Position numbers and translations under genes: made by a program. The notes below the pieces were generated by a model, which did not search any database, was not told the DNA's origin, and saw nothing but the letters and a program-made list of their open reading frames with translations. Of a stretch of DNA of 64,000 nucleotides, positions 1 through 64,000 are shown piece by piece. The stretch lies in assembly GCF_003711105.1 (NCBI RefSeq), contig NZ_CP023865.1:6617001-6681000 (forward strand). Direction: 5' to 3'. This stretch comes from Actinoplanes teichomyceticus ATCC 31121 (GTDB taxonomy: Bacteria; Actinomycetota; Actinomycetes; Mycobacteriales; Micromonosporaceae). Numbering within the stretch: position 1 is the first letter of the stretch; every line of letters begins with the position of its first letter.

Positions 1-1439
1 TCCCGCTCCACGGTGGCGCCGAGCCAGTCGGTGCGCGGCTCGGCGCCGATGAACACGAAGAGGTACCCGCATTCGACGGTGGTCCTCGTCCCGTTCTTGC
101 TGTCGCAGATGGTGATCGCCTGCAGGTGCCCGTCGCCGTGCGCCCCGACCACCTCGCACCGGGTCCGCACCTCGATGTTGCCGACCTGCGCGAGCTGCTG
201 GATCAGGTAGTACGACATGGAGCTCTCCAGCGAGTCCCCGCGCACCAGCAGCGTGACCCGCCGGGCGTACCGGGCGAAGAACAGCGCCGCCTGCCCGGCC
301 GAGTTGGCGCCGCCGACGATGTAGACGTCGGTGCCGGCGCAGGCCGGCCCCTCGGTGGCGGCGGAACCGTAGAAAACGCCGGAGCCGGTCAGCTCCGCGA
401 CGCCGTCGGCCAGCAGCGGCCGGTACGAGACGCCGGTGGCGAGCAGCACCGCGTGCGCGGAGATCTCCCCGCCGTCGGCGAAGGTCAGGGTGCGGGCCGA
501 GCCGTCCGCCCGCAGCCCGACGACCTCGCGGGTGTTGAGCGTCTCGGCGGCGAACTTGTCGGCCTGCCGGCGCGCCCGGTCGGTGAGCTGGGCCCCGGAG
601 ATGCCGTCCGGGAAGCCGAGGTAGTTCTCGATGCGGGAGCTCTGCCCGGCCTGCCCGCCGACCGCCTGCCGCTCGATCAGCAGGGTCTTGAGCCCCTCCG
701 AGCCGCCGTAGACGGCCGCGCCCAGCCCGGCCGGGCCACCACCCACGATGATCAGGTCGTAGAAGTCGCGGCCCGCCCGGGTGGACAGCCCGGCCGCCTC
801 GGCGACCTCCTGCACGCTGGGCCGGGGCAGCGCACGCCCGTCCGCGGTGACCACCAGCGGCACCGCCTCCGGCCCGGCGTCGGCGGCCTCCAGCAGGCGG
901 CGGCCCTCCGGCTCGTCCGCGCCGAAGTAGCGGTACGGCACCAGGTTGCGCGCCAGGAAGTCGCGGATCTGGAACGACGGCTCGCTCCACCGGTGCCCGA
1001 CCACCCGGATGTCCGGCAGCTCCTGGTCGCCGGTCGCCTGCCAGGCGTCCAGCAGCGCGTCCACCACCGGGTAGAGCTTCTCCTCCGGCGGATCCCAGGG
1101 CTTGAGCAGGTAGTGGTCGACGTCGACCACGTTGATCGCCTGGATCGCGGCGTCGGTGTCGGCGTACGCGGTCAGCAGCGCCCGCCGCGCGTGCGGGAAC
1201 AGGTCCATCGCCTGCTCCAGGAACTCGATGCCGTTCATCTGCGGCATCCGGTAGTCGGCGAGCACCACGGCGACCCGGCCGCCGCGCAGCTTCAGCTCCT
1301 TGAGCACGTCGAGCGCCTCGGTGGCGGAGCCGGCCCGGATGATCCGATGGTGATCGCCGTAGCGGCGGCGCAGGTCACGCGCGATGGCGCGGGAGACCGA
1401 GGGGTCGTCGTCGACGGTGAGGATCGCGGGTTGGCCCAT
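1..1439 (-). CDS. Response-regulator receiver domain fused to thioredoxin-reductase-like FAD oxidoreductase (3' end outside window)
   Basis: The protein opens with a CheY-like receiver domain: an acidic triad DDD at residues 9-11, a phospho-acceptor Asp in VVLADYRMP and a Lys in YLLKPWD. A linker follows, then a two-dinucleotide-binding flavoprotein: the FAD site IIVGGGPAGLGAA near residue 230 and a second site DVYIVGGANSAGQ near residue 375. This is the thioredoxin-reductase fold, but the place of the redox CxxC (CATC) reads SAATEGPACAG, so the active disulfide is absent and it cannot be a classical thioredoxin reductase. The ATG at 1439 lies only 6 nt after the stop of the NAD kinase gene, so the two are probably one operon. 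Phosphorylation-controlled flavin chemistry using NAD(P)H is inferred. The C-terminus is not visible. Confidence 0.8.
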   Translation of the reverse strand, partial: MGQPAILTVDDDPSVSRAIARDLRRRYGDHHRIIRAGSATEALDVLKELKLRGGRVAVVLADYRMPQMNGIEFLEQAMDLFPHARRALLTAYADTDAAIQAINVVDVDHYLLKPWDPPEEKLYPVVDALLDAWQATGDQELPDIRVVGHRWSEPSFQIRDFLARNLVPYRYFGADEPEGRRLLEAADAGPEAVPLVVTADGRALPRPSVQEVAEAAGLSTRAGRDFYDLIIVGGGPAGLGAAVYGGSEGLKTLLIERQAVGGQAGQSSRIENYLGFPDGISGAQLTDRARRQADKFAAETLNTREVVGLRADGSARTLTFADGGEISAHAVLLATGVSYRPLLADGVAELTGSGVFYGSAATEGPACAGTDVYIVGGANSAGQAALFFARYARRVTLLVRGDSLESSMSYYLIQQLAQVGNIEVRTRCEVVGAHGDGHLQAITICDSKNGTRTTVECGYLFVFIGAEPRTDWLGATVER

Positions 1440-1445
1440 GTCTGG

Positions 1446-2600
1446 TTACCTCAGCTCCACATCGTTGTACTCGGGGTGACGCTTCAGATAGCCGGCCACG
1501 AACGGGCAGGTGGCGGTGACCGGGCTGGTCCGGGAGCGGGCATCGGCGAGGGCCGCGGCGGCCAGCCGCCCGGCCAGTCCGCGGCCGGAGAAGGCCTGGT
1601 CGACCTCGGTGTGCAGCAGTTCGATCCGGTCGCCGTGCCGGCGGTAGTGCAGCACCCCGGCGACCTCGCCGCCGAGCAGGATCTCGTAGCGGTCCCGCTC
1701 GAAGCTGTCCACCACGACCGCGTCGCCGGCGTCCCAGTCACCGGCCTGCGCGCTGCCCTCGACCCGCAGCTTGCGGCGGGCCCGCTCGTAGAACGAGGTA
1801 CGACCGAACCGGATCACCTGGGCGGCGGCCGGCATCGGCTCGATCTCGATCGCGGCGCCCGGCTCGGCGTGGCCCTCGATGATCCCGTCCACCTCGATGG
1901 CCAGGCGGCCGCTGGTCGGCAGCACGTCCAGGCCGAGGTGCTCGGAGGTGTCCAGCACCAGCGAGCGGTTGAACGACGAGTGCGCGGCGGCGGCGCTGAC
2001 GATCAGACCCTCCACGTTGGGCGAGACGATCGGGCCGCCGGCCGAGAAGCTGTACGCCGTCGACCCGGTCGGTGTGGAGACCAGCACGGCGTCGGCCGCG
2101 TAGTTGACGAACCGGCGCCCCTCGACCCGGATCCCGACCGCGGCCAGCCCGTGGCCCGGCACCCGGACCAGGGCGATGTCGTTGAACGCGGTCACCGCCC
2201 GGCCGTCCGGCAGGGTGGTGCGCACCGCGGTGCGCGACTCCACCGTGTACCGGTGGTCGTCGATCGCGGACAGCGCGTCCTTGAGATCCGGCAGGTCCAC
2301 CTCGGCGAGGAAGCCGAGCCGGCCGACGTTGACCCCGAGCACCGGCGTCTTGCGACCCTCGACGAGTCGCATGGTGCGCAGCATGGTGCCGTCGCCGCCC
2401 AGGCTGACCAGCAGACCGGCCCGCTCCACCATCTCCTCGGCGGAGACCGGGACCGCGCTGCAGTCGATGCGGGTGATCTCGTCGGGCAGGCCCAGCACGG
2501 TCACCCCGCGGGCGGCCGCCCAGCCGATGATCGTGTCCACCGCCGACCCGCAGTCACGGCGCGGGTGCAGCACCAGACCGACGACCTTGACCATGCCCAT
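1446..2600 (-). CDS. nadK: NAD kinase fused to a C-terminal YjdJ-type GNAT domain
   Basis: Residues 1-280 are an ATP-NAD kinase, which makes NADP from NAD in the cytosol. GGDGT is at 68-72, the NAD-binding stretch TPTGSTAYSFSAGGP is around 176-190, and the family-typical FGRTSFYERARRKL is at 265-278. NAD kinases normally stop near residue 280-300. Here about 95 more residues form a compact GNAT-like domain: RYEILLGGEVAG, then LLHTEVDQAFSGRGLAGRLA (acetyl-CoA loop), then CPFVAGYLKRHPEY, as in the small YjdJ-type N-acetyltransferases. The start at 2600 is preceded by GGAGAGG; an in-frame ATG two codons later is an alternative. The gene leads the operon with the receiver-flavoprotein. The kinase call is secure; acetyltransferase activity is inferred from the fold motif only. 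Confidence 0.88.
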   Translation of the reverse strand: MGMVKVVGLVLHPRRDCGSAVDTIIGWAAARGVTVLGLPDEITRIDCSAVPVSAEEMVERAGLLVSLGGDGTMLRTMRLVEGRKTPVLGVNVGRLGFLAEVDLPDLKDALSAIDDHRYTVESRTAVRTTLPDGRAVTAFNDIALVRVPGHGLAAVGIRVEGRRFVNYAADAVLVSTPTGSTAYSFSAGGPIVSPNVEGLIVSAAAAHSSFNRSLVLDTSEHLGLDVLPTSGRLAIEVDGIIEGHAEPGAAIEIEPMPAAAQVIRFGRTSFYERARRKLRVEGSAQAGDWDAGDAVVVDSFERDRYEILLGGEVAGVLHYRRHGDRIELLHTEVDQAFSGRGLAGRLAAAALADARSRTSPVTATCPFVAGYLKRHPEYNDVELR

Positions 2601-2733
2601 CCGTGTGCCCCTCTCCCGATCGCCCCGTCAGCCTCGCACGCCGGGCCCGGGATCGGCGACCGTCACCGCAGTGGCGGGGAGCACGAAACTTCCGGGGCGG
2701 CGAAGCCCGTACGCATGAGGTTCAATGCGGGTC

Positions 2734-3573
2734 ATGGCCAGTCCCGCTATCGTCGCGCCGCAGCGGACCGCCGAGTCGCCGTGGCGGGCGGTGGTCACCG
2801 GCCTGGACGGCGCCGTGTTGGCCCCGGGCGCCACGATCACCCCGGCCACCCTCAACGCCGCCGCCCAGCTGCGCCACCGCGGCGTGCCGCTGCTGGCCGC
2901 GACCGCCCGGACCCGCCACGGGGTGCTGCGGCTGGACGCCTTCGCCCGGCACCTGGCGGTCGCGGTGTGCCACAACGGCGCCCTGGGCTGGGTGCCGCAG
3001 AGCGGCCGCACGCTGTGGCGGCGCACCCTGCCGGTGGGTGAGCTGCGGGACCTGGCCGCCTTCGTGCGCGCGCTGCCCGGCGCCGGGCTGGCCGTGTTCG
3101 GCGTGCGGTCCTGGGACATCACCCCGGAATACCTCGCGCTGCGCGGCCGGGCGCCGGCCGAGCCGTGGCGGGCGGCCGCGCTCGGCGACGTCACCGACCA
3201 GCCGGCGTACGGTGCGGCGATCCGGCACGGCTCCCTCGGCGCGGACGAGCTGATCGACCGGCTCACCGCCGCCGGTTTCGCCGCCCGCACCAGCCTGAGC
3301 TGGTCGACGCCCGGGGTGGTCGACGTCGCTGCGCCCGGGGTGGACCGGGGCGCCGGGGTGGCCCGGGCGCTGGACTGGCTCGGTGTGCCGCCCGGGCGCA
3401 CCGTCGCCTTCGGCGGCGTGCCCACCGACCTGAGCGTGTTCGCGCTGGTCGGCCACTCGGTCGCGGTCGGGCGGGCGCACCCGGCGGTGCTGGCCGCGGC
3501 GACCGCGCACACGCCGGAGGTCACCGCCGACGGTTTCGCCCGCCATCTCGCCGCGCTCGGCCTGATCGCCTGA
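2734..3573 (+). CDS. HAD-superfamily (Cof-type) protein, probably catalytically dead
   Basis: The 279-residue protein aligns by eye to Cof-type HAD phosphatases: N-terminal VVTGLDGAVLAPGATI, then the Thr-containing strand LLAATARTRHGV, a cap domain, and C-terminal AFGGVPTDLSVF followed by VAVGRAHPAVLAAAT. In active family members motif I is DxDGT and motif IV is GDxxND. Here they read GLDGA and GGVPTD, so the nucleophilic Asp and the first metal-binding Asp are both missing. The fold is recognisable but phosphatase activity is unlikely. In-frame ATGs are at 2725 and 2734 with no strong ribosome site for either; the later one is listed. It is divergent from the NAD kinase gene and has no operon partner. 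Substrate or role is unknown. Confidence 0.7.
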   Translation: MASPAIVAPQRTAESPWRAVVTGLDGAVLAPGATITPATLNAAAQLRHRGVPLLAATARTRHGVLRLDAFARHLAVAVCHNGALGWVPQSGRTLWRRTLPVGELRDLAAFVRALPGAGLAVFGVRSWDITPEYLALRGRAPAEPWRAAALGDVTDQPAYGAAIRHGSLGADELIDRLTAAGFAARTSLSWSTPGVVDVAAPGVDRGAGVARALDWLGVPPGRTVAFGGVPTDLSVFALVGHSVAVGRAHPAVLAAATAHTPEVTADGFARHLAALGLIA

Positions 3574-3717
3574 GCCCGGTGCACATCGCCGCCCGGCCAC
3601 CGCCGGCCGCGGCCGGTGAACCCCGGCAGCCCGCGGCACCGCGCGATCCCGGCAGGGCGCGGCGAGACCGGCCCGAGCCGCATCGGCGGCGCTGCGTGCG
3701 GATCTGCTCCACGCCGG

Positions 3718-4698
3718 TCATGGGAGGCGGGTGGCCAGGGTCAGGAAGCGGTCGTCGCCGTCCTCGTGATGGGTCGTCTCCCAGCCTGCGCCGGCCAGCA
3801 GCGGGATCAGCCGGGCGCGGCTGAGCGGCTCGTCCGGGCGCAGGGTGCGCCCGTGCCGGGCGGCCAGGGCGGCGCGGCCGACCGGGTGGAAGATCGCCAG
3901 CCGGCCGCCGGGGCGGGTGACCCGGGCCAGCTCGGTCAGCCCGGCCACCGGGTCGGGCAGGTGGTTGACCAGGCCGGCCGCGAAGATCACGTCGGCGGTG
4001 CGGTCGGCCACCGGCAGCCGCCGGGCGTCCGCGACGATCAGGGCCGCGACGGCGTCCCGGCCGGCCCGGCGCGCCTCGGCCAGCATGTCCGGGGTGAAGT
4101 CCAGGCCGATCACCCGGCCCGCCGGGCCGACCGCGCCGGCCAGCGCCGGCAGCGCCCGCCCGGTGCCGCATCCGACGTCGAGCGCGACGTCGCCGGGACG
4201 GACCCCGGCCTCCCGGACGGCTTTCGCGTACGCCGGCAGGTCGTCGCCGAACGTGACGTCCCAGTTCGCCGCCCGGGCGGTGAAGAAGGCGCGGCTCTCC
4301 GACAGGTACCACCGATCGGGATCGGCCAGCGACGGGTGCACGTGCCGGATCACCGGCCAGTCCGGATCCCGGTGGTCGATCACCACCTGGGCGCGCCGCT
4401 CGCCGTCCCCGGCGATGAACCTGTTCCGCGGTCCGCCGCGCAGGTACACCAGGATCTGGTCGGTGGCCGGTTCGAGCACGTTGAGCGCCGAGTCGAACCC
4501 GCCCGCGCCCGGTCCGCTCAGCCCCAGCACCGCGTCGATGTTCCAGGCCCGGGAGCCGGCCGGGAAGGCGGCGGCGAGCCGGGACGCGAAGGCGGCGGCC
4601 GCACCCGGATCCCCGCCGTCGACGATCACCGTCAGCGGGGCCCGCGGCGCCAGGACCTCGGCCAGCAGGGCGGTGACTTCGGCAATCCGTTCCGGCAC
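3718..4698 (-). CDS. SAM methyltransferase with degenerate uridine-kinase-like N-terminal domain
   Basis: Roughly residues 150-326 are a class I methyltransferase: motif I LDVGCGTGRAL, acidic loop VIGLDFTPDML, a later VADARRLPVADRTADVIFAA, and the post-motif region VTRPGGRLAIFHP. The first 150 residues resemble actinobacterial uridine kinase-like P-loop proteins (LTVIVDGGDPGAAAAFASRL, then VVIDHRDPDWPVIRHV). The Walker A GK[ST] is replaced by GDPGAAA, so nucleotide binding is doubtful. A GTG start at 4698 is taken; an upstream in-frame GTG at 4746 would add 16 residues. The gene is followed at 4782 by cbiZ in the same orientation upstream. The methyl acceptor is unknown. Confidence 0.72.
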   Translation of the reverse strand: MPERIAEVTALLAEVLAPRAPLTVIVDGGDPGAAAAFASRLAAAFPAGSRAWNIDAVLGLSGPGAGGFDSALNVLEPATDQILVYLRGGPRNRFIAGDGERRAQVVIDHRDPDWPVIRHVHPSLADPDRWYLSESRAFFTARAANWDVTFGDDLPAYAKAVREAGVRPGDVALDVGCGTGRALPALAGAVGPAGRVIGLDFTPDMLAEARRAGRDAVAALIVADARRLPVADRTADVIFAAGLVNHLPDPVAGLTELARVTRPGGRLAIFHPVGRAALAARHGRTLRPDEPLSRARLIPLLAGAGWETTHHEDGDDRFLTLATRLP

Positions 4699-4781
4699 GT
4701 CCCCCAGGATGCAGGGCGCCTGTGACCGACGCAACGTTTCATTCACCCCGGTACGCCGGGTGAGCTGGCCGGATCCGGCCG

Positions 4782-5456
4782 TCAGCGGGCGCCCGCCAGG
4801 TCGGACCAGGAGCGGCCGGTCGCCAGGTTCACCGCGCCGCCGTCGCGGACCGCCGCGCAGACCGCCCGGGCCAGCGGCGTGCCCCAGTGCGACCGGGGGC
4901 CGCCGTAGGCCGCCGCCGCGCCGCCCGCGGGGCACAGCACGCACACCGCGTCGGTCGCGGTGCCGGTGGCGGCGAGTCCGAGCTCGGCCAGCGCCTGGGC
5001 CTTCGCCTCGGTGGCCGTGGCGACCGCGTTGATCAGCGCGCCGTCGCCGAGCCGCTGCGGCACCCAGACGACGATGTTGATGGTGCCCGGGCGGTGGGCG
5101 AAACCGGTCACGCCGGGTTCGGCGGCACGGATCGGCGCGCCCAGGCCGACGGTGGCGTGGACGTGCACGCCGTCCTCCGACGCGGACACCACGTCGTGCA
5201 CGTCGACCCCGGTGAGCAGGCCGATCCCGGGGCCGGTCAGGTGCAGCCCGGCGGCCAGCCCGGCCAGGTGCGCCTCCGGGTCGGGGCGGGCGTAGGACAT
5301 CGGGACGCTGGCGTTGATCAGCCACTCGCGCAGGCCGACGCCGCCGCCGAGGACCGCGCTGGAGGCGGCCAGCAGCGGCTCGGGGAATCGCCAGAGCAGC
5401 AGCGGGACATCGCGCCCGTCCTCCCGGCGATGCGTCAGCGAGGGCTCGGCGAACAT
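4782..5456 (-). CDS. cbiZ: Adenosylcobinamide amidohydrolase CbiZ
   Basis: CbiZ removes the aminopropanol (or other) side chain from adenosylcobinamide to give adenosylcobyric acid, letting the cell salvage incomplete corrinoids. The 224-residue protein has the family's glycine-rich blocks: SSAVLGGGVGLREWLINASVP near the N-terminus, GLLTGVDVHDV, the conserved GTINIVVWVP and the C-terminal TGTATDAVCVLCP. The ATG at 5456 is chosen because a TAGGAT hexamer sits 7 nt upstream, implying a leaderless mRNA. A longer reading (to 5564) would overlap the divergent gene and adds unconserved residues. It complements the de novo cobalamin genes at 39-48 kb but is not linked to them. The family call is confident. 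Confidence 0.85.
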   Translation of the reverse strand: MFAEPSLTHRREDGRDVPLLLWRFPEPLLAASSAVLGGGVGLREWLINASVPMSYARPDPEAHLAGLAAGLHLTGPGIGLLTGVDVHDVVSASEDGVHVHATVGLGAPIRAAEPGVTGFAHRPGTINIVVWVPQRLGDGALINAVATATEAKAQALAELGLAATGTATDAVCVLCPAGGAAAAYGGPRSHWGTPLARAVCAAVRDGGAVNLATGRSWSDLAGAR

Positions 5457-5463
5457 CCCACAA

Positions 5464-5469
5464 ATCCTA
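5464..5469 (-). promoter_or_regulatory. Probable -10 element of leaderless cbiZ promoter
   Basis: Minus-strand TAGGAT ends 7 nt before the cbiZ ATG, so transcription would start at or next to the start codon. This is one of eight such TANNNT hexamers placed this way in the window. No convincing -35 element is visible. Confidence 0.5.
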
Positions 5470-5534
5470 CGGTGACCAGCATCAACCGGACCTTCGACCT
5501 TACCCGCCCCCGGTCGGCACGGCACCATTGACAT

Positions 5535-6506
5535 ATGAGCGAGGTCAAGCAGGCACTGGCGCAAGCGGCGGACGCCGCCCGGTTCGCCCCGTCAATCCAC
5601 AACACCCAGCCGTGGCGGTGGGTGGTCCGGCCGGACCGCCTGGAGCTGTTCGCGGTGGCCGAACGGCAGCTGCGGGCGCAGGACCCGGACGCTCGGATGC
5701 TGCTGCTCAGCTGCGGCGCGGCGCTGCACCACGCGCAGGTGGCGCTGGATGCCGAGGGCTGGGCGTACACGGTCGACCGGCCGGCTTCGCTGGCACCGGA
5801 CCGGCCGCTGGCCGTCGTCACCCCGAGTGAGCGCCGGCCGGCCGAGCCGGAGGCCACCCGGCACCTGCAGATGCTGCAGGTGCGGCGCACCGACCGGCGC
5901 ACGGTCAGCGACGAGGCGGTCCCCGAGACGGTGCTGGACGAGCTGGTCAAGGACACCGAAGAGGTGGGCGGGCGGCTGCACGTGCTGAGCCGGGACCAGG
6001 TGATCGACCTGGCGGTGGCGGTGGAGCGGGCACAGGCGGCGGAGGCCGCCGACGACCGGGCCCGGGCGGAGCTTCTCACCTGGGTCGGCGGCGAGCGGCC
6101 GGAGGGCACCGGCATCCCGTCCTCGGCGCTGCCCACCGAGGTGCCGCTGACCACGGTCGCGGAGCGGGATTTCCAGACCGCCGGGACGGTCCAGGCCGGC
6201 GGTGGGCACGACCGCGCCGCGACGTACGCCGTCCTCTACGGCTCCGGTGACGCGGAGGCGGACTGGCTGCGGGCCGGGGAGTCGCTGAGCCGGCTGTGGC
6301 TGTCGGCGACCGAGCACGCGGTGAGCCTGCTGCCGTTCAGCGGGCCGGTCGAGGTGCCGTTCACCCGGGAGGCGCTGCGCCGGATGCTGGGCGGGGCCGG
6401 CCTGCCGTACCTGGCGCTCCGTCTCGGTCTGCAGGACCCCGCGCACACCGCGCCCCCGCACACCCCGCGCCTCCCCGCCACCCAGGTGATCGAGATCACC
6501 GGCTAG
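5535..6506 (+). CDS. Acg-family nitroreductase-fold FMN-binding protein
   Basis: The 323-residue protein begins like mycobacterial Acg (Rv2032-type) proteins, with AARFAPSIHNTQPWRW, the nitroreductase FMN-contact region, and continues through LLSCGAALHHAQVAL and VRRTDRRTVS. Acg proteins are tandem nitroreductase folds that bind FMN; several lack reductase activity and are thought to sequester flavin under hypoxia or stress. ATG at 5535 is the first in-frame start, divergent from cbiZ. The 3' end overlaps the convergent sulfatase gene by 4 nt. No DosR-type operator was recognised upstream. The family call is good; physiological role is inferred. Confidence 0.75.
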   Translation: MSEVKQALAQAADAARFAPSIHNTQPWRWVVRPDRLELFAVAERQLRAQDPDARMLLLSCGAALHHAQVALDAEGWAYTVDRPASLAPDRPLAVVTPSERRPAEPEATRHLQMLQVRRTDRRTVSDEAVPETVLDELVKDTEEVGGRLHVLSRDQVIDLAVAVERAQAAEAADDRARAELLTWVGGERPEGTGIPSSALPTEVPLTTVAERDFQTAGTVQAGGGHDRAATYAVLYGSGDAEADWLRAGESLSRLWLSATEHAVSLLPFSGPVEVPFTREALRRMLGGAGLPYLALRLGLQDPAHTAPPHTPRLPATQVIEITG

Positions 6507-8155
6507 GAAGCCGGGCCGCCGTCGAAGGCCGCCAGGAAGCGGTCGCGGAAGGTGTCCATCCGCCACACCGGCGCGTCCGGGGCCGGTGTGACGCCGCGGC
6601 TCCAGCCCCAGTCGGCGATCCGGTCGAAGATCCGGGGGTCCTTGGCGACGATCGTGATCGGCACGTCGTGGCCGGCGTTCTGCCCGACCACGACGGAGGC
6701 CGGCTGGTGGTCGCCGAGGAACACCATCACCAGGTCGTCGTCGCCGTACTCGGCGGCCCAGCCGAGCAGGCTGTCGATCGAGTAGGCGACCGAGCGGGCG
6801 TACTCGGTACGGATCCGGGCGCCGTCGCTCCACACCTGGTCGGGCGTGGCGGCGGCGCGCACCATCGGGCCGTAGACGCTGCCGTCGCCGAGCCGGTCCC
6901 AGTCCAGCATGGCGGGGACCGGCGCCCACGGGGTGTGGCTGGAGGTCAGGGTGATCTCGGCGAGCAGCCGGGCGCGGCCGGGCCGGGCGTACTCCTGCGT
7001 CTGGAACTGCGACATGACGTACTGGTCGGGCATCGGTGACCAGCTCAGCTGCGGGCCGTGGTAGTTCAGCGCCGACTTGTCCCACACCCGGTCGTACCCG
7101 TAGAAGTCGCCTTCCGGCCAGGCGAAGATCACGCCCGGCTCGATGCCGACGGTGCGGTGCCCGGCGTTCTTGAACGCCCTGGTCAGGGTGAGCCGGTCGG
7201 TCGAGACCAGGCTGCGGTAGCGGGATTCGCTGTCGACCCACATCCCGGACAGCAGGGTGGAGTGGGCGAGCCAGCTGCCGCCGCCGGCGGTGGACGAGGT
7301 GAGGTAGCCGCTGCGGGCGGCGAAGCCCGCAGCGGCCAGCTTCCGGTCGCCGTCGCGCAGCGCGGTCAGCACGGCGCCGTTGAACGCCGGGTTCTCCACC
7401 GCGTCCCGGCCGTAGCTCTCGATGAACGAGATCACCACATCGTTGTCGCGCAGCGCGCCGAGCAGCTGGTCGCCCGGCCGGTTCCGGTATGCGTCGTTGT
7501 GCGCTTCCTGCCGGAACCGCCGCTTGTCGGCCAGGTCCTCGGGCAGCGCCAGCGCGGTGTCCCGGGCCAGGTCGGCGGCGGCGTGCGAGGCCACCGGGAT
7601 GCCGCCGATCAACTGGTAGCCCATCGCGAACAGGGCGGCCCAGGCCGCCCCGCTCGCGCCCACGCCCCACCAGGCGAGCGTGCGGCGCCCGGCCGCGACC
7701 GCGGTCAGCCGCAGCACGGCCCAGGTCGTCCCGGCGATCGTCAGCCCGGACAGCAGGAGCAGGCCGGCCGCCACGGCGGTCGCGGACGCCCGGCCGATCG
7801 CGTCGATCAGGAAGTGGAACCCGTCGTCGAAGAGCGTCCAGTCCAGGACCGGGTCGAAGCGCCGGGCCAGGACCGCGAAGAAGCCGATGTCCACCAGTTT
7901 GAGCACGGTGAGCAGGCCGAGCAGCAGGCCCAGGCCGGCGGCGGTCCGGCGGCGCCAGCGAGCCGGCAGCATCAGCAGCACGGCGCCGGCCACCAGCGCC
8001 TCGACCGGAATCCGCAGCAGCGCGGTCGGCCAGTGGTTGCCCGGTGGCAGCCGGGTGATCTGGTCCGGCAGGATCAGCGCGACGAAGACCAGGAGCGCGG
8101 CGAAACCCGTGGTCAGGTGGCGGACGGCCCGGCGGTACGACTGGGGTTGGGTCAC
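6503..8155 (-). CDS. Membrane-anchored sulfatase/LTA-synthase-like phosphotransferase
   Basis: The 550-residue protein has about five N-terminal transmembrane helices (residues 15-190), then an extracellular alkaline-phosphatase-superfamily domain. Visible marks are DNDVVISFIESYGRD (first metal-binding acidic residue), the nucleophile region SSTAGGGSWLAHSTLLSGMW with a Ser or Thr, and GDHQPA for the second metal site. This architecture matches LtaS/MdoB-like enzymes that move glycerol-phosphate-type groups onto glycolipids or glycans outside the membrane. True arylsulfatases lack the helical anchor and carry a C/SxPSR motif, which is absent. It is divergent from the TetR gene. The exact donor and acceptor are unknown. 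Confidence 0.78.
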   Translation of the reverse strand: MTQPQSYRRAVRHLTTGFAALLVFVALILPDQITRLPPGNHWPTALLRIPVEALVAGAVLLMLPARWRRRTAAGLGLLLGLLTVLKLVDIGFFAVLARRFDPVLDWTLFDDGFHFLIDAIGRASATAVAAGLLLLSGLTIAGTTWAVLRLTAVAAGRRTLAWWGVGASGAAWAALFAMGYQLIGGIPVASHAAADLARDTALALPEDLADKRRFRQEAHNDAYRNRPGDQLLGALRDNDVVISFIESYGRDAVENPAFNGAVLTALRDGDRKLAAAGFAARSGYLTSSTAGGGSWLAHSTLLSGMWVDSESRYRSLVSTDRLTLTRAFKNAGHRTVGIEPGVIFAWPEGDFYGYDRVWDKSALNYHGPQLSWSPMPDQYVMSQFQTQEYARPGRARLLAEITLTSSHTPWAPVPAMLDWDRLGDGSVYGPMVRAAATPDQVWSDGARIRTEYARSVAYSIDSLLGWAAEYGDDDLVMVFLGDHQPASVVVGQNAGHDVPITIVAKDPRIFDRIADWGWSRGVTPAPDAPVWRMDTFRDRFLAAFDGGPAS

Positions 8156-8214
8156 GGTTTCTTGATACGCCGGCAGGCCGGTCGCGGTTCGAGGGGCGCC
8201 GAAAAACCCAGTGG

Positions 8215-8234
8215 ATGAGTGAGTACTCGCTCAT
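8215..8234. promoter_or_regulatory. TetR-type palindromic operator
   Basis: A 20-bp palindrome, ATGAGTGAGT followed by ACTCGCTCAT, with one mismatched pair. It lies 13 nt before the GTG start of the TetR gene, in the divergent gap. Position and symmetry fit an autoregulatory site for the regulator's dimers. The start codon at its left edge is therefore probably not used. Confidence 0.7.
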
Positions 8235-8247
8235 TAAGGTGGGTCGC

Positions 8248-8865
8248 GTGGAAACCCGACGCAGACGTCAGCCGGCCCTCGCGCCGGACGAACGGCGGGC
8301 CGCGCTGATCGCGGCGACCATCCCGCTGCTCCACGAGCACGGCACCGAGGTGAGCACCAGGCAGATCGCGCAGGCCGCCGGGGTGGCCGAGGGCACCATC
8401 TTCGGCGTCTTCCAGCACAAGAGCGAGCTGGTGATCTGCTCGGTAGTCAAGGCGCTGGACCCGCGGCCGACCCTGGACGCGATCGCCGCCATCGACCCCG
8501 CGGCGGACCTGCGGACCCGGCTGACCCGGGCGGCCGAGATCGTCCACTCGCGGTTCGCCACGAACGCGGACCTCATGCACATCGCCCGGCGGCTGATCAT
8601 CGCGAACGAGCTCGACCCGCAGACCCGGGAGCGGATGACCGAGACGCGCGGTCAGCTGTTGCGGGCGGTGACCGCGCTGCTGGAGCCGGACGCCGGCAGG
8701 CTGCGCATCCCGCCCGGCGAAGCCGCCCGCCTGCTGCTGCTCTACTGCGGCGCGAACTCCTTCGGGCCGTACGGCGACACCGACGCGTTCGACGGCGCCG
8801 AGCTGGCCTCGCTGCTGCTCGACGGCATCCTTCAATCCGACTCGGGGGGACCAGCGAAGTGTTGA
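8248..8865 (+). CDS. TetR-family regulator of the adjacent ABC exporter
   Basis: The 205-residue protein has an N-terminal helix-turn-helix (RRAALIAATIPLLHEHGTEV, then STRQIAQAAGVAEGTIFGVF) and a helical ligand/dimer domain, the usual TetR layout. The GTG at 8248 is preferred over the ATG at 8215 because AAGGTGGG lies 5-6 nt upstream and the ATG falls inside a palindromic operator. Its last 7 nt overlap the first ABC gene, so regulator and exporter are co-transcribed. Autorepression relieved by an exporter substrate is the expected mode; the ligand is unknown. Confidence 0.85.
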   Translation: METRRRRQPALAPDERRAALIAATIPLLHEHGTEVSTRQIAQAAGVAEGTIFGVFQHKSELVICSVVKALDPRPTLDAIAAIDPAADLRTRLTRAAEIVHSRFATNADLMHIARRLIIANELDPQTRERMTETRGQLLRAVTALLEPDAGRLRIPPGEAARLLLLYCGANSFGPYGDTDAFDGAELASLLLDGILQSDSGGPAKC

Positions 8866-10595
8866 TCAAACTGCTTCGCGTGCATCTGCGGCCGTACCGG
8901 AAGACGATCGCCGTGGTCGTGCTCTTCCAGTTCCTGCAGACGCTCGCGACGCTCTACCTGCCCACCCTGAACGCCGACATCATCGACCACGGCGTGGTCG
9001 AGGGCGACACCGGCTACGTGCTCCGGCTCGGCGGCGGGATGCTCGGCATCACCGTGCTGCAGATCGCCGCGCAGATCGTGGCGGTCTACTTCGGCGCGCG
9101 CACCGCGATGGCGGTCGGCCGGGACCTGCGCGCCGCGATCTTCACCCGGGTGCAGACCTTCTCCGCGCGCGAGGTCGGCCAGTTCGGCGCGCCGTCGCTG
9201 ATCACCCGGACCACCAACGACGTGCAGCAGGTGCAGATGCTGGTGCTGCTCACCCTCACGCTGATGGTGTCCGCCCCGATCATGTGCGTCGGCGGCATCG
9301 TGCTGGCGCTGCGCCAGGACGTGCCGCTCTCCGCGCTGCTCCTGGTGATCATTCCGATCCTGATCGGCGTGGTCGCCGTGATCATCACCCGGATGCGGCC
9401 GCTCTTCCGCGGCCTGCAGGTCAAGCTGGACCGGGTCAACCAGGTGATGCGCGAGCAGATCACCGGCATCCGGGTGATCCGGGCGTTCGTCCGGGACGAG
9501 CGGGAGCGGGCCCGCTACGAGGTGGCCAACGACGAGCTGACCCAGATCTCGCTGAAGGCCGGCAAGATCATGGCGCTGATGTTCCCGACCGTGCTGCTGA
9601 TCGTGAACATCTCCAGCGTCGCGGTGCTCTGGTTCGGCGGGCACCGGATCGACGAGGGGGCCATGCTGGTCGGCGCGCTCACCGCCTTCCTCAGCTACCT
9701 GATGCAGATCCTCATGTCGATCATGATGGCCACCTTCATGTTCATCATGATCCCGCGAGCGGAGGTGTGCGCCGAGCGGATCCAGGAGGTGCTCACGACC
9801 GGGACCAGCGTGACGCCGCCCGCGGCGCCGGTCACCGAGGTCACCCGGCACGGCGAGCTGGAGCTGCGCGATGTCGGCTTCCGGTATCCGGGGGCCGAGG
9901 CCGCGGTGCTCGCCGACGTACGGCTGGTCGCCCGGCCGCGCGAGGTCACCGCGATCATCGGTTCCACCGGCAGCGGCAAGACCACGCTGCTCAACCTGAT
10001 CCCCCGGCTGTTCGACGCCTCCGCGGGCACCGTGCTGATCGACGGCGTGGACGTCCGCGAGCTCGATCCCGCTCTGCTGTCCCGGCTCGTCGGGATCGTC
10101 CCGCAGCGGCCGTACCTGTTCACCGGCACGATCGCGTCCAACCTGCGGTACGGCAATCCGGACGCGACCGACGAGGAGCTCTGGCAGGCGCTGGAGGTCG
10201 CCCAGGCCCGCGATTTCGTCGAACGGATGGACGGGCGGCTCCAGGCCCCGATCGCGCAGGGCGGCACCAACGTGTCCGGCGGGCAGCGGCAGCGGCTGGC
10301 CATCGCCCGCGCGCTGGTGCACCGGCCGGAGATCTACCTCTTCGACGACTCGTTCTCGGCCCTCGACTACGCCACCGACGCCGCGCTGCGGGCCGCGCTC
10401 ACCGAGCACATCGCGGACGCGACCGTGGTGATCGTGGCGCAGCGGGTCAGCACCATCCGGGACGCCGACCGGATCGTCGTGCTCGACGACGGCCGGGTGG
10501 TCGGCACCGGCACCCACGACGAGCTCATGGGCGGCAACCCGACGTACCGGGAGATCGTCCTCTCGCAGCTGACCGAGCAGGAGGCCACCGCGTGA
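8859..10595 (+). CDS. Heterodimeric ABC exporter subunit with degenerate ATP site
   Basis: A half-transporter of 578 residues: six transmembrane helices (about 1-310) and an ATPase domain. Walker A GSTGSGKTT is near 368, signature VSGGQ near 474 and Walker B IYLFDDSFSALD near 490. The catalytic Glu after Walker B is Asp, and the H-loop His is Gln (VAQRVST). Those are the marks of the degenerate-site subunit in heterodimeric exporters such as TM287/288, LmrCD and BmrCD. GTG at 8859 overlaps the TetR stop and follows GGGGGA. Its TGA overlaps the first unit of a micro-ORF array that leads to the partner gene. Substrates are probably lipophilic or drug-like; this is inference from the family. Confidence 0.88.
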   Translation: MLIKLLRVHLRPYRKTIAVVVLFQFLQTLATLYLPTLNADIIDHGVVEGDTGYVLRLGGGMLGITVLQIAAQIVAVYFGARTAMAVGRDLRAAIFTRVQTFSAREVGQFGAPSLITRTTNDVQQVQMLVLLTLTLMVSAPIMCVGGIVLALRQDVPLSALLLVIIPILIGVVAVIITRMRPLFRGLQVKLDRVNQVMREQITGIRVIRAFVRDERERARYEVANDELTQISLKAGKIMALMFPTVLLIVNISSVAVLWFGGHRIDEGAMLVGALTAFLSYLMQILMSIMMATFMFIMIPRAEVCAERIQEVLTTGTSVTPPAAPVTEVTRHGELELRDVGFRYPGAEAAVLADVRLVARPREVTAIIGSTGSGKTTLLNLIPRLFDASAGTVLIDGVDVRELDPALLSRLVGIVPQRPYLFTGTIASNLRYGNPDATDEELWQALEVAQARDFVERMDGRLQAPIAQGGTNVSGGQRQRLAIARALVHRPEIYLFDDSFSALDYATDAALRAALTEHIADATVVIVAQRVSTIRDADRIVVLDDGRVVGTGTHDELMGGNPTYREIVLSQLTEQEATA

Positions 10596-10886
10596 TCTAC
10601 CGCACCGCGGCGAAGCAAGGGCCAGGAGAGCACGCGATCGGAGGCACCGCGTGATCGACCGCACCGCAGCGAAGCAAGGGCCAGGAGAGCACGCGATCGG
10701 AGGCACCGCGTGATCGACCGCACCGCAGCGAAGCAAGGGCCAGGAGAGCACGCGATCGGAGGCACCGCGTGATCGACCGCACCGCAGCGAAGCAAGGGCC
10801 AGGAGAGCACGCGATCGGAGGCACCGCGTGATCGACCGCACCGCAGCGAAGCAAGGGCCAGGAGAGCACGCGATCGGAGGCACCGC
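10592..10886 (+). repeat. Five 59-bp tandem units, each a coupled 20-codon micro-ORF
   Basis: Five head-to-tail units of exactly 59 bp start at 10592, 10651, 10710, 10769 and 10828. Units 2-5 are identical apart from the final base junction; unit 1 differs at two positions. Each reads GTG plus 19 codons (peptide MIDRTAAKQGPGEHAIGGTA, with Tyr for Asp in unit 1) and TGA. Each TGA overlaps the next unit's GTG as GTGA, and the last overlaps the next ABC gene's ATG as ATGA. Every start has GGAGG 6-7 nt upstream. The period of 59 equals 63 coding bases minus the 4-nt overlap. Either amplified spacer DNA or a translation-coupling device is possible; expression of the peptides is not shown. Confidence 0.9.
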
Positions 10887-12851
10887 ATGACCGCGCCCAG
10901 CAGGCCGCCGGCCGCTCGGCCGATGGGCGGCCCGCCGGCCGCCCGGATGATGATGGCCGCCGGGCCGCCGGAGAAACTGCAGGACTTCAAGGGCTCCACC
11001 AAGCGCCTGCTGGGCCTGCTGAAACCGCAGCGCGCGCTGGTCGCCCTGGTGCTGCTGTTCGGGGTGGCCTCGGTCTTCCTGTCGGTGCTCGGCCCGCGCC
11101 TGCTGGGCCACGCCACCGACGTGATCTTCAACGGTGTGGTCGGCCGGATGCTGCCCGCCGGCGTCACCCGGGAAGAGGCGGTCGCGGGGCTGCGCGCGAG
11201 GGGCGACGGCAAGATCGCCGACATGCTCGCGGCGATGGACGACGTGGTGCCCGGCCGGGGCATCGACTTCGACCGGCTGCTGCACGTGCTGGCCTGGGTG
11301 GTCGTGGTCTACCTGTTCGCCTGGATGTTCGGCGTGCTGCAGGGCCGGATCACCGCGCGGGTGGTGCAGATGGCCGTCTTCGATCTGCGCAACCAGGTCG
11401 AGGCGAAGCTGTCCCGGCTGCCGCTGGCGTACTTCGACAAGCAGCCGCGCGGCGAGGTGCTCAGCCGGGCCACCAACGACACCGACAACATCGCGCAGTC
11501 CCTGCAGCAGACGTTCGCGCAGCTCGTCACCGCGCTGCTGACCGTCGTCGGGGTGCTCGGCATGATGTTCTGGATCTCCCCGTTGCTGGCGCTGATCGCG
11601 CTGGTCACCATCCCGGTGTCGTTCTGGCTGACCACCTTCGTCGGCAAGCGCGCGCAGCCGCAGTTCGTCGCCCAGTGGAAGACCACCGGTCAGCTCAACG
11701 GGCACATCGAGGAGATGTTCACCGGCCACTCGCTGATCAAGGTCTTCGGCCGGCAGCACGAGGCCGAGGAGACGTTCCGGGACCACAACGAGAAGCTGTT
11801 CGCGTCCAGCTTCCGCGCGCAGTTCATCTCCGGCCTCATCCAGCCCGTCATGATGTTCCTCAGCAACGTGAACTACGTGCTGGTCGCGGTGGTCGGTGGC
11901 CTGCGGGTGGCGTCCGGCTCGCTGTCGCTGGGCGAGGTGCAGGCGTTCATCCAGTACTCGCGGCAGTTCAGTCAGCCACTGACCCAGGTGGCCAGCATGG
12001 CGAATCTGGTGCAGTCCGGGGTGGCCTCGGCCGAACGGGTGTTCGCCGTGCTCGACGCGCCGGAGCAGACACCCGAGCCGGCGCCGGTCACGATGCCCGC
12101 GGTGCAGGGCCGGATCGCGTTCGAGAACGTGTCGTTCCGCTACCTGCCGGACCAGCCGCTGATCGAGAACCTGTCGCTGTCGGTCGAGCCGGGCCAGACC
12201 GTGGCGATCGTCGGCCCCACCGGAGCCGGCAAGACCACCCTGGTCAACCTGCTGATGCGGTTCTACGACGTGACCGGCGGGCGGATCACCCTGGACGGCG
12301 TGGACATCGCCACCATGCCCCGCGAGCAGCTGCGCGAGCAGATCGGGATGGTCCTGCAGGACACCTGGCTGTTCGGCGGCACGATCGCGGAGAACCTGGC
12401 GTACGGGGCGGACTCCGGCGACCGGGCGGCGATCGTCCGGGCGGCCGAGGCGGCGCACGTCGACGGCTTCGTCCGGACGCTGCCGGAGGGGTACGACACC
12501 CCGATCGACGAGGAGGGCTCCAGCGTCAGCGCGGGCCAGAAACAGCTGATCACGATCGCGCGGGCGTTCCTCGCCGAGCCCAGCATCCTGATCCTGGACG
12601 AGGCGACCAGCTCGGTCGACACCCGTACGGAGGTGCTCATCCAACGCGCGATGGCGTCGCTGCGCACCGGCCGGACCAGCTTCGTGATCGCGCACCGGCT
12701 GTCCACCATCCGCGACGCCGACGTGATCCTGGTGATGGCGAACGGCGCGATCGTCGAGCAGGGCACGCACGACGAGCTGATCGCGGCGGACGGGGCGTAC
12801 GCCCGGTTGTACTCGGCGCAGTTCGCCCAGGCGGTGGCCGAGGTCGACTGA
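10887..12851 (+). CDS. Heterodimeric ABC exporter subunit with canonical ATP site
   Basis: The partner half-transporter, 654 residues: a flexible Pro/Ala/Met-rich N-terminal tail of about 40 residues, six transmembrane helices (about 50-375), and an ATPase domain. Walker A GPTGAGKTT is at about 442-450, a non-standard signature VSAGQ near 547, Walker B ILILDEATSSVD with the catalytic Glu, and H-loop IAHRLST intact. The complementary pattern (degenerate Walker B and H-loop in subunit 1, altered signature in subunit 2) means one hydrolytic site and one degenerate site in the pair. The ATG overlaps the stop of the last micro-ORF. Translation is therefore likely coupled through the array. Confidence 0.9.
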   Translation: MTAPSRPPAARPMGGPPAARMMMAAGPPEKLQDFKGSTKRLLGLLKPQRALVALVLLFGVASVFLSVLGPRLLGHATDVIFNGVVGRMLPAGVTREEAVAGLRARGDGKIADMLAAMDDVVPGRGIDFDRLLHVLAWVVVVYLFAWMFGVLQGRITARVVQMAVFDLRNQVEAKLSRLPLAYFDKQPRGEVLSRATNDTDNIAQSLQQTFAQLVTALLTVVGVLGMMFWISPLLALIALVTIPVSFWLTTFVGKRAQPQFVAQWKTTGQLNGHIEEMFTGHSLIKVFGRQHEAEETFRDHNEKLFASSFRAQFISGLIQPVMMFLSNVNYVLVAVVGGLRVASGSLSLGEVQAFIQYSRQFSQPLTQVASMANLVQSGVASAERVFAVLDAPEQTPEPAPVTMPAVQGRIAFENVSFRYLPDQPLIENLSLSVEPGQTVAIVGPTGAGKTTLVNLLMRFYDVTGGRITLDGVDIATMPREQLREQIGMVLQDTWLFGGTIAENLAYGADSGDRAAIVRAAEAAHVDGFVRTLPEGYDTPIDEEGSSVSAGQKQLITIARAFLAEPSILILDEATSSVDTRTEVLIQRAMASLRTGRTSFVIAHRLSTIRDADVILVMANGAIVEQGTHDELIAADGAYARLYSAQFAQAVAEVD

Positions 12852-12864
12852 TCCGGGCGGACGG

Positions 12865-12896
12865 GAACGGGGGCGGCCGTCCGGCCACCCCCGTTC
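12865..12896. terminator. Strong hairpin between convergent genes
   Basis: GAACGGGGG-c-GGCC, loop gtcc, GGCC-a-CCCCCGTTC: a nearly perfect 14-bp stem between the exporter stop and the convergent Calx-beta gene. There is no U-tract, which is common in actinomycetes. It could act on both strands. Confidence 0.65.
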
Positions 12897-12920
12897 ATGT
12901 CCTGCTCGCTCAGATGGTGC

Positions 12921-15878
12921 TCACCGGACCCGGAGCCGCACCGTGGCCGAGGTGCCGGCCAGCACGCCGCGGGCGGCGTACGCGGCGCTCACGGCCCGGA
13001 ACGACTGGGTCGAGCCGGCGCCGAGCTGGGTCACCGTGGCGGTGTAGACACCGGACGCGTTCGTGGTGCCGCTCGCGGCCCGGACCCACCTGCCGCCCAC
13101 CAGCCGCTGGATGGTCACCGCCTGCCCGGCGAACCTCGGGTTGCCGGTGACCGTCACGGTCGCCGCGCCGGTGGCCCGGGAGGTGGCGGTGATGGCCAGC
13201 GCCGGAACGACCTGGATCAGCCGGGTGCCGGAGACCCGGGCGCCGGCCCGGACCTGGAACCGGTAGCCGGTGTTGAGGGTCTGGACGAACGAGTAGTTGC
13301 CGGCGTTGTTCGGCGTCGCCGTGGCGACCCGGGTGAAGCTGCCGCCGGTGGCGGGCGCCCGCCACAGCTCCACCGTGGCGTTGTTGCCGGCCGAACCGGT
13401 GATCGTCGCGGTCCTGCCGACGGCCACGCTCGCCGGAGCGGAGGTGATGGTCGGCGCGGTCGGCGCGGGTGCCACGTCCTCGGACCGGATGGTCACGACG
13501 GCCGTGCCCTGGGTCACCGTGGCGCCGGTCGGGCCGGGCGTGCCGAGCCGCACCTCGAACGTCTCGTCACCCTCGGCCGTCCGGTCGTTGATGATCGGGA
13601 CGCTGACGTTCGCCGTCGTGGTGCCCGGTTGCAGCGACAGCGTGCCGCGGGTGGCGACGTAGTCGCTGCCGGCCGTGGCCGTGCGGTCCACCGTGTAGTA
13701 CGGGACGGTGACGGTCTGCTGCGTCGACGTGGTCTCGCCGTTGAAGGTCAGCGTCACCGGCACGCTGACCGTGCTGGCCGGCTCGTCGACCGACGCCGTC
13801 TCGGCGATGGAGGCGGACGGCGGCAGGTCGCCCGGATCGTCGTTGATCCGGAACACGCCTGTCGTGCTGCCGATACCGATCGGCGAACCGGTCGTCTCGG
13901 TCACCACGACCCCGAAGGTCTCCGTCGGCTCGTCGACGTTGTCCGGTTCCAGGTAGACCTCGGCCAGCGGCACGTTGAGGGTCGGCGCGGCGGCGCCGGC
14001 GGTGGCGGTGACCGTGGTCTGCGGCGTCGGCGACGTGCTGACGGTGAAGTCCTGGGTCGCGGTGGCCGCGTTGGCGCCGGTACCGACGTAGGTCAGGCCC
14101 AGGGTGTAGGCGGCTTCGGCCACGCCCACCACCGTGCCGTTGAGGCGCAGCGTGGTGCCCTCCGAGCCGGAGGTCTGGTTGAACGTGATCGTCGGGGCCG
14201 CGTCGTCGTTGCGCACGGTCAGCGTCGCGGTGTGCTGGCCGCCCGGCGCCACGGCGGACGCGACGTTCGAGCCGCCGACCGAGACCGTCGGGGCGACGGT
14301 CGCCGTCTCGTCCGTCTCGAACACCGTGTCCGCGTTGATCGGCACGTCCAGGTAGCCGACCGTGCTGCCCGCGGTGATCGTGACGTCGTTGCTGGCCGGG
14401 TTGTTGTAGTCGTCCTGGCCGTACGTCCCGGGCGCGTTGGTGCCGGTCTCCTCCAGGGTGACCGGCGTGAGCGGCATGCTGAACGTGACGTCGGCGTTGG
14501 TCGGCCCGCTCAGCCGGATCGGGATACGTGCCGTGGTGGTGCCGGTGCTGCCCTCGGCGATCGACACGTCCTCCACGGTCCACGCGGGCGCCACGTCGTC
14601 GCCCGCCTCGGTGATCGTGAAGGTCTGCGGGGTGAACGTGCCGATGGAGCCGTTCGGGCTGGTCAGCGCGAGGGTGAAGGTCTCACCGCCGGGTTCGTAG
14701 ACGGTGTCGCCGATGATCGTCACCGGGATCGTCGCGGTGGTCTGACCGGGCGCGATCGTGAGGCTGCTGTTCGTGGCCCGGTAGTCGACGCCCGCCGTCG
14801 CGGTGCCCCCGGTGATGGCGTAGTCGATCCGGACCGGAACCGTCTGCGCCGCGGGCAGCGTGATGGTGATCGCCGCGTTCGTCTCCCCGCTCGCCCCCTC
14901 GGCGAAGGTGTAGACGGCGGGTGTCTGGGCCGAGGCCGACACCGTCGGGATCGGCGCGCTCTGGGCGTCGGTGATCCGGCCGGTGGCGGTGGTCGGGGTG
15001 CCCAGGGTGGCGCCCAGCGGGCCGGAGATGGTGGCGGAGACCGTCTCGGTGCCTTCGAACACCGAGTCGGCCAGCGTCGTGACCAGGGCCAGGCCGTTCA
15101 GGCTGCGGGCCGGGATGTTGACCGCGCTGGCGTTGAGCGGGGTGTAGTCGCTGCCGGCGGTGGCCGGATTCGCGTTCGCGCTGGCCGGCCCGTTCGCCGT
15201 GGTCACGCTGACGGTCACCGCGGTCTCGGACCGGCCGGAGAGGGTGAGCGGGAACGCGAGCACCGAGTTCTCCGAGGCGGGGGACGCGTCGCCGATGCTC
15301 ACCGTCGGCACCGGGTCGTTGTCGGCGATGGAGACGCGCGCCGAGCGCGCGGCGGTCGACACCGGCTGGAGGGCGGTGTACGAGACCGGCACCTGGACGT
15401 CGAAGTACTGCGGGGTGGTCCCCTCGTACAGGGGATCGTCGAGAATGGTGATCTGGATGGGGGCGGTGGCGCTGGTCTCCCCTTCGGGGATGGTCACCGA
15501 ACCGGTGGCGGCCGTGTAGTCCTGGTACGCCAGCACGCCGGTGGAGATCGCCGTCCGGTCGACCGTCTCCCATGGAATCGTCACGCCGCCGGAACCGGCC
15601 GGCTCGGTGAGGGTCACCGAGACGGTCGCCGTCGCGTAGTTGTGCACCGGGCTGGAGGGGGTGCCGGTGATGACATCGGTCTCCGGGATCGGAGTGGCGG
15701 ACGTGGTGAGATAGAACTGCGGTGTGACCTGGGCGAGGGCTGGTGAGGCCACGAACGCGGGGGCGAGGCCGATGATGCCGGCTACCGCAGCCGACAGGAC
15801 CGTCCGCACCGACTTGGGGCCACGCAGCACCAGCGGCACGGAGCCGCCCGGGGCCGCATGGCGGTTGTGATCGTGCAT
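12921..15878 (-). CDS. Secreted multi-Calx-beta-domain surface protein
   Basis: The 985-residue protein has an export signal (helix TVLSAAVAGIIGLAPAFVAS, cleavage after ALA near residue 50). About six Calx-beta repeats follow, seen as recurring DYTxxxGxxxIxxG and IxxDxxxExxETF patterns. The C-terminus has Ig-like modules beginning near APTITSAPASVAVGRTATI. Calx-beta domains bind calcium and occur in extracellular adhesion proteins. ATG at 15878 is chosen because AAGGAGA lies about 10 nt upstream and the signal peptide begins shortly after; an upstream extension to 16028 would run through the riboswitch. Expression is probably controlled by c-di-GMP, fitting an adhesion or sporangium-matrix role (inference). 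No membrane anchor or sortase motif was seen. Confidence 0.85.
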   Translation of the reverse strand: MHDHNRHAAPGGSVPLVLRGPKSVRTVLSAAVAGIIGLAPAFVASPALAQVTPQFYLTTSATPIPETDVITGTPSSPVHNYATATVSVTLTEPAGSGGVTIPWETVDRTAISTGVLAYQDYTAATGSVTIPEGETSATAPIQITILDDPLYEGTTPQYFDVQVPVSYTALQPVSTAARSARVSIADNDPVPTVSIGDASPASENSVLAFPLTLSGRSETAVTVSVTTANGPASANANPATAGSDYTPLNASAVNIPARSLNGLALVTTLADSVFEGTETVSATISGPLGATLGTPTTATGRITDAQSAPIPTVSASAQTPAVYTFAEGASGETNAAITITLPAAQTVPVRIDYAITGGTATAGVDYRATNSSLTIAPGQTTATIPVTIIGDTVYEPGGETFTLALTSPNGSIGTFTPQTFTITEAGDDVAPAWTVEDVSIAEGSTGTTTARIPIRLSGPTNADVTFSMPLTPVTLEETGTNAPGTYGQDDYNNPASNDVTITAGSTVGYLDVPINADTVFETDETATVAPTVSVGGSNVASAVAPGGQHTATLTVRNDDAAPTITFNQTSGSEGTTLRLNGTVVGVAEAAYTLGLTYVGTGANAATATQDFTVSTSPTPQTTVTATAGAAAPTLNVPLAEVYLEPDNVDEPTETFGVVVTETTGSPIGIGSTTGVFRINDDPGDLPPSASIAETASVDEPASTVSVPVTLTFNGETTSTQQTVTVPYYTVDRTATAGSDYVATRGTLSLQPGTTTANVSVPIINDRTAEGDETFEVRLGTPGPTGATVTQGTAVVTIRSEDVAPAPTAPTITSAPASVAVGRTATITGSAGNNATVELWRAPATGGSFTRVATATPNNAGNYSFVQTLNTGYRFQVRAGARVSGTRLIQVVPALAITATSRATGAATVTVTGNPRFAGQAVTIQRLVGGRWVRAASGTTNASGVYTATVTQLGAGSTQSFRAVSAAYAARGVLAGTSATVRLRVR

Positions 15879-15892
15879 GTCTTTCTGTCTCC

Positions 15893-15972
15893 TTCGGCGG
15901 CTGGGCTGCCTCCATCGGGGAGGCCCCTGGCTTTGCGACCCCGCCTCGCGACGGGTTTGCCTGTTCGGGTAC
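15893..15972 (-). promoter_or_regulatory. c-di-GMP-I (GEMM) riboswitch
   Basis: Read on the minus strand the leader holds ACAGGCAAACC, a GC-rich hairpin with loop TCGCGA, then GGTCGCAAAGCC, a second hairpin GCCTCC-ccgat-GGAGGC, and GGAGGCAGCC. These are the conserved elements of the c-di-GMP-I aptamer in order: GGCAAACC, the GCAAAGCC junction, and the GGNAGGNAGC tetraloop-receptor-side motif. It ends within 15 nt of the ribosome-binding site of the Calx-beta gene, so control of translation or of a nearby terminator is plausible. ON or OFF polarity cannot be read. Confidence 0.85.
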
Positions 15973-16165
15973 AGCACCTTCAGGCGGTTGCGGAAACCGG
16001 CTGTACCGGCGATGAGCAGCTCAGCCACCGGACGGAATCCAGCGCTAGCTGCGCCTTCCGTAATCTAATCGGCGTACTGCACGCTTACCGGCGGAACGCA
16101 TTTTTCCGGCGTAAATCCCCCGCAATGCTCCGGGGTCGCTTTCGGTCCGACATAGGACCCGCGGG
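15973..16165 (-). promoter_or_regulatory. Promoter/leader region of the Calx-beta gene
   Basis: This gap has no gene. It is less GC-rich than its surroundings. It contains an inverted repeat GGTACAGC...GCTGTACC (stem arms near 15970 and 16002) immediately upstream of the riboswitch, and AT-richer stretches around 16060-16115 where the promoter is expected. No -10/-35 pair is convincing enough to mark. Confidence 0.4.
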
Positions 16166-16783
16166 CTACAGCAGGCCGTGGCGCATGGCGGTGGTGACCG
16201 CTGCCGTACGGTCGGCGACGTCCAGCTTGTTGAAGACCCGCAACAGATGCGTCTTCACGGTGGCCTCCGAGATGAACAGACGCCTGCCGATGTCGGCGTT
16301 GGTCAGACCGGCCGCCACCAGGTTCAGCACCTCGGTCTCGCGCGCCGACAGGGCCGGTGGGGCGGGCCTGCGCACCTGCCGGATCAAGGTGGACGCCACG
16401 CTGGGCGCGAGCACCGTCTCGCCACGGGCCGCCGCGCGCACCGCGCCCGCCAGCTCGGCCGGTGACGCGTCCTTGAGCAGGTACCCGCTGGCGCCGGCCT
16501 CGATCGCGCGCAGGATGTCGCGGTCGGACTCGTAGGTGGTCAGCACCATCACCCGGATGCCCGGGTCGGCGGCCAGGATCCGGCCGGTGGCCTCCACCCC
16601 GTCCCCGCCGGGCATCCGCAGGTCCATCAGCACGAGGTCGGGGCGTGCGCGCAGGGCGAGCTCGGCGCCTTCCGCGCCGGAGGACGCCTCGCCGATCACG
16701 GTCAGGTCCGGCTCGGCGTCGAGCATCCCGCGCAACCCCATCCGTACGACCGGATGGTCGTCGACGAGCAGCAGGCGGATCAC
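16166..16783 (-). CDS. NarL/LuxR-type response regulator
   Basis: The 205-residue protein has a receiver domain with acidic pair DD at 8-9, phospho-acceptor D54 in VLMDLRMP and Lys in YLLKDAS. A C-terminal LuxR-type helix-turn-helix follows (LSARETEVLNLVAAGLTNAD, then FISEATVKTHLLRVFNKLDV). The ATG overlaps the kinase stop by 4 nt (ATGA), so it is the cognate regulator of that kinase. It closes the operon of two ABC-2 exporters, which it probably regulates. The stimulus may be membrane or cell-envelope stress, as for related LiaSR/DesKR-like pairs (inference). Confidence 0.9.
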   Translation of the reverse strand: MIRLLLVDDHPVVRMGLRGMLDAEPDLTVIGEASSGAEGAELALRARPDLVLMDLRMPGGDGVEATGRILAADPGIRVMVLTTYESDRDILRAIEAGASGYLLKDASPAELAGAVRAAARGETVLAPSVASTLIRQVRRPAPPALSARETEVLNLVAAGLTNADIGRRLFISEATVKTHLLRVFNKLDVADRTAAVTTAMRHGLL

Positions 16784-17937
16784 GCGCGCACCTCCGTAGT
16801 GGCCGGTGGAGGAGCGGGAACCTCCAGCTCGATCGTCGTACCGGTGTCCGGGTCACTGCGCACGGTCAGCACGCCGCCCACCTGCTCGGCCCGCGACCGC
16901 ATCCCGGGCAGCCCGAACCCGCCCGTCGAAGCCGGGGCGAAGCCACAGCCGTCGTCCCGGATCACCACCCGCACCGCCGCCGGAGAATACGCCAGCAGCA
17001 CCGCGGCCTCCCGGGCCCGGGCGTGCCGCCGCACATTGGCCAGCGCCTCCTGGGTCGCGCGCAGCAGCACCACCTCGACGGCGGTCGGCAGCTCACGGGG
17101 CTCCCCGGTGACCCGGAACCCGGCCGGCACGCCGGTCTCCTCGGTGAACCGGGCGGCTTGACGGCGTACCGCATCGAGCAGACCGGACGCCAACGCGGAC
17201 GGTGCGAGGGCCGCGACGATGGCCCGGCTCTCCGCCAGGTTCTCCCGCGCGGTGCGGACCGCGAGCGCGAGGCGCTCGTCACGCAACCCCGGATCGGCCG
17301 CCTGGATGAGCGTGATGATGCTGGTGAAGCCCTGCGCCAGGGTGTCGTGGATCTCGCCGGCCAGGCGGGTCCGCTCGGCGGTGACGCCGGCCTCGTGGGA
17401 GAGCCGGGCCACCTCCGCGCGGCTGGCCTCCAGTTCGGCGATCAGGTGCGCCCGCCCGGTGCTCTGCTCGATCACCTTGATGATCCACAGGCCGAGCCAG
17501 ATGCCGGACGCCGCGGACACCGCGGCGATCACCAGATCCATCCGCACGTCGCCGTGCCCGGTGACCACGTCGGCCACCACCGGCACCGCGTTGACCAGCA
17601 GCACCGCGGCGATGGCGACGCCGGTCGGCGCCATCCGGAAGATCAGCGGAATCACCGCGAAGAGCAGCCAGGCGGCGGCCGGGAGCGCGACGATCGCCAC
17701 CGCGAACAGGGCGATGTGCACGAACAGCACGACGATCGAGATGATCCCGTCGCCCACGCGCCGGCTCAGCCGCCGCCCGACCGCCGCGTGCAACCCGGCC
17801 ATCGCGGCCAACGCGACCAGGGCCACCACGCGGCGGACCGGAGTGGCGTCCAGGACGGTGATCGTGGCGCCGACGACGACCGCGATCACCGCGAAGTAGG
17901 TGTCCCACCACAGTGAGTAACTGCTGTGGACGGCCAC
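16780..17937 (-). CDS. Sensor histidine kinase (HisKA_3 type)
   Basis: The roughly 385-residue protein has five or six transmembrane helices in the first 160 residues with little extracellular loop, so it probably senses within the membrane. A short coiled coil (LIAELEASRAEVARLS) links to the dimerisation box AGEIHDTLAQGF with the phospho-acceptor at H197. The ATPase domain shows RDDGCGFAP and GFGLPGMRSRAEQ. A GTG at 17937 is chosen, 8 nt after the permease stop; its ribosome site is weak. The gene lies between the exporter permease and the response regulator in one transcription unit. Confidence 0.88.
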   Translation of the reverse strand: MAVHSSYSLWWDTYFAVIAVVVGATITVLDATPVRRVVALVALAAMAGLHAAVGRRLSRRVGDGIISIVVLFVHIALFAVAIVALPAAAWLLFAVIPLIFRMAPTGVAIAAVLLVNAVPVVADVVTGHGDVRMDLVIAAVSAASGIWLGLWIIKVIEQSTGRAHLIAELEASRAEVARLSHEAGVTAERTRLAGEIHDTLAQGFTSIITLIQAADPGLRDERLALAVRTARENLAESRAIVAALAPSALASGLLDAVRRQAARFTEETGVPAGFRVTGEPRELPTAVEVVLLRATQEALANVRRHARAREAAVLLAYSPAAVRVVIRDDGCGFAPASTGGFGLPGMRSRAEQVGGVLTVRSDPDTGTTIELEVPAPPPATTEVRA

Positions 17938-17945
17938 CGGGTGGC

Positions 17946-18731
17946 TCAGCGGTCCTTGTCGTTCCACCGGAAGCTCGCCAGGCACAGCACCGATCCGATC
18001 ACACACCACGCGCCCAGCACCATCGCCGTCCGGCCCGGCTCCCACGCCCCGGCCGCCTCCAGCGACTTCATGCCATCCGGCAGAAAGACGTACCGGAAAC
18101 CCTGGGCCATCCACTTGACCGGGAAGAACGAGGCGACCGTGATCAGCCAGCCGGGCAGCTGGGTGATCGGGTGGATGAACACCCCGGAGACGAACTGGAG
18201 CGCCACCACCGGCACGTTGAGGATCGCTCCGGCGGTACGGGCGTGCTTGACGATCCCGCTGACCGCGACGCCGAGCAGCGTGCAGGCGATCACCGACAGC
18301 GTGAACAGCCAGGCGAAGGTGAGCCATCGGCCCGCGTCCGGCAACGGCATGTCGAAGACCAGCGTGCCGACCAGGATCAGCAGCGCCGCCTCGGCCACCG
18401 CCAAGGCCGACACCAGGATCACCTTCCCGGCCAGGTACGACACCACCGGCAGTGGCGTGCCCCGCAGCCGCTTGAGCGTGCCGTCCTCCCGGTCCTGCGC
18501 CAGTCCCGCGCCCATGGTCACGAAGCCGGTGGTGAGGATGCCGTACGCCAGCATGCTCGCCGCGTACACCTGGCCGGCGCCGACCCCGTCCCGGTCGTAG
18601 GAGTCGCCGAAGATCGTGCCGAACAGCAGCAGGAGCATCGCCGGGAACAGGAACGTGAACACCACGGCGGTCCGGTCCCGGAGGAACTGGAGGACCTCCA
18701 CGTGGCCGCGGCTCAGGCTCATGGACGTCAT
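17946..18731 (-). CDS. ABC-2 type exporter permease
   Basis: The 261-residue integral membrane protein has about six helices and the ABC-2 permease signature region DREDGTLKRLRGTPLPV (the cytoplasmic EDGTL...RLR...TPL loop typical of DrrB/NodJ-like permeases). The ATG overlaps the stop of the ATPase gene by 4 nt, so the two make one transporter. Substrate could be an antibiotic, lipid or peptide. It sits directly upstream of the histidine kinase, a common arrangement for self-protection exporters. Confidence 0.85.
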   Translation of the reverse strand: MTSMSLSRGHVEVLQFLRDRTAVVFTFLFPAMLLLLFGTIFGDSYDRDGVGAGQVYAASMLAYGILTTGFVTMGAGLAQDREDGTLKRLRGTPLPVVSYLAGKVILVSALAVAEAALLILVGTLVFDMPLPDAGRWLTFAWLFTLSVIACTLLGVAVSGIVKHARTAGAILNVPVVALQFVSGVFIHPITQLPGWLITVASFFPVKWMAQGFRYVFLPDGMKSLEAAGAWEPGRTAMVLGAWCVIGSVLCLASFRWNDKDR

Positions 18732-19564
18732 CGCCCGGCTCCGATCAGGTTCAGGTAGGTGTCCTCGAGGGTGGGCCGGGTGACCGTGAGGGTGCGCAGG
18801 TCGATCCCGTCGGCGACCAGCTTGCGCAGCAGATCGCCGGGGTCGGCGAGCTGCTCGGTCCGGGTACGGCCGTGCTCCCGCCAGGAGACCCGGGCATCGG
18901 CCGCGGCCCGGCCGCCCAGCGTGGCGGGGGTGCCTTCGGCCACGATCCGCCCACCGGCCAGTACCGCCAGCCGGTCCGCGAGCGCCTCCGCCTCGTCCAG
19001 GTAGTGCGTGGTGAGCAGGATGGTGGTGCCGTCCCCGGCCAGGGTGCGGATCAGATCCCAGAACCGGCGGCGCGCCTCCGGGTCGAAGCCGGTGGTCGGC
19101 TCGTCCAGGAAGAGCAGCTCCGGACGGCCGACGATGCCCAGCGCCACGTCGACGCGACGGCGCTGGCCGCCGGAGAGCGTGCGGATCCGGCTGTCCCGTT
19201 TCGCCGTCAGGCCGACCAGCTCGATCACCTCGCCGGGCCGGCGCGGGCGCGGGTAGAACCCGGCGACGTGCCGCACCATCTCGGCCACCGTGAGGTCCGC
19301 CGCGTCGGCGGCGTCCTGCAGGACGATGCCGATCCGGGCGCGCCAGCCCTGCCCGGCGGTGGCCGGGTCCGCCCCGAGCACCCGCACGTCGCCGCTGTCC
19401 CGGCGGCGGTGGCCCGCCAGGATCTCCACGGTGGTGGTCTTGCCGGCGCCGTTCGGGCCGAGCAGCGCGAAGATCTCGCCCCGGGCGACCGCGAGGTCGA
19501 TCCCGCCGACCGCCGCCCGCCCCCGATACGTCTTACGCAGGTCCCTTGCCTCGATGACTTCCAT
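18728..19564 (-). CDS. ABC-2 type exporter ATPase
   Basis: The 278-residue nucleotide-binding subunit has Walker A GPNGAGKTT at 36-44, a Q-loop in GIVLQDAAD, signature TLSGGQRRR, Walker B LLFLDEPTTGFD and H-loop LLTTHYLDEAE. The C-terminal tail LEDTYLNLIG is typical of DrrA-like ATPases. It partners the permease whose start overlaps its stop. A gap of 80 nt separates it from the preceding permease, and a palindrome is located there, so it may have its own promoter. Confidence 0.9.
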   Translation of the reverse strand: MEVIEARDLRKTYRGRAAVGGIDLAVARGEIFALLGPNGAGKTTTVEILAGHRRRDSGDVRVLGADPATAGQGWRARIGIVLQDAADAADLTVAEMVRHVAGFYPRPRRPGEVIELVGLTAKRDSRIRTLSGGQRRRVDVALGIVGRPELLFLDEPTTGFDPEARRRFWDLIRTLAGDGTTILLTTHYLDEAEALADRLAVLAGGRIVAEGTPATLGGRAAADARVSWREHGRTRTEQLADPGDLLRKLVADGIDLRTLTVTRPTLEDTYLNLIGAGR

Positions 19565-19624
19565 GCCGACGATCGTGCCGGTCCCCGGGTTCCCGCCGGG
19601 ACGACCGCGCGACGGTCAACGGTT

Positions 19625-19642
19625 GTCCATCGACCGGTGGAC
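19625..19642. promoter_or_regulatory. Imperfect 18-bp palindrome, possible operator
   Basis: GTCCATCGACCGGTGGAC, with GTCCA/TGGAC arms, in the 80-nt gap between the two exporter modules. It is preceded by GACGGTCAACGGTTGTCC-like direct repeats. A site for the operon's response regulator is possible. Only symmetry and position support it. Confidence 0.35.
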
Positions 19643-19644
19643 GG

Positions 19645-20403
19645 TCACTCCCAGCGGAAGTTGCGGGCGGCCGCGGCCGGCCAGACCACCGCCCACGTCA
19701 CCAGCGCCAGCCAGATCGACAGCGGGACGCCGTGCCCGGTCAGCGTGTCCCGCAGCGCCTCGGCGTGCGCGGCCAGCGGCAGCAGGAACCAGCCGGCCGT
19801 GCCCAGATCCGGCGCGGCGAACATGATCCCGCCGACCGACAGCATCAGCACGTAGATCAGGGTGGCCGCGCCCGTGGTCGTCTCCGGCTTCAGCACACTG
19901 GCCAGCAGCAGCGCCAGACCGCTGTACCCGGCCGCGGCCAGCACGGTCACCCCGGCGGCGGGCAGGAGCTCGCCGAGCTGCGGCCGCCAGCCGACCAGCA
20001 CGCCGACCAGCGCCAGGAACAGCACCTGCAGCACGATCTGCACGAGCACCGCGGCGGTCTTGGCGAGCAGCAGCCCCGGCCGGGTCAGCGGCGACGCGCC
20101 GAGACGTTTCAGGACGCCGTAGCTGCGCTCGTACCCGGTGGTGATCGCCTGCCCGGTGAAGGCGGTGGACATCACGGTCAGCGCCAGCACGCCGGGAACC
20201 ACGAAACCCAGACGGTCGTCGGTGGGGAGGTTGGTGACCCGGGTCAGGCCCGCGCCGAGAAGGACCAGCAACGGTACGCCCATGGCCAGCACCACCGCCT
20301 CGCCGCGGCGGGCGGTCAGGAGCAGCTCCATGCGGATCTGCCGGCCGATGATCGTACGCATCGGGGCCCGGCCGGGCGCCGGGGCGAAGGTTCCGGCGCT
20401 CAC
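19645..20403 (-). CDS. ABC-2 type exporter permease (second module)
   Basis: The 252-residue membrane protein has six predicted helices and the loop [20 protein letters not shown], equivalent to the permease EDGTL motif region. The ATG overlaps the upstream ATPase stop by 4 nt. It is homologous in plan, but not close in sequence, to the permease at 17946, so the operon carries two different ABC-2 exporters rather than a recent duplicate. Confidence 0.85.
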
Positions 20404-21338
20404 TTGGCGACTCCTACCGTGGTGGTCGTGCTCTGGCTGGTCAGCGAGAGGTAGACGTCCTCAAGGGTGCGCCGGCGGCTGCTGACCGCGGTGACGTGCG
20501 CGTCCACGCCGGCGAACCAGCCCAGCACGTCGGCCAGCGCCCGGGTGTCCAGCGCGCCGGTGATCGCATACTCCCCCGGGGACGTCTCGGCGACCCGGTG
20601 GCGCGCCTGCAGGGCGGTCAGGTCCAGGGCCGGGTCGGCGCGGACCTCCAGCAGGTCGATGCCGGCCGCCGCGGTCAGCTCGGCCGGGGTGCCGGTCGCG
20701 GCGACCCGGCCGGACCGCATGATCACCACGTCGTCGGCGAGCCGCTCGGCCTCGTCCAGCAGGTGGGTGGTGAGCAGCACGGATACCCCGTCGGCGCGCA
20801 GCTCCTCGATGAGCTGCCAGGTGGTGTGCCGGGCCTCGGTGTCCATGCCGGCCGTCGGCTCGTCCAGGAAGACCAGCTCCGGCCGGCCCACCAGGGCCAC
20901 CGCCAGGCTCAGCCGCTGCTGCTCGCCCCCGGACAACCGGCGGAACCGGGTCTTCTCCACCCGGCGCAGCCCGAGCCGGTCGAGCAGCATGTCCGGGTCC
21001 AGCGGGTGCGCGGCGAACGAGGCGAACAACCGCAGGATCTCCCCCGCGGCGGCCCACGGGTAGACCCCGCCGGACTGCAGCATGATGCCCAGCCGTGGCA
21101 TCAGCGCGTCGTGCTCGGCGACCGGATCCATGCCGAGGATCCGGGCGGTGCCGGCGTCCGGCCGGCGGAAGCCCTCACAGACCTGCAGCAGGCTGGTCTT
21201 GCCGGCGCCGTTGTGGCCCAGCAGGGCGAGCACCCGCCCGCGCGCGGCGTCCAGGGACACCCCCGCGACGGCCGTCGTGTCGCCGTAGCGCACGACGACG
21301 TCTCGTATCTCCACCGCGGCCACGTCGCCACCCACCAT
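20400..21338 (-). CDS. ABC-2 type exporter ATPase (second module)
   Basis: The 312-residue ATPase has Walker [10 protein letters not shown], signature [10 protein letters not shown], Walker [13 protein letters not shown] and H-loop [13 protein letters not shown]-terminal extension of about 85 residues ([20 protein letters not shown] and onward) resembles the accessory domain of DrrA/CcmA-like ATPases. ATG at 21338 follows GGAG at short spacing. It is the first gene of the six-gene operon ending with the response regulator. It is divergent from rnhA. Confidence 0.88.
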
Positions 21339-21472
21339 GAGCTCCGCCCATCCGATCCGCCTCCGGCCACCATACGGCGGCCCGGCCGGAGCCCCGCCCG
21401 GGGCGGCGGCCGGGATGGTCTCTCTCACTGCCGGCCGCCCTTCTCCCGGCCGGGGCGGGCCGCGGGGTTGGG

Positions 21473-21478
21473 TAGGGT
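21473..21478 (+). promoter_or_regulatory. Probable -10 element of leaderless rnhA promoter
   Basis: TAGGGT lies 7 nt before the rnhA ATG, with no Shine-Dalgarno between them. Confidence 0.5.
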
Positions 21479-21485
21479 GCCCGGC

Positions 21486-21950
21486 ATGAGTGAGCAGACC
21501 CGCGTCGTGCAGATCTACACCGACGGGGCCTGCGTGCCGAATCCCGGCCCCGGCGGCTGGGGAGCGGTGCTGCGGTGGGGCCGGGCGGAGAAGGATCTGT
21601 GCGGGGGTGAGGCCACCGTGACCACCAACAACCGGATGGAGCTGATGGCCCCGATCCGCGCGCTGGAGACGCTGACCCGGGCACCGCTGGTGGTCGACAT
21701 CTACACCGACAGCGTCTACGTCCGCGACGGCATCACCAAGTGGCTGCCCCGCTGGCGGGCCAACGGCTGGCAGACCGCGGCCCGCCAGCCGGTCAAGAAC
21801 GTCGACCTCTGGCAGCGCCTCGACGCCGCGGTGCGCCGGCACGAGGTGCGCTGGCACTGGGTGAAGGGCCACGCCGGACACCCGGAGAACGAGCGCGCCG
21901 ACCGGCTCGCCGCGCGCGGCCTCCAGGAGGCCGTGGCCGCGGCCCGCTGA
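21486..21950 (+). CDS. rnhA: Ribonuclease HI
   Basis: The 154-residue enzyme cleaves the RNA strand of RNA-DNA hybrids. The DEDD-type catalytic set is visible: D13 in IYTDGAC, E52 in NNRMELMA, D75 in IYTDSVYV and D139 in ENERADRLA, with the conserved His of KGHAGHPEN. The basic handle region [17 protein letters not shown] is present, as in E. coli RNase HI. The length is normal for the family. ATG at 21486 is immediately preceded by a -10-like TAGGGT. Confidence 0.95.
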
Positions 21951-21971
21951 CCGGCGGCGGCGCTCAACCCG

Positions 21972-22045
21972 CGCCGGGCGCGGCAGCACTCGACCTCCGC
22001 CCGGCGCGGCAGCACTCCACCCCCGCCCGGCGCGGCGCGGCAGTG
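21972..22045. repeat. Short GC-rich tandem repeat downstream of rnhA
   Basis: Three imperfect units built on CCCGGCGCGGCAGCACT; the first two are 26 bp apart and the third is expanded. They fill the gap between rnhA and the convergent Pro/Ala-rich gene. Confidence 0.55.
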
Positions 22046-22075
22046 CCGACCACCCGGGGCGGATCCTCGCCTCGC

Positions 22076-23086
22076 TCAGCCGCCGCATCCGAAGCGGCGC
22101 GGGCCGTCCGGATCGCCGGCGTCCGCGGCCGGCGGCCCGGGTTGCACCGGCGACGTCGGTCCCGCGGGCGGCCGCCCCACCCTGGCCCGGGCCACCCGGT
22201 CGGCGGCGAGCCGGTAGGTGGCCGCGCGCACCAGTTCGTCCGGCACGGTGTGCCGGCCCGCACGCTCCGGCTCGGAGAGCGGGTCCGGATCGAGGCGGGC
22301 CCTCGGCACGCATGGCTCCCGTGGCGCGCGGAGCGGCGTTCCGGCGGGTGGCCCGGCACCCGCCCCGGACGATTCTCCGGTGCTCCGATCCGGGTGCCGG
22401 GACCAGCGCGGATCGGGCAGCACGGAGTAGCGCACCCCGCCCTCCGCGGCCGGGGCGGGCAGGCTGGGCACCACGTACGGCGCCGGCGCCGGGAACCCGT
22501 CCACCGGGATCGCCGCGCCACCCGCCGGAGCAGCTCCCGGGACCGGTCCCGCCGGAGCAGCTCCCGGGACCGGTCCCGCCGGAGCAGCTCCCGGGACCGG
22601 TCCCGCCGGAGCAGCTCCCGGGACCGTTCCCGCCGGAGCGGTCGCGCCCTCCGCCGCGGAACCCGGCGACCGACCGATCCCGGCACCCGCCCCCGACAGG
22701 TCCGGAGACCGACCGGTGGCGCCCTCCGCCGCGGAACCCGGCGACCGACCGATCCCGGCACCCGCCGCCGACAGGTCCGGAGACCGACCGGCCGGGACGG
22801 GCGCGGACGGGGCGTCCGCCGCGGGCGGTCCCCCCGGACGTGACCGGCGCCCGCGGTCCCCGACGACGGCCGACGCCCGCACCGCCCCGCGCCGCCGCGG
22901 CACGGCCGCCCGGACCGCGAGGCTGAACACGCTGCGGGCCGCGTGGTCGTAGCCGTGCAGGTACGCCTCCTCCCGCTCCGCCCCGCCCTGGCGTCGCTCG
23001 TGCAGCCGCCCGAGCGCGTAGCCGGCGCAGCCGACGAAGCCGGTGAGCAGGAGCAGCAGGATGGCGGAGTTGCCCGGGGCGGTCAT
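22076..23086 (-). CDS. Single-pass membrane protein with Pro/Ala/Gly repeat domain
   Basis: The 336-residue protein has one N-terminal helix (SAILLLLLTGFVGCAGYALG), then a short charged segment (HERRQGGAEREEAYLHGYDH). A low-complexity region contains two near-identical 25-residue blocks (GRSPDLSGAGAGIGRSPGSA) and four nonapeptides AGPVPGAAP. The last 90 residues are charged and less repetitive, with TVPDELVRAATYRLAADRVARARVG. No enzyme domain is seen. The helix and the C-terminus keep normal coding character, so the gene looks real although the repeats are unstable DNA. Topology with the repeat inside the cytoplasm is likely from the positive residues after the helix. Function unknown. Confidence 0.6.
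   Translation of the reverse strand: MTAPGNSAILLLLLTGFVGCAGYALGRLHERRQGGAEREEAYLHGYDHAARSVFSLAVRAAVPRRRGAVRASAVVGDRGRRSRPGGPPAADAPSAPVPAGRSPDLSAAGAGIGRSPGSAAEGATGRSPDLSGAGAGIGRSPGSAAEGATAPAGTVPGAAPAGPVPGAAPAGPVPGAAPAGPVPGAAPAGGAAIPVDGFPAPAPYVVPSLPAPAAEGGVRYSVLPDPRWSRHPDRSTGESSGAGAGPPAGTPLRAPREPCVPRARLDPDPLSEPERAGRHTVPDELVRAATYRLAADRVARARVGRPPAGPTSPVQPGPPAADAGDPDGPRRFGCGG
22524..22631. repeat. 27-bp tandem repeat, four copies, in-frame
   Basis: Four units of 27 bp (GCCGGAGCAGCTCCCGGGAC plus seven bases) start at 22524, 22551, 22578 and 22605. The last has a single substitution, and a partial fifth follows. Nine codons per unit keep the reading frame of the minus-strand protein. Confidence 0.9.
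22644..22793. repeat. 75-bp direct duplication, in-frame
   Basis: Two adjacent copies of 75 bp start at 22644 and 22719 with very few differences. They encode 25 residues each in the minus-strand Pro/Ala-rich protein. They are probably a recent duplication. Confidence 0.85.
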
Positions 23087-23286
23087 GCCTGGAGATTGTG
23101 CCGAGGTGGATAGACCGCGAGCTATGGCCCGTTCGACGTACCCCGATGGGCTTATCCCGGCGGACCGGCCGGACCCCGGTAGCGCAGGGGTGCGCGACGC
23201 ATGGCCGGAAGGGGCGGTGAGCCGGGTGGCCCCAAGAATCGCGGCGCGCCGTGGAAATCGACCCGGCGCTTTCTCCCCGTCGGTAA

Positions 23287-23292
23287 TAGTCT
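23287..23292 (+). promoter_or_regulatory. Probable -10 element of leaderless lipoprotein gene
   Basis: TAGTCT lies 7 nt before the ATG at 23300; no Shine-Dalgarno is present. Confidence 0.45.
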
Positions 23293-23299
23293 GGGCGAC

Positions 23300-24547
23300 A
23301 TGCGCATGGTGGCCGTTCTCGCCGTGGCCGCCCTGTTGGGCGTCTCCGCCTGCGACGCCGGTGACGACGACCGGCCCACGCCGAGCACCGTCGAGGTCTT
23401 CACCTGGTGGGCCGAGGGCGGTGAGAAGGCCGGGCTGGACGCGTTGGTCAGCCGGTTCGGCGCGGACTGCCCCGGCCAGCGCTTCGAGAACGGCGCGGTG
23501 GCCGGCGGCGCCGGGGTGAACGCCAAGCAGGAGCTGACCCGGCGGATGACCCGCAAGGACCCGCCGGACACCTTCCAGGCCCACGCCGGCGCCGAGCTCA
23601 GCGACTACATCGACGCCGGCCAGGTGCGGGACCTGACCGCCTACTACGACGCCTGGGGGTTGCGCGGCGTGCTCCCGGCCGGCCTGGTCGACGACCTGAC
23701 CGTACGCGGCAAGATCTACTCGATCCCGGTCAACATCCACCGCGCCAACGTGGTCTGGACGAACCCGGCCGTGCTGGCCCGCGCCGGGATCACCGCAACG
23801 CCGAAGGACCTCGGCGCCTTCCTCGGCGACCTGGCGAAGCTCAAGGCCGCCGGGGTGGAGGCCCCGCTCGCCGTCGGCCGCGACTGGACCCAGCTGATGC
23901 TGCTGGAAGCGGTGCTGATCAGCGATCTGGGCCCGGCCCGGTTCGCCGGCCTGTTCACCGGCGACACCGACTGGTCCGGCGCCGCGGTGACCCGGGCGGT
24001 CGCCGACTTCGTGCGGCTGCTGAGCTACGCCAACTCCGACCGCGACACCCTCGACTGGCCGCAGGCGGAACGCCTGCTCATCGACGGCAAGTCCGGTTAC
24101 CAGCTGATGGGCGACTGGGCGGCCGCCGACCTGACGGCGAAGGGCTTCCCGGACTACGGCTGGTTCACCTTCCCCGGCAACGGCGCGACCTTCCAGTGGC
24201 TCGCCGACTCGTTCACCCTGGCCACCGACGCGCCGAACGTCTCCGGCACCGAGTGCTGGCTGCGCACCGTCGGCTCGGCGGCCGGCCAGCAGGTCTTCAA
24301 CGCCGCGAAGGGTTCGATCCCGGCCCGCACCGACGTCGCGCCCGCCGGTTTCGCGCCGTACCAGCAGTCGGCCATGTCCGACTGGAGATCGGCCACGCCG
24401 GTGCCGTCCTGCGCGCACGGCTCGGCGTGCGCACAGCCCTGGCAGGACGCGCTGAACGCGGCGCTGACCGCGTACTCCACCCGGCGCGACGCGCGCGCCC
24501 TGCAGGCCGACCTGGCCCTGGCCGCCGACCGGTTCATCCGGCGGTAG
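23300..24547 (+). CDS. Extracellular sugar-binding lipoprotein (family 1 SBP), orphan
   Basis: The 415-residue protein has a lipoprotein signal with lipobox LLGVSAC, so it is anchored to the outer face of the membrane. The mature part is a family 1 solute-binding protein: VEVFTWWAEGGEKAGLDALV at the N-terminus, then NAKQELTRRM, DTFQAHAGAELSDYI and a C-terminal lobe with YQLMGDWAA and GSIPARTD. Close relatives bind glucose, mannose or maltose-type sugars and work with MalFG-like permeases. No permease or ATPase is nearby, so it may serve a transporter elsewhere or act in signalling; the convergent neighbour is a c-di-GMP enzyme. Confidence 0.85.
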   Translation: MRMVAVLAVAALLGVSACDAGDDDRPTPSTVEVFTWWAEGGEKAGLDALVSRFGADCPGQRFENGAVAGGAGVNAKQELTRRMTRKDPPDTFQAHAGAELSDYIDAGQVRDLTAYYDAWGLRGVLPAGLVDDLTVRGKIYSIPVNIHRANVVWTNPAVLARAGITATPKDLGAFLGDLAKLKAAGVEAPLAVGRDWTQLMLLEAVLISDLGPARFAGLFTGDTDWSGAAVTRAVADFVRLLSYANSDRDTLDWPQAERLLIDGKSGYQLMGDWAAADLTAKGFPDYGWFTFPGNGATFQWLADSFTLATDAPNVSGTECWLRTVGSAAGQQVFNAAKGSIPARTDVAPAGFAPYQQSAMSDWRSATPVPSCAHGSACAQPWQDALNAALTAYSTRRDARALQADLALAADRFIRR

Positions 24548-24594
24548 GCCCGGCCGGCGCCGCGCCGGGCGTGGCGCGGGACGCCCCCGGCGGC

Positions 24595-27312
24595 TCAGGC
24601 CGGGATGTCGGCCCCCTCCAGGAAGAGCCGCCCGGCCTCGGCGGCCGGCACCGGGCGCGAGAAGTAGTACCCCTGGGCGAACCCGCAGCCCATCTCGCGC
24701 AGCGCCGCGAGCTGACCGAACTCCTCGATCCCCTCGGCGACGGTGGCCATGCCCAGGCTCTTGCCCAGGCGGACGATCGTGTCGGTGAGGGCGGTGTCGC
24801 CGGCCGGCACGCCGAGGCGCTCGACGAACGAGCGGTCGATCTTGAGGGTGTCGACCGGGAAGCGGCGCAGGTAGGCCAGCGAGGAGTACCCGGTGCCGAA
24901 GTCGTCGATGGCCAGGGTCAGGCCGAGGGCCTTGAGCCGGACCAGCTGCTCCAGGTTGGCCTCGGTGTCGGTCATCAGCACCGACTCGGTCATCTCCAGG
25001 CACAGCCGGTCGGCCGGCATACCGGTCTCGGCCAGCACGGCGGCCACCGTCTCGGCGAAGTCCGGCTGGTCGAACTGGCGGACCGACACGTTGACCGACA
25101 TCTTCAGCGGGCGGCCGCCGGCCGCGTCGCTCCACTGGACCGCCTGCTGGCACGCCTCGTGCAGGACCCAGCGGCCGAGCGGCACGATCAGGCCGGTGGC
25201 CTCGGCGATCGGGATGAAGTCCAGCGGGTTGATCATGCCGCGGGTCGGGTGCGGCCAGCGGACCAGCGCCTCGAAGCCGACGACCCGGCTGGTGTCCAGG
25301 TCGACGGTGGGCTGGTAGTGCAGGCGCAACTGGTGGTTCTCCAGCGCGGCGCGCAGGTCGTTCTCCAGTTCCAGGCGCTCGACCAGACCCTCCCGCATCC
25401 GCGCGTGGTAGCTGGTGAAGACGCTGCCACCGGCCGCCTTGGCGTGGTGCATGGCCAGGTCCGCGTTGCGCAGCAGCTGCTCCGCGCCGTCCTCGGCCGC
25501 GTCCAGCAGCGCCGCCTGCGCCAGGCCGATGCTGGCCCGTACGTGGATGTGCCGCGCGCCCACCACGATCGGCGCGTCCAGGTCGTCGAGGATGCGGCGG
25601 GCCACGTTCTCCGCCTCCTCGCCGGCGGTCGCCTCGATCAGCACCGCGAACTCGTCGGCGCCGAACCGGGCGACCACGTCCTCGGTCCGCACGCAGGCCC
25701 GGATCCGATCGGCGACCTGCACCAGCAGCTGATCGCCGGCCAGGTGCCCGAGGCTGTCGTTGACCCGCTTGAAGCCGTCCAGGTCGAGGTGCAGCACGGT
25801 CAGGTCGGTGGTACGCCGCAGCGCGGCATCCGCCCGGTCCCGGAACAGCGCGCGGTTGGCGAGCTGGGTGAGCGAGTCGTGGTACGCCTCGTGCACCAGC
25901 TGGTCCTGCAGCTCCTTGCGGTCGCTGATGTCCCGGGTGTTCAGCACGAAGCCGGACACGTGCGGGTCGTCCACCAGGTTCGTGATGATCACCTCGGCGG
26001 GGCGCGTCCGGCCGTCGGCGTGGGTGTGCACGACCTCGACGGTGGCCGTGCCGTACGGCCGGGCCGCCACCTGCCGCATCGCCACGGCCAGCCGCGTCGC
26101 CACCTCGGCGGCCACGACGTCGGCGTAGTGCCGGCCGACGAACTGCTCGGGCTGGTAGCCGAACACCCGCTGCACCGACTCGCTCTGATACGTCATCACG
26201 CCGTCGGCGCCGATCACCGTGATCACGTCCGAGCTGTGCCGGATCAGCGCGTGGAACTGCTGCTGCCGGGCGTAGAGCTCGGCGGTGCGCTCCTCGACCC
26301 GGATCTCCAGGGTGCGGGTCAGCTCGCGGTTCTCCAGCAGGGTGAGCATCTGCCGGCCGACCAGCAGCAGGATCAGCAGTGACACGGTGTACGCGACGAA
26401 CGGGCTGCTGTGCCCGGTGGAGACGTGGAACAGCACGCTGGCGAACAGGGCCGCGACCACCGCCGCGTACGGCAGCATCATCCCGGTGATCCGCAGCCGA
26501 GGGCTGAACTCGCTGGTGAGCGGCTCCGCGTCGCGGGGCCGGGCGGCCCCGACGGTGATCAGCCCGAAGCCGATGATCCAGCCCAGGTCGATCGGGCTGC
26601 CGCCCCGGTAGTCGTGGACCATGCGCAGGTACGCGTACCCGATGTCGGACACCAGGAAGGCCGCCATCCCGAGCCCGAAGAAGGTCAGGTCCGCCGAGCA
26701 GCGGTAGAGCGACCGTCGCCGGGGCAGCATGTACCCGATCATGGTGGCGATCACGATGTCCCCGAGCGGGTAGAGCAGGGTGAGGTAGAACCCGGTCCCG
26801 GCGTCGCCCGGCTGGATCCGCGGGGCCACCACGAACACCCAGCCGACCAGGACCAGCGACGCGGCGACCAGCAGGCCGTCGCAGACGCTGCGGGCCCGGT
26901 TGGCCAGCGGCTGGGACTCGCTCGGCAGGATCAGCAGGCCGACCGGGATGAGCGCCAGCATCGCCACGTACCCGAGGTCGGCCGGCGACGGCAGGGGCGC
27001 GTCCAGGCCGTACGGCCAGTACCGGACCAGGCAGTACGCCTCACCGGCGCCCCAGCCGAGCAGGCCGGCGGCGAGGGTGGCCCAGCCCCAGCGGGCCCGG
27101 CCGGTGAAGAGCCGGCTGCGCCACACGCACGCGCCGGTGGCCACGAGCGCGCCGACGACCAGCGCCCAGGACGAGATGTCGTCGGCGACCTGCGGACCGC
27201 CGGTGTCGGCCCCGATCAGCACGCCGAGCACGGCGAGAACGGCGGCGACGGCGATGCAGACCCGGACCCACCGGCTGATGTCGACCGGCCCTTCCGCGTT
27301 GTTGAGAGTCAT
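24595..27312 (-). CDS. Membrane PAS-GGDEF-EAL c-di-GMP turnover protein
   Basis: The 905-residue protein has about nine transmembrane helices (residues 15-330), a coiled linker (TRTLEIRVEERTAELYARQQ), a PAS domain (about 355-470), a diguanylate cyclase domain and an EAL phosphodiesterase domain (about 655-900). The cyclase active-site motif reads GADEF at 551-555, with Ala for the second Gly of GGDEF, so synthesis may be impaired. The EAL motif is intact at 681-683, with DDFGTGYSS and the later KIDRSFV and AEGIE motifs also intact. It may be mainly a phosphodiesterase. It is the only c-di-GMP enzyme in the window and would affect the ligand of the riboswitch at 15.9 kb. Confidence 0.88.
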   Translation of the reverse strand: MTLNNAEGPVDISRWVRVCIAVAAVLAVLGVLIGADTGGPQVADDISSWALVVGALVATGACVWRSRLFTGRARWGWATLAAGLLGWGAGEAYCLVRYWPYGLDAPLPSPADLGYVAMLALIPVGLLILPSESQPLANRARSVCDGLLVAASLVLVGWVFVVAPRIQPGDAGTGFYLTLLYPLGDIVIATMIGYMLPRRRSLYRCSADLTFFGLGMAAFLVSDIGYAYLRMVHDYRGGSPIDLGWIIGFGLITVGAARPRDAEPLTSEFSPRLRITGMMLPYAAVVAALFASVLFHVSTGHSSPFVAYTVSLLILLLVGRQMLTLLENRELTRTLEIRVEERTAELYARQQQFHALIRHSSDVITVIGADGVMTYQSESVQRVFGYQPEQFVGRHYADVVAAEVATRLAVAMRQVAARPYGTATVEVVHTHADGRTRPAEVIITNLVDDPHVSGFVLNTRDISDRKELQDQLVHEAYHDSLTQLANRALFRDRADAALRRTTDLTVLHLDLDGFKRVNDSLGHLAGDQLLVQVADRIRACVRTEDVVARFGADEFAVLIEATAGEEAENVARRILDDLDAPIVVGARHIHVRASIGLAQAALLDAAEDGAEQLLRNADLAMHHAKAAGGSVFTSYHARMREGLVERLELENDLRAALENHQLRLHYQPTVDLDTSRVVGFEALVRWPHPTRGMINPLDFIPIAEATGLIVPLGRWVLHEACQQAVQWSDAAGGRPLKMSVNVSVRQFDQPDFAETVAAVLAETGMPADRLCLEMTESVLMTDTEANLEQLVRLKALGLTLAIDDFGTGYSSLAYLRRFPVDTLKIDRSFVERLGVPAGDTALTDTIVRLGKSLGMATVAEGIEEFGQLAALREMGCGFAQGYYFSRPVPAAEAGRLFLEGADIPA

Positions 27313-27472
27313 CCGGCGCCTCCGCCCGCAAAGTTGTGATCAACCGGGGCTATCGGGCCCGGCGCGGACGGTATGAGGAAGGGCACGGGAGCAAAGCGGT
27401 TGTACGTGGCGGTCGCGGTCGGCGGCCTCGCGCGTACGAGCTACACCGTTCGATGTGTGCCGTCCCGCTGGT

Positions 27473-27478
27473 TAAGGT
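27473..27478 (+). promoter_or_regulatory. Probable -10 element of leaderless SMI1-like gene
   Basis: TAAGGT lies 6 nt before the GTG at 27485, with no Shine-Dalgarno between. Confidence 0.5.
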
Positions 27479-27484
27479 AATCGG

Positions 27485-28006
27485 GTGACCGCCGCGGAAC
27501 TGCTCGCCGCCTCCGGCCGCTTCACCATCGCGCCCGGCCTGACCGACCGTGAGCTCACCGACCTGGAGGCCGAATTCGCCTTCACGTTCGCCCCCGACCA
27601 CCGCGAATTCCTCGCCGCCGGTATGCCCACCGGCATCGGGTGGCCGGACTGGCGCGGCCGCGACCGCGCCGCCCTGCGCGCGGCGCTGACCGCGCCGGTG
27701 GAGGGCGTGCTGTTCGACGTGGCCGAAAACGATTTCTGGTACGAAGGGTGGGGCGCCCGGGTCGGCGACCGGCTCGCCATCGCGCGGGCCGGCCTGATGA
27801 TCGCCCCCCGGATGATCCCGCTGTACGCCCACCGCTACCTGCCGGCGGCCATCCCGGGTCACCCGGTGCTCTCCATCTACCAGAGCGACGTGCTGTGCTA
27901 CGGCGCCGACCTGGACGACTGGGTGCACCGCGAGTTCGGTCTCGGCCGGCCGGCGAACCGGCGGGTACGCCCGACCGTGCCGTTCTGGAGCGCCCTGGCC
28001 TCCTGA
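27485..28006 (+). CDS. SMI1/KNR4-family protein
   Basis: The 173-residue protein matches the SMI1/KNR4 (SUKH) fold in outline: LTDRELTDLEAEFAFTFAPD, then HREFLAAGMPTGIGWPDWRG, and a C-terminal HPVLSIYQSDVLCYGADLDD. The hydrophobic-acidic pattern around the first helix and the 'H..FLAAG.P' turn are diagnostic. Many SUKH proteins are immunity proteins of polymorphic toxins; this one has no adjacent toxin and appears monocistronic. The nearest toxin-like gene (RHS) begins 2.6 kb away and has another candidate partner. GTG start is supported by the -10-like TAAGGT just upstream. Confidence 0.7.
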   Translation: MTAAELLAASGRFTIAPGLTDRELTDLEAEFAFTFAPDHREFLAAGMPTGIGWPDWRGRDRAALRAALTAPVEGVLFDVAENDFWYEGWGARVGDRLAIARAGLMIAPRMIPLYAHRYLPAAIPGHPVLSIYQSDVLCYGADLDDWVHREFGLGRPANRRVRPTVPFWSALAS

Positions 28007-28036
28007 CCCGGCGGCCGCCCGCCGCGCCCGGTCCCG

Positions 28037-29053
28037 CTACCCGGCGGCCTCCCGGCGCGCTCTGGCCCGGCGTTTCCCCTCGTGCATGGCCTGCACGCGG
28101 GCCACCGGAATGGTGTGCCCCTCGGCCACCAGCCCGGCGTCGAGCGTCTGCGACGCCGGCATCGCGGCGGCCCACGGGTCCGCGCCGTCCAGCAGGTCCG
28201 GCACGTTGCCGATGGTGAAGTCGTCCGGCGACACGTCGTCCAGCTCCTCCCAGGCGATCGGGAACGACACCGGCAGACCGGGCCGGATCCGCGGGCTGTA
28301 CGCGGCCGCGACCGTCGCCCCGCCGGCCCGGGTGGCGTCCAGGAACACCCGGCCGTGCCGGTCCTCGCGGATGAACGCGGTGGTGGCCAGCGCCGGGTCG
28401 AGTCGCTCGGCGCGTGCCGCGACGGCGCGCTGGGCGGCCGCCACGTCCTCCGGCGCCGGATCGCCGGCGAGCGGGACGAAGACGTGCACGCCCTTGGATC
28501 CGCTGGTCTTCACCGCGCCGCTCATCCCGGCCCCGGCCAGCGCGGCCCGGACGAGCCGGGCCGCCGCCACGGCGGCCCGGAAGCCGCCGCCCTCCGGGGG
28601 ATCCAGATCCATGATCAGGTGGGTCTGCCGGTGCGGCGCGTCGGTCCGGGCCAGCGCCGGGTGGTACTCGACGGCCCGCTGGTTGCCGAACCACAGCAGG
28701 GTGCGCCGGTCGTTGCCGAGCGCGTAGGTCACCTCGCGGTGCGACGCCTCCGCCCAGACCGCGGTGCGCGGCACCCACTCCGGGGTGTATTTCGGCAGGT
28801 TCTTCTGCATGAACCGGTCCTGGCCGCGGAGCACCCGGATCACCGACAGCGGCCGGTCCCGCAGCACCGGGACGAGCCGGTCGGCCATCGCGTCCAGGTA
28901 GTCGATCAGGTCCCGCTTCGTCGCCCCGGCGCCCGGGAAGATCTCCTGATCCAGATTGGTCAGCGGCACACCGTCGCGCTCGTCCTGCGGCTGCGCCCGG
29001 CGCCGGCCCTGTTCCGATTGCACCCCACGGTCCTCGGCCATGCCGTCCATCAT
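28037..29053 (-). CDS. LigD-type polymerase/primase domain protein (stand-alone)
   Basis: The roughly 338-residue protein matches the archaeo-eukaryotic-primase-type polymerase domain of bacterial LigD, which fills gaps with ribo- or deoxynucleotides during non-homologous end joining. Visible features are VPLTNLDQEIFPGAGATKRDLIDY, the N-terminal YTPEWVPR, the catalytic LIMDLDPP, KTSGSKGVHVFVPL, and AYSPRIRPGLPVSFPIAWEE. No ligase or nuclease domain is attached and no Ku gene is adjacent, as for PolDom-only actinobacterial homologues. Several close in-frame ATGs (29053, 29050, 29041) make the start uncertain. Confidence 0.85.
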   Translation of the reverse strand: MMDGMAEDRGVQSEQGRRRAQPQDERDGVPLTNLDQEIFPGAGATKRDLIDYLDAMADRLVPVLRDRPLSVIRVLRGQDRFMQKNLPKYTPEWVPRTAVWAEASHREVTYALGNDRRTLLWFGNQRAVEYHPALARTDAPHRQTHLIMDLDPPEGGGFRAAVAAARLVRAALAGAGMSGAVKTSGSKGVHVFVPLAGDPAPEDVAAAQRAVAARAERLDPALATTAFIREDRHGRVFLDATRAGGATVAAAYSPRIRPGLPVSFPIAWEELDDVSPDDFTIGNVPDLLDGADPWAAAMPASQTLDAGLVAEGHTIPVARVQAMHEGKRRARARREAAG

Positions 29054-29109
29054 CCACCGCGGCCACCGGCGCCGCCGGGTATGCCGCGTCGATCGGCCGG
29101 CGCGTCCGC

Positions 29110-29445
29110 TTAGCCGGCGTCGTCGAACCGGTCCGCGAGATCCCGGTGCCAGGCGACGACCCGGGCCGCGTCCTCGGCGCCGATCGCCAGGCCGGGCATC
29201 CCGGACATGCTCGCCAGCTGCTCGGCGAGCGCCCGGTGCCGCCGGCTGGCGAACTCCCGGCAGGCCAGACACGTCACGCTGCGCGGATGCGGCGAGGTCC
29301 GGGCCCTCGGCACCCGCTGTCCGCACCCGGTCTCCACCGTGGCGGGCAGGTCCGCCACCAGGCCGAAGGTGGACGCCAGCACGTTGCGGACCTCCGCGCC
29401 GGCGCGCCCGAGACCGATCTCGACGTGCACATGCGGATCGCTCAC
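29110..29445 (-). CDS. Small Cys-containing protein, possibly zinc-binding
   Basis: A 111-residue soluble protein. It contains one Cys in ETGCGQRVPR and, about 18 residues later, CLAC in SVTCLACREFASRRHRALAE, arranged like a zinc ribbon lacking one ligand, or with His completing it. No enzyme family is recognised. A GTG at 29445 is listed; an ATG at 29481 is also in frame. It lies just upstream of and in the same direction as the LigD-type gene, with about 57 nt between, so they may be co-transcribed. Confidence 0.5.
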   Translation of the reverse strand: MSDPHVHVEIGLGRAGAEVRNVLASTFGLVADLPATVETGCGQRVPRARTSPHPRSVTCLACREFASRRHRALAEQLASMSGMPGLAIGAEDAARVVAWHRDLADRFDDAG

Positions 29446-29583
29446 CGTCGCAGCTTCGCACGGCCGGAAGATCAAGACCATTCCCGGTACGACCGGCGCC
29501 CCCCGTGGCCGGTCACGAGCCCCGTGCGGAGTCGCCGCCGCTGCCCGTCCCGCGCCACGCCGCCGTCCCGCACCAGCTCGCGG

Positions 29584-30018
29584 CTACGGGTACAGGCGGG
29601 TCGGGGTGACCAGGACGGCGGCCCGGCGCTCCTGCGCCATCGCCCGGTCGTAGGCCGCCCAGTCGTCGTGGACGCCACCGGCCGCGGTGAAGATCTCGCG
29701 GAGCAGCACGCGCAGGCGCTCCGGGTCGAGCCAGGGCTGCGGGTCGTCCGGGCCGGCCAGCTGGGCGCGCCCCTCCACGGTCGCGTAGCGCCAGCCGCTG
29801 CGGAAGGTCACCGCCAGATCCGGTCGCTGCCGCAGGTTGCGCAGCTTGACCCGGCCGTACGTGACGAAGGCCAGCACCCGCGAGGCGTCCCCCGGATGGT
29901 CGATCAGCGCGGTGTTGACCAGTGTGGACTGCACCGTCCGGTCGGCCCGGACGGTGGACACGACGGCCAGCCCGGTCTCGTCCCGGCTCAGCTCCCAGGC
30001 ATCCTCGAGTGTGGTCAC
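29584..30018 (-). CDS. PPOX-class F420-dependent oxidoreductase
   Basis: The 144-residue split-barrel protein shows the pyridoxamine-oxidase-like pattern: GLAVVSTVRADRTVQSTLVN, then VLAFVTYGRVKLRNLRQRPD, VTFRSGWRYATVEGRAQL and a C-terminal RAAVLVTPTRLYP. The R-x-K-x-x-N-L-R stretch is typical of F420-binding actinobacterial members that reduce quinones or other conjugated compounds. GTG at 30018 has a TAGCGT hexamer 6 nt upstream, so a leaderless message is likely. Confidence 0.85.
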   Translation of the reverse strand: MTTLEDAWELSRDETGLAVVSTVRADRTVQSTLVNTALIDHPGDASRVLAFVTYGRVKLRNLRQRPDLAVTFRSGWRYATVEGRAQLAGPDDPQPWLDPERLRVLLREIFTAAGGVHDDWAAYDRAMAQERRAAVLVTPTRLYP

Positions 30019-30024
30019 GGGCCC

Positions 30025-30030
30025 ACGCTA
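30025..30030 (-). promoter_or_regulatory. Probable -10 element of leaderless PPOX gene
   Basis: Minus-strand TAGCGT ends 6 nt before the GTG at 30018. Confidence 0.5.
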
Positions 30031-30133
30031 CCCGCCGGCCGGGCCCGCGCGCGGTGTCCTCGTCGCCCGGTCGGGGCATCGGCGTTCCCCGGCGTACCCC
30101 GGCATCATGAGGTGTCGCCGAAAGGAGCCAGCC

Positions 30134-30337
30134 ATGACCGATCCGACACCGGCCGCAGCGGAGCGCACCGAGCGCGGGCCGGCCCCGGCGGTCCCGGCAC
30201 AGGCCCGGGCCGTGGAGAAGGCCGCGGGACGGCACGATCCGGGGCCCGAGGAGCAGTACGCCGGGGCCGCGGTCGTCGACCCGTGGGACGAGCAGCCCGG
30301 CGTCGCGGACTCCGCCGGCGCCGGGGACCCGCACTAG
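30134..30337 (+). CDS. Small acidic Pro/Ala-rich hypothetical protein
   Basis: A 67-residue protein (begins MTDPTPAAAERTERGP, ends VADSAGAGDPH) with no recognisable domain, no signal peptide and probably no stable fold. The start is well supported: AAAGGAG lies 6-9 nt before the ATG. Whether it is functional cannot be judged; it stands alone between the PPOX gene and the promoter region of the RHS protein. Confidence 0.5.
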   Translation: MTDPTPAAAERTERGPAPAVPAQARAVEKAAGRHDPGPEEQYAGAAVVDPWDEQPGVADSAGAGDPH

Positions 30338-30605
30338 CCCCACCGTCGTCGCGTCCGGCGATCCGGGTCGCCGACGCGCCACCCCGGCTCACCGTTCGAG
30401 CCGGTGCCCCCGGCCGGTCGGCGTCTGCCGCCGGCCGCGTCGCCAGGATCGCCTTAGCCCGAATGATCATTTCATAACGGACTAACCCGCAAAATACTCT
30501 CCATACATACCAGCACGGGACATTCTCGGACCACCAAGAAGGTGAAATCAGCACAAAGTTGCCCTAGGTTTCCCAGGCATTTGTCAGCACAGCCTGGGAG
30601 GGCAC
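30338..30605 (+). promoter_or_regulatory. AT-richer promoter/leader region of the RHS gene
   Basis: The gap from about 30445 to 30600 is clearly AT-richer than its surroundings, with candidate -10 hexamers such as TACTCT (about 30491) and TACATA (about 30502). It ends in a hairpin over the ribosome-binding site. No gene is seen in it. Confidence 0.5.
30571..30599 (+). promoter_or_regulatory. Hairpin overlapping the RHS ribosome-binding site
   Basis: TCCCAGGC (30571-30578) can pair with GCCTGGGA (30592-30599) across a 13-nt loop. The right arm covers most of the Shine-Dalgarno GGGAGGG (30596-30602) of the GTG at 30606. Sequestration of the start region is therefore possible. Confidence 0.45.
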
Positions 30606-33600
30606 GTGTTTCGATTCTCTGCGCAGCCGCGCGGAGCCACGGCGCTGTGGCGCAAGCCGCTGGCGCCGTGGACACGGCGACTTGCCGTTGGCCTGCCCCT
30701 GGTGGTGACGTCCACGCTGATCGGCGTGCCGTCGCTGCCGGCCTCGGCGGACAGCAGGACCACGACGGCGCCGAACTGCCCGGCGTCCGTCGCGGATGAG
30801 TCCGCCGCCCTGATCACCGCCCGGCTCTGTGGCGGCCGGGTCGGCATCGACGACGCGACGTCGGAGACGACGACGGCCGTCGCGACGCCCTCGGGTGAAG
30901 TGGAGCGCACCATCAGCGCGGCGCCGGTCCGGGTCGAGCGCGACGGCGAATGGGTGCCGATCGACCTGACCCTGACGCGTAACGCCGACGGCACGGTGTC
31001 ACCCCGGGCGTCGGCGTCCGACCTGGTGATCTCCGGAGCGCAGGCGGGCACGGGCGAGCATGCTCTGGTCACGGCCGGCACCGGCAGGCACCGCGTGGCG
31101 ATGGGGTGGACGGGAAAGCTCGCCGAGCCGGTGCTCGACGGCGACCGCGCCACGTACCCGAACGCGCTGCCCGGCGTGGACCTGGTCGTGCAGGCGACCC
31201 GCGGGGGCGCGGAGACGTTCCTGGTCGTCAAGTCGAAGGCCGCGGCCGCGCAGGTCGCCGACGTGAACATGCCCATCACCGGGGCTGACGTCGCCTCCTA
31301 CCGGGCGGACGCGACCGGCAACCTCACCTTCCTGGACGCCGACGCCAAGCCGCTGGCCACCTCCCCGCAGCCGCTGATGTGGGATGCGAGGACGATGCCG
31401 GGGACCCGGCAGCCCGCGCACACCCGCAAGGTCACCGCGAAGGTCACCAAGCGGGCGGCCAAGGTCGCCAAGGCCAAGGCGAAGAAGGCGACCGACGGCG
31501 CGGGCGTGGACATCACCCTGACCCCCGACCAGGCCTACCTGGCCGACTCCAGCACGCAGTACCCGGTCACGATCGACCCGCAGATCAACCCGTTGTCGAC
31601 CACGTTCGACACCTACGTCAAGCAGAACGACACCGTCGACCGCGGCGGCGCCAACGATCTTCAGCTGGGCATCGTCTCCGGCAACGTGGCCCGCTCGTTC
31701 GTGCACTGGGACACCAGCGCGATCCGCGGCAAGCAGATCACCTCGGCGCAGGTGTACTTCTGGAACTGGTGGTCGCCGACGTGCACCGCGTCCAGCTGGG
31801 AGATCTGGACCACCGGGGCGGCCAGCACGGACACCCGCTGGACCAACCAGCCGGCGTGGACGACCAAGGAAGCCACCTCCACGGCCACCAAGGGATACAG
31901 CAGCTCCTGTGACGACGCCTGGGCGAGCATCGACGGGCGGGCCTTCTTCCAGCGAGCCGCCAACAACGCACAGGCGTCCCGGGCCTACATGGGTATCCGG
32001 GCCACCAACGAGGCCGACGGAAACTCGTTCAAGCAGTTCCGCTCCCGCAACGCGGCCGACAGCGCGCAGGTGCCGTACGCGGTCGTCAACTACAACTCCT
32101 ACCCGGTGGTCGGTACCAGGTCGACCAGCCCGACCAGCGTCTGCGGCACCGGCACCGGTCGTCCGTTCGTCAACTCCGTCACGCCGACGCTGAAGGCCGT
32201 CATCACCGACGGCGAGGCCAGCCCCGTCAAGGGGGTGTTCGAGTGGTACGCCGCCGGTGGAGCCAAGATCGGCGGCAGCACCACGGCCAGCGCCGCGTCC
32301 GGCTCGACGCTGAGCGCCACCGTCCCGGCGGGCGCGTTCGCCAACGGGTCGTCCTACTCCTGGCGGGTGGCCGGCAACGACGGCACCGTGGGTGGCGCGT
32401 GGTCGTCGCTGTGCGAGTTCACCGTCGACACCACCGCGCCGACCGCGGCGCCGACGGTCTCCTCCGCCACGTACCCGGCCGGCGCCACCAGCGGCGCGGC
32501 GGGCGCCGCGGGAACGTTCACCTTCGCCGCCAACGGCGTGACGGACGCCGCCGCGTTCCTGTACGGCCTGAACACCAACCCCCCGACCACCGCCGTCAAC
32601 GCCAGCACGGTCGGCGGAAGCGCTTCGGTGAGCATCACCCCCACCACGACGGGGAGCCACACGCTTTACGTACGGTCCCGTGACCGTGCCGGCAACCTGT
32701 CGCCCGTCGCGGCGTACGCCTTCACGGTGGGTTCCACCGTCGGCAGCATGTCGTCGCCTGCGAGCGGAAGCCTGAGCCCCGGCAAGGTGGTCCTGAGCGG
32801 GGCCGGCGCCTCCACCTCCACCGGCGTGACCTACCAGTGGCGGCGCGGAGAGACGGACGCCTGGACGACCGTTCCGGCGGCCGACGTCGCCCAGAGCTCC
32901 GGTGCCGCGGTCACGTGGCCGGTGCCGAGCACCGGCAGTGGCAGGTTCGGCGACCTGACCTGGAACGTCGAGAACACCGTCAACGCCGCCGAGGCCGGCC
33001 CCGATGCCTTGGACGGTCCGGTCCAGGTGCGCGCATCGTTCACCGGCGGTGCCGCCGGCACGAGCCAGCCCGTGCAGTTCGCGCTCGACCGGGACCGGGC
33101 CGAGGCACCCACCGCGGCCATCGGCCCCGGCGAGGTGAACCTGCTCACCGGCAACTTCACGGTGTCGGCGAAGGACGCGACCGACGCGGGCGGGCTCGGC
33201 GTCGGCCGTAGCTTCAACACGCGGCGGGCGGCCACGACCGACCCGCTGTTCGGACGCGGCTGGATCTCCAGCACCGACGTGCCGACCGGAAGCGACTACC
33301 GGACGCTGGGCGTCACCGGCAGCCTGGTGCAGATCGGCACCCCCGACGGTGACACGCTGGACTTCGTCAAGAAGGCCACCACCTCGACGGGTGTGGTTTT
33401 CGCCGCCAAGCCCGGCGCTGACAGCCTGACGCTCGAGTACCGCAGCGCCGACAACACGTACCTGCTGGCCGACGCGGGCGGCAACGTCACGACCTTCGCG
33501 CGTGCCAGCACCGACCCGGCGAACGTCTACAGCCCCGTCAAGTTCGTCGCGGCGGGCACCGGCGACACGACCGCCATCTCGTGGGAGCAGGCAACCGTCG

Positions 33601-36600
33601 ACGGCGCGACGATCGTCCGGCCCACCCGGGCGGTGGCGCCCGCTCCCGCCGGCGTCACCTGTTCGGCCGCCCCGCTCACCACGGTCGGTTGCAAGACCCT
33701 GACGTACACGTACGCCACCGCCACGACGGCGACGGCGACCGCCGCGGGTGACTACGCCGGGCGGGTCAAGCAGGTGTCCTTCACCGCCTACGATCCCGCC
33801 AAGTCGGCGATGAGCACCGTTGTGTTGCAGCGCTACAGCTACACCGGCGACGGGCTGCTCGCCGCGGCGTGGGACCCGCGCCGTGACTACACCAACCTCA
33901 ACGGCGCGGCACAGCAGGCCACGACGTACGCCTACGACGCCAACGGGGTGCTGAACAGCGTCACCCCGCCGGGCGAGCAGCCGTGGCGGCTCTCCTACAC
34001 CACCCTTCCCGGCGATGCGGGGGCCGGCCGCCTCAGCAAGGTGACCCGGTCGGCGCTCGACGCCGGGACGGCCGTCACGACCCTCGTCTACCGCGTTCCG
34101 GTCACGGGCGCCAACGCGCCGGTGGACCTGGCCGGCGGCCAGACGGCACGGTGGGGACAGACGGTGCAGCCGGTGGACGCCACCGCGGTCTTCCCGCCCA
34201 CGCAGGTGCCCGGGGGCGATCCCGCGACCGGGGTGCTGCCCTCATCCTGGGCGCAGGCCACCGTCACGTACCTCGACGGCAACGCCCGCGAACTGAACAC
34301 CCGCGAGCCCGGCCAGCACATCACCACCCGGTGGTACAACGCCAACGGCGATGTGACGCGGGAACTCTCCGCGCGCAACCGCCAGCGTGCACTGGACGCG
34401 TCGGCCACGGACGGCAGCGCCGCCGAGGCGACGCTGGCAGCCGCGCTGTCGACCCAGTACGAGTACAGCCCGGACGGGCAGCGCATCACCGACGTCATCG
34501 GTCCGGAGCACGACGTGGTGCTGGGCGACTGGACCACGGTACGAGGCCGCACCCACACCGCCCTGCGTTACGACGAGGGCGCTCCGGCCGCGGACAGCCC
34601 CTACAACCTGGTGACCACTCGCGTCGAGTCGGTGCGCTACTGGAACGCCTCGGGGGTGGCCGCCGACGCGGACGCCCGTACCACCCGCACCGAGTACGAC
34701 TGGAAGCTGCGGCGGCCGACGGCCGAGATCGTCGACCCGTCGGGTCTGGCCTTGACGACCCGGACGGCCTACGACCCCGTCACCGGACTCGTCGCCAGCA
34801 CCACGCTGCCGGGCGGGGACGAGACGACCGCCGCGACCCGGACGACGGTCTATTACCAGGCGGGAACCGGTTCCGGTGACAGCCGCTGCGACTCGCGTCC
34901 CGAATGGGCCGGCCTCACCTGCCGTGTCGGCGCCGCCGCACAGCCGGCCACCGACCCCGAACTGCCCGATACCTACTACTCCTACACCATGTACGGCCAG
35001 CCCACGACGGCGGTCGAAACCAACAGCGCGGGAACCCTGCGCACCGTCACCACCGGCTACGACGCGGCCAACCGTCCGAGCACGGTGACCGTCACCGCCG
35101 GCGCGTCGCTCGGCACCCCGGTGGAGCAGCGCCGCAACGTCTACGACGCCGCGACGGACAAGCCGGTGCGCGGCGAGCAGCTGGACGCCTCCGGCACCGT
35201 CATCGCCAAGATCGTGCGCGGATACGACAGCCTCGGCCGGACCGTCTCCTACACCGACGCCGACGGGGTCACCTCCACCACGACGTACGACGTGGCGTCG
35301 CGTCCCCGGGCCGTCAACGACGGCAAGGGCACGAGGACGCTCGGCTACGACGACGCCGCCGAGGGGCGGGGCCTGGTGAGCCAGCTGGTCGACAGCCAGG
35401 TGGGTTCGTTCACGAACGTCGGCTACGACGCCGACGGGCAGCTGATCACCGAGACGCGGCCCGACGGTCTGACGGTCAACCACTTCTACGACGAGACCGG
35501 GACGCCGACGGGTGTCGAGTACGTGTCGAACGGCTCGACGGTCTACGCCGACTGGGCCGGCTACCAGGCGCAGAACCAGCGACGGTGGTACTCGGACACC
35601 CTCACCCACGGTGGAATGGAGTACGACGGCGCCGGCCGCCTCACCTCGGTGAGCCAGACCGTCGGCACCGGCAGCTGCACCATGCGTGGCTACGCCTACG
35701 ACAAGAACAGCAACCGGACGGCGATGACCACCTACAACGCCGCGGCGGACGGGAGCTGCCAGAGCGTGACCCCGGCGACGACCCAGGGTCTCTTCTACGA
35801 CGCGGCCGACCGGGTCTCCAAGACCGGGTACGCCTACGACGATCTCGGCCGCAGCGTCAGCATCCCGGGCAACGACACCATCGCCGGCGCCGGTGACATG
35901 GCGGTGACGTACTACGTCAACGACATGGCTCGCACGATCACGCAGGGCACCGACACGACCGTCAACACGCTGGACGTTCAGGCCAACCGTTTCCGCGGTT
36001 ACCGCACGACGACCGGCGGCGCCACGATCGACTCGGTGAACCACTACGGTGACGACTCCGACAACCCCACCTGGACCTCCAGCGGATCGTCGTACTGGCG
36101 CGTCGCGGTCGGCGTCTCCGGCGTCGCGGCACTCGTCAGCGACAGCGTCGTCCAGTGGCAGATCGTCAACCTGCACGGCGACATCGTCGCCACCCGGCTG
36201 CCCAACACCGCGGGGTTGGCGGCCACCTACATCACCGACGAGAGCGGGCGGCCCACCACGGCCGGCACCAAACCCCGCTACGGCTACCTGGGCGCCTACC
36301 AGCGCTCCGGCGACAACGCGGGCGGGCTGATCACCATGGGTGTCCGGCTCTACAACCCGTCCACCGGGCGCTTCCTGTCCACCGACCCCGTCTACGGCGG
36401 GAACGCGAACGCGTACGAATACTGCAACGGTGACGTGGTGAACTGCACGGACACCACGGGTCTGTGGTCGGTCAAGCGCGAGAAGAAGTGGCCGTTCACC
36501 ATCGTGGCCACGTTCAACGCCAAGGATCAGCGGATCATGGTCAGCACGTACGGTGCCGGATTGGGCTTCGCGGTCGGTGCGGCGGTCTGTGCACTGTTCA

Positions 36601-36761
36601 CGGGCTTCGGCGCGCTGGCCTGTGGCGGGGTGGGCGCGGTCGTGGTGACCGGGCTCGTGGAGTACTACAAGGAGTACCAGATCAAGGACGGTTGCGACTG
36701 GAAGATGCGCTGGGCATTCCCCGGCGGCGTCAAGAAGCGGTGGCGGGAAGGCCGCTGCTGA
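30606..36761 (+). CDS. Secreted RHS/YD-repeat protein with variable C-terminal tip
   Basis: The 2051-residue protein has an N-terminal export signal (LAVGLPLVVTSTLIGVPSLP, cleavage near ASA, about residue 47). A DNRLRE-type domain spans about 330-495 (TFDTYVKQNDTVDRGG, SFVHWDTSAIRG, TRWTNQPAW). Fibronectin/Ig-like modules follow to about 740, and YD repeats lie mainly at about 1075-1750 (YDAANRP, YDSLGRT, YDADGQL, YDGAGRL). The RHS core motif is at about 1890-1955 (YNPSTGRFLSTDPV, NAYEYCNGDVVNCTD). The last 95 residues differ: a basic stretch, a Gly-rich hydrophobic segment GAGLGFAVGAAVCALFTGFG, GALACGGVGAVVVTGLVEYY, and a Cys/Lys-rich end. Such tips are usually toxins released from the RHS shell; this one looks membrane-active (inference). 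GTG start with GGGAGGG upstream. Confidence 0.88.
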   Translation: MFRFSAQPRGATALWRKPLAPWTRRLAVGLPLVVTSTLIGVPSLPASADSRTTTAPNCPASVADESAALITARLCGGRVGIDDATSETTTAVATPSGEVERTISAAPVRVERDGEWVPIDLTLTRNADGTVSPRASASDLVISGAQAGTGEHALVTAGTGRHRVAMGWTGKLAEPVLDGDRATYPNALPGVDLVVQATRGGAETFLVVKSKAAAAQVADVNMPITGADVASYRADATGNLTFLDADAKPLATSPQPLMWDARTMPGTRQPAHTRKVTAKVTKRAAKVAKAKAKKATDGAGVDITLTPDQAYLADSSTQYPVTIDPQINPLSTTFDTYVKQNDTVDRGGANDLQLGIVSGNVARSFVHWDTSAIRGKQITSAQVYFWNWWSPTCTASSWEIWTTGAASTDTRWTNQPAWTTKEATSTATKGYSSSCDDAWASIDGRAFFQRAANNAQASRAYMGIRATNEADGNSFKQFRSRNAADSAQVPYAVVNYNSYPVVGTRSTSPTSVCGTGTGRPFVNSVTPTLKAVITDGEASPVKGVFEWYAAGGAKIGGSTTASAASGSTLSATVPAGAFANGSSYSWRVAGNDGTVGGAWSSLCEFTVDTTAPTAAPTVSSATYPAGATSGAAGAAGTFTFAANGVTDAAAFLYGLNTNPPTTAVNASTVGGSASVSITPTTTGSHTLYVRSRDRAGNLSPVAAYAFTVGSTVGSMSSPASGSLSPGKVVLSGAGASTSTGVTYQWRRGETDAWTTVPAADVAQSSGAAVTWPVPSTGSGRFGDLTWNVENTVNAAEAGPDALDGPVQVRASFTGGAAGTSQPVQFALDRDRAEAPTAAIGPGEVNLLTGNFTVSAKDATDAGGLGVGRSFNTRRAATTDPLFGRGWISSTDVPTGSDYRTLGVTGSLVQIGTPDGDTLDFVKKATTSTGVVFAAKPGADSLTLEYRSADNTYLLADAGGNVTTFARASTDPANVYSPVKFVAAGTGDTTAISWEQATVDGATIVRPTRAVAPAPAGVTCSAAPLTTVGCKTLTYTYATATTATATAAGDYAGRVKQVSFTAYDPAKSAMSTVVLQRYSYTGDGLLAAAWDPRRDYTNLNGAAQQATTYAYDANGVLNSVTPPGEQPWRLSYTTLPGDAGAGRLSKVTRSALDAGTAVTTLVYRVPVTGANAPVDLAGGQTARWGQTVQPVDATAVFPPTQVPGGDPATGVLPSSWAQATVTYLDGNARELNTREPGQHITTRWYNANGDVTRELSARNRQRALDASATDGSAAEATLAAALSTQYEYSPDGQRITDVIGPEHDVVLGDWTTVRGRTHTALRYDEGAPAADSPYNLVTTRVESVRYWNASGVAADADARTTRTEYDWKLRRPTAEIVDPSGLALTTRTAYDPVTGLVASTTLPGGDETTAATRTTVYYQAGTGSGDSRCDSRPEWAGLTCRVGAAAQPATDPELPDTYYSYTMYGQPTTAVETNSAGTLRTVTTGYDAANRPSTVTVTAGASLGTPVEQRRNVYDAATDKPVRGEQLDASGTVIAKIVRGYDSLGRTVSYTDADGVTSTTTYDVASRPRAVNDGKGTRTLGYDDAAEGRGLVSQLVDSQVGSFTNVGYDADGQLITETRPDGLTVNHFYDETGTPTGVEYVSNGSTVYADWAGYQAQNQRRWYSDTLTHGGMEYDGAGRLTSVSQTVGTGSCTMRGYAYDKNSNRTAMTTYNAAADGSCQSVTPATTQGLFYDAADRVSKTGYAYDDLGRSVSIPGNDTIAGAGDMAVTYYVNDMARTITQGTDTTVNTLDVQANRFRGYRTTTGGATIDSVNHYGDDSDNPTWTSSGSSYWRVAVGVSGVAALVSDSVVQWQIVNLHGDIVATRLPNTAGLAATYITDESGRPTTAGTKPRYGYLGAYQRSGDNAGGLITMGVRLYNPSTGRFLSTDPVYGGNANAYEYCNGDVVNCTDTTGLWSVKREKKWPFTIVATFNAKDQRIMVSTYGAGLGFAVGAAVCALFTGFGALACGGVGAVVVTGLVEYYKEYQIKDGCDWKMRWAFPGGVKKRWREGRC

Positions 36762-36771
36762 ACTGGTGAGT

Positions 36772-36805
36772 CGGCGTGCCGGCCGCGTCTGCGGCCGGCA
36801 CGCCG
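36772..36805 (+). terminator. Perfect 15-bp stem hairpin after the RHS gene
   Basis: CGGCGTGCCGGCCGC, loop GTCT, then its exact complement. It begins 11 nt after the RHS stop. It probably ends the RHS transcript or attenuates read-through into the small downstream membrane gene. Confidence 0.7.
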
Positions 36806-36838
36806 GTCAAGAAGTCTCTCCGATCTCAGGGATGACCT

Positions 36839-37042
36839 ATGTCCGCTTTTCCACGCCGAGCGCACTGGCTGATCTGCGCAGGCGGAATTTCGTTGTTCAT
36901 GGTCGGCATCATGGTCTCGTCGGGTCTCCTGCCGGGGGCTGACGTACCGTTCCTCGGTTCCGGACTCAGCGTGGCCGGGGGCGTGGCGACCGGGGCGGCA
37001 GCCCATCGGCTGATGAGCGGCCGGCGCGCGCCGGGGAGCTGA
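36839..37042 (+). CDS. Two-helix membrane protein, candidate immunity protein to the RHS tip
   Basis: The 67-residue protein has two hydrophobic segments: LICAGGISLFMVGIMVSSGL, then FLGSGLSVAGGVATGAAAHR, with positive ends (FPRRAH and RRAPGS). It starts 77 nt after the RHS stop in the same direction, with AGGGA about 9 nt before the ATG. Polymorphic toxins are nearly always followed by their immunity gene, and membrane-inserting toxins are typically countered by small membrane proteins. On that basis it is proposed as the immunity partner. A terminator-like hairpin lies between them, so it may need read-through or its own promoter. No family match is recognised. Confidence 0.5.
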   Translation: MSAFPRRAHWLICAGGISLFMVGIMVSSGLLPGADVPFLGSGLSVAGGVATGAAAHRLMSGRRAPGS

Positions 37043-37123
37043 CGCCGGCGCCGTTCGGTCCGGCGAGGACACTTTCTGATCACCACCTCGGCGGCGATCC
37101 GGATCGAGCGACCGAACGAGCAC

Positions 37124-37129
37124 TAGCCT
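37124..37129 (+). promoter_or_regulatory. Probable -10 element of leaderless LLM gene
   Basis: TAGCCT lies 6 nt before the ATG at 37136, with no Shine-Dalgarno. Confidence 0.5.
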
Positions 37130-37135
37130 GCACCC

Positions 37136-38035
37136 ATGCTGATCAGTTTCGGATGCCCGGTGTCCGGCGCGTGGGCGCGCCCGCAGACCCTCACGTCGAT
37201 CGCCCGGCGCGCCGAGGAGCTCGGCTATCACGGGCTCTGGGCGTTCCAGCGGCTGCTCGCCGGCCGCGACCAGGAGCTGGCCGCGCCGTATCGCAGCGTG
37301 CTCGATCCGATCGTGGCGCTGACCTGGGCCGGGGCGGCGACCTCCCGGATCCGGCTGGGCGTGTCGGTGATCAACCTGCCGTACCTGGCGCCGGCGTACC
37401 TGGCCAAGCAGGTCAGCACCCTGGACCAGCTCACCGGCGGCCGGTTCGACCTGGGGCTGGGCACCGGGTGGTCGGAGCCGGAGTTCGTGGCCACCGGCGC
37501 CGACCCGCGTCCCCGGGGCCGCCGCACCGAGGAGTACCTGGCGGCGCTGCGCACCCTGTTCACCGGCGCGGAGGCGGAGTTCACCGGGGAGTTCTACCGG
37601 ATCCCGCCGAGCCGGATGGCGCCGCCGCCGGTGCAGGCCGGCGGCCCACCGATCCTGCTCGGCGGGACCGCCGAGGTGGCCCTGCGGCGGGCCGGGCGGC
37701 TCGCCGCCGGGTGGGTGAGCAGCAGCCGCGCCAGCCTTACCGACATCGAGCGCGGGGCCCGGGTGGTCCGGGCCGCGGCGGCCGCAGCCGGGCGCGACCC
37801 CGGCGACGTACGGGTGGTGGTCCGCGCCGTGGTCCAGCCGGGCGAACGGGATCCGGCGGTTCCGCTCTCCGGCTCGTGGGCGCAGATCCGGGCGGGTGCG
37901 CAGCGGTACGCCGAGGCCGGCGCCACCGAGCTGTTCTACGAGCCGAACTGGGACCCGCGCATCGGCGGACCGGACGCCGACCCGGCCGAGGCGGCCCGGC
38001 TGGGCGCCGAGATGCTGGAGTCGCTGGCCCCCTGA
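37136..38035 (+). CDS. LLM-class (luciferase-like) F420-dependent oxidoreductase
   Basis: The 299-residue TIM-barrel protein matches bacterial luciferase-like oxidoreductases of the TIGR03619 kind: RRAEELGYHGLWAFQRLL, then DPIVALTWAGAATSRIRLGV, VSTLDQLTGGRFDLGLGTGW, a REEYLAALRTL-like helix (RTEEYLAALRTLFTG) and PPILLGGTAEVALRRAGRLA. These enzymes use coenzyme F420 (or FMN) for hydride transfer. The substrate cannot be read. It stands alone with a leaderless-type promoter. Confidence 0.87.
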   Translation: MLISFGCPVSGAWARPQTLTSIARRAEELGYHGLWAFQRLLAGRDQELAAPYRSVLDPIVALTWAGAATSRIRLGVSVINLPYLAPAYLAKQVSTLDQLTGGRFDLGLGTGWSEPEFVATGADPRPRGRRTEEYLAALRTLFTGAEAEFTGEFYRIPPSRMAPPPVQAGGPPILLGGTAEVALRRAGRLAAGWVSSSRASLTDIERGARVVRAAAAAAGRDPGDVRVVVRAVVQPGERDPAVPLSGSWAQIRAGAQRYAEAGATELFYEPNWDPRIGGPDADPAEAARLGAEMLESLAP

Positions 38036-38103
38036 CCTCCCGGCCGCGACGCTGGTCACCAGCGGCGGGACGCCTGCGGCCGCGACGATCGGGCGGGCCT
38101 GAC

Positions 38104-38109
38104 TACCCT
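38104..38109 (+). promoter_or_regulatory. Probable -10 element of leaderless CBM6 gene
   Basis: TACCCT lies 6 nt before the GTG at 38116. Confidence 0.5.
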
Positions 38110-38115
38110 TGCCGG

Positions 38116-38739
38116 GTGGATCAGCGCACCCCGACCGTCTACCGGACCCGCGCCTGGACGACCCGGAACCGGGCCCTGGCCGCCGTGGCGGCTCTCGGCC
38201 TGCTCCTGGCCGGCTACCTGCTGGGCCGCTGGCAGGACACGCCGGCCTCCAGCGCGGCCCCGGCCGCCCCGGCCACCTCCACGAGCCCGTCGCCCGCGGT
38301 GCCGGAGAGCGCCTCGGCCGCTCCGGCGCCGACCCCGGTGGAGTACGGCCCGCTGCAGGCCGAGGCGGCGAACGAGCTGACCGGCGTGCAGCCGCAGGAC
38401 ACCGGGGACGAGGGTGGCGGGCAGAACGTCGGCTGGATCAACCGGGGTGACCGCCTGCGCTTCGACAACTTCGTGTTCGGCGACGTGCCGGCCACCAAGG
38501 CGAGGATCCGGCTGGCGTCCGGGGCCGGGGTGTCCGGCCGGGTGCAGATCCGGCTGGACAGCCCGGACGCCGAACCCGCCGGTGAGCTGTCGGTGAGCAA
38601 CACCGGCGGGTGGCAGAGCTGGCGTACCGCGGTCGCGGCGCTGACCCCGGTGACCGGGACGCACACCGTCTACGTCACCTTCACCGCGAACCACGACAGC
38701 GAGTTCATGAACGTCAACTGGATCCGGTTCGACCACTGA
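38116..38739 (+). CDS. Membrane-anchored carbohydrate-binding (CBM6-like) protein
   Basis: The 207-residue protein has one N-terminal helix (NRALAAVAALGLLLAGYLLG), a Pro/Ala/Ser linker of about 45 residues, then a CBM6-type jelly roll: LQAEAANELTGVQPQDTGDE, QNVGWINRGDRLRFDNF, the conserved NTGGWQSWRTAVAAL and C-terminal FMNVNWIRF. CBM6 modules bind beta-glucans, xylan or cellulose. No catalytic domain is attached, so the protein may hold a polysaccharide at the cell surface. The helix probably works as an uncleaved anchor. The stop directly abuts the convergent hsp20 stop. Confidence 0.8.
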   Translation: MDQRTPTVYRTRAWTTRNRALAAVAALGLLLAGYLLGRWQDTPASSAAPAAPATSTSPSPAVPESASAAPAPTPVEYGPLQAEAANELTGVQPQDTGDEGGGQNVGWINRGDRLRFDNFVFGDVPATKARIRLASGAGVSGRVQIRLDSPDAEPAGELSVSNTGGWQSWRTAVAALTPVTGTHTVYVTFTANHDSEFMNVNWIRFDH

Positions 38740-39144
38740 TCAGCGGCCGGCGGCGACCAGCTCGATCTTGCGGGGCCGGCGCTCCTGGAGGACCGGGATG
38801 CTCAGGGTGAGCACGCCGTTGTCGTAACGCGCCTCCAGCCGGTCGGTGTCCAGTTTCTCGGACAGCCGGACCTGCCGGCTGAACGTGCCCACCGGGCGCT
38901 CGGCGATCAGGTAACGGACGTTCTCCCGGTCGGCGCGCCCGCGCTCGGCGCGGACGGTGAGCATCTTGCCGTCGACCGTGATGTCGATCGACGCCGGATC
39001 GACGCCGGGCAGATCGATGTCGATGTAGAAGGTGTCGTCCTCCCGGTACGCGTCGAGACGCGCGCCCGCGGTCCGGGTCGAGCTCTCCAGGACCCGGGCG
39101 GTGAGACGCTCGAGGTCGCGCACGGTCGGGGTGCTGAGCAACAT
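38740..39144 (-). CDS. hsp20: Small heat-shock protein, Hsp20/alpha-crystallin family
   Basis: The 134-residue chaperone holds unfolding proteins. The alpha-crystallin domain is clear: AYREDDTFYIDIDLPGVDPA, then ITVDGKMLTVRAER and the C-terminal ARYDNGVLTLSIPV, followed by the RRPRKIEL tail. ATG at 39144 has GAGGA about 8 nt upstream. A HAIR element upstream predicts repression by HspR, as for actinobacterial dnaK and hsp20 genes. Confidence 0.93.
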   Translation of the reverse strand: MLLSTPTVRDLERLTARVLESSTRTAGARLDAYREDDTFYIDIDLPGVDPASIDITVDGKMLTVRAERGRADRENVRYLIAERPVGTFSRQVRLSEKLDTDRLEARYDNGVLTLSIPVLQERRPRKIELVAAGR

Positions 39145-39164
39145 GGGTGGTTCCTCGTTTCGTT

Positions 39165-39185
39165 GTTGAGCGTGGGTGACTCAAC
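39165..39185 (-). promoter_or_regulatory. HAIR element (HspR operator) upstream of hsp20
   Basis: On the minus strand GTTGAGT, a 7-nt spacer, then GCTCAAC. The published HAIR consensus is CTTGAGT-N7-ACTCAAG; only the outermost bases and one inner base differ, and spacing is exact. It lies 20-40 nt before the hsp20 start, the right place for an operator. Confidence 0.8.
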
Positions 39186-39347
39186 CCCAAGAACCGGGAC
39201 GCCCGCCGGGCGATTCCCCTCCGGGATGTGACCGCTGTCGCCACGGTTCTCCACGGGTCACCGCCGCCACCCCGGCTCCCCGCCGCCCCGCCACGGACGG
39301 CGAGGGTGTGCACGGGGCCGCCGGGCCGGTGAGGCAGACTGCATGGC

Positions 39348-40109
39348 GTGCGGAAGATCTACGTGATCGGGATCGGCGCGGGCGACCCGGACCATCTGAC
39401 CCTGCAGGCGGCCAAGGCGATCGGCCGGACCGACGTGTTCTTCCTGCTCGACAAGGGCGAGACGAAGCAGAGCCTGATCGATCTGCGGGAGCGGCTGATC
39501 CGCGGCTACTCGCACCCGCGCAAGCGGATCGTCGAGGGCCGCGACCCGGACCGGGACCGGACCCCGGCCGACTACACCGGGACGATCGCGGACTGGCGGA
39601 CCCGGCGCTCCCAGGTGATCGAGGGCCTGATCGACGAGCACCTCGGCGACGGCGAGATCGGGGCGATCCTGGTCTGGGGCGATCCGTCGCTGTACGACTC
39701 GACCATCGCCATCCTGGAGGAGATCCTGGCCCGCGGCGCGACCACCTTCGAGTACGAGGTGATCCCCGGCATCAGCAGCGTCTCCGCCCTGGCCGCGAAG
39801 CACCGGATCGCTCTGAACCGGGTCGGCCGGCCGTTCCAGGTGACGACCGGGCGGCGGCTGGCCGAGGGCTGGCCGGACGGTGTCGACGACGTGGTCGTCA
39901 TGCTGGACGCGCAGCAGGCGTTCACGGCGTACCCGGACGCGGAGATCTACTGGGGCGCCTACGTGAGCACCGAGGACGAGATCCTGGCGTCCGGGCGGGT
40001 CGCGGACGTGGCCGACGAGATCGTCACGACCCGTACCGCGGCCCGCGAACGCCACGGCTGGATCATGGACACCTACCTGCTGCGCCGGAGCGCCCCGCCG
40101 CAGGCGTGA
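39348..40109 (+). CDS. cobF: Precorrin-6A synthase (deacetylating) CobF
   Basis: CobF methylates C1 and removes the acetyl group from precorrin-5 to give precorrin-6A in the aerobic cobalamin pathway. The 253-residue protein has the tetrapyrrole methylase fold: IYVIGIGAGDPDHLTLQAAK at the N-terminus, ILVWGDPSLYDSTIAIL, and PGISSVSALAAKH. The CobF-specific stretches FLLDKGETKQSLIDLR and the C-terminal RHGWIMDTYLLRR are present. A GTG at 39348 is the start. CobF marks the oxygen-dependent route, as cobG does. It is the outlying left member of the cobalamin genes here. Confidence 0.92.
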   Translation: MRKIYVIGIGAGDPDHLTLQAAKAIGRTDVFFLLDKGETKQSLIDLRERLIRGYSHPRKRIVEGRDPDRDRTPADYTGTIADWRTRRSQVIEGLIDEHLGDGEIGAILVWGDPSLYDSTIAILEEILARGATTFEYEVIPGISSVSALAAKHRIALNRVGRPFQVTTGRRLAEGWPDGVDDVVVMLDAQQAFTAYPDAEIYWGAYVSTEDEILASGRVADVADEIVTTRTAARERHGWIMDTYLLRRSAPPQA

Positions 40110-40135
40110 GCACGGCCGGCGGGCCGTGCTCACGC
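40104..40135. terminator. Perfect 14-bp stem hairpin at the cobF stop
   Basis: GCGTGAGCACGGCC, loop GGCG, then the exact complement; the left arm contains the cobF stop. It is probably the cobF terminator. Confidence 0.7.
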
Positions 40136-40162
40136 GCTCCGCCCCGGCGTCGTCGGGGCGGA

Positions 40163-40518
40163 TCAGCCGACCGGCTCGATCACGATCGACTCGCCCGGAT
40201 CCATGATCGCCTCGATGGCGATGATGCGGTCGCCGGCCACCGTGAAGCTGAGCGCGATCCGCGCGCCCTGGGGCGTGTGCACCAGGGCTCCGGCCGTACC
40301 GTCGACGGTCGCCGGCATCGCGCCGTGCGCGCGCCCGACGAAGAACCGGGCCGCGTCGCCGGCGCCGCGCACCGGGGCGGCCGGGTCGGCGGCCCGCATG
40401 ACCACGTCCGGTCGAGCAGGGCGAGCAGGCCGGTGAGGTCGCCGCCGCGGGCGGCGGCGAGGAACGCGTCGACGATCTCCCGCTGCCGCAGGACGTCCGC
40501 GGCGCCGGCCGGCGAGCC
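40163..40518 (-). pseudogene. 3' remnant of an ECF41-type (SigJ-like) sigma factor gene
   Basis: About 117 residues match the SnoaL-like C-terminal domain that characterises ECF41/SigJ sigma factors: VLRQREIVDAFLAAARGGDL, LLALLD, then, in another frame, DVVMRAADPAAPVRGAGDAA, RFFVGRAHGA, LVHTPQGARIALSFTVAGDR and a DPGES end. Sigma regions 2 and 4 are missing altogether. A single-base shift near 40415 (GACCGGACG where GACCCGGAC would restore the frame) breaks the remainder. The fragment runs up to the remnant of an oppositely oriented decarboxylase gene at about 40518. It cannot make a working sigma factor. Confidence 0.75.
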
Positions 40519-40519
40519 G

Positions 40520-40708
40520 CCCTGCACCCGGCGCCGGGCCCGGCTGGCCGACCGGCCCGACCCGGTGCCGGACGCGGTCTGGGACGAGGCCACGAAGCAC
40601 TACTGCGAGAAGCAGCTGGCGGCGATCGTGCTGTGGATCGCCACCAGCAACCTCTTCAACCGGATCAACGTGACCACCCGGCAGCAGGCCCCGCAGCACT
40701 GGGGCTGA
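40520..40708 (+). pseudogene. 3' remnant of a carboxymuconolactone-decarboxylase/AhpD-like gene
   Basis: The last about 50 codons of a CMD/AhpD-family protein are readable: DPVPDAVWDEATKHYCEKQL, AAIVLWIATSNLFNRINVTT and RQQAPQHWG, ending in TGA. The N-terminal half with the CxxC centre is gone, and no start codon or ribosome site is near. CMD/COE proteins are the characteristic genomic neighbours of ECF41 sigma factors, often divergent. The adjoining sigma remnant on the other strand shows that one deletion removed both 5' halves and the shared promoter region. Confidence 0.72.
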
Positions 40709-40774
40709 GCCGGGCGTGCTCGACCGGCCCGGCCCCGGGCACATGGCACGTGCCCGGCGGCCGGCAGCCGGCTC

Positions 40775-43700
40775 TCAGGCCGGCCCGTCCTCGAGGTCGC
40801 CCTCGGTCTCCAGGTAGAGCTGCTGGAGAGCGGTCAGCGTCGCGGGCTCCGGCGAGTCCCACAGCTTGCGCTCGGCCGCCTCCAGCAGGCGCTCGGTGAT
40901 GCCGTGCAGCGCCCACGGGTTGGACCGCTTCATGAACTCCTGGTTCTCCGCGTCCAGGGCGTAGGTCGCGGCGAGCTGCTCGTACATCCAGTCGGTCACC
41001 ACGCCGGCGGTCGCGTCGTAGCCGAACAGGTAGTCGACCGTGGCGGCCAGCTCGAAGGCGCCCTTGTAGCCGTGCCGCCGCATGGCCGCGACCCAGCGCG
41101 GATTGACCACCCGGGCGCGGAAGATCCGCGCGGTCTCCTCGGTCAGGCTGCGGGTCCGCGTCGCGTCCGGGTTGGTGGAGTCCCCGATGTACGCCGCGGG
41201 CGCCCGGCCGGTCAGCGCACGCACCGTGGCGATCATGCCGCCGTGGTACTGGAAGTAGTCGTCGGAGTCGGCGATGTCGTGCTCGCGGGTGTCGATGTTC
41301 TTGGCCGCGACGTCGATCCGGCGGTACGCGTTCTCCATGTCGCCGCGGGCCGGCACCCCGTCCAGGTCCCGGCCGTACGCGAAGCCGCCCCAGACCGCGT
41401 ACACCTCGGCCAGGTCGGCGTCGTCGCGCCAGTTGCGGCTGTCGATCAGCGGCAGGATGCCGGCGCCGTACGCCCCCGGCCGGGACCCGAAGATGCGCAT
41501 GGTGGCCCGCCGCCAGTCGCCGTGCCCGCCCTGGTCGCGCAACGCGTGCTCGCGGACGAAGTTGTCCGGCTCGTCCAGTTCGGCGATCATCCGGAAGGCG
41601 TCGTCGAGCAGCGCCACCACGTGCGGGAACGCGTCCCGGAAGAAGCCGGAGATGCGGACCGTCACGTCGATCCGCGGGCGGCCCAGCTCGGCGCGGGGAA
41701 TCGGCTCCAGGCCGGTGACCCGGCGCGAGGCCGGGTCCCAGATCGGGCGTACGCCGATGAGCGCCAGCACCTCGGCGATGTCGTCCCCGGCGGTGCGCAT
41801 CGCGCTGGTGCCCCAGGCGGAGAGGCCGACCGACCGGGGCCACTCGCCGTAGTCCTGGCGGTAGCGCGTCAGCAGCGACTCGGCCATCGCCTGGCCGGTC
41901 TCCCAGGCCAGGGCGCTGGGGATCGCCTTCGGGTCGACCGAGTAGAAGTTGCGGCCGGTGGGCAGCACGTTGATCAGGCCGCGCAGCGGGGAGCCGCTGG
42001 GCCCGGCCGGGACGTAGCCGCCGTCGAGGGCGTGCAGCACGTTGGCCAGCTCGTCGGTGGTCCGGCTCAGCCGGGGCACCACCTCGGTCGCCGCGAACGC
42101 CAGCACCCGGCGTACGTCCGGATCGTCGGTCAGGCCGGCCGGGACCTCGGTCGGCCAGCCGGCCTCCTCCATCGCGGTGACCAGGGCGCGCGCCTTCTCC
42201 TCGATCGCGTCGGTCTCCGCGGTGGACGCGTCCTCGCGCAGGCCCAGCGCCTCCCGCAGCCCCGGCAGGGCGGCCACCTGCCCGGCCCACATCTGCCGGG
42301 CCCGCAGCATCGCCAGCACCAGGTTGATCCGGGCCTCACCGACCGGCGCCGAGCCGAGCACGTGCAGGCCGTCGCGGATCTGCACGTCCTTGACCTCACA
42401 CAGCCATCCGTCGATGTGCATGATGAAGTCGTCGAACTGCTCGTCGTCCGGCCTGTGCTCCTGGCCCAGGTCGTGGTCCATCTTGGCGGCCTGGATGAGG
42501 GTCCAGATCTGCGCCCGGATGGCCGGCAGCTTCGCCGGGTCCAGCGCCGCGATGGTGGCGTGCTCGTCCAGCAGCTGCTCCAGACGCGCGATGTCCCCGT
42601 ACGACTCGGCCCGCGCCATCGGCGGGATCAGGTGGTCGACCAGGGTGGCGTGCGCGCGCCGCTTGGCCTGCGTGCCCTCCCCCGGGTCGTTGACCAGGAA
42701 CGGGTAGATCAGCGGCAGGTCGCCGAGCGCCGCGTCGGTCCCGTCGGACGCGGACATGCCCACGTTCTTGCCGGGCAGCCACTCCAGGTTGCCGTGCTTG
42801 CCCACGTGCACCACGGCGTGCGCGCCGAACTCGTCGGCGAGCCAGCGGTAGGCGGCCAGGTAGTGGTGGCTCGGCGGCAGGTCCGGGTCGTGGTAGATGG
42901 CGACCGGGTTGGCCCCGAAGCCCCGCGGCGGCTGCACCATCACCACGATGTTCTCGTCGCGCAGCGCGGCCAGCACGATGTCGCCGCCGTCGGTGTAGAG
43001 CTCGCCGGGCGGCGGGCCCCAGTGCTCCTCCACGCTCTCCCGGAAGTCCGCCGGCAGGGTGTCGAACCACTGCTTGTAGACCGCGCCGGGAATGCGCACC
43101 GGGTTGGCGGCGAGCTGCTCCTGCGTGAGCCAGTCCGGGTCCTGCCCGCCGGCCGCGATCAGGGTGTGCATCAGGCCGTCGCCGTCGTAGGAGCCGAACT
43201 CGCCGATCCGGTAGCCGCGCTCCTTCAGCGCGGCCAGCAGGGCCACCGTGGAGGCCGGCGTGTCCAGGCCGACCGCGTTGCCGATCCGCGCGTGCTTGGT
43301 CGGGTAGGCCGACAGCATCAGCGCGATCCGCCGCTCGGCCGGCGGGACGTGCCGCAGCCGCGCGTGCGCGACCGCGATCCCGGCCACCCGGGACGCGCGT
43401 TCCGGGTCGGCGACGTAGACCGACAGGCCGTCCGGGTCGATCTCCTTGAACGAGAACGGCACCGTGATGATCCGCCCGTCGAACTCCGGGATCGCCACCT
43501 GGGTCGCCGCGTCCAGCGGGGTCAGCCCGTCGTCGCTGGCCTCCCACGCGGCCCGGGAGCTGGTCAGGCACAGTCCCTGCAGGATCGGCACGTCCAGGTC
43601 CGCCAGCACGCCGACGTCCCACGCCTCGTCGTCGCCGCCCGCGCCGGCCGTCGCCGGGCGGGTGCCGCCGGCCGCCAGCACCGTCACCACCAGCGCGTCC

Positions 43701-44311
43701 GCCTTGCGCAGCTCGGCCAGCAGCTCCGGCGGCGCGGTCCGCAGCGAGGCCGTGAAGATCGGCAGCGCCCGCGCGCCCTTGGCCTCGATCGCCTGGCAGA
43801 GCGCCTCGACGAACCCGGTGTTGCCGGCCATGTGGTGGGCGCGGTAGTAGAGCACCGCGACGGTCGCCTCGCCGGCGCCGGACGCGGGCCGCTCCAGCCG
43901 GCCCCACTGCGGGCTCTGCACGGCGGGCGCGAAGCCGTTGCCGGTGAGCAGCACCGTGTCGGAGAGGAAGTCGTGCAGCGCGGCCAGGTTCTCCCGGCCG
44001 CCCTGGGCGAGGTAGGTGTGCGCGTCCGCGGCGATGCCCGCCGGGACCGTGGAGAGTTTCATCAGCTCGGCGTCCGGCGCCATCTCGCCGCCGAGGACCA
44101 CCACCGGGACGTCCCCGGCCAGCAGCGCGTCCAGCCCCTCCTCCCAGGCCCGGCGGCCGCCGAGGATGCGCACCACGACCAGCTCGACCCCGTCGAGCAG
44201 GGCCGGCAGGTCGGTGACCTGGGTGCGGGCCGGGTTGCCCAGCCGCCACGCCGAGCCGCTGGCCCGGGCGCTGAGCAGGTCCGTGTCGGACGTCGACAGC
44301 AGCAGAAACAC
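40775..44311 (-). CDS. cobN: Cobaltochelatase subunit CobN
   Basis: The 1178-residue large subunit of aerobic cobaltochelatase inserts cobalt into hydrogenobyrinic acid a,c-diamide, using AAA+ partners (CobS/CobT or ChlI/D-like), which are not in the window. Family blocks are visible: MLSAYPTKHARIGNAVGLDT, VMVQPPRGFGANPVAIYHD, the strongly conserved VHVGKHGNLEWLPGK, and ISGFFRDAFPHVVALLDDAF. MENAYRRIDVAAKNIDTREH and GYKGAFELAATVDYLFGYDA follow. The length is normal for CobN. The GTG start at 44311 follows a cobalamin riboswitch, so B12 should repress it. It is transcribed away from cobG. Confidence 0.95.
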   Translation of the reverse strand: MFLLLSTSDTDLLSARASGSAWRLGNPARTQVTDLPALLDGVELVVVRILGGRRAWEEGLDALLAGDVPVVVLGGEMAPDAELMKLSTVPAGIAADAHTYLAQGGRENLAALHDFLSDTVLLTGNGFAPAVQSPQWGRLERPASGAGEATVAVLYYRAHHMAGNTGFVEALCQAIEAKGARALPIFTASLRTAPPELLAELRKADALVVTVLAAGGTRPATAGAGGDDEAWDVGVLADLDVPILQGLCLTSSRAAWEASDDGLTPLDAATQVAIPEFDGRIITVPFSFKEIDPDGLSVYVADPERASRVAGIAVAHARLRHVPPAERRIALMLSAYPTKHARIGNAVGLDTPASTVALLAALKERGYRIGEFGSYDGDGLMHTLIAAGGQDPDWLTQEQLAANPVRIPGAVYKQWFDTLPADFRESVEEHWGPPPGELYTDGGDIVLAALRDENIVVMVQPPRGFGANPVAIYHDPDLPPSHHYLAAYRWLADEFGAHAVVHVGKHGNLEWLPGKNVGMSASDGTDAALGDLPLIYPFLVNDPGEGTQAKRRAHATLVDHLIPPMARAESYGDIARLEQLLDEHATIAALDPAKLPAIRAQIWTLIQAAKMDHDLGQEHRPDDEQFDDFIMHIDGWLCEVKDVQIRDGLHVLGSAPVGEARINLVLAMLRARQMWAGQVAALPGLREALGLREDASTAETDAIEEKARALVTAMEEAGWPTEVPAGLTDDPDVRRVLAFAATEVVPRLSRTTDELANVLHALDGGYVPAGPSGSPLRGLINVLPTGRNFYSVDPKAIPSALAWETGQAMAESLLTRYRQDYGEWPRSVGLSAWGTSAMRTAGDDIAEVLALIGVRPIWDPASRRVTGLEPIPRAELGRPRIDVTVRISGFFRDAFPHVVALLDDAFRMIAELDEPDNFVREHALRDQGGHGDWRRATMRIFGSRPGAYGAGILPLIDSRNWRDDADLAEVYAVWGGFAYGRDLDGVPARGDMENAYRRIDVAAKNIDTREHDIADSDDYFQYHGGMIATVRALTGRAPAAYIGDSTNPDATRTRSLTEETARIFRARVVNPRWVAAMRRHGYKGAFELAATVDYLFGYDATAGVVTDWMYEQLAATYALDAENQEFMKRSNPWALHGITERLLEAAERKLWDSPEPATLTALQQLYLETEGDLEDGPA

Positions 44312-44334
44312 GCGTGCGCTCCCCCTCGGGGTCC

Positions 44335-44460
44335 GCGCCCCGGGTCGTAGAGATCACGGCGACCGGAGTTCCTGGCTGCCGGGCAAGCCCGGTCACAGTG
44401 GCGGGACCGCGCCGGACTCGCACCGGCTTCCTCCGCGGCGTCGCCGCTGAAATTCACTTG
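44335..44460 (-). promoter_or_regulatory. Cobalamin riboswitch controlling cobN
   Basis: Read on the minus strand the leader shows GAGGAAGCCGGTGCGAGTCC, then GGCGCGGTCCCGCCACTGTGA (B12-box core GCCACTG, on the plus strand at 44396-44402), a hairpin GCCGGG..., and GCCAGGAACTC. The order GGAAxxxGGTGxxAxTCC, GCGGxCCCGCCACTG, then GCCAGGA is the cobalamin riboswitch consensus. It ends about 25 nt before the cobN GTG, so translation-level repression by B12 is likely. Confidence 0.92.
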
Positions 44461-44605
44461 GTCCGCTACACGCTACTGGACGCCGCCGGGCCGCCGCGGG
44501 GTGACACTGCCGACGAGCGTGGTCGGGCTGCGCCGACGGCCCCCGGTGTGACGCTGCCGACCCGAGGATGCGGCGCTGTCGGAGGCCGCCCGTAGTATCC
44601 GGGCC
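44461..44605 (+). promoter_or_regulatory. Divergent cobN/cobG promoter region
   Basis: It contains the cobN transcription start region and, on the plus strand, TAGTAT (44593-44598) 7 nt before the cobG GTG. It carries a repeated motif GTGACxCTGCCGACxxG (about 44501 and 44547). No riboswitch is visible on the cobG side. Confidence 0.5.
44593..44598 (+). promoter_or_regulatory. Probable -10 element of leaderless cobG promoter
   Basis: TAGTAT, an almost perfect -10, lies 7 nt before the cobG GTG; there is no room for a Shine-Dalgarno. Confidence 0.6.
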
Positions 44606-45889
44606 GTGACACGCCTGAGACGGTCCGACACCGACGCCTGCCCCGGCGCGCTGCGGCTGCACCCCGCCGCCGACGGCCTGCTGGCCCGGGTCCGGCTGCC
44701 CGGCGGCGCGCTGAGCGGCGCCCAGCTGCGCTCGCTGGGCGAGCTCGCCGAGGAGTTCGGCGACGGCCGGCTGGAGCTGACCTCCCGGGCGAACCTGCAG
44801 CTGAGAGCCCTGCGGGCGGAGGATGCGCAGGCGTTGGCGGCACGCTTGCGCGCCGCCGGTCTGCTGCCCTCGGCGACCCACGACGCGGTCCGCAACATCG
44901 CCGCCCCGCCGCTCGCCGACGATGGCGTACGCGGCCTGGTGGCCGGCCTGGACGCCGCCGTCCGCGCCGATCCGCGGCTGGCCGCGCTGCCCGGCAAATT
45001 CCTGTTCGCTATCGGTCACGTGCCGCTCACCGCGGATGTCGCAGCGGTCCCCGCGGCGGACCCGGCCGGCCGGGCGGGCGAGCACTACGCGCTGCGCTTC
45101 GGCGGGCACGACACCGGGCTGCGGGTGAGCCCCACGGCGGTGGTGCCGGCGCTGCTCGCGGGCGCGCACGCGTTCCTGGCCGAGCGCGCGGCGCAGCGGA
45201 CCGGCGCGGCGGCCGCGTGGCGGCTGCGCGAGCTGGCCGACGGCCCGGCGCGGGTGTCCGCCCGGGTGGCGGAGGCGCTCGGGCTGGCGCCGGCCGGCGT
45301 GCCGGCGGCGGCCGTGGTGGAGGTTCTGGAGCCGGGTGAGCTGGTCGGCGTGGTGATCCGGAACGGTCAGGTCGCGGCGGGTGCGCTGGTGCCGCTGGGG
45401 CGGCTTGAGAGCGTACAGACGAGGGTGTTGCAGGACGCGGAGCGTCTGGTCGTCACGCCCTGGCGCGGCGTCCTGGCGACGGATCTCACCGCGGACGGCG
45501 CGGCGGCCTGGACCGCGCGGATGGCCGCGGCCGGGCTGGTGGTGACCGCGACGTCACGGTGGACCGGCGTCACCGCGTGCGCCGGGCGGCCGGGGTGCGC
45601 GCGCTCCCTCGCCGACGTGCGGGCCGACGCCGAGGCGGCGACCCGGTTCGTCGACGGGCTGCCGGCGCACTGGGTGGGCTGTGGGCGCGCCTGCGGGAGT
45701 CCGGCGGGCCGGCACGTGCGCGTCGAGGCGACGGCCGCCGGTTACCGGATCGTCGGCCACCCCGGCGACAGCGCGCCGGCGGGCGGCGATCCCGGCGGGA
45801 CCGCGGCGGACCCGGGCGGGGCCGAGGTGGTGGCGGTGGGCTCGGCGGGAGCGCTGGGCGACGTGGTGGCGGAGGCGAGGAGGGCCTGA
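44606..45889 (+). CDS. cobG: Precorrin-3B synthase CobG
   Basis: CobG is the oxygen-requiring ring-contraction monooxygenase of aerobic cobalamin synthesis; it carries a 4Fe-4S centre and shares the nitrite/sulfite-reductase fold. The 427-residue protein shows [20 protein letters not shown], then [21 protein letters not shown], and the cluster-binding cysteines [12 protein letters not shown] followed by [16 protein letters not shown] start with TAGTAT 7 nt upstream implies a leaderless message. Its stop overlaps the cobH start by 1 nt (TGATG), so cobG-cobH-cobIJ form an operon. Confidence 0.93.
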
Positions 45890-46506
45890 TGGAGTACGAA
45901 CGGGACGGCGCACAGATCTACCGGCGGTCGTTCGCCACCATCCGGGCCGAGGCCGATCTGACCGGGCTGCCGGCTGACGTGGCCCGCGTGGTGGTGCGGA
46001 TGATCCACGCGTGCGGCATGGTCGACCTGGTGCGCGACGTGCGGTTCAGCCCGGGTGTGGCGACCGCGGCGCGGGAGGCGCTGCTGCGCGGCGCCCCGAT
46101 CCTGTGCGACGCGGAGATGGTGGCCTCCGGCGTGACCCGGTCCCGGCTGCCCGCCGACAACGAGGTGATCTGCACGCTGCGGGATCCGGCCGTACCGGAG
46201 ATCGCGGCCCGGATCGGCAACACCCGCAGCGCCGCCGCCCTCGATCTCTGGGGGGACCGCCTCGGCGGCGCCGTCGTCGCCGTCGGCAACGCGCCGACCG
46301 CGCTGTTCCGCCTCCTGGAGATGGTCGCGGCGGGCGCGCCGCGCCCGGCCGCGGTGCTCGGCATCCCGGTCGGTTTCATCGGCGCGGCCGAGTCCAAGGA
46401 GGCGCTCGCCGAGTCCGGACTGGAATACCTGATCGTGCGCGGGCGGCGGGGCGGCAGCGCGATGACCGCGGCCGCGGTGAACGCCCTCGCCTCGGAAGCG
46501 GAATGA
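45889..46506 (+). CDS. cobH: Precorrin-8X methylmutase CobH
   Basis: CobH moves a methyl group from C11 to C12, turning precorrin-8X into hydrogenobyrinic acid. The 205-residue protein matches: [35 protein letters not shown] with the catalytic His, [20 protein letters not shown], and [13 protein letters not shown] and [12 protein letters not shown] near the C-terminus. The ATG overlaps the cobG stop, and it lies 4 nt before cobIJ. It is the same family as CbiC of the anaerobic route; the pathway context says aerobic. Confidence 0.94.
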
Positions 46507-46510
46507 GGAC

Positions 46511-48217
46511 ATGACGAACGACGTGGCACCCGGGCGGCTCTACGGCGTCGGGCTCGGCCCCGGCGACCCCGAGCTGATCACGATCAAGGCGGCCCGGCTG
46601 ATCGAGGCGGCCGACGTGGTCGCCTATCACGCGGCCCGGCACGGGCGCAGCAACGCGCGCGCCATCGCGGCCGGTCACCTGCGCGAGGGGCAGATCGAGG
46701 AGGCCCTGATCTACCCGGTGACCACCGGGACCACCGATCATCCGGGCGGATATCAGGGCGCCATCGACGAGTTCTACGAGCAGGCCGCGGCCCGGCTCGC
46801 CGCGCACCTGGACGCCGGCCGGGACGTGGTGGTGCTGGCCGAGGGCGACCCGTTCTTCTACGGGTCCTACATGCACATGCACAAGCGACTGGCGCACCGC
46901 TACGAGACCGCCGTCGTGCCCGGTGTGACCTCGGTGAGCGCGGCCTCGGCGGTGCTCGGCCGGCCGCTGATGGAACGCGACGAGGTGCTCACCGTGCTGC
47001 CCGGCACGCTGCCGCCGGACGAGCTGGCGCGGCGGCTGGCGGCCACCGACTCGGCCGCCGTGATGAAGCTGGGCCGCACCTTCACCGGGGTGCGCACCGC
47101 GTTGCGGCAGGCCGGGCGGCTGGACGACGCGTTCTACGTGGAGCGCGCGACGATGGCGCAGGAGCGGGCCGGACGGCTGGCCGACGTGGACCCGGCGACC
47201 GTGCCGTACTTCTCGCTGGCTCTGCTGCCGAGCCCGGCGGCGGCGGCGTTCGCCGCGACCACCGACGGCGCCGCCCCCTCCGCCCCGCCCACGGCGGCGG
47301 GCGCCGGAACCACCCCGCCCACGGCGGCGGGCGCCGGAACCACCCCGCCCACGGCGGCGGGCGCCGGAACCACTGCCGTGGGCGCCGGATCCGCCGCGGC
47401 GGGCGGCGGCGCCATGCTCACGGCGGCGGGCGGCGGGGGTACTGCCGTGGGCGCCGGGGCCGCGCCGATGGGTGGCGTCACCGTGGTGGGGCTCGGGCCC
47501 GGCGCCCGGGAGTGGCTCACCCCGGAGGCGCGGGCCGCGCTCGACGAGGCCGACGACCTGGTCGGCTATCGGACGTACGTGGACCGGGTGCCGGTCAACC
47601 CGCGGCAGCGGCGGCACGCCTCGGACAACCGGGTGGAGGCCGAGCGGGCCGCGTTCGCGCTGGACCTGGCCAAACGGGGCCGCCGGGTGGTGGTGGTCTC
47701 GTCCGGCGACCCGGGCGTGTTCGCGATGGCCGCCGCCGTGCTGGAGGTCGCCGAGGATCCGCAGTGGAAGGACGTGCCGGTGCGGATCGTGCCGGGGTTG
47801 ACCGCGGCGCAGGCGGTGGCGAGCCGGGCGGGCGCGCCGCTCGGGCACGACTTCTGCATCATGTCGCTCTCCGACCGGCTCAAACCGTGGTCGATCATCG
47901 AGACCCGGCTGGCCGGCGCGGCCGCCGCCGACCTGGTGATCGCGCTCTACAACCCGGCCTCGCAGAGTCGCAAGGAGCAGCTGGTCCGGGCTCGGGAGCT
48001 GCTGCTGGAGCACCGCGCGGCGAGCACCCCGGTGGTGATCGGGCGGGACGTCGGCGGCCCGGAGGAGTCGGTGCGGATCACCACGCTCGGCGGGCTCGAC
48101 CCGGCCGCTGTCGACATGCGCTGCCTGCTGATCGTCGGCTCGTCCCAGACCAGGGTGGTGAGCAGGGCGAACGGCGACGTCGTCGCGTACACCCCGCGGC
48201 ACTACCCGGCCACCTAG
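46511..48217 (+). CDS. cobIJ: Fused precorrin-2 C20- and precorrin-3B C17-methyltransferase CobIJ
   Basis: The 568-residue protein has two tetrapyrrole methylase halves. Residues about 1-240 are CobI (YGVGLGPGDPELITIKAARL, GDPFFYGSYMHMHKRL, PGVTSVSAASAVLG), methylating precorrin-2 at C20. Residues about 318-568 are CobJ (GVTVVGLGPGAREWLTPEAR, VSSGDPGVFAMAAAVLEV, CIMSLSDRLKPW, LYNPASQSRKEQL), methylating precorrin-3B at C17. The same fusion is known in mycobacteria. The joining segment (about 255-318) is an Ala/Gly/Pro/Thr linker encoded by 30-bp tandem DNA repeats. CobG, which acts between the two steps, is in the same operon. The ATG has GGA 5-8 nt upstream. Confidence 0.93.
   Translation: MTNDVAPGRLYGVGLGPGDPELITIKAARLIEAADVVAYHAARHGRSNARAIAAGHLREGQIEEALIYPVTTGTTDHPGGYQGAIDEFYEQAAARLAAHLDAGRDVVVLAEGDPFFYGSYMHMHKRLAHRYETAVVPGVTSVSAASAVLGRPLMERDEVLTVLPGTLPPDELARRLAATDSAAVMKLGRTFTGVRTALRQAGRLDDAFYVERATMAQERAGRLADVDPATVPYFSLALLPSPAAAAFAATTDGAAPSAPPTAAGAGTTPPTAAGAGTTPPTAAGAGTTAVGAGSAAAGGGAMLTAAGGGGTAVGAGAAPMGGVTVVGLGPGAREWLTPEARAALDEADDLVGYRTYVDRVPVNPRQRRHASDNRVEAERAAFALDLAKRGRRVVVVSSGDPGVFAMAAAVLEVAEDPQWKDVPVRIVPGLTAAQAVASRAGAPLGHDFCIMSLSDRLKPWSIIETRLAGAAAADLVIALYNPASQSRKEQLVRARELLLEHRAASTPVVIGRDVGGPEESVRITTLGGLDPAAVDMRCLLIVGSSQTRVVSRANGDVVAYTPRHYPAT
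47286..47375. repeat. 30-bp tandem repeat, three copies, in the CobIJ linker
   Basis: Units beginning CCGCCCACGGCGGCGGGCGC start at 47286, 47316 and 47346, encoding TAAGAGTTPP-type decapeptides. Degenerate copies continue to about 47465. Ten codons per unit preserve the frame, so linker length can vary without breaking either enzyme. Confidence 0.9.
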
Positions 48218-48540
48218 CGTCCGCGTCTCGTCCGGGTGACCCCGCCGCTGGGCGGCGGTGACACCGGCGAGGACGAACCGCGGCCCGACCGCCGGGCGGC
48301 GACCGGCAGGCGTGGGCGGCGGGCGGCAGGCATGGACGCCGGGCGGCAGGCGTGGACGCCGGGCGGCGGCCGGTCCGGCGGCGCCGGGCATCCGGCGGCG
48401 CCGCCCGCCCGGCGAACGGGTTTCCTGCTACCGACAAGCAACGGAGGGCAACCGCACTGCATCGACGGGTTACCTGATGGCAACGCGACGCGCGCCGATC
48501 GAGGGAGGCACGACGAAGGAACCCCAGTAAGGACTCCCCC
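48218..48540 (+). other. Intergenic leader upstream of the GH5-like gene
   Basis: No gene is seen. It holds a 20-bp direct repeat (GGGCGGCAGGCRTGGACGCC, copies near 48321 and 48341), a less GC-rich part from about 48415, two similar blocks starting ACGGGTTTCCTG and ACGGGTTACCTG about 40 nt apart, and AAGGA near the start codon. A long structured leader is possible, but no known riboswitch motif fits. Confidence 0.4.
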
Positions 48541-50184
48541 GTGAACTCTGCCGCTCGACGCGCCGCAATCGTGGCGTCCTCCCTGCTGCTGTCCGTGCTC
48601 GGCCCGGCCGGCCTCGCGTCGGCGGTCACCAAGGGCACCCCGGCGCCGACCCGGAGCACCGCGCCGGCGAGGACCGCGCTGCCGAAGACCACCCCGGCGA
48701 CGAAGACCCCGGCGAAGAGCATCCCGGCGAGGACGGCCCCGGCGAAGGCCACCCCGACCCGGACCGCCACTCCCACCCGGACCGCCACCCCGGCGAAGAC
48801 CGTGCGGAAGGCGACCGTGCCCACCCGGGCGAGCCGGCTGACCGCCGTGCGGGCCGCCAAGACGATCAACTACTACCCGTCGGATGCCGGCTGGTCGGCG
48901 ATGTGGACCCGGTTCGACGCCGGCAGGATCGAGGCGGACCTGGCCCGGGCGGCGGCACTCGGGGCGGACAACGTCCGGGTGATCGTCTTCCCGACCACGT
49001 TCGGCTATCCCACGCCGAAGGCCGACTACTCCGCCAAGCTGAACCGGTTCCTCAGCATCGCGCAGGGCCGGGGCCTGACCGTCAAGCTCACCCTGTTCGA
49101 CTGGTGGAACGCCTACTACGACCCGGCGGGCAGCGCGGTGTGGGCGAAGGCGATCCTCGCGCCGTACGCGAACGACCCGCGGGTGCTCTCGGTCGAGCTG
49201 CAGAACGAGTTCGACCCGACGAACGCGAAGGCGGTGACCTGGGTCAAGAAGATCATCCCCGCGGTCCGGGCGGCCGTGCCGACCATGCCGCTGACCCTGT
49301 CGGTCTCCGGCACCACCGGCTTCACCGGGCTGGCGAAGATCCGCACCGCGCTCACCGCCACCCCCCTGGACTTCCTCGACTTCCACTTCTACGGCGACTC
49401 GGAGCGGGCGCTCACCGAGATCCGCCGGGCGCAGGCCGCGGCCGGCAGCTACCCCATCGTGATCGGCGAGACCGGGCTGAGCACGGCCGCCAGCAGCGAG
49501 GGTGAGCAGGCGGCGTACCTGGCCCGGGTGTTCGCGGCGGCCCGGGTGGCTGGCGTCGCCTCGGTCGCCCCGTGGACGCTGTCCGACTTCAGCCCCGGCG
49601 CGATCCCGTCCAACTCGGCGGTCTCCAGGATCCCGGCGCAGTACCGGTTCGGCCTGTACCGCACGGACGGCTCGGCGAAGGCCGCCGCGGGTGTGGTGAA
49701 GGCCTGGTGGGCCGGTCAGCCGATCACCGACAGCGTCCTGGACCTCGGCTTCGAGGCGACCAGCGGCAACTCGCCGTGGCGTCCGTTCCTGGCCGAGGCG
49801 GGCACCGCGACGCGGGTCCGGGACGTCGCCCGCACCGGCACGTGGTCGGCGAAGTTCAGCAACACCGGGCGCGCCGGCGGCGGCCTGCCGTCGATCCGCA
49901 TCGCGCCGATCACCCCGGTGCAGCCGGGCCAGCGGTGGCACGCCGAGGCGTGGGCCCGGGGCCAGAACGCGACCGGCGCCAGCGAGATCGCGCTGAGCTG
50001 GTTCGACGCGAACGACCGATGGCTGGGCCAGACGACGTCGAATCGGGTGGCCATCGGCACCAGCGGCTGGACGAGGCTGACCGTGGACGTCACCGCCCCG
50101 GCCGGGGCCGCCGGGGTCCAGCTTCACCTCAAGTCGGGTGACAACCGCGGCTCGGTGTGGTTCGACGACGTGACGTTCTCCTGA
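48541..50184 (+). CDS. Secreted GH5-like glycoside hydrolase with C-terminal carbohydrate-binding domain
   Basis: The 547-residue protein has a signal peptide (AAIVASSLLLSVLGPAGLAS, cut near residue 28), then a Thr/Pro/Lys/Ala linker to about 95. A clan GH-A TIM barrel follows (about 105-395) with the acid/base in SVELQNEF (E223) and the nucleophile in PIVIGETGLS (E310). The last 145 residues form a jelly roll like CBM4/9 (LDLGFEATSGNSPWRPF, SGWTRLTVDVTAPAGA, GSVWFDDVTF). It probably cuts a beta-linked glycan. A GTG at 48541 precedes a clear signal. The 3' end overlaps the convergent glycosyltransferase operon by 61 bp, so it may act on the polysaccharide that operon makes (inference). Confidence 0.83.
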   Translation: MNSAARRAAIVASSLLLSVLGPAGLASAVTKGTPAPTRSTAPARTALPKTTPATKTPAKSIPARTAPAKATPTRTATPTRTATPAKTVRKATVPTRASRLTAVRAAKTINYYPSDAGWSAMWTRFDAGRIEADLARAAALGADNVRVIVFPTTFGYPTPKADYSAKLNRFLSIAQGRGLTVKLTLFDWWNAYYDPAGSAVWAKAILAPYANDPRVLSVELQNEFDPTNAKAVTWVKKIIPAVRAAVPTMPLTLSVSGTTGFTGLAKIRTALTATPLDFLDFHFYGDSERALTEIRRAQAAAGSYPIVIGETGLSTAASSEGEQAAYLARVFAAARVAGVASVAPWTLSDFSPGAIPSNSAVSRIPAQYRFGLYRTDGSAKAAAGVVKAWWAGQPITDSVLDLGFEATSGNSPWRPFLAEAGTATRVRDVARTGTWSAKFSNTGRAGGGLPSIRIAPITPVQPGQRWHAEAWARGQNATGASEIALSWFDANDRWLGQTTSNRVAIGTSGWTRLTVDVTAPAGAAGVQLHLKSGDNRGSVWFDDVTFS

Positions 50185-51332
50185 GAAATCCCGATCCGGG
50201 CCAGGAGGCGCTGGTAGGCCTCCACGGTCCGGTCCCACGACGACGGATCCGGGTGCCGCCGGCCGATCAGGCCGGCGGCGCCCTTGATGCCCGCGGCGAG
50301 CCCGCCCGGGTCGGCCGGCCGGACGAACACCGTGCCGGAGTACGACCCGGCCGCCTCGACCAGCCCGCCCACCGAGGTGACCACGACCGGCAGCCCGTGG
50401 CTCATCGCGATGTGCAGCGGCCCGCTGGCCGAGCTGCGCCGGTACGGCAGCACCACCGCGTCGGCCGCCGCGAAGTACCCGTTCACCTCGGCGTCCGGCA
50501 CGTACCGGTTGACGAAGGTGATCCGGTCCCGCGCCGGGGAGCGGGCGATCAGCTCGGCCGGGCGGGTCCAGCCCTCCCAGGTCTCGCCCACCACGGTCAG
50601 GCGGTACTGCGGCCCGAGCGTCCCGAACGCCTCGATCAGATCCTCCAGGCCCTTGTACGGCCGGATCGTCCCGAAGTACAGCAGCCGGCACACCCCCTCC
50701 GGGCCGGGCGTGCGCGCGGCGCCGGCGGCGTGGTGGTCGAACGGCCCGTGCAGCGCGATCTCGCACGGCACCGCGCCCAGGTCGTACGCCGCGGCCAGCG
50801 CGTCCCGGTCGAACGCCGAGTGCACGACCACCCCGCAGGTGCGCGCCAGCAGCGGCCGGATCGCCGCCCGCACGTACCGGGCCGCCCACCGGTGGCGCAG
50901 TTCGCCGGTGTCCTGCACCTCGTGGAACTCCACCACCACCCGGATGCCGAGGCGCCGGGCGGCCACCGCCAGTACCAGGTAGGAGTGCAGCACCGCGCCG
51001 GTCCACCACTGCAGCACCAGCACGTCCGGCCGCTGGGCGCGCAGGAAGGCCACGGCCCGGGGCAGGCTCGGCACCGCCCACCAGTCGACACCGTCGAAGA
51101 CCGGTATCCCGTCGGCGTACCGCAGGTCGCTGAGCGCCCGGCCGACCCGGTCCCGGCCCGGGTAGAGCCGGGCGGGCAGCAGCTGCCGCATCAGGATCGC
51201 GCCGACGTCGTAGCGCTCCCGCAGCGCGTTGCTCAGGCGGCAGGTGTAGTAGCTGATCCCGGACAGGAACCGCCAGCCGGAGCCGACCACCACGATCCGC
51301 GGGCGCCGGTCAGCAGGACGCGATGCAGGCAC
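50124..51332 (-). CDS. GT4-family glycosyltransferase (operon gene 7)
   Basis: The 402-residue GT-B enzyme has an N-terminal acceptor domain (RIVVVGSGWRFLSGISYYTC, QWWTGAVLHSYL, VVEFHEVQDTGE) and a C-terminal nucleotide-sugar domain (RLLYFGTIRPYKGLEDLIEA and VVLPYRRSSASGPLHIAMSH, the E/S-X7 region, then GLPVVVTSVGGL). The GTG start overlaps the end of the preceding gene by 23 nt. It is the last gene of the seven-gene operon. Its C-terminal 18 residues (ENVTSSNHTEPRLSPDLR) lie antisense to the end of the glycosidase gene. Sugar and acceptor are unknown. Confidence 0.85.
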   Translation of the reverse strand: MPASRPADRRPRIVVVGSGWRFLSGISYYTCRLSNALRERYDVGAILMRQLLPARLYPGRDRVGRALSDLRYADGIPVFDGVDWWAVPSLPRAVAFLRAQRPDVLVLQWWTGAVLHSYLVLAVAARRLGIRVVVEFHEVQDTGELRHRWAARYVRAAIRPLLARTCGVVVHSAFDRDALAAAYDLGAVPCEIALHGPFDHHAAGAARTPGPEGVCRLLYFGTIRPYKGLEDLIEAFGTLGPQYRLTVVGETWEGWTRPAELIARSPARDRITFVNRYVPDAEVNGYFAAADAVVLPYRRSSASGPLHIAMSHGLPVVVTSVGGLVEAAGSYSGTVFVRPADPGGLAAGIKGAAGLIGRRHPDPSSWDRTVEAYQRLLARIGISQENVTSSNHTEPRLSPDLR

Positions 51333-52548
51333 GGTAGACCTCCTCGATCTGCGGGACGACGCGGGCCGCGGTGAAGTCCAGCCCGCGCCGCCGGCCGGCC
51401 CGGCGCAGCCGGTCCGCCAGCTCCGGTTCGGTGAGCACCCGCACCAGCGCGGCGTGCAGCGCGCCCGCGTCGCCGGGCGGCACGAGCAGCCCGCTGTCGC
51501 CGTCGCGGACCACGTCGGTCAGCCCACCGGCGGCGGAGGCGACCAGCGGCACGCCGGCCAGCATCGCCTCCACCGCGACCTGGCCCATGCCCTCGTTGAG
51601 CGACGGCACCGCGCCGGCGGCGGCGCCCCGCCAGGCGGCCATCACCTGCGGGTGCGGTACGTCGTGGCGGATCAGCACGCCGGGCGGCGCCGGTGGGGTG
51701 TCGTCGCGACGGGTGCCCAGACAGACCAGGGCCGGCGCGGGCGCCGGCCCGGCCCACCCGGCGACCAGCCGCCGGTACGCCTCGAACAGCACGTCGAGGC
51801 CCTTGTGCGGGCCCAGCGCGCCGACGAAGAGCAGGTAGTCGCGGTCGGGCAGCCAGTCCGGGCGGGGCGTGTCGCGGGCCAAGTCGTCCAGGCCGTCCGG
51901 GACCAGGCTGGAGAGCACCCGCACGGGCAGTCCGGTGGGCAGCCGCGCCCGGGTCAGGGCGTCCGCCACGGAGGTGGAGATCGCGGTCAGGGCGTCGATG
52001 CCGCGGTGCCGCTGGGCGTGCAGGCCGGCGGTCAGGGCCACCGAGCGGGGGCCGCCGTACTGGGCGGACGCGCAGCTCACGCACCGGGCCAGGCCGGGAC
52101 CGGAGCAGCGGCGGCCGTCCCGGGCGTACGTCTTGCGCACGCACGTCAGCCCGAAGTCGTGCGCGGTGTGCACGTGCGGCCGGCCGAGCCGGGACCGCCG
52201 CAGCGGCAGGTAGCTGTACATCAGCCAGTCGTGGCTGTGCACCACGTCGTAGTGCTCGGCGCGCAGCAGCCGGGCGATGGCCGCGGTGGTCAGCGGGTCC
52301 GGCGCGGTCGGGTGGAACGGCTTGCCCGGATCCCCGTTCATGCCCGGGAGCAGGGTGGTGGCCACGCTGCGGACCCGGTGCACCCGTACCCCGTTGATCG
52401 TCTCGTGGTGCGCCGCGGCCGGGGTCGCCAGGGTCAGCACGGTGACCTGGTGGCCGCGCCGGACCAGCTCCTCGCTGCTGGTCGCGATGCTGCGCTCCAG
52501 GCCGCCGATCACCGGCGCGTACAGGTTGGACAGGTGCAGGATCTTCAT
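51310..52548 (-). CDS. GT4-family glycosyltransferase (operon gene 6)
   Basis: The 412-residue GT-B enzyme starts MKILHLSNLYAPVIGGLERS, the glycine-rich acceptor loop typical of GT4. A C-terminal domain follows with YLLFVGALGPHKGLDVLFEA, AVPSLNEGMGQVAVEAMLAG (EX7E motif) and VPLVASAAGGL. A Cys-rich insertion (CVRKTYARDGRRCSGPGLAR, then CVSC) may bind zinc. The ATG overlaps the flippase stop by 4 nt. It probably adds one sugar to a lipid-linked precursor on the cytoplasmic face. Confidence 0.88.
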   Translation of the reverse strand: MKILHLSNLYAPVIGGLERSIATSSEELVRRGHQVTVLTLATPAAAHHETINGVRVHRVRSVATTLLPGMNGDPGKPFHPTAPDPLTTAAIARLLRAEHYDVVHSHDWLMYSYLPLRRSRLGRPHVHTAHDFGLTCVRKTYARDGRRCSGPGLARCVSCASAQYGGPRSVALTAGLHAQRHRGIDALTAISTSVADALTRARLPTGLPVRVLSSLVPDGLDDLARDTPRPDWLPDRDYLLFVGALGPHKGLDVLFEAYRRLVAGWAGPAPAPALVCLGTRRDDTPPAPPGVLIRHDVPHPQVMAAWRGAAAGAVPSLNEGMGQVAVEAMLAGVPLVASAAGGLTDVVRDGDSGLLVPPGDAGALHAALVRVLTEPELADRLRRAGRRRGLDFTAARVVPQIEEVYRACIASC

Positions 52549-53807
52549 CGGCTCGGGGACCTCTCCCGGGTGTAGAAGGCCGCGCCGGCGAGCACCGCTC
52601 CCGCGGTCTGGCCGGCCAGCCAGGCGATGCCCGCGCCGGTGACCCCGGTGCTCGGCAGCAGCAGCCAGGTCAGGCACACGCAACTGACCGCGCGGACCAC
52701 GTTGAGCCGGCGGCAGAGCCGGAACGCGCGCCGGGACCGCCAGTGCGCGACGGCCAGGTTGGTGACCGCGTCCGGCAGCGCCGCCAGCACCAGGATCTGC
52801 AGCAGCAGGCCGCCCTCGGCGGCGTATCCGGCGCTGAACAGGCCGAGGATCCGGTCTCCGGCGGCGAGCAGCAGCACGGCCGGCGCGCCCACCATGGACA
52901 GGGTCACCAGGGCGGCCCGGCGCAGGCGGGCCCGGGCGGCGTTGGCGCGTTCGGCGTAGAGCGCCGAGGCGACCGCCGGGGAGACCATGAACAGCATCGA
53001 CGCGGTCATCCAGGCCAGGTAGAAGTGCGCGGTGGCGCCGGCGCCGAGCCGGGCGGTGACCAGTACCGGCAGCAGCGCGGCCGGGCCGGCCTGGGTCAGG
53101 TTGATCAGGTGGTGGCCGGTCAGCGCGGCACGCAGGTGCGGCAGTTCGGCGGTCAGCCCGGTCAGCCGCAGCCGGACGCCGGGCCGCAGGCGGCCCAGCC
53201 CGGCCACGGTGGCGGCGCTGACCACCAGGATCGGCAGGCTCCAGGACAGCACCACGGCCCCGGCCGAGTGCGCCCCGCACGCCAGGATCGCCAGCAGGGT
53301 GAGGATCTTGCCGGAGGCCAGGGCCAGATTGCGTACGAACATGCCGTGGCCGGCCCGGTGCGCCACGTAGACGTTGTCGAGCAGGGTGGTCGCGGTGATC
53401 GCGGTCGCCGTGCAGATCAGGGCGGCCGCGCCGGCCGGGGCGGCCAGGAAGCCGAAGTTGGCCGCGGCCAGCGGGACCAGCAGCGCCCCGGCGGTGGCGG
53501 CCGCCGCGGTGACCGCGCAGCCGGCGGCCAGCCCGCCGCTGACGATCCGGGACCAGGCGTCCGGGGCGCTGCCCGGCAGCCGCTGGATGAACATGTGCCC
53601 GGCACCGAGGTTGGCGGCCATGCTGATCGCGGTGGCCGCCGAGATCAGCGCGGTGGCCGTGCCGATCTGCGGCGGCGGCACCGTGCGGGCGGCCAGCATC
53701 CAGTACAGGTAGCCGAAGCCGCCGTTGACCACCGTGGTCGCCATGATCAGCAGGCTGTTCCGGGCCAGCGAGTCGTGCAGCACCCGCCGGGTCGCGTGGA
53801 TCAGCAC
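52545..53807 (-). CDS. Wzx-like polysaccharide flippase/export protein (operon gene 5)
   Basis: The 420-residue integral membrane protein has about 12 helices and the MATE/MOP-type flippase pattern: NSLLIMATTVVNGGFGYLYW, then ARTVPPPQIGTATALISAAT, paired Ala/Leu-rich helices and a final TGAGIAWLAGQTAGAVLAGA. Such proteins flip undecaprenyl-linked glycan units to the outer face. A GTG at 53807 overlaps the preceding stop by 7 nt, and its stop overlaps the next gene start (ATGA). Confidence 0.82.
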   Translation of the reverse strand: MLIHATRRVLHDSLARNSLLIMATTVVNGGFGYLYWMLAARTVPPPQIGTATALISAATAISMAANLGAGHMFIQRLPGSAPDAWSRIVSGGLAAGCAVTAAAATAGALLVPLAAANFGFLAAPAGAAALICTATAITATTLLDNVYVAHRAGHGMFVRNLALASGKILTLLAILACGAHSAGAVVLSWSLPILVVSAATVAGLGRLRPGVRLRLTGLTAELPHLRAALTGHHLINLTQAGPAALLPVLVTARLGAGATAHFYLAWMTASMLFMVSPAVASALYAERANAARARLRRAALVTLSMVGAPAVLLLAAGDRILGLFSAGYAAEGGLLLQILVLAALPDAVTNLAVAHWRSRRAFRLCRRLNVVRAVSCVCLTWLLLPSTGVTGAGIAWLAGQTAGAVLAGAAFYTRERSPSR

Positions 53808-54652
53808 GCGGTCCGCCCCCGGACCACCGCGGATCTGGCGTAGAAGACGGTGCCGGTGGGCCCGACGCTGATCCCGACGGCGCGCAGGCAACCGTCCGGG
53901 GGCAGGGCCGGGACGCGGACGATGAGCGCGTAGACCTGGTCCGGCAGCACGGTCACCCGGCGGTGGGCGACGACCGTGCCGGCCACCCGCAGGCGCAGCC
54001 AGTGGGTGGTGGCCGGCAGGCCGGAACTGGCCACCCGGATCGGGACGGTCGCGCCGCGGGCCGGAACGGCGAGCGGGTGGCTGAGCCCGGCCGCCCAGCC
54101 GTGCAGCGACACGGTGAGGTAGCCGGGCGGGGCCGGGCGCGGCGCGCGCTCGACGGCACGGACCGCGATCGTGCCGCCGGCCAGCGCCAGCAGGACCGGC
54201 AGCAGCACCGCGGCGGCGGTGCGGGCGCCGGCGGCCGGGTCCTCGACCGGCGACTCCGCCCAGCCGGCGCGCGGCACCCCGTCCGGGTCGCCGACGCACC
54301 CGTCGCGGCCGGTGAGGTGCAGCCGCAGCAGGCCGGCCGCGCCCAGCACGGCGGCCAGCACGGCGGCCGCGACGATCAGCGGCAGCGGCCTGACCCGGAC
54401 GTCCAGCGCATGCAGCAGCAGGGCCAGCGCCGGCAGGGTGAGCAGCCCGGTCAGCACGGCCAGGCCGGCCCGCACGGCCGGGATGCCGGTCTCGGCGGGC
54501 CGGCCGGCGAGGGCGCGCAGCCACAGCTCGCCGATCGCGAGCAGGGCCAGCAGGCAGGCCGGCGCCAGCACCGGCCAGGGCAGGCCGGCGGCCGGCAGCA
54601 GGATCGCCAGGCCCGCGTACGCCACCACGAGCGGCCGCAGGATGTGTTTCAT
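53801..54652 (-). CDS. Membrane protein with extracellular beta-rich domain (operon gene 4)
   Basis: The 283-residue protein has three or four N-terminal helices (residues 5-110), a hydrophilic loop, another helix (TAAAVLLPVLLALAGGTIAV, about 150-170) and an extracellular C-terminal half of beta character (YLTVSLHGWAAGLSHPLAVP, TTHWLRLRVAGTVVAHRRVT). No family is confidently recognised; the plan recalls DUF1616-type proteins of archaeal and actinobacterial glycan clusters, but the match is weak. Start and stop overlap both neighbours, so it belongs to the polysaccharide operon and may help assemble or hold the exported glycan. Confidence 0.65.
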   Translation of the reverse strand: MKHILRPLVVAYAGLAILLPAAGLPWPVLAPACLLALLAIGELWLRALAGRPAETGIPAVRAGLAVLTGLLTLPALALLLHALDVRVRPLPLIVAAAVLAAVLGAAGLLRLHLTGRDGCVGDPDGVPRAGWAESPVEDPAAGARTAAAVLLPVLLALAGGTIAVRAVERAPRPAPPGYLTVSLHGWAAGLSHPLAVPARGATVPIRVASSGLPATTHWLRLRVAGTVVAHRRVTVLPDQVYALIVRVPALPPDGCLRAVGISVGPTGTVFYARSAVVRGRTAC

Positions 54653-56799
54653 CGGGTCTCCTCCCGGACCGGCCGGCGGGGGCTGCCGTGGCGCACCGGC
54701 CGGCCGGAGCTCGGGCCGCGGGCGGTGTGGCCACGGCCTCCGGCGGCGGCCGGCTGGGCGGGGCCGCCGGTGCGCACCGACCGGCCCAGGCTGGTGAAGT
54801 CGAAGCGGTAGATCGCCAGGTGCGGGCCGTCGTAGATCTTGATCAGCCACGGCATGGTGTCGAACTTGGTGAGCTGGGCCCGGTCGAAGGCGGGCACCCC
54901 GTCGTGGCGCAGCGGCTCGTTGGTCTCGAAGTAGATGTTGATGTCCGGCACCTGCTCGGCCATCCGCCGGTCGACCACGAGGAACTGGAAGCGCCACGCG
55001 CGCAGCTGGCCCAGCAGGCCGGGCGGGATCGGCCGGCCCGGCCGGGCGCGGTACAGGTCGTACGCCGGGAAGCTGGCCGAGCCGGTGTTCGGCTGCTGCT
55101 CGCCGTAGGAGCCGAGGACCAGGCCGGAGTAGCGGTCGGCGACCAGGCGGATCCCGCGCCCCTGGGTGTCGCGCAGCCAGTGCGCGGCGGTGAGCAACTC
55201 CGGGGTGGCGGCCCGGGTGTCCGAGCCGTAGACCGGCGGGCCGGGGAACCGGTAGGACGGGTTCATCCCGGCCGCGTTGTTGCCGATCAGCATCAGCGCG
55301 CAGACGGCGAGCAGGCAGCCGCCGGTGAGGGCCGGGACCGCCCCGGCCACACGCGCGGTCACCGGCGGACCGGCGACGGCCGGCGGGAACCGCCCCGCCA
55401 CCGGCCACTCCCGGCCGCTGTCCGGCCCGGCCGCGGCGAGCCGGAACGCCAGCCGCCGCGCCCGGTCCAGCAGCGCCACCACCACCGGCGCGACCGCGAT
55501 CGCCAGGCCCAGGTAGCTGAACGCCCAGGAGCGGCGCGCGCCCTCGGCCCCGGCCGGGGTGAGGATCAGCAGGACGGCCGGGAAGTACAGCGCGCCGAGC
55601 AGCAGCATCGCGCTGGTGCCGGCCCGGGTGAGCGGCTCGTCGGTGTACCGGCGACGCCACCACAGCACGACCGCGGCGACCAGCGCGACCAGCGCGACGC
55701 CCGGGGCGGCGTACGCCGTGGTCTGCTCCCACCAGGGCAGCACCGATTTGCTGAACAGCTCCCGGCCGCCCTCCTCGCCGCCGGCCATCCCGCTGATCTG
55801 GTCCAGCGCGCGAGCGAGGTACGGGTCGAGGTAGTTGCCGGTGCGCGGGGCCACCACGCCCAGCCAGCCGGCCACGATCAGCGCGGTGCCCGAGGTGAGC
55901 GCCCAGGCCACCCGGGCCGGCGTGATCAGCTCGCGGGCGTGGACCGAGTGCGCCGTGCAGGCCAGCGCGAGCAGCCCGAGCGTCCCGGTCAGCCAGAGCG
56001 CGGTGAGGTGGTGGGTGGCGGTGATCGCGCCGGCCAGCAGCAGGGTGAGCGCGGCCCAGCCGAGCCGGGCCGGCACCGTGCCGGCCCGCAGCGCGCGCAG
56101 CGCCCCGGCCAGCGTCCAGACCAGGATGCCGATGCTCAGCGACTCGTAGCCGAACTGGGTGTCGAAGAACAGGAACGAACTGTTCAGGCTGTACCCGATG
56201 GCGGCCGCGGCGGCGACCCGGGGGTCCGGGCGCAGCTGCCCGGCGAGCACCGCCACGCCCACGGTGGCCAGCACGTGTGCCGTGGTCAGCACGATCAGCG
56301 CGGCCTTCCAGACGCTCAGGCCGGTGAGCGCGGCCAGGGCCGCGACGCAGGCGTGCAGGCCGGGGTAGTCGCCGATCACCCGGACGATCGGGTTCTGCTC
56401 GAAGAGGCGGCCGTCGAGCAGGATGCCGTGACTCTGGCCCCAGTGGGCGTACTCGTCGTGGTAGAGCGGGCCGCTCGGGTGGCGCAGCAGCTTCGGCAGG
56501 TAGGTGAACGCGCCGTAACCGATCAGCACGGCCAGCCGCAGCCGGGCGGAGGTGGACCGGCGTATCGCCCACCCGGCGGCCGGGAGGGTGAACAGCAGCA
56601 TCCCGGCCCAGAACCAGCCGAACTGCCCACCCTCGCCCCACTCGGCGCGCCGGTAGGCGATCACGATGGCCGCGGCCCCGGCCGCCCCGGCCACGGTGAG
56701 AACGGCTGCGCACCAGGCGGCCTCGGTCCGGCCCGGCCGGGGGCCGCCGGGCCGCGGTGCGGTGAGTCCCGGCAGCGGCCGGGTGGTGGCCGCGCTCAC
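54649..56799 (-). CDS. GT-C-like membrane glycosyltransferase candidate (operon gene 3)
   Basis: The 716-residue protein has about 12-13 transmembrane helices and then a soluble C-terminal part. An acidic extracellular loop follows an early helix (GPLYHDEYAHWGQSHGILLD), where GT-C enzymes carry their catalytic DE or DD, and VRVIGDYPGLHACVAALAAL comes next. The C-terminal region (MPWLIKIYDGPHLAIYRFDF) resembles the end of 'DUF6541/YfhO-like' membrane transferases. It probably uses a lipid-phosphate sugar donor outside the membrane. The GTG overlaps the preceding glycosyltransferase stop, and its stop overlaps the next ATG. The last 45 residues are Arg/Gly-rich and disordered. Confidence 0.68.
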   Translation of the reverse strand: MSAATTRPLPGLTAPRPGGPRPGRTEAAWCAAVLTVAGAAGAAAIVIAYRRAEWGEGGQFGWFWAGMLLFTLPAAGWAIRRSTSARLRLAVLIGYGAFTYLPKLLRHPSGPLYHDEYAHWGQSHGILLDGRLFEQNPIVRVIGDYPGLHACVAALAALTGLSVWKAALIVLTTAHVLATVGVAVLAGQLRPDPRVAAAAAIGYSLNSSFLFFDTQFGYESLSIGILVWTLAGALRALRAGTVPARLGWAALTLLLAGAITATHHLTALWLTGTLGLLALACTAHSVHARELITPARVAWALTSGTALIVAGWLGVVAPRTGNYLDPYLARALDQISGMAGGEEGGRELFSKSVLPWWEQTTAYAAPGVALVALVAAVVLWWRRRYTDEPLTRAGTSAMLLLGALYFPAVLLILTPAGAEGARRSWAFSYLGLAIAVAPVVVALLDRARRLAFRLAAAGPDSGREWPVAGRFPPAVAGPPVTARVAGAVPALTGGCLLAVCALMLIGNNAAGMNPSYRFPGPPVYGSDTRAATPELLTAAHWLRDTQGRGIRLVADRYSGLVLGSYGEQQPNTGSASFPAYDLYRARPGRPIPPGLLGQLRAWRFQFLVVDRRMAEQVPDINIYFETNEPLRHDGVPAFDRAQLTKFDTMPWLIKIYDGPHLAIYRFDFTSLGRSVRTGGPAQPAAAGGRGHTARGPSSGRPVRHGSPRRPVREETR

Positions 56800-57904
56800 C
56801 GGCCTCCCGCTCCCACGCCGGTGGGCGGCACCGGCATCCCGGTGACCGCCGAATACACCTCCCGGGTCGCCGCGACCACGTCGTCCCAGGTGGGCAGCGG
56901 CGCGGCGGTGGCCGACCGGCCGGCGGCCGCGGCGGCGCGCACCGCGGTCACCAGGGCGGCCTCGTCCTCCGGGTCGACCAGCCGCAGCCAGGCCGAACTG
57001 CCGGCCAGCGCGGCCAGCTCGCGGTGCGCCGGGATCGCCGAGGCGACGGTGGGGATGCCGGCGGCGAGGGCGTCCGCGACGGTCATCCCGAACGCCTCGT
57101 GCGCCGAGGCGGAGACCACCACCGCCGCCCGGGCCAGGCAGCCGGCGAGCGCGGCGTCGTCGACCCGGCCGTGGAAGACCACCCGGCCGGCACCCCGAGG
57201 CGGGCGGCGAGGTGCCGCAGCACGGGCCGGGCCGGGCCGTCGCCGACCACGTCCAGCCGGTACGCCGGGCCGAGCGCCGCCATCGCCCGGATCACCCGGT
57301 CCACCCGCTTGTAGTGCTCCAGCCGGCCGGAGCAGAGGATGCCGCGCACCCCACCCGGCCGGCCGGGCACCAGCGGGCGCGGGTCGGTCCCGTTCGGGAT
57401 CACCACCACCCGGCCGGCCACCTCCGGGAAGTCCCGCAGGACCAGGTCACGTTCGGCGCCGGTGACGCAGACGACGCGGCCGGCCCGGTTCATGATCCGC
57501 CGCCCGAGCGGTCGGTAGATCGGGTGTAATATGGCTCGCATCCGGGTATGTCCGGTTCCGTGATAGTGCGGGGTGAAAACCAGCGGGGTACGGTGCCGGC
57601 CCAGCGTGGCGCCCAGCGACGCCAGCGCGTGATAGCTGTGCGCGTGCAGGACGTCGTACTCCTGGGCACTGTCCCGCAGCCACCGCCAGAGCGGCAGCGA
57701 CACCCGGTAGTCGCGGGCCGCGACGGTCAGCGGGAACGCCCGGACCAGCACGCCGTCCACGGTGCGGGTGGACCGGTCGAGACGCTGGGTGAGCACCTCG
57801 ACCTCGTCGCCGGTCGCGGCCAGCCCGGCGCAGAGACGCCGCACGTGCGTTTCCACCCCGCCGATGTCGGGGTGGTAGGCGTTCGAGACGACGCCGATCC
57901 TCAT
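56796..57904 (-). CDS. GT4-family glycosyltransferase interrupted by a single-base frameshift (operon gene 2)
   Basis: The N-terminal part (57904 down to about 57190) is a normal GT4 start: MRIGVVSNAYHPDIGGVETH, DVLHAHSYHALASLG, NGTDPRPLVPG, GILCSGRLEHYKRVDRVIRA. The C-terminal part (about 57186 to 56796) continues the same domain in a different frame: VVFHGRVDDAALAGCLARAA, SASAHEAFGMTVADALAAG (EX7E), PTVASAIPAHREL. Restoring one C at GGTGCCGGCCGGGTGG (GTG CCG GCC CGG GTG) rebuilds LGVPARVVFHGRVDD exactly. So it is either a recent inactivation or a sequencing error; the flanking 4-nt overlaps are intact, favouring error or very recent loss. Confidence 0.8.
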
Positions 57905-58734
57905 CGCGCCGCCCGCTCGGCGACCGGCCGGGACATGTCCCGGCGGCGGCGCGGCCACTCCCGGGCGATGGTGCGCAGCACCCGGATGCCGTCGGTCAAC
58001 GCGTTCAGGTTGCTCACCCCGTGGATCCGGTTGTGCTCGAAGCTCGGCACCTCCTCGATGGCCAGCCGGGCACGGGCGGCCCGCAGGTTGAGCAGCGTCT
58101 CGATCTCGAAGCCGTCACCCCAGAGCCGCCCGTCGGCGCCCTCCGGCGCGGGCGAGGTGCTGTCCAGGCCGAACACGTCGAGGTGGCACGCCCAGAACGC
58201 GTTGTAGCCGTAGCAGAGGTCGCTGTAGGACGTACCGAAAAGGACGTTGACCAGGACGCTGAGAGCCTTGTTCCCGGCCCGGCGCAACCGGGTGATGTCG
58301 GCGCTGCCGCCGCCGGGCTGGAAGCGCGAGCCCTTGGCGAAGTCGGCGCCGGCGCGCAGCGCCTCGACGAAGCTGGGGATCTCCCCGGGGTCGGTCGACC
58401 CGTCGGCGTCGATCATCACGATGATGTCGCCGGTACACGCAGCGAACCCGCAGGCCAGGGCGTTGCCCTTGCCCCGGCGGTTCTGGGTGACCACCCGGAT
58501 GTCCGGGCGCAGCCGCCGGGCGACCGCCACGGTGTCGTCGGTGGAGCCCCCGTCGACCAGGATCACCTCGTCCACCCGGGGCAGCCGGGCGAAGACGTGC
58601 GGCAGGTTCTGGGCCTCGTTGAGCGCCGGCACCACGACGCTGACGATCGGCTCGGGGTCGGGTCGGGCCGGCGGCTCGACGGCGGTCTGTTCGGTGCCGG
58701 TCTCGGCCTGGAGCACACGGTCGACCGTGGGCAT
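57901..58734 (-). CDS. GT2-family glycosyltransferase, DPM1/GtrB-like (operon gene 1)
   Basis: The 277-residue GT-A enzyme resembles polyprenyl-phosphate mannosyl/glucosyltransferases: VSVVVPALNEAQNLPHVFAR, then VILVDGGSTDDTVAVARRLR, RRGKGNALACGFAACTGDII, the DXD site MIDADGSTDP, and SDLCYGYNAFW. No C-terminal helices follow. It would make a lipid-phosphate sugar, a fitting donor for the GT-C-like enzyme in the same operon. ATG at 58734 has GGAG 6-9 nt upstream. It opens the operon, so the promoter lies in the gap to its right. Confidence 0.88.
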   Translation of the reverse strand: MPTVDRVLQAETGTEQTAVEPPARPDPEPIVSVVVPALNEAQNLPHVFARLPRVDEVILVDGGSTDDTVAVARRLRPDIRVVTQNRRGKGNALACGFAACTGDIIVMIDADGSTDPGEIPSFVEALRAGADFAKGSRFQPGGGSADITRLRRAGNKALSVLVNVLFGTSYSDLCYGYNAFWACHLDVFGLDSTSPAPEGADGRLWGDGFEIETLLNLRAARARLAIEEVPSFEHNRIHGVSNLNALTDGIRVLRTIAREWPRRRRDMSRPVAERAAR

Positions 58735-59533
58735 GGTTGTCTCCGATCGGGCAGGGTGGAGGCGGCCTCGGCGGGCCGGGCGCATGGATGTGGACTGCGA
58801 TGACGGGCGGCTGCGGCGCCGTCCCGGAGGGGGCGGCCGGCGCCGCGGGCGCGGCTCCGGCGGGTCGTCACGCCTGCGGCGCGCCGACCGTCCAGTCGTG
58901 GACGTGCTGGCGCGGGATGCGGTGACCGGTCACGCCGTGGCACCGGGCCCGGCGGGCCGGGATCGCGGGGCCACCCGTACCGGGCCGGGCGCGGCGCCGG
59001 CACGCCCGGGCCGGGATCGCGGGCGTGGCGGGCGGGCCGGGACGCTCGGCGAACCGGGCCGGCCCGCGTCCCTGCTGGCCGCGGGCGGGCACGGCGACCC
59101 GTGTCCCGGCGGCGGCCCGGGGGATGGCTCGAGCGACCATCCGGGTGATCGTCGCGGCGGCGGCGCGGGGGAACCGGGCGGCGCCGGCCTCGGTGATCGG
59201 CGCGGCGGCGCGGTCGAGCTCCCGGCCGTCCCCGATCGGGTGAGCGCCGGTCACCGTGGCGGAGGCGCCGGCCGGCGGCGCGGGGTCGGCGGTCGACGGC
59301 ACGGCGGAGACCGGCGGGCCATTCCACGCCGGTCTCGGTTGGGACCTACGCACGACATGCTCCATTTCAGTCGATTTGCCCGACTTAGACCTGGCCTAAG
59401 GTAGGGCAGACTTGGGAGTCGTGTGAGCTAGTCGTCGTTATTTACCCAAGACGGTTATCCCGGGCTGGGCGTCACGGTCGCGCGGCGACCTCCGGAGGCA
59501 GGTGGCCACGGCGGTAGCGGCACCGGAAGCAGG

Positions 59534-59644
59534 GGCAACGGCCGGCGGCACCGCCTGGATCGGGTGACAACGGCCGGCGGCGCCACGTGGATCGGGTGAC
59601 AACGGCCGGCGGCGCCACCGAGACCGGGTGGCAACGGCCGGCGG
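59534..59644. repeat. 32-bp tandem repeat, three and a half copies
   Basis: Units (GACAACGGCCGGCGGCGCCA plus 12 bases) start at 59534, 59566, 59598 and 59630, with a partial last unit. They lie in non-coding DNA; 32 is not a multiple of three. Function unknown. Confidence 0.85.
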
Positions 59645-59969
59645 ATCCGCCGGGGCGCCGCTCGCCGGGCCGGCGATCAAGTGACGGCCTCCGCCGCGCG
59701 GGTCTCCGTGGCAACCGTGCGGATTCCGGGCCCCACCGGCCCGGCGACCGAACCCGCCGCACGAATTCTCCGAATGCGTTCATCGATCTGCTCCGAAGCG
59801 CCCGGGTGGGCGATCGGCGATCTCGCAGGAATGCACGGCCTGCCCGGCGCGGGCCTGAACGCGATCATGACCGCTCGCCCCGAGGTGTGGCGTGACGTTT
59901 ACTCTGCGCGTGGGCTGTGGTTGAGTTAGAGCAGGTCAGCAAAATTTGCAGCGATCCTGTTGAACTCCG

Positions 59970-59993
59970 GGCATCCTCCGTTCGGAGGATGCC
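59970..59993 (+). terminator. Perfect 10-bp stem hairpin with GTTC loop
   Basis: GGCATCCTCC, GTTC, GGAGGATGCC, extended by CTC/GAG on the flanks. It is not followed by a U-tract. It may terminate read-through or belong to the leader of the secreted-protein gene. Confidence 0.5.
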
Positions 59994-60010
59994 GAGGGTT
60001 CACGAGGCGA

Positions 60011-60055
60011 GACATTTTTCTTCTTTAAGTTTCGGTCGCGAAAACCTTAAATGTC
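60011..60055 (+). promoter_or_regulatory. AT-rich structured leader element
   Basis: Outer arms GACATTT and AAATGTC, middle arms TTTAAG and CTTAAA, inner arms TTTCG and CGAAA form one long interrupted hairpin, unusual for its low GC here. It lies 90 nt before the start at 60144. It could be an RNA switch, an operator or a cruciform promoter element; no known motif was recognised. Confidence 0.4.
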
Positions 60056-60143
60056 GTTCCGGAATTGATTTCTGTGAGCCCTGCTCCTAACGTCTGGGCG
60101 TCGGCGCCACACAATGGCGAACGCCACACCGGAGGGGCACGTC

Positions 60144-61667
60144 ATGGGAAGCTCGGGTCACCGTCGAACCGGCCTCGCGGCCGTCGGGTCGGGCCGCACC
60201 CGGTTGCTGGCCGCCGGAGCCGTGGTCGTCGCCGTCGGCGGCGTCGTCGGCTTCACCCAGCTGTCGCACGCCGACGAGACCCCGTCCACCAAGGCCGCCG
60301 GCGAGAGCGGGGCCGGCAAGGTGGTGAACGGGCAGAAGATCCTCACCGACACCTGCATCGACAGCAACCTGACCGCCCACGACGGCTTCCAGAAGGGCGA
60401 CCGCTGCGTCTCCACCGAGTTCGGCGAGGTCGCCTCGGCGGCGAACAACGCGGCGCTGCTGATCACCGAGGCCCCGGCGCGGGTTGCGCCGAACACGCCG
60501 TTCACGCTCAAGGTCAGCACCCGCAACCTGATCCGCGACCGGTTCCTGGCAGCCGGCCAGGGCGGTTACTACGTGGAGTCCAGCGTCCTGCAGAACGGCA
60601 TCGTGCGCGGGCACTTCCACACCGCGTGCCGGATGCTGGCGTCCACCCGGGAGGCGCCGGACCCGGCGCCGGTGCCGGCGTTCTTCGTCGCCACCGAGGA
60701 CCGCAAGGGCGGGCGGGCGCCGGACACGGTGACCATCCAGGTGCCGGGGCTGCCGGCGGAGGGCACCGCGCAGTGCGCGTCATGGGCCGGCGACGGTTCG
60801 CACCGGACGCCGATGATGGAGCGCGCCAACCAGACGCCCGCGATCGACGCCGTCCGGATCACGGTGAGCGCCGGCGGCGGCGACCAGGACGGCGGCGACC
60901 AGGACGGCGGGAACAACAACGGCGGGAACCAGGACGGCGGGAACAACAACGGCGGGAACCAGGACGGCGACACCGGCGGCGGTGATCAAGGCGGCAACCA
61001 GGGCGGCGACACCGGCGGCGGGAACCAGGGCGACAACACCGGCGGGGGGAACACCGGCGGGGACCAGGACAACGGCGGGAACCAGGACAACGGCGGGAAC
61101 AACGCGGGCGGGGGCGCCACCGCCACCGCCACGCCCCGCGCGACGGTGAAGACCACCGTCGCCCCGAACCCGACGCGGACCACCGGCACCGGCACCGGCT
61201 CGGCCGCCGGCAACGACTCCGGCGACGAGACGGCCGCGCCCACGAGGACCACCACCCGGCCGGCGGCCAAGCCGACCCGCTCCAGCACGACCACCACGTC
61301 CGACGACTCCGGCGCCTCCGGCAACGCGGACACCTCGGACACGCGCTCCTCCGGTTCCGGGTCGTCCGCCTCGGACGACACCGAGGACACCGCTGCGGCC
61401 CCCACGAAGAAGGCGAAGCCGCAGGTCACCGACAGCGAGGCGGCGCCCGCCGCGGACTACGGGGTGGACGGTGGCGAGCCCGACCAGGCCGCTCCGGCCA
61501 GCACCTCCGGGGAGCAACTCGCCGAGCCGCCCGCCGGGAAGGACACCGAGGGCGGACCGCTCACCCTGCTGAGCGAGCACCCGGCGTGGTTCGGTGGCGG
61601 CGCGGTGCTGGCGCTGCTGGCCGTGATCGGCTTCGCGTTCGCCCGCTCCCGCCCGCGACGGTACTGA
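60144..61667 (+). CDS. Secreted/cell-surface protein with conserved N-terminal domain and Gly/Asn/Gln-rich stalk
   Basis: The 507-residue protein starts with a signal helix (LLAAGAVVVAVGGVVGFTQL). A compact globular part (about 55-250) follows with paired Cys (TDTCIDSN and GDRCVSTEFGEVA; HTACRML and AQCASWAGDGSHR), suggesting disulfides. Then come a Gly/Asp/Asn/Gln repeat region (NNNGGNQDGG types, about 252-325), a Thr/Ser/Ala linker, and a C-terminal helix (GGGAVLALLAVIGFAFARSR) with basic tail that would anchor it in the membrane. No enzyme family is recognised. GGAGGGG lies 6-12 nt before the ATG. Layout suggests a surface domain held away from the membrane by a flexible stalk. Confidence 0.72.
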   Translation: MGSSGHRRTGLAAVGSGRTRLLAAGAVVVAVGGVVGFTQLSHADETPSTKAAGESGAGKVVNGQKILTDTCIDSNLTAHDGFQKGDRCVSTEFGEVASAANNAALLITEAPARVAPNTPFTLKVSTRNLIRDRFLAAGQGGYYVESSVLQNGIVRGHFHTACRMLASTREAPDPAPVPAFFVATEDRKGGRAPDTVTIQVPGLPAEGTAQCASWAGDGSHRTPMMERANQTPAIDAVRITVSAGGGDQDGGDQDGGNNNGGNQDGGNNNGGNQDGDTGGGDQGGNQGGDTGGGNQGDNTGGGNTGGDQDNGGNQDNGGNNAGGGATATATPRATVKTTVAPNPTRTTGTGTGSAAGNDSGDETAAPTRTTTRPAAKPTRSSTTTTSDDSGASGNADTSDTRSSGSGSSASDDTEDTAAAPTKKAKPQVTDSEAAPAADYGVDGGEPDQAAPASTSGEQLAEPPAGKDTEGGPLTLLSEHPAWFGGGAVLALLAVIGFAFARSRPRRY

Positions 61668-61687
61668 GAGCCGGCGGCGCCGAGCGT

Positions 61688-61751
61688 CCGTGGCGCTACC
61701 GAGGTCCGCGGCGGCACTGGGAGCCGTGGCGCTACCGAGGTCCGCGGCGGC
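61688..61751. repeat. 28-bp direct repeat, two copies 36 bp apart
   Basis: CCGTGGCGCTACCGAGGTCC plus eight bases, at 61688 and 61724, in the gap after the surface-protein gene. Confidence 0.8.
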
Positions 61752-61916
61752 GCCCAGCGTCCGCGGCTCGCTGGGAGCGGCGCCGCGCCGTACCGAAATT
61801 GATCACTGTGGTGGGGCCTGCCGGGACTTTTCGGCGGGCCCCACGTCCGTCTCGCCCCGGCGAGGGGTCGCCGCGAAGGTGACCAATGCGTACGCGGGCC
61901 GGTGGATCGGCCAGAA

Positions 61917-61935
61917 TAAGGGTAGCCTTACCAAC
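61917..61935. promoter_or_regulatory. IdeR/DmdR-like iron box
   Basis: TAAGGGTAGCCTTACCAAC, read on the other strand as GTTGGTAAGGCTACCCTTA, matches the IdeR consensus TTAGGTTAGGCTAACCTAA at about 13 of 19 positions including the central AGGCTA. It lies 30 nt before the siderophore-interacting protein gene, so iron repression is likely. Confidence 0.7.
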
Positions 61936-61964
61936 CGGACATCCCCCGGCAGTGAGGTGCAGAC

Positions 61965-62807
61965 ATGGCGAACAGACCGGCGCGGCCCGCCCACGAAGGC
62001 GTGGTCACGCGGGTGGAGCAGCTCACCGCGCACATGGTGCGGGTGGTGGTCGGTGGCGAGGCCATCGCCCGGATCGACGCGGACCGTTTCACCGACCACT
62101 ACATCAAGGTGCTCTTCCCGCAGGCCGGCGTCGACTACCCGGAGCCGTTCGACATGGGCACGATCCGGGAGACCATGCCCCGCGACACCTGGCCGGTGGT
62201 GCGGACGTACACGGTGCGCAAGTGGCTGCCCGAGGTCCCGGAGATGTGGGTCGACTTCGTGGTGCACGGTGACGCGGGCGTCGCCGGGCCGTGGGCGGCG
62301 CGGGCGAAGCCGGGTGACGTGTTCCGGTTCATGGGTCCGGGCGGGGGATACTCCCCCAGTCCCGAGGCGGACTGGCATCTGCTGGCCGGGGACGAGAGCG
62401 CGCTTCCCGGGATCGGCGCCGCGCTGGCCGGGATGCCGCCGGGCGCGCCGGTGCGGGCGTTCATCGAGGTGGACGGCCCGGACGACGAGCAGAAGCTGGA
62501 CGGTCCGGGCGACGCGGAGATCGTCTGGCTGCACCGGGGCTCCCGGCCGGTGGGCGAGGCGCTGGTCGAGGCGGTCCGCGGGATGCGGTTCCCGGCCGGC
62601 CGGGTGCACGCGTTCGTGCACGGTGAGGCCGGGTTCGTCCGCGACCTGCGCGGTCACCTGCGGCTGGAGCGCGGGCTCGGCACGGAGCAGCTGTCGATCT
62701 CCGGGTACTGGCGCCGCGGGATGAACGAGGACGGCTGGCAGTCCAGCAAGCGGGAGTGGAACGAGCGGGTCGAGCGGGAGCAGGAGGCCGCCGCCGCGAC
62801 CGCCTGA
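61965..62807 (+). CDS. Siderophore-interacting protein (FAD/NAD(P)H ferric-siderophore reductase)
   Basis: The 280-residue flavoprotein releases iron from ferric siderophores in the cytosol. The FAD-binding motif VRTYTVRKW (RxYTxR type) follows the N-terminal barrel, FTDHYIKVLFPQAGVDYPEP is the family's variable loop, and GPGGGYSPSPEADWHLLAGD, ALPGIGAALA and SGYWRRGMNEDGWQ mark the pyridine-nucleotide domain as in ViuB/YqjH proteins. ATG at 61965 follows GAGGTG. An iron box upstream fits regulation by iron. Confidence 0.92.
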   Translation: MANRPARPAHEGVVTRVEQLTAHMVRVVVGGEAIARIDADRFTDHYIKVLFPQAGVDYPEPFDMGTIRETMPRDTWPVVRTYTVRKWLPEVPEMWVDFVVHGDAGVAGPWAARAKPGDVFRFMGPGGGYSPSPEADWHLLAGDESALPGIGAALAGMPPGAPVRAFIEVDGPDDEQKLDGPGDAEIVWLHRGSRPVGEALVEAVRGMRFPAGRVHAFVHGEAGFVRDLRGHLRLERGLGTEQLSISGYWRRGMNEDGWQSSKREWNERVEREQEAAAATA

Positions 62808-62833
62808 GCGTCCGCGCCGGTAACGACCGAACG

Positions 62834-62859
62834 CCGGAGCGGGCATATGCCCGATCCGG
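62834..62859. promoter_or_regulatory. 26-bp near-perfect palindrome centred on CATATG
   Basis: Core CGGGCATATGCCCG, flanked by CCGGAg and aTCCGG, with a single mismatched pair. It lies 27 nt after the siderophore-protein stop and about 70 nt before the MFS start. The absence of a loop favours an operator over a terminator. Confidence 0.5.
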
Positions 62860-62927
62860 CCTTCCCGCAGGCCGGGGCGATGGTGAGGCTCAGCACGCCG
62901 GATCGCGGATCGGACCCACGCGCGGCC

Positions 62928-64000
62928 ATGATGGGTGCCGTGGCGGTACGCGAGGAACAGCTCGGGAAGCAAGCGGTCGAGGCGCGGCGGGGACGGGTCT
63001 TCACCCTTGTCGCGCTGGTGCTGGCGGCGGTCAATCTGCGGCTCGCGGTGACCAGTGTGGGACCGGTGCTGACCGAGATCCGCGACGGGCTCGGCATGAG
63101 CGGGACCGTGGCCGGGCTGCTCACCTCCGTACCGGTGGTGTGTTTCGCCTCGGTCGGCCTGCTGGCGCCGCGCCTGGCCCGCCGGTTCGGCGCCGGTCCG
63201 GTGATCGCCGGCGGTCTGGCGCTGCTCGCCGTCGGGCTTGCGGCCCGCCCCTTCGCGCCCGGCTCCGGCCTGTTCCTGCTGCTCAGCGCGGTGGCACTGG
63301 CCGGCATCGCGCTGGTCAACGTGCTACTGCCCTCGATCGTCAAGGATCACTTCCCGACCCAGGTCGGCACGATCACCGGGCTCTACACGGTGGCGCTGAA
63401 CGTGGGCGCCACCACGGCGGCCGCGGCGACGGTCCCGCTGACCGGCGGGTTCGGCGACTGGCGGCTCGGGCTGGCCTGCTGGGCGCTCGCCGCGCTGGTC
63501 GCGCTGCCGCCGTGGTTGCTGATCGCCGGGGAGCGCACCGCCGCCCGCGCGGCGCAGGTCACCGGCGCGCCGCCGGTCCGGGTCGCCCGGCAGCCGATCG
63601 CCTGGGCGCTCGCGGTCTACTTCGGCATGCAGTCCACCTCGGCGTACGTGATCATCGGCTGGCTCCCGCAGATCTACCGGGACGCCGGGCTCTCCGCGGA
63701 GCTGGCCGGGGTGCTGTTCGCGACCACGTCGCTGCTCGGCGTGCCGCTGGGCATGGGGCTTTCCGCGCTCGCCGGCCGGGTCCGCTCGCAGAGCACGATC
63801 GCGGTGGGGCTCGGGCTCTTCGGGATCGCCGGTTATCTGGGCCTGTGGGTGGACCCGGCCACCACACCGTGGCTGTGGGCCGTCCTGCTCGGCATCGTCA
63901 ACACGGCGTTTCCGCTCGTCCTGACCATGATCGCGCTGCGCGGGCGGACCCCGGCGACGGTGGTCGCGCTGTCCGCCTTCGCCCAGGGGGTTGGCTACCT
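62928..64000 (+). CDS. MFS transporter, CynX/NimT type (3' end outside window)
   Basis: The visible 357 residues show at least ten hydrophobic helices and the family pattern: VLAAVNLRLAVTSVGPVLTE, then IRDGLGMSGTVAGLLTSVPV, LARRFGAGPVIAGGLALLAV, VNVLLPSIVKDHFPTQVGTI and GLYTVALNVGATTAAAATVP. The 'NLR.A...VGP.L..I...LG.S....GLL...PV' start and the 'V.LP...K..FP...G...G.Y' stretch are typical of CynX/NimT (cyanate/2-nitroimidazole) transporters. ATG codons at 62928 and 62931 and a GTG at 62940 are in frame; the first is listed. The substrate is unknown. About 40-60 residues are missing. Confidence 0.85.
   Translation, partial: MMGAVAVREEQLGKQAVEARRGRVFTLVALVLAAVNLRLAVTSVGPVLTEIRDGLGMSGTVAGLLTSVPVVCFASVGLLAPRLARRFGAGPVIAGGLALLAVGLAARPFAPGSGLFLLLSAVALAGIALVNVLLPSIVKDHFPTQVGTITGLYTVALNVGATTAAAATVPLTGGFGDWRLGLACWALAALVALPPWLLIAGERTAARAAQVTGAPPVRVARQPIAWALAVYFGMQSTSAYVIIGWLPQIYRDAGLSAELAGVLFATTSLLGVPLGMGLSALAGRVRSQSTIAVGLGLFGIAGYLGLWVDPATTPWLWAVLLGIVNTAFPLVLTMIALRGRTPATVVALSAFAQGVGY

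Follow-up and report, generated by a model that had tools for sequence, protein, structure and literature searches.

The five-unit array between two ABC exporter genes of Actinoplanes teichomyceticus probably grew locally to five copies from a single insertion of a MIRU-like, non-autonomous element, with an insertion step that involves pairing with the target start (probability about 0.65). The 59-bp unit is a member of a dispersed repeat family that occurs both in Actinoplanes-like genomes and in another genus. Because the unit belongs to this family, the array is not a private device of the exporter operon. The unit forms a hairpin with the edge of its host gene, and the base of this hairpin covaries with the host sequence.

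Five coupled micro-ORFs between two exporter genes

The window is the whole stretch of 64,000 nucleotides that was analyzed. Reading it letter by letter, we found that positions 10592-10886 consist of five 59-bp units, each a 20-codon ORF of GTG, 19 codons and TGA. Six 4-nt overlaps, GTGA or ATGA, join the units to each other and to both neighboring genes, so that the layout and coupling geometry of the original prediction were confirmed letter for letter. The features, all on the plus strand, are as follows.

8215..8865, plus strand: TetR-family regulator gene just upstream of ABC gene 1 (context)
8859..10595, plus strand: ABC exporter half-transporter gene 1 (PF00664 and PF00005); its stop TGA (10593-10595, within GTGA 10592-10595) overlaps the GTG of unit 1
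10589..10594, plus strand: 5' arm of the unit 1 stem base, CGC (last three bases before the overlap) and the GTG start
10592..10650, plus strand: unit 1, 59 bp, with ORF 10592-10654, read from the sequence and matched by unit model R2
10631..10636, plus strand: hexamer CACGCG inside unit 1, the reverse complement of 10589-10594 at all six positions
10640..10644, plus strand: GGAGG of unit 1, Shine-Dalgarno-like, 6 nt before the next GTG
10651..10709, plus strand: unit 2
10710..10768, plus strand: unit 3, identical to unit 2
10769..10827, plus strand: unit 4, identical to unit 2
10828..10886, plus strand: unit 5, identical to unit 2, then ATGA instead of GTGA
10690-10695, 10749-10754, 10808-10813 and 10867-10872, plus strand: hexamer CACGCG in units 2-5
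10887..12851, plus strand: ABC exporter half-transporter gene 2 (PF00664 and PF00005); its start ATG at 10887 lies within ATGA 10887-10890

Unit 1 differs from the other four units at 2 of 59 positions. In units 2-5, the six letters before and at the start are the same as in the 5' arm of unit 1, and every unit carries GGAGG 6 nt 5' of the next start. Tandem Repeats Finder reported the repeat at 10580-10890 with a period of 59, 5.3 copies and 98% matches. Chance is no serious explanation for five 59-bp copies.

A dispersed family at gene starts

The genome itself contains 11 unit-model matches, five of which are the array. The model also matched 64 of the 67 genus genomes, as well as a second genus from the same taxonomic family. 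The copies lie at the starts of genes, in most cases where the stop of one gene overlaps the start of the next on the same strand. Examples assigned by Pfam lie between formyltransferase and RsmB genes, between NadB-like flavoprotein and QRPTase genes, and between DDAH-like protein and aminotransferase genes. The original prediction had named a 59-mer dispersed without coupling geometry as the result that would speak against it; the unit did prove to be dispersed, but its copies keep the coupling geometry. A coupled DTGA ends 146 of the 167 distinct copies. Among first copies, the upstream frame stays open for at least 60 codons into the unit in 114 of the 141 with enough flank, and the downstream frame is open in 105 of 128. 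No blastn match to the unit was obtained in plasmids and phages. Rfam 15 gave no match up to E 5 at positions 10400-11000 of the window and none at gathering score in 12 family loci.

The predicted length rule also stood. The start-to-start distance was 2 mod 3 in 141 of the 155 measurable copies, 0 in 11 and 1 in 3, the other 12 of the 167 copies having no right DTGA and being left out. A length of 2 mod 3 without in-frame stops allows a terminating ribosome to move on into the following ORF, which preserves coupling. Units of 57 bp in the second genus are in-frame N-terminal extensions. An insertion can thus be harmless in two frames, either as a coupled micro-ORF (2 mod 3) or by extending the N terminus in frame (0 mod 3). 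Annotated start codons close to such units may be misplaced. Codon-position entropies of 0.57, 0.65 and 0.65 (69 units) showed no third-position excess, and a function of the peptide was rejected; judged from its sequence, the peptide appears to be under no clear coding constraint.

At the ABC junction, 41 of the 67 genus genomes have a plain overlap with no unit. Copy number at this junction is 1, 2 or 5, varying between species, and 15 family-bearing ABC junctions were identified (14 by text pattern and L369 by eye). Sister genomes (support 100) differ in the presence of the unit. Single-unit junctions in G205, G158, G194 and G215 bear out the earlier suggestion of tandem growth of a spacer in which a single coupled micro-ORF was already present. 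In G544, nine evenly spaced 57-bp matches were found. At another junction of the genus (L303, L311, L324 and L326, by eye), the end of the upstream gene is itself repeated in tandem, and these copies form coupled micro-ORFs.

Pairing between the unit and its host flank

The unit and its host edge form a covarying hairpin, in which the internal hexamer pairs with the start codon and with the host triplet immediately 5' of it. This pairing was 6/6 in 88 of 144 first copies. Across 167 distinct copies, Watson-Crick pairs at -3, -2 and 0 numbered 129, 150 and 150 versus shuffled means of 100, 100 and 83 (0/2000 shuffles reached each). At -1, 156 pairs were counted versus a shuffled mean of 149 (1/2000 shuffles). 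Covariation at +4, +5, +8 and +9 likewise gave 0/2000 shuffles; the anchor letters used exclude the partners of the flank, 0 and +4 and include those of +1 and +2, which were not counted. RNAalifold recovered the same stem from 33 copies, with the outermost pair left out. The named structure had 95.6% paired cells and exceeded 500 shuffles in all five measures, where the shuffle tests ignore relatedness and the structure was derived from these very sequences. In a second set, 6/6 pairing was observed in 32 of 43 distinct units (42 of them from the second genus), and the flank matched at 121 of 129 positions (0/5000 shuffles).

The start codons to the left and to the right of the unit differ in 35 cases; the hexamer fits the left one in 27 of these and the right one in 4. 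Flanks of GGC, GTC or CGC precede 120 of 144 copies versus 9 of 32 unit-free coupled junctions (P 2.6e-9), a background of only 32 junctions that passed a strict filter. All three flank bases were matched in 106 of 144 first copies of the first set and in 3 of 23 inner tandem copies; a text rule and a hand list each split the copies into 144 and 23, with sets that are not identical. In the second set, 25 of 29 first copies and 11 of 14 inner copies had a 3/3 match, and all five units of our array match their flank. Any argument from inner copies is therefore limited to the first set. For the hairpins of the array itself, the gain in folding over shuffled sequences was modest, with z from -1.1 to -1.8.

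Orthologous junctions carry matched differences on both sides of the stem (L035 versus L032, L065 versus L031, L419 versus L391), which can be read as compensation in place. Among the matched differences are GTC-GAC versus ATC-GAT before a gene of the second genus read by eye as ilvN, and GGC-GCC versus CCA-TGG. Mismatched orthologues remain (L039, L067), and the flank in G174 is unmatched (L286). At two junctions, host base -3 is G in filled genomes and C in their empty sisters; because of this difference, the match may arise during or after insertion.

The main rival is a cis-acting RNA hairpin under selection, to which we give about a quarter of our belief. The stem would mask the start codon together with the upstream stop, and the upstream gene's ribosome would have to melt it to expose them; this would enforce tight coupling, and compensatory changes would maintain the flank match. 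The strong covariation that includes the start codon, the matched orthologous differences and the matched inner copies of the second set speak for such a stem. Position +9 showed 35 G-T and 7 A-C departures, an excess of the kind that an RNA stem would favor. However, the other ten paired positions showed G-T departures no more often than A-C (24 versus 28). The inner copies of the first set were not re-matched, the mismatched orthologues persist, and the ABC junction has no insert in most genus genomes, all of which weigh against selection on the RNA.

Somewhat less probable is a hairpin-templated correction of DNA. Template switching during replication would perfect a partial palindrome of flank and hexamer, leaving the match as a mutational by-product. 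The host base -3 that differs between filled and empty sisters toward the match is in line with this, as are mismatches without strand preference at 10 of 11 positions. Such correction leaves dispersal and the restriction to start codons unexplained, and neither the uncorrected inner tandem copies of the first set nor the unmatched flank kept in G174 fits it.

A regulatory role, with the array setting the ratio of the two exporter subunits or its copy number acting as a switch, was raised in the original prediction and is improbable. The geometry permits repeated termination-reinitiation, and an excerpt of PMC2734929 reports that the length of the M. tuberculosis MIRU-VNTR upstream of fpg1 correlates with the fpg1 mRNA level, but the unit also lies between unrelated gene pairs and the plain overlap prevails at the ABC junction. 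Slippage alone, acting on a gene-end spacer that belongs to no dispersed family, can point to the tandem gene-end copies at the other junction but is contradicted as the origin of the unit by its homology to copies at many unrelated junctions, which makes it very improbable; slippage is still the likely source of the five copies in the array.

Origin of the family and known systems

Under the preferred reading, a MIRU-like insertion followed by local amplification, family copies would arise by insertion. Pairing of the hexamer with its target at the DNA level would either select the insertion site or be imposed on it. The coupled micro-ORF would render the insertion harmless, so that it is tolerated and not selected for dosage, and the five copies would have grown by slippage or unequal exchange. 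A bolder version is possible, but we hold it only tentatively: a self-addressed mobile micro-element of about 59 bp, whose six-letter address pairs with a gene end and the next start codon. Such an element would choose operon junctions and write its own coupled ORF; since copies differ in address, it could be retargeted through a change of six bases.

No mobilizing enzyme was found for the family, which weighs against the preferred reading. The Y1 transposase (PF01797) is present in 21 of 67 genus genomes, with no match in the genome of the array. It was rejected as the current mobilizer, as it did not co-occur with units across these 67 genomes; unit matches number 19 in G188 and 23 in G228, neither of which has a Y1 match. 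Near four Y1 genes, no significant unit match was found (best E 1.6).

REP/BIME, ERIC and other MITE-like intergenic repeats are small, dispersed and without genes of their own. We know of no description of these repeats, or of RU, entering stop-start overlaps in such a way that the frames are coupled. RU is, in an excerpt of PMC2759123, a small dispersed repeat without its own genes.

Target choice by base pairing between element and target is described for IS608 of the IS200/IS605 family (excerpt of PMC5934647). Its native guide lies 5' of the hairpin and pairs with a tetranucleotide, and a Y1 transposase acts. In an engineered version, 8 nt placed 3' of the left hairpin form base pairs with sequence upstream of the target (PMC5934647), and this layout, as given in the excerpt, resembles the hexamer-flank pairing of our family. 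Our pairing is supported by covariation, but its position differs from that of the native guide: on the coding strand, the hexamer follows the inner hairpin on its 3' side. The genome has no Y1 match.

The family is also like MIRUs (mycobacterial interspersed repetitive units), and the earlier remark that no described system with this layout was known is not borne out. In excerpts of the published work, MIRUs are said to enter at start codons and to carry an ORF with coupling at -4 nt (PMC12548453), and to form tandem arrays of 77- and 53-bp units (PMC2453075). As far as these excerpts go, both are short intergenic repeats (about 40-100 bp) dispersed in operons, both carry a small ORF overlapping its neighbors by 4 nt, and both vary in tandem copy number, as at the ABC junction and in G544. 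The MIRU lengths of 77 and 53 bp are both 2 mod 3, as in our family. The layout was thus already known from MIRUs; neither the unit family nor the host-flank match was found in the titles and abstract openings of the open-licence PMC literature searched. Sequence kinship was not detected, as unit model R2, at E ≤ 0.001 with strict filters, had no match in the 40 g51 genomes that carry PPE, out of 397 genomes of the order, a result that rests on those 40 genomes, with g51 taken as mycobacterium-like by PPE. We know of no explanation of the way in which MIRU-like repeats locate start codons and spread while leaving operons unharmed. The present family offers a concrete lead on the targeting of MIRU-like repeats, with a covarying match between hexamer and host in two genera and with empty sites and sister genomes available for comparison.

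The exporter array and its relatives

Five 59-bp units at 10592-10886 separate two ABC half-transporter genes, each of which carries PF00664 and PF00005. As the original prediction had described, every unit is a 20-codon ORF starting with GTG, and the array junctions (6/6) are 4-nt stop-start overlaps. Units 2-5 are identical and unit 1 differs from them at only 2 of 59 positions, so the array looks, on sequence grounds, recently expanded. Searched with a unit model up to E 5, the rest of the window gave no match. Other tandem repeats lie at 22521-22791, 47283-47409, 59536-59644 and 60875-61100 (periods 27, 75, 30, 32 bp and shorter), and the minus strand at 12921-16028 holds a 1035-aa ORF with Calx-beta domains (PF03160, three stretches).

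The original prediction had proposed searching for the unit in this genome and its relatives. A BLAST search of the host genome (8.29 Mb) with the array returned three further places.

Own-genome copies outside the exporter operon (genes by Pfam)
Formyltransferase / RsmB junction: copy of the unit
NadB-like FAD protein / QRPTase junction: two units
DDAH-like protein / class-III aminotransferase junction: two units

R1, a sequence-only model built from 20 units, found 11 matches in this genome at E<=0.01, five of them supplied by the array. Weak or partial copies with decayed or missing pairing hexamers lie at G000:C1:1987758-1987850, 6050584-6050638 and 7361750-7361778. Under strict filters, 64 of the 67 Actinoplanes-like genomes (the genus set) contained matches, with a maximum of 51 per genome. 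Scanning named species genomes with an exact pattern turned up 33 loci, every one of them in Actinoplanes, Winogradskya, Jidongwangia, Pseudosporangium, Couchioplanes, Nucisporomicrobium and Amorphoplanes. At the order level, R2, a model with structure, matched 34 of 397 genomes: our own, 32 of genus g4 of the same family (which we take to be perhaps Micromonospora) and one of another family. The class level gave 3 of 325: our own, a member of a further family, and a g4 genome that the order-level count had included. The copy from the other family (L417 in G325; 4.3 Mb in 400 contigs) is an isolated occurrence beyond the family; its assembly is fragmented and also has a strong PPE match, and contamination or transfer would explain it. 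That of the further family (L430 in G1224) is solitary and of the long type; its left end is duplicated, and GGC-ATG is paired with CATGCC.

Reading frame and occupancy of junctions

Fetched loci yielded 177 rows, with a DTGA motif at the expected left end in 169 and a locatable 3' arm in 168 of those, 167 being distinct (the first set). The right end was a coupled DTGA in 146 of these 167. Among first copies with enough flank, the upstream frame was open for at least 60 codons up to the unit in 114/141 and the downstream frame was open in 105/128. The distance between left and right DTGA motifs was 2 mod 3 in 141 of 155 copies, 0 in 11 and 1 in 3, leaving out 12 copies in which the right motif was absent. 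The main length classes were 59 bp (78), 68 bp (41), 89 bp (9) and 56 bp (5). A minority of copies have the start codon a few codons past the upstream stop instead of overlapping it, and some sit at ATGG starts (L182, L406, L408, L410, L416, L419).

The second genus, g4, commonly carries 57-bp units (0 mod 3), which add a 19-residue N-terminal repeat to the downstream gene. The frame continued from the unit's start for 133 to 539 codons in 15/15 loci, chosen from 29 for the 57-bp type. Repeated 19-residue extensions from in-frame units were seen at L397, L399, L402, L404 and others; start-codon annotation at such loci may be unreliable. The downstream gene stays translatable under both lengths, 2 mod 3 and 0 mod 3.

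The ABC junction was located in 67/67 genus genomes. A scripted count placed an insert in 26 and a plain junction, where the start's frame stays open, in 41. By eye, the 26 inserts comprised 15 of the repeat family (14 by pattern plus L369 by eye), 8 of another repeat type and 3 other short inserts. Our genome has five units; in the reading by eye no other genus genome showed more than two. Inserts of the second repeat type share a GAGCGAAGCGAG-like core (L109, L114, L119, L121, L367, L376, L378, L379) and likewise form a short ORF with coupling to the following gene. At the formyltransferase-RsmB junction, the family was present in 7 of 67 genomes and some insert closed the first frame in 18. 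Coupled micro-ORFs there at L303, L311, L324 and L326 resemble, by eye, a tandemly duplicated 3' end of the upstream gene, SD included, and look like a separate route to this layout. L284 has an N run shortly past the RsmB gene start, preceded by a sequence resembling a sequencing-adaptor end. In an 18-genome tree, G205 (both junctions filled) was sister to G212 (both empty), and G167 (second junction filled) grouped with G172 and G215 (empty there), each with support 100.

Pairing of the unit with its host flank

Inside the unit lies a hexamer reverse-complementary to the start codon together with the three bases that precede it. Beyond the common GGC-GTG, the match extends to CCA-GTG/CACTGG, GCC-ATG/CATGGC, GTC-ATG/CATGAC, GTC-GTG/CACGAC and CGC-ATG/CATGCG. 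In the 167 copies, Watson-Crick counts exceeded 2000/2000 shuffles at -3, -2, 0, +4, +5, +8 and +9 and all but one of 2000 at -1, although all shuffle tests here are inflated by related sequences, some copies being orthologues. Position +3 is an A.G mismatch in 162/167, and +6/+7 are mostly G.A/A.G. The match stops at -3: position -4 was paired in 19 copies, below every shuffle (mean 43.5). The consensus fold of 33 diverse copies gave the same stem minus the outermost pair. The named structure, taken from the very sequences it was tested on, had 95.6% paired cells; it exceeded 500/500 shuffles on each of five measures and also outscored every slid register. Another 43 distinct units formed the second set (42 from g4, one from another family); 32 of them matched at six of six positions, and the host-flank match exceeded all 5000 shuffles. 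We maintain that this pairing is genuine and linked to the site of insertion.

As to how it came about, we hold with moderate confidence that the pairing would have been present at, or imposed by, insertion, because first-set tandem copies in inner positions are mostly unmatched (all three flank bases matched in 3/23 versus 106/144 first copies) and departures at the ten paired positions show no excess of G-T over A-C (24 versus 28). The same reading is favored because the hexamer follows the left start codon where left and right differ (27/35, versus 4 fitting the right), and because unit flanks are unlike other coupled junctions (GGC, GTC or CGC in 120/144 versus 9/32). Several observations speak against this reading, or for an RNA stem kept by selection. 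Position +9, outside the ten-position count, has 35 G-T versus 7 A-C. Inner copies of the second set matched in 11/14, and the units of the array match too. At two junctions the match-making base is not the same in filled genomes and their empty sisters, and at some orthologous junctions both sides carry differences that match each other. One genome, G174, retains an unmatched flank.

Function and known systems

Nothing shows a dosage role for the array in this analysis, and codon-position entropies (0.57, 0.65, 0.65; 69 units) did not point to peptide conservation. The array unit is common to unrelated gene pairs, and 41/67 relatives manage with the plain ABC junction. An effect on output of the second ABC gene is possible, because every unit adds one reinitiation step. 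For M. tuberculosis fpg1, one paper reports that mRNA level correlates with repeat length (PMC2734929).

The original prediction knew of no described system with this layout. That view did not hold: MIRUs have the same layout (PMC12548453, PMC2453075, PMC4213456), and the kind is therefore already known. Sequence kinship with MIRUs was not found; R2 had no match in 40 genomes of genus g51, which bear PPE and are mycobacterium-like on that criterion; they were part of the 397 order genomes, the PPE-bearing genomes being taken as the same set as those searched. IS608 is reported to choose its target by base pairing (PMC5934647), whereas its transposase family had no match in our genome. We file the family as MIRU-like, neither MIRU nor IS200/IS605.
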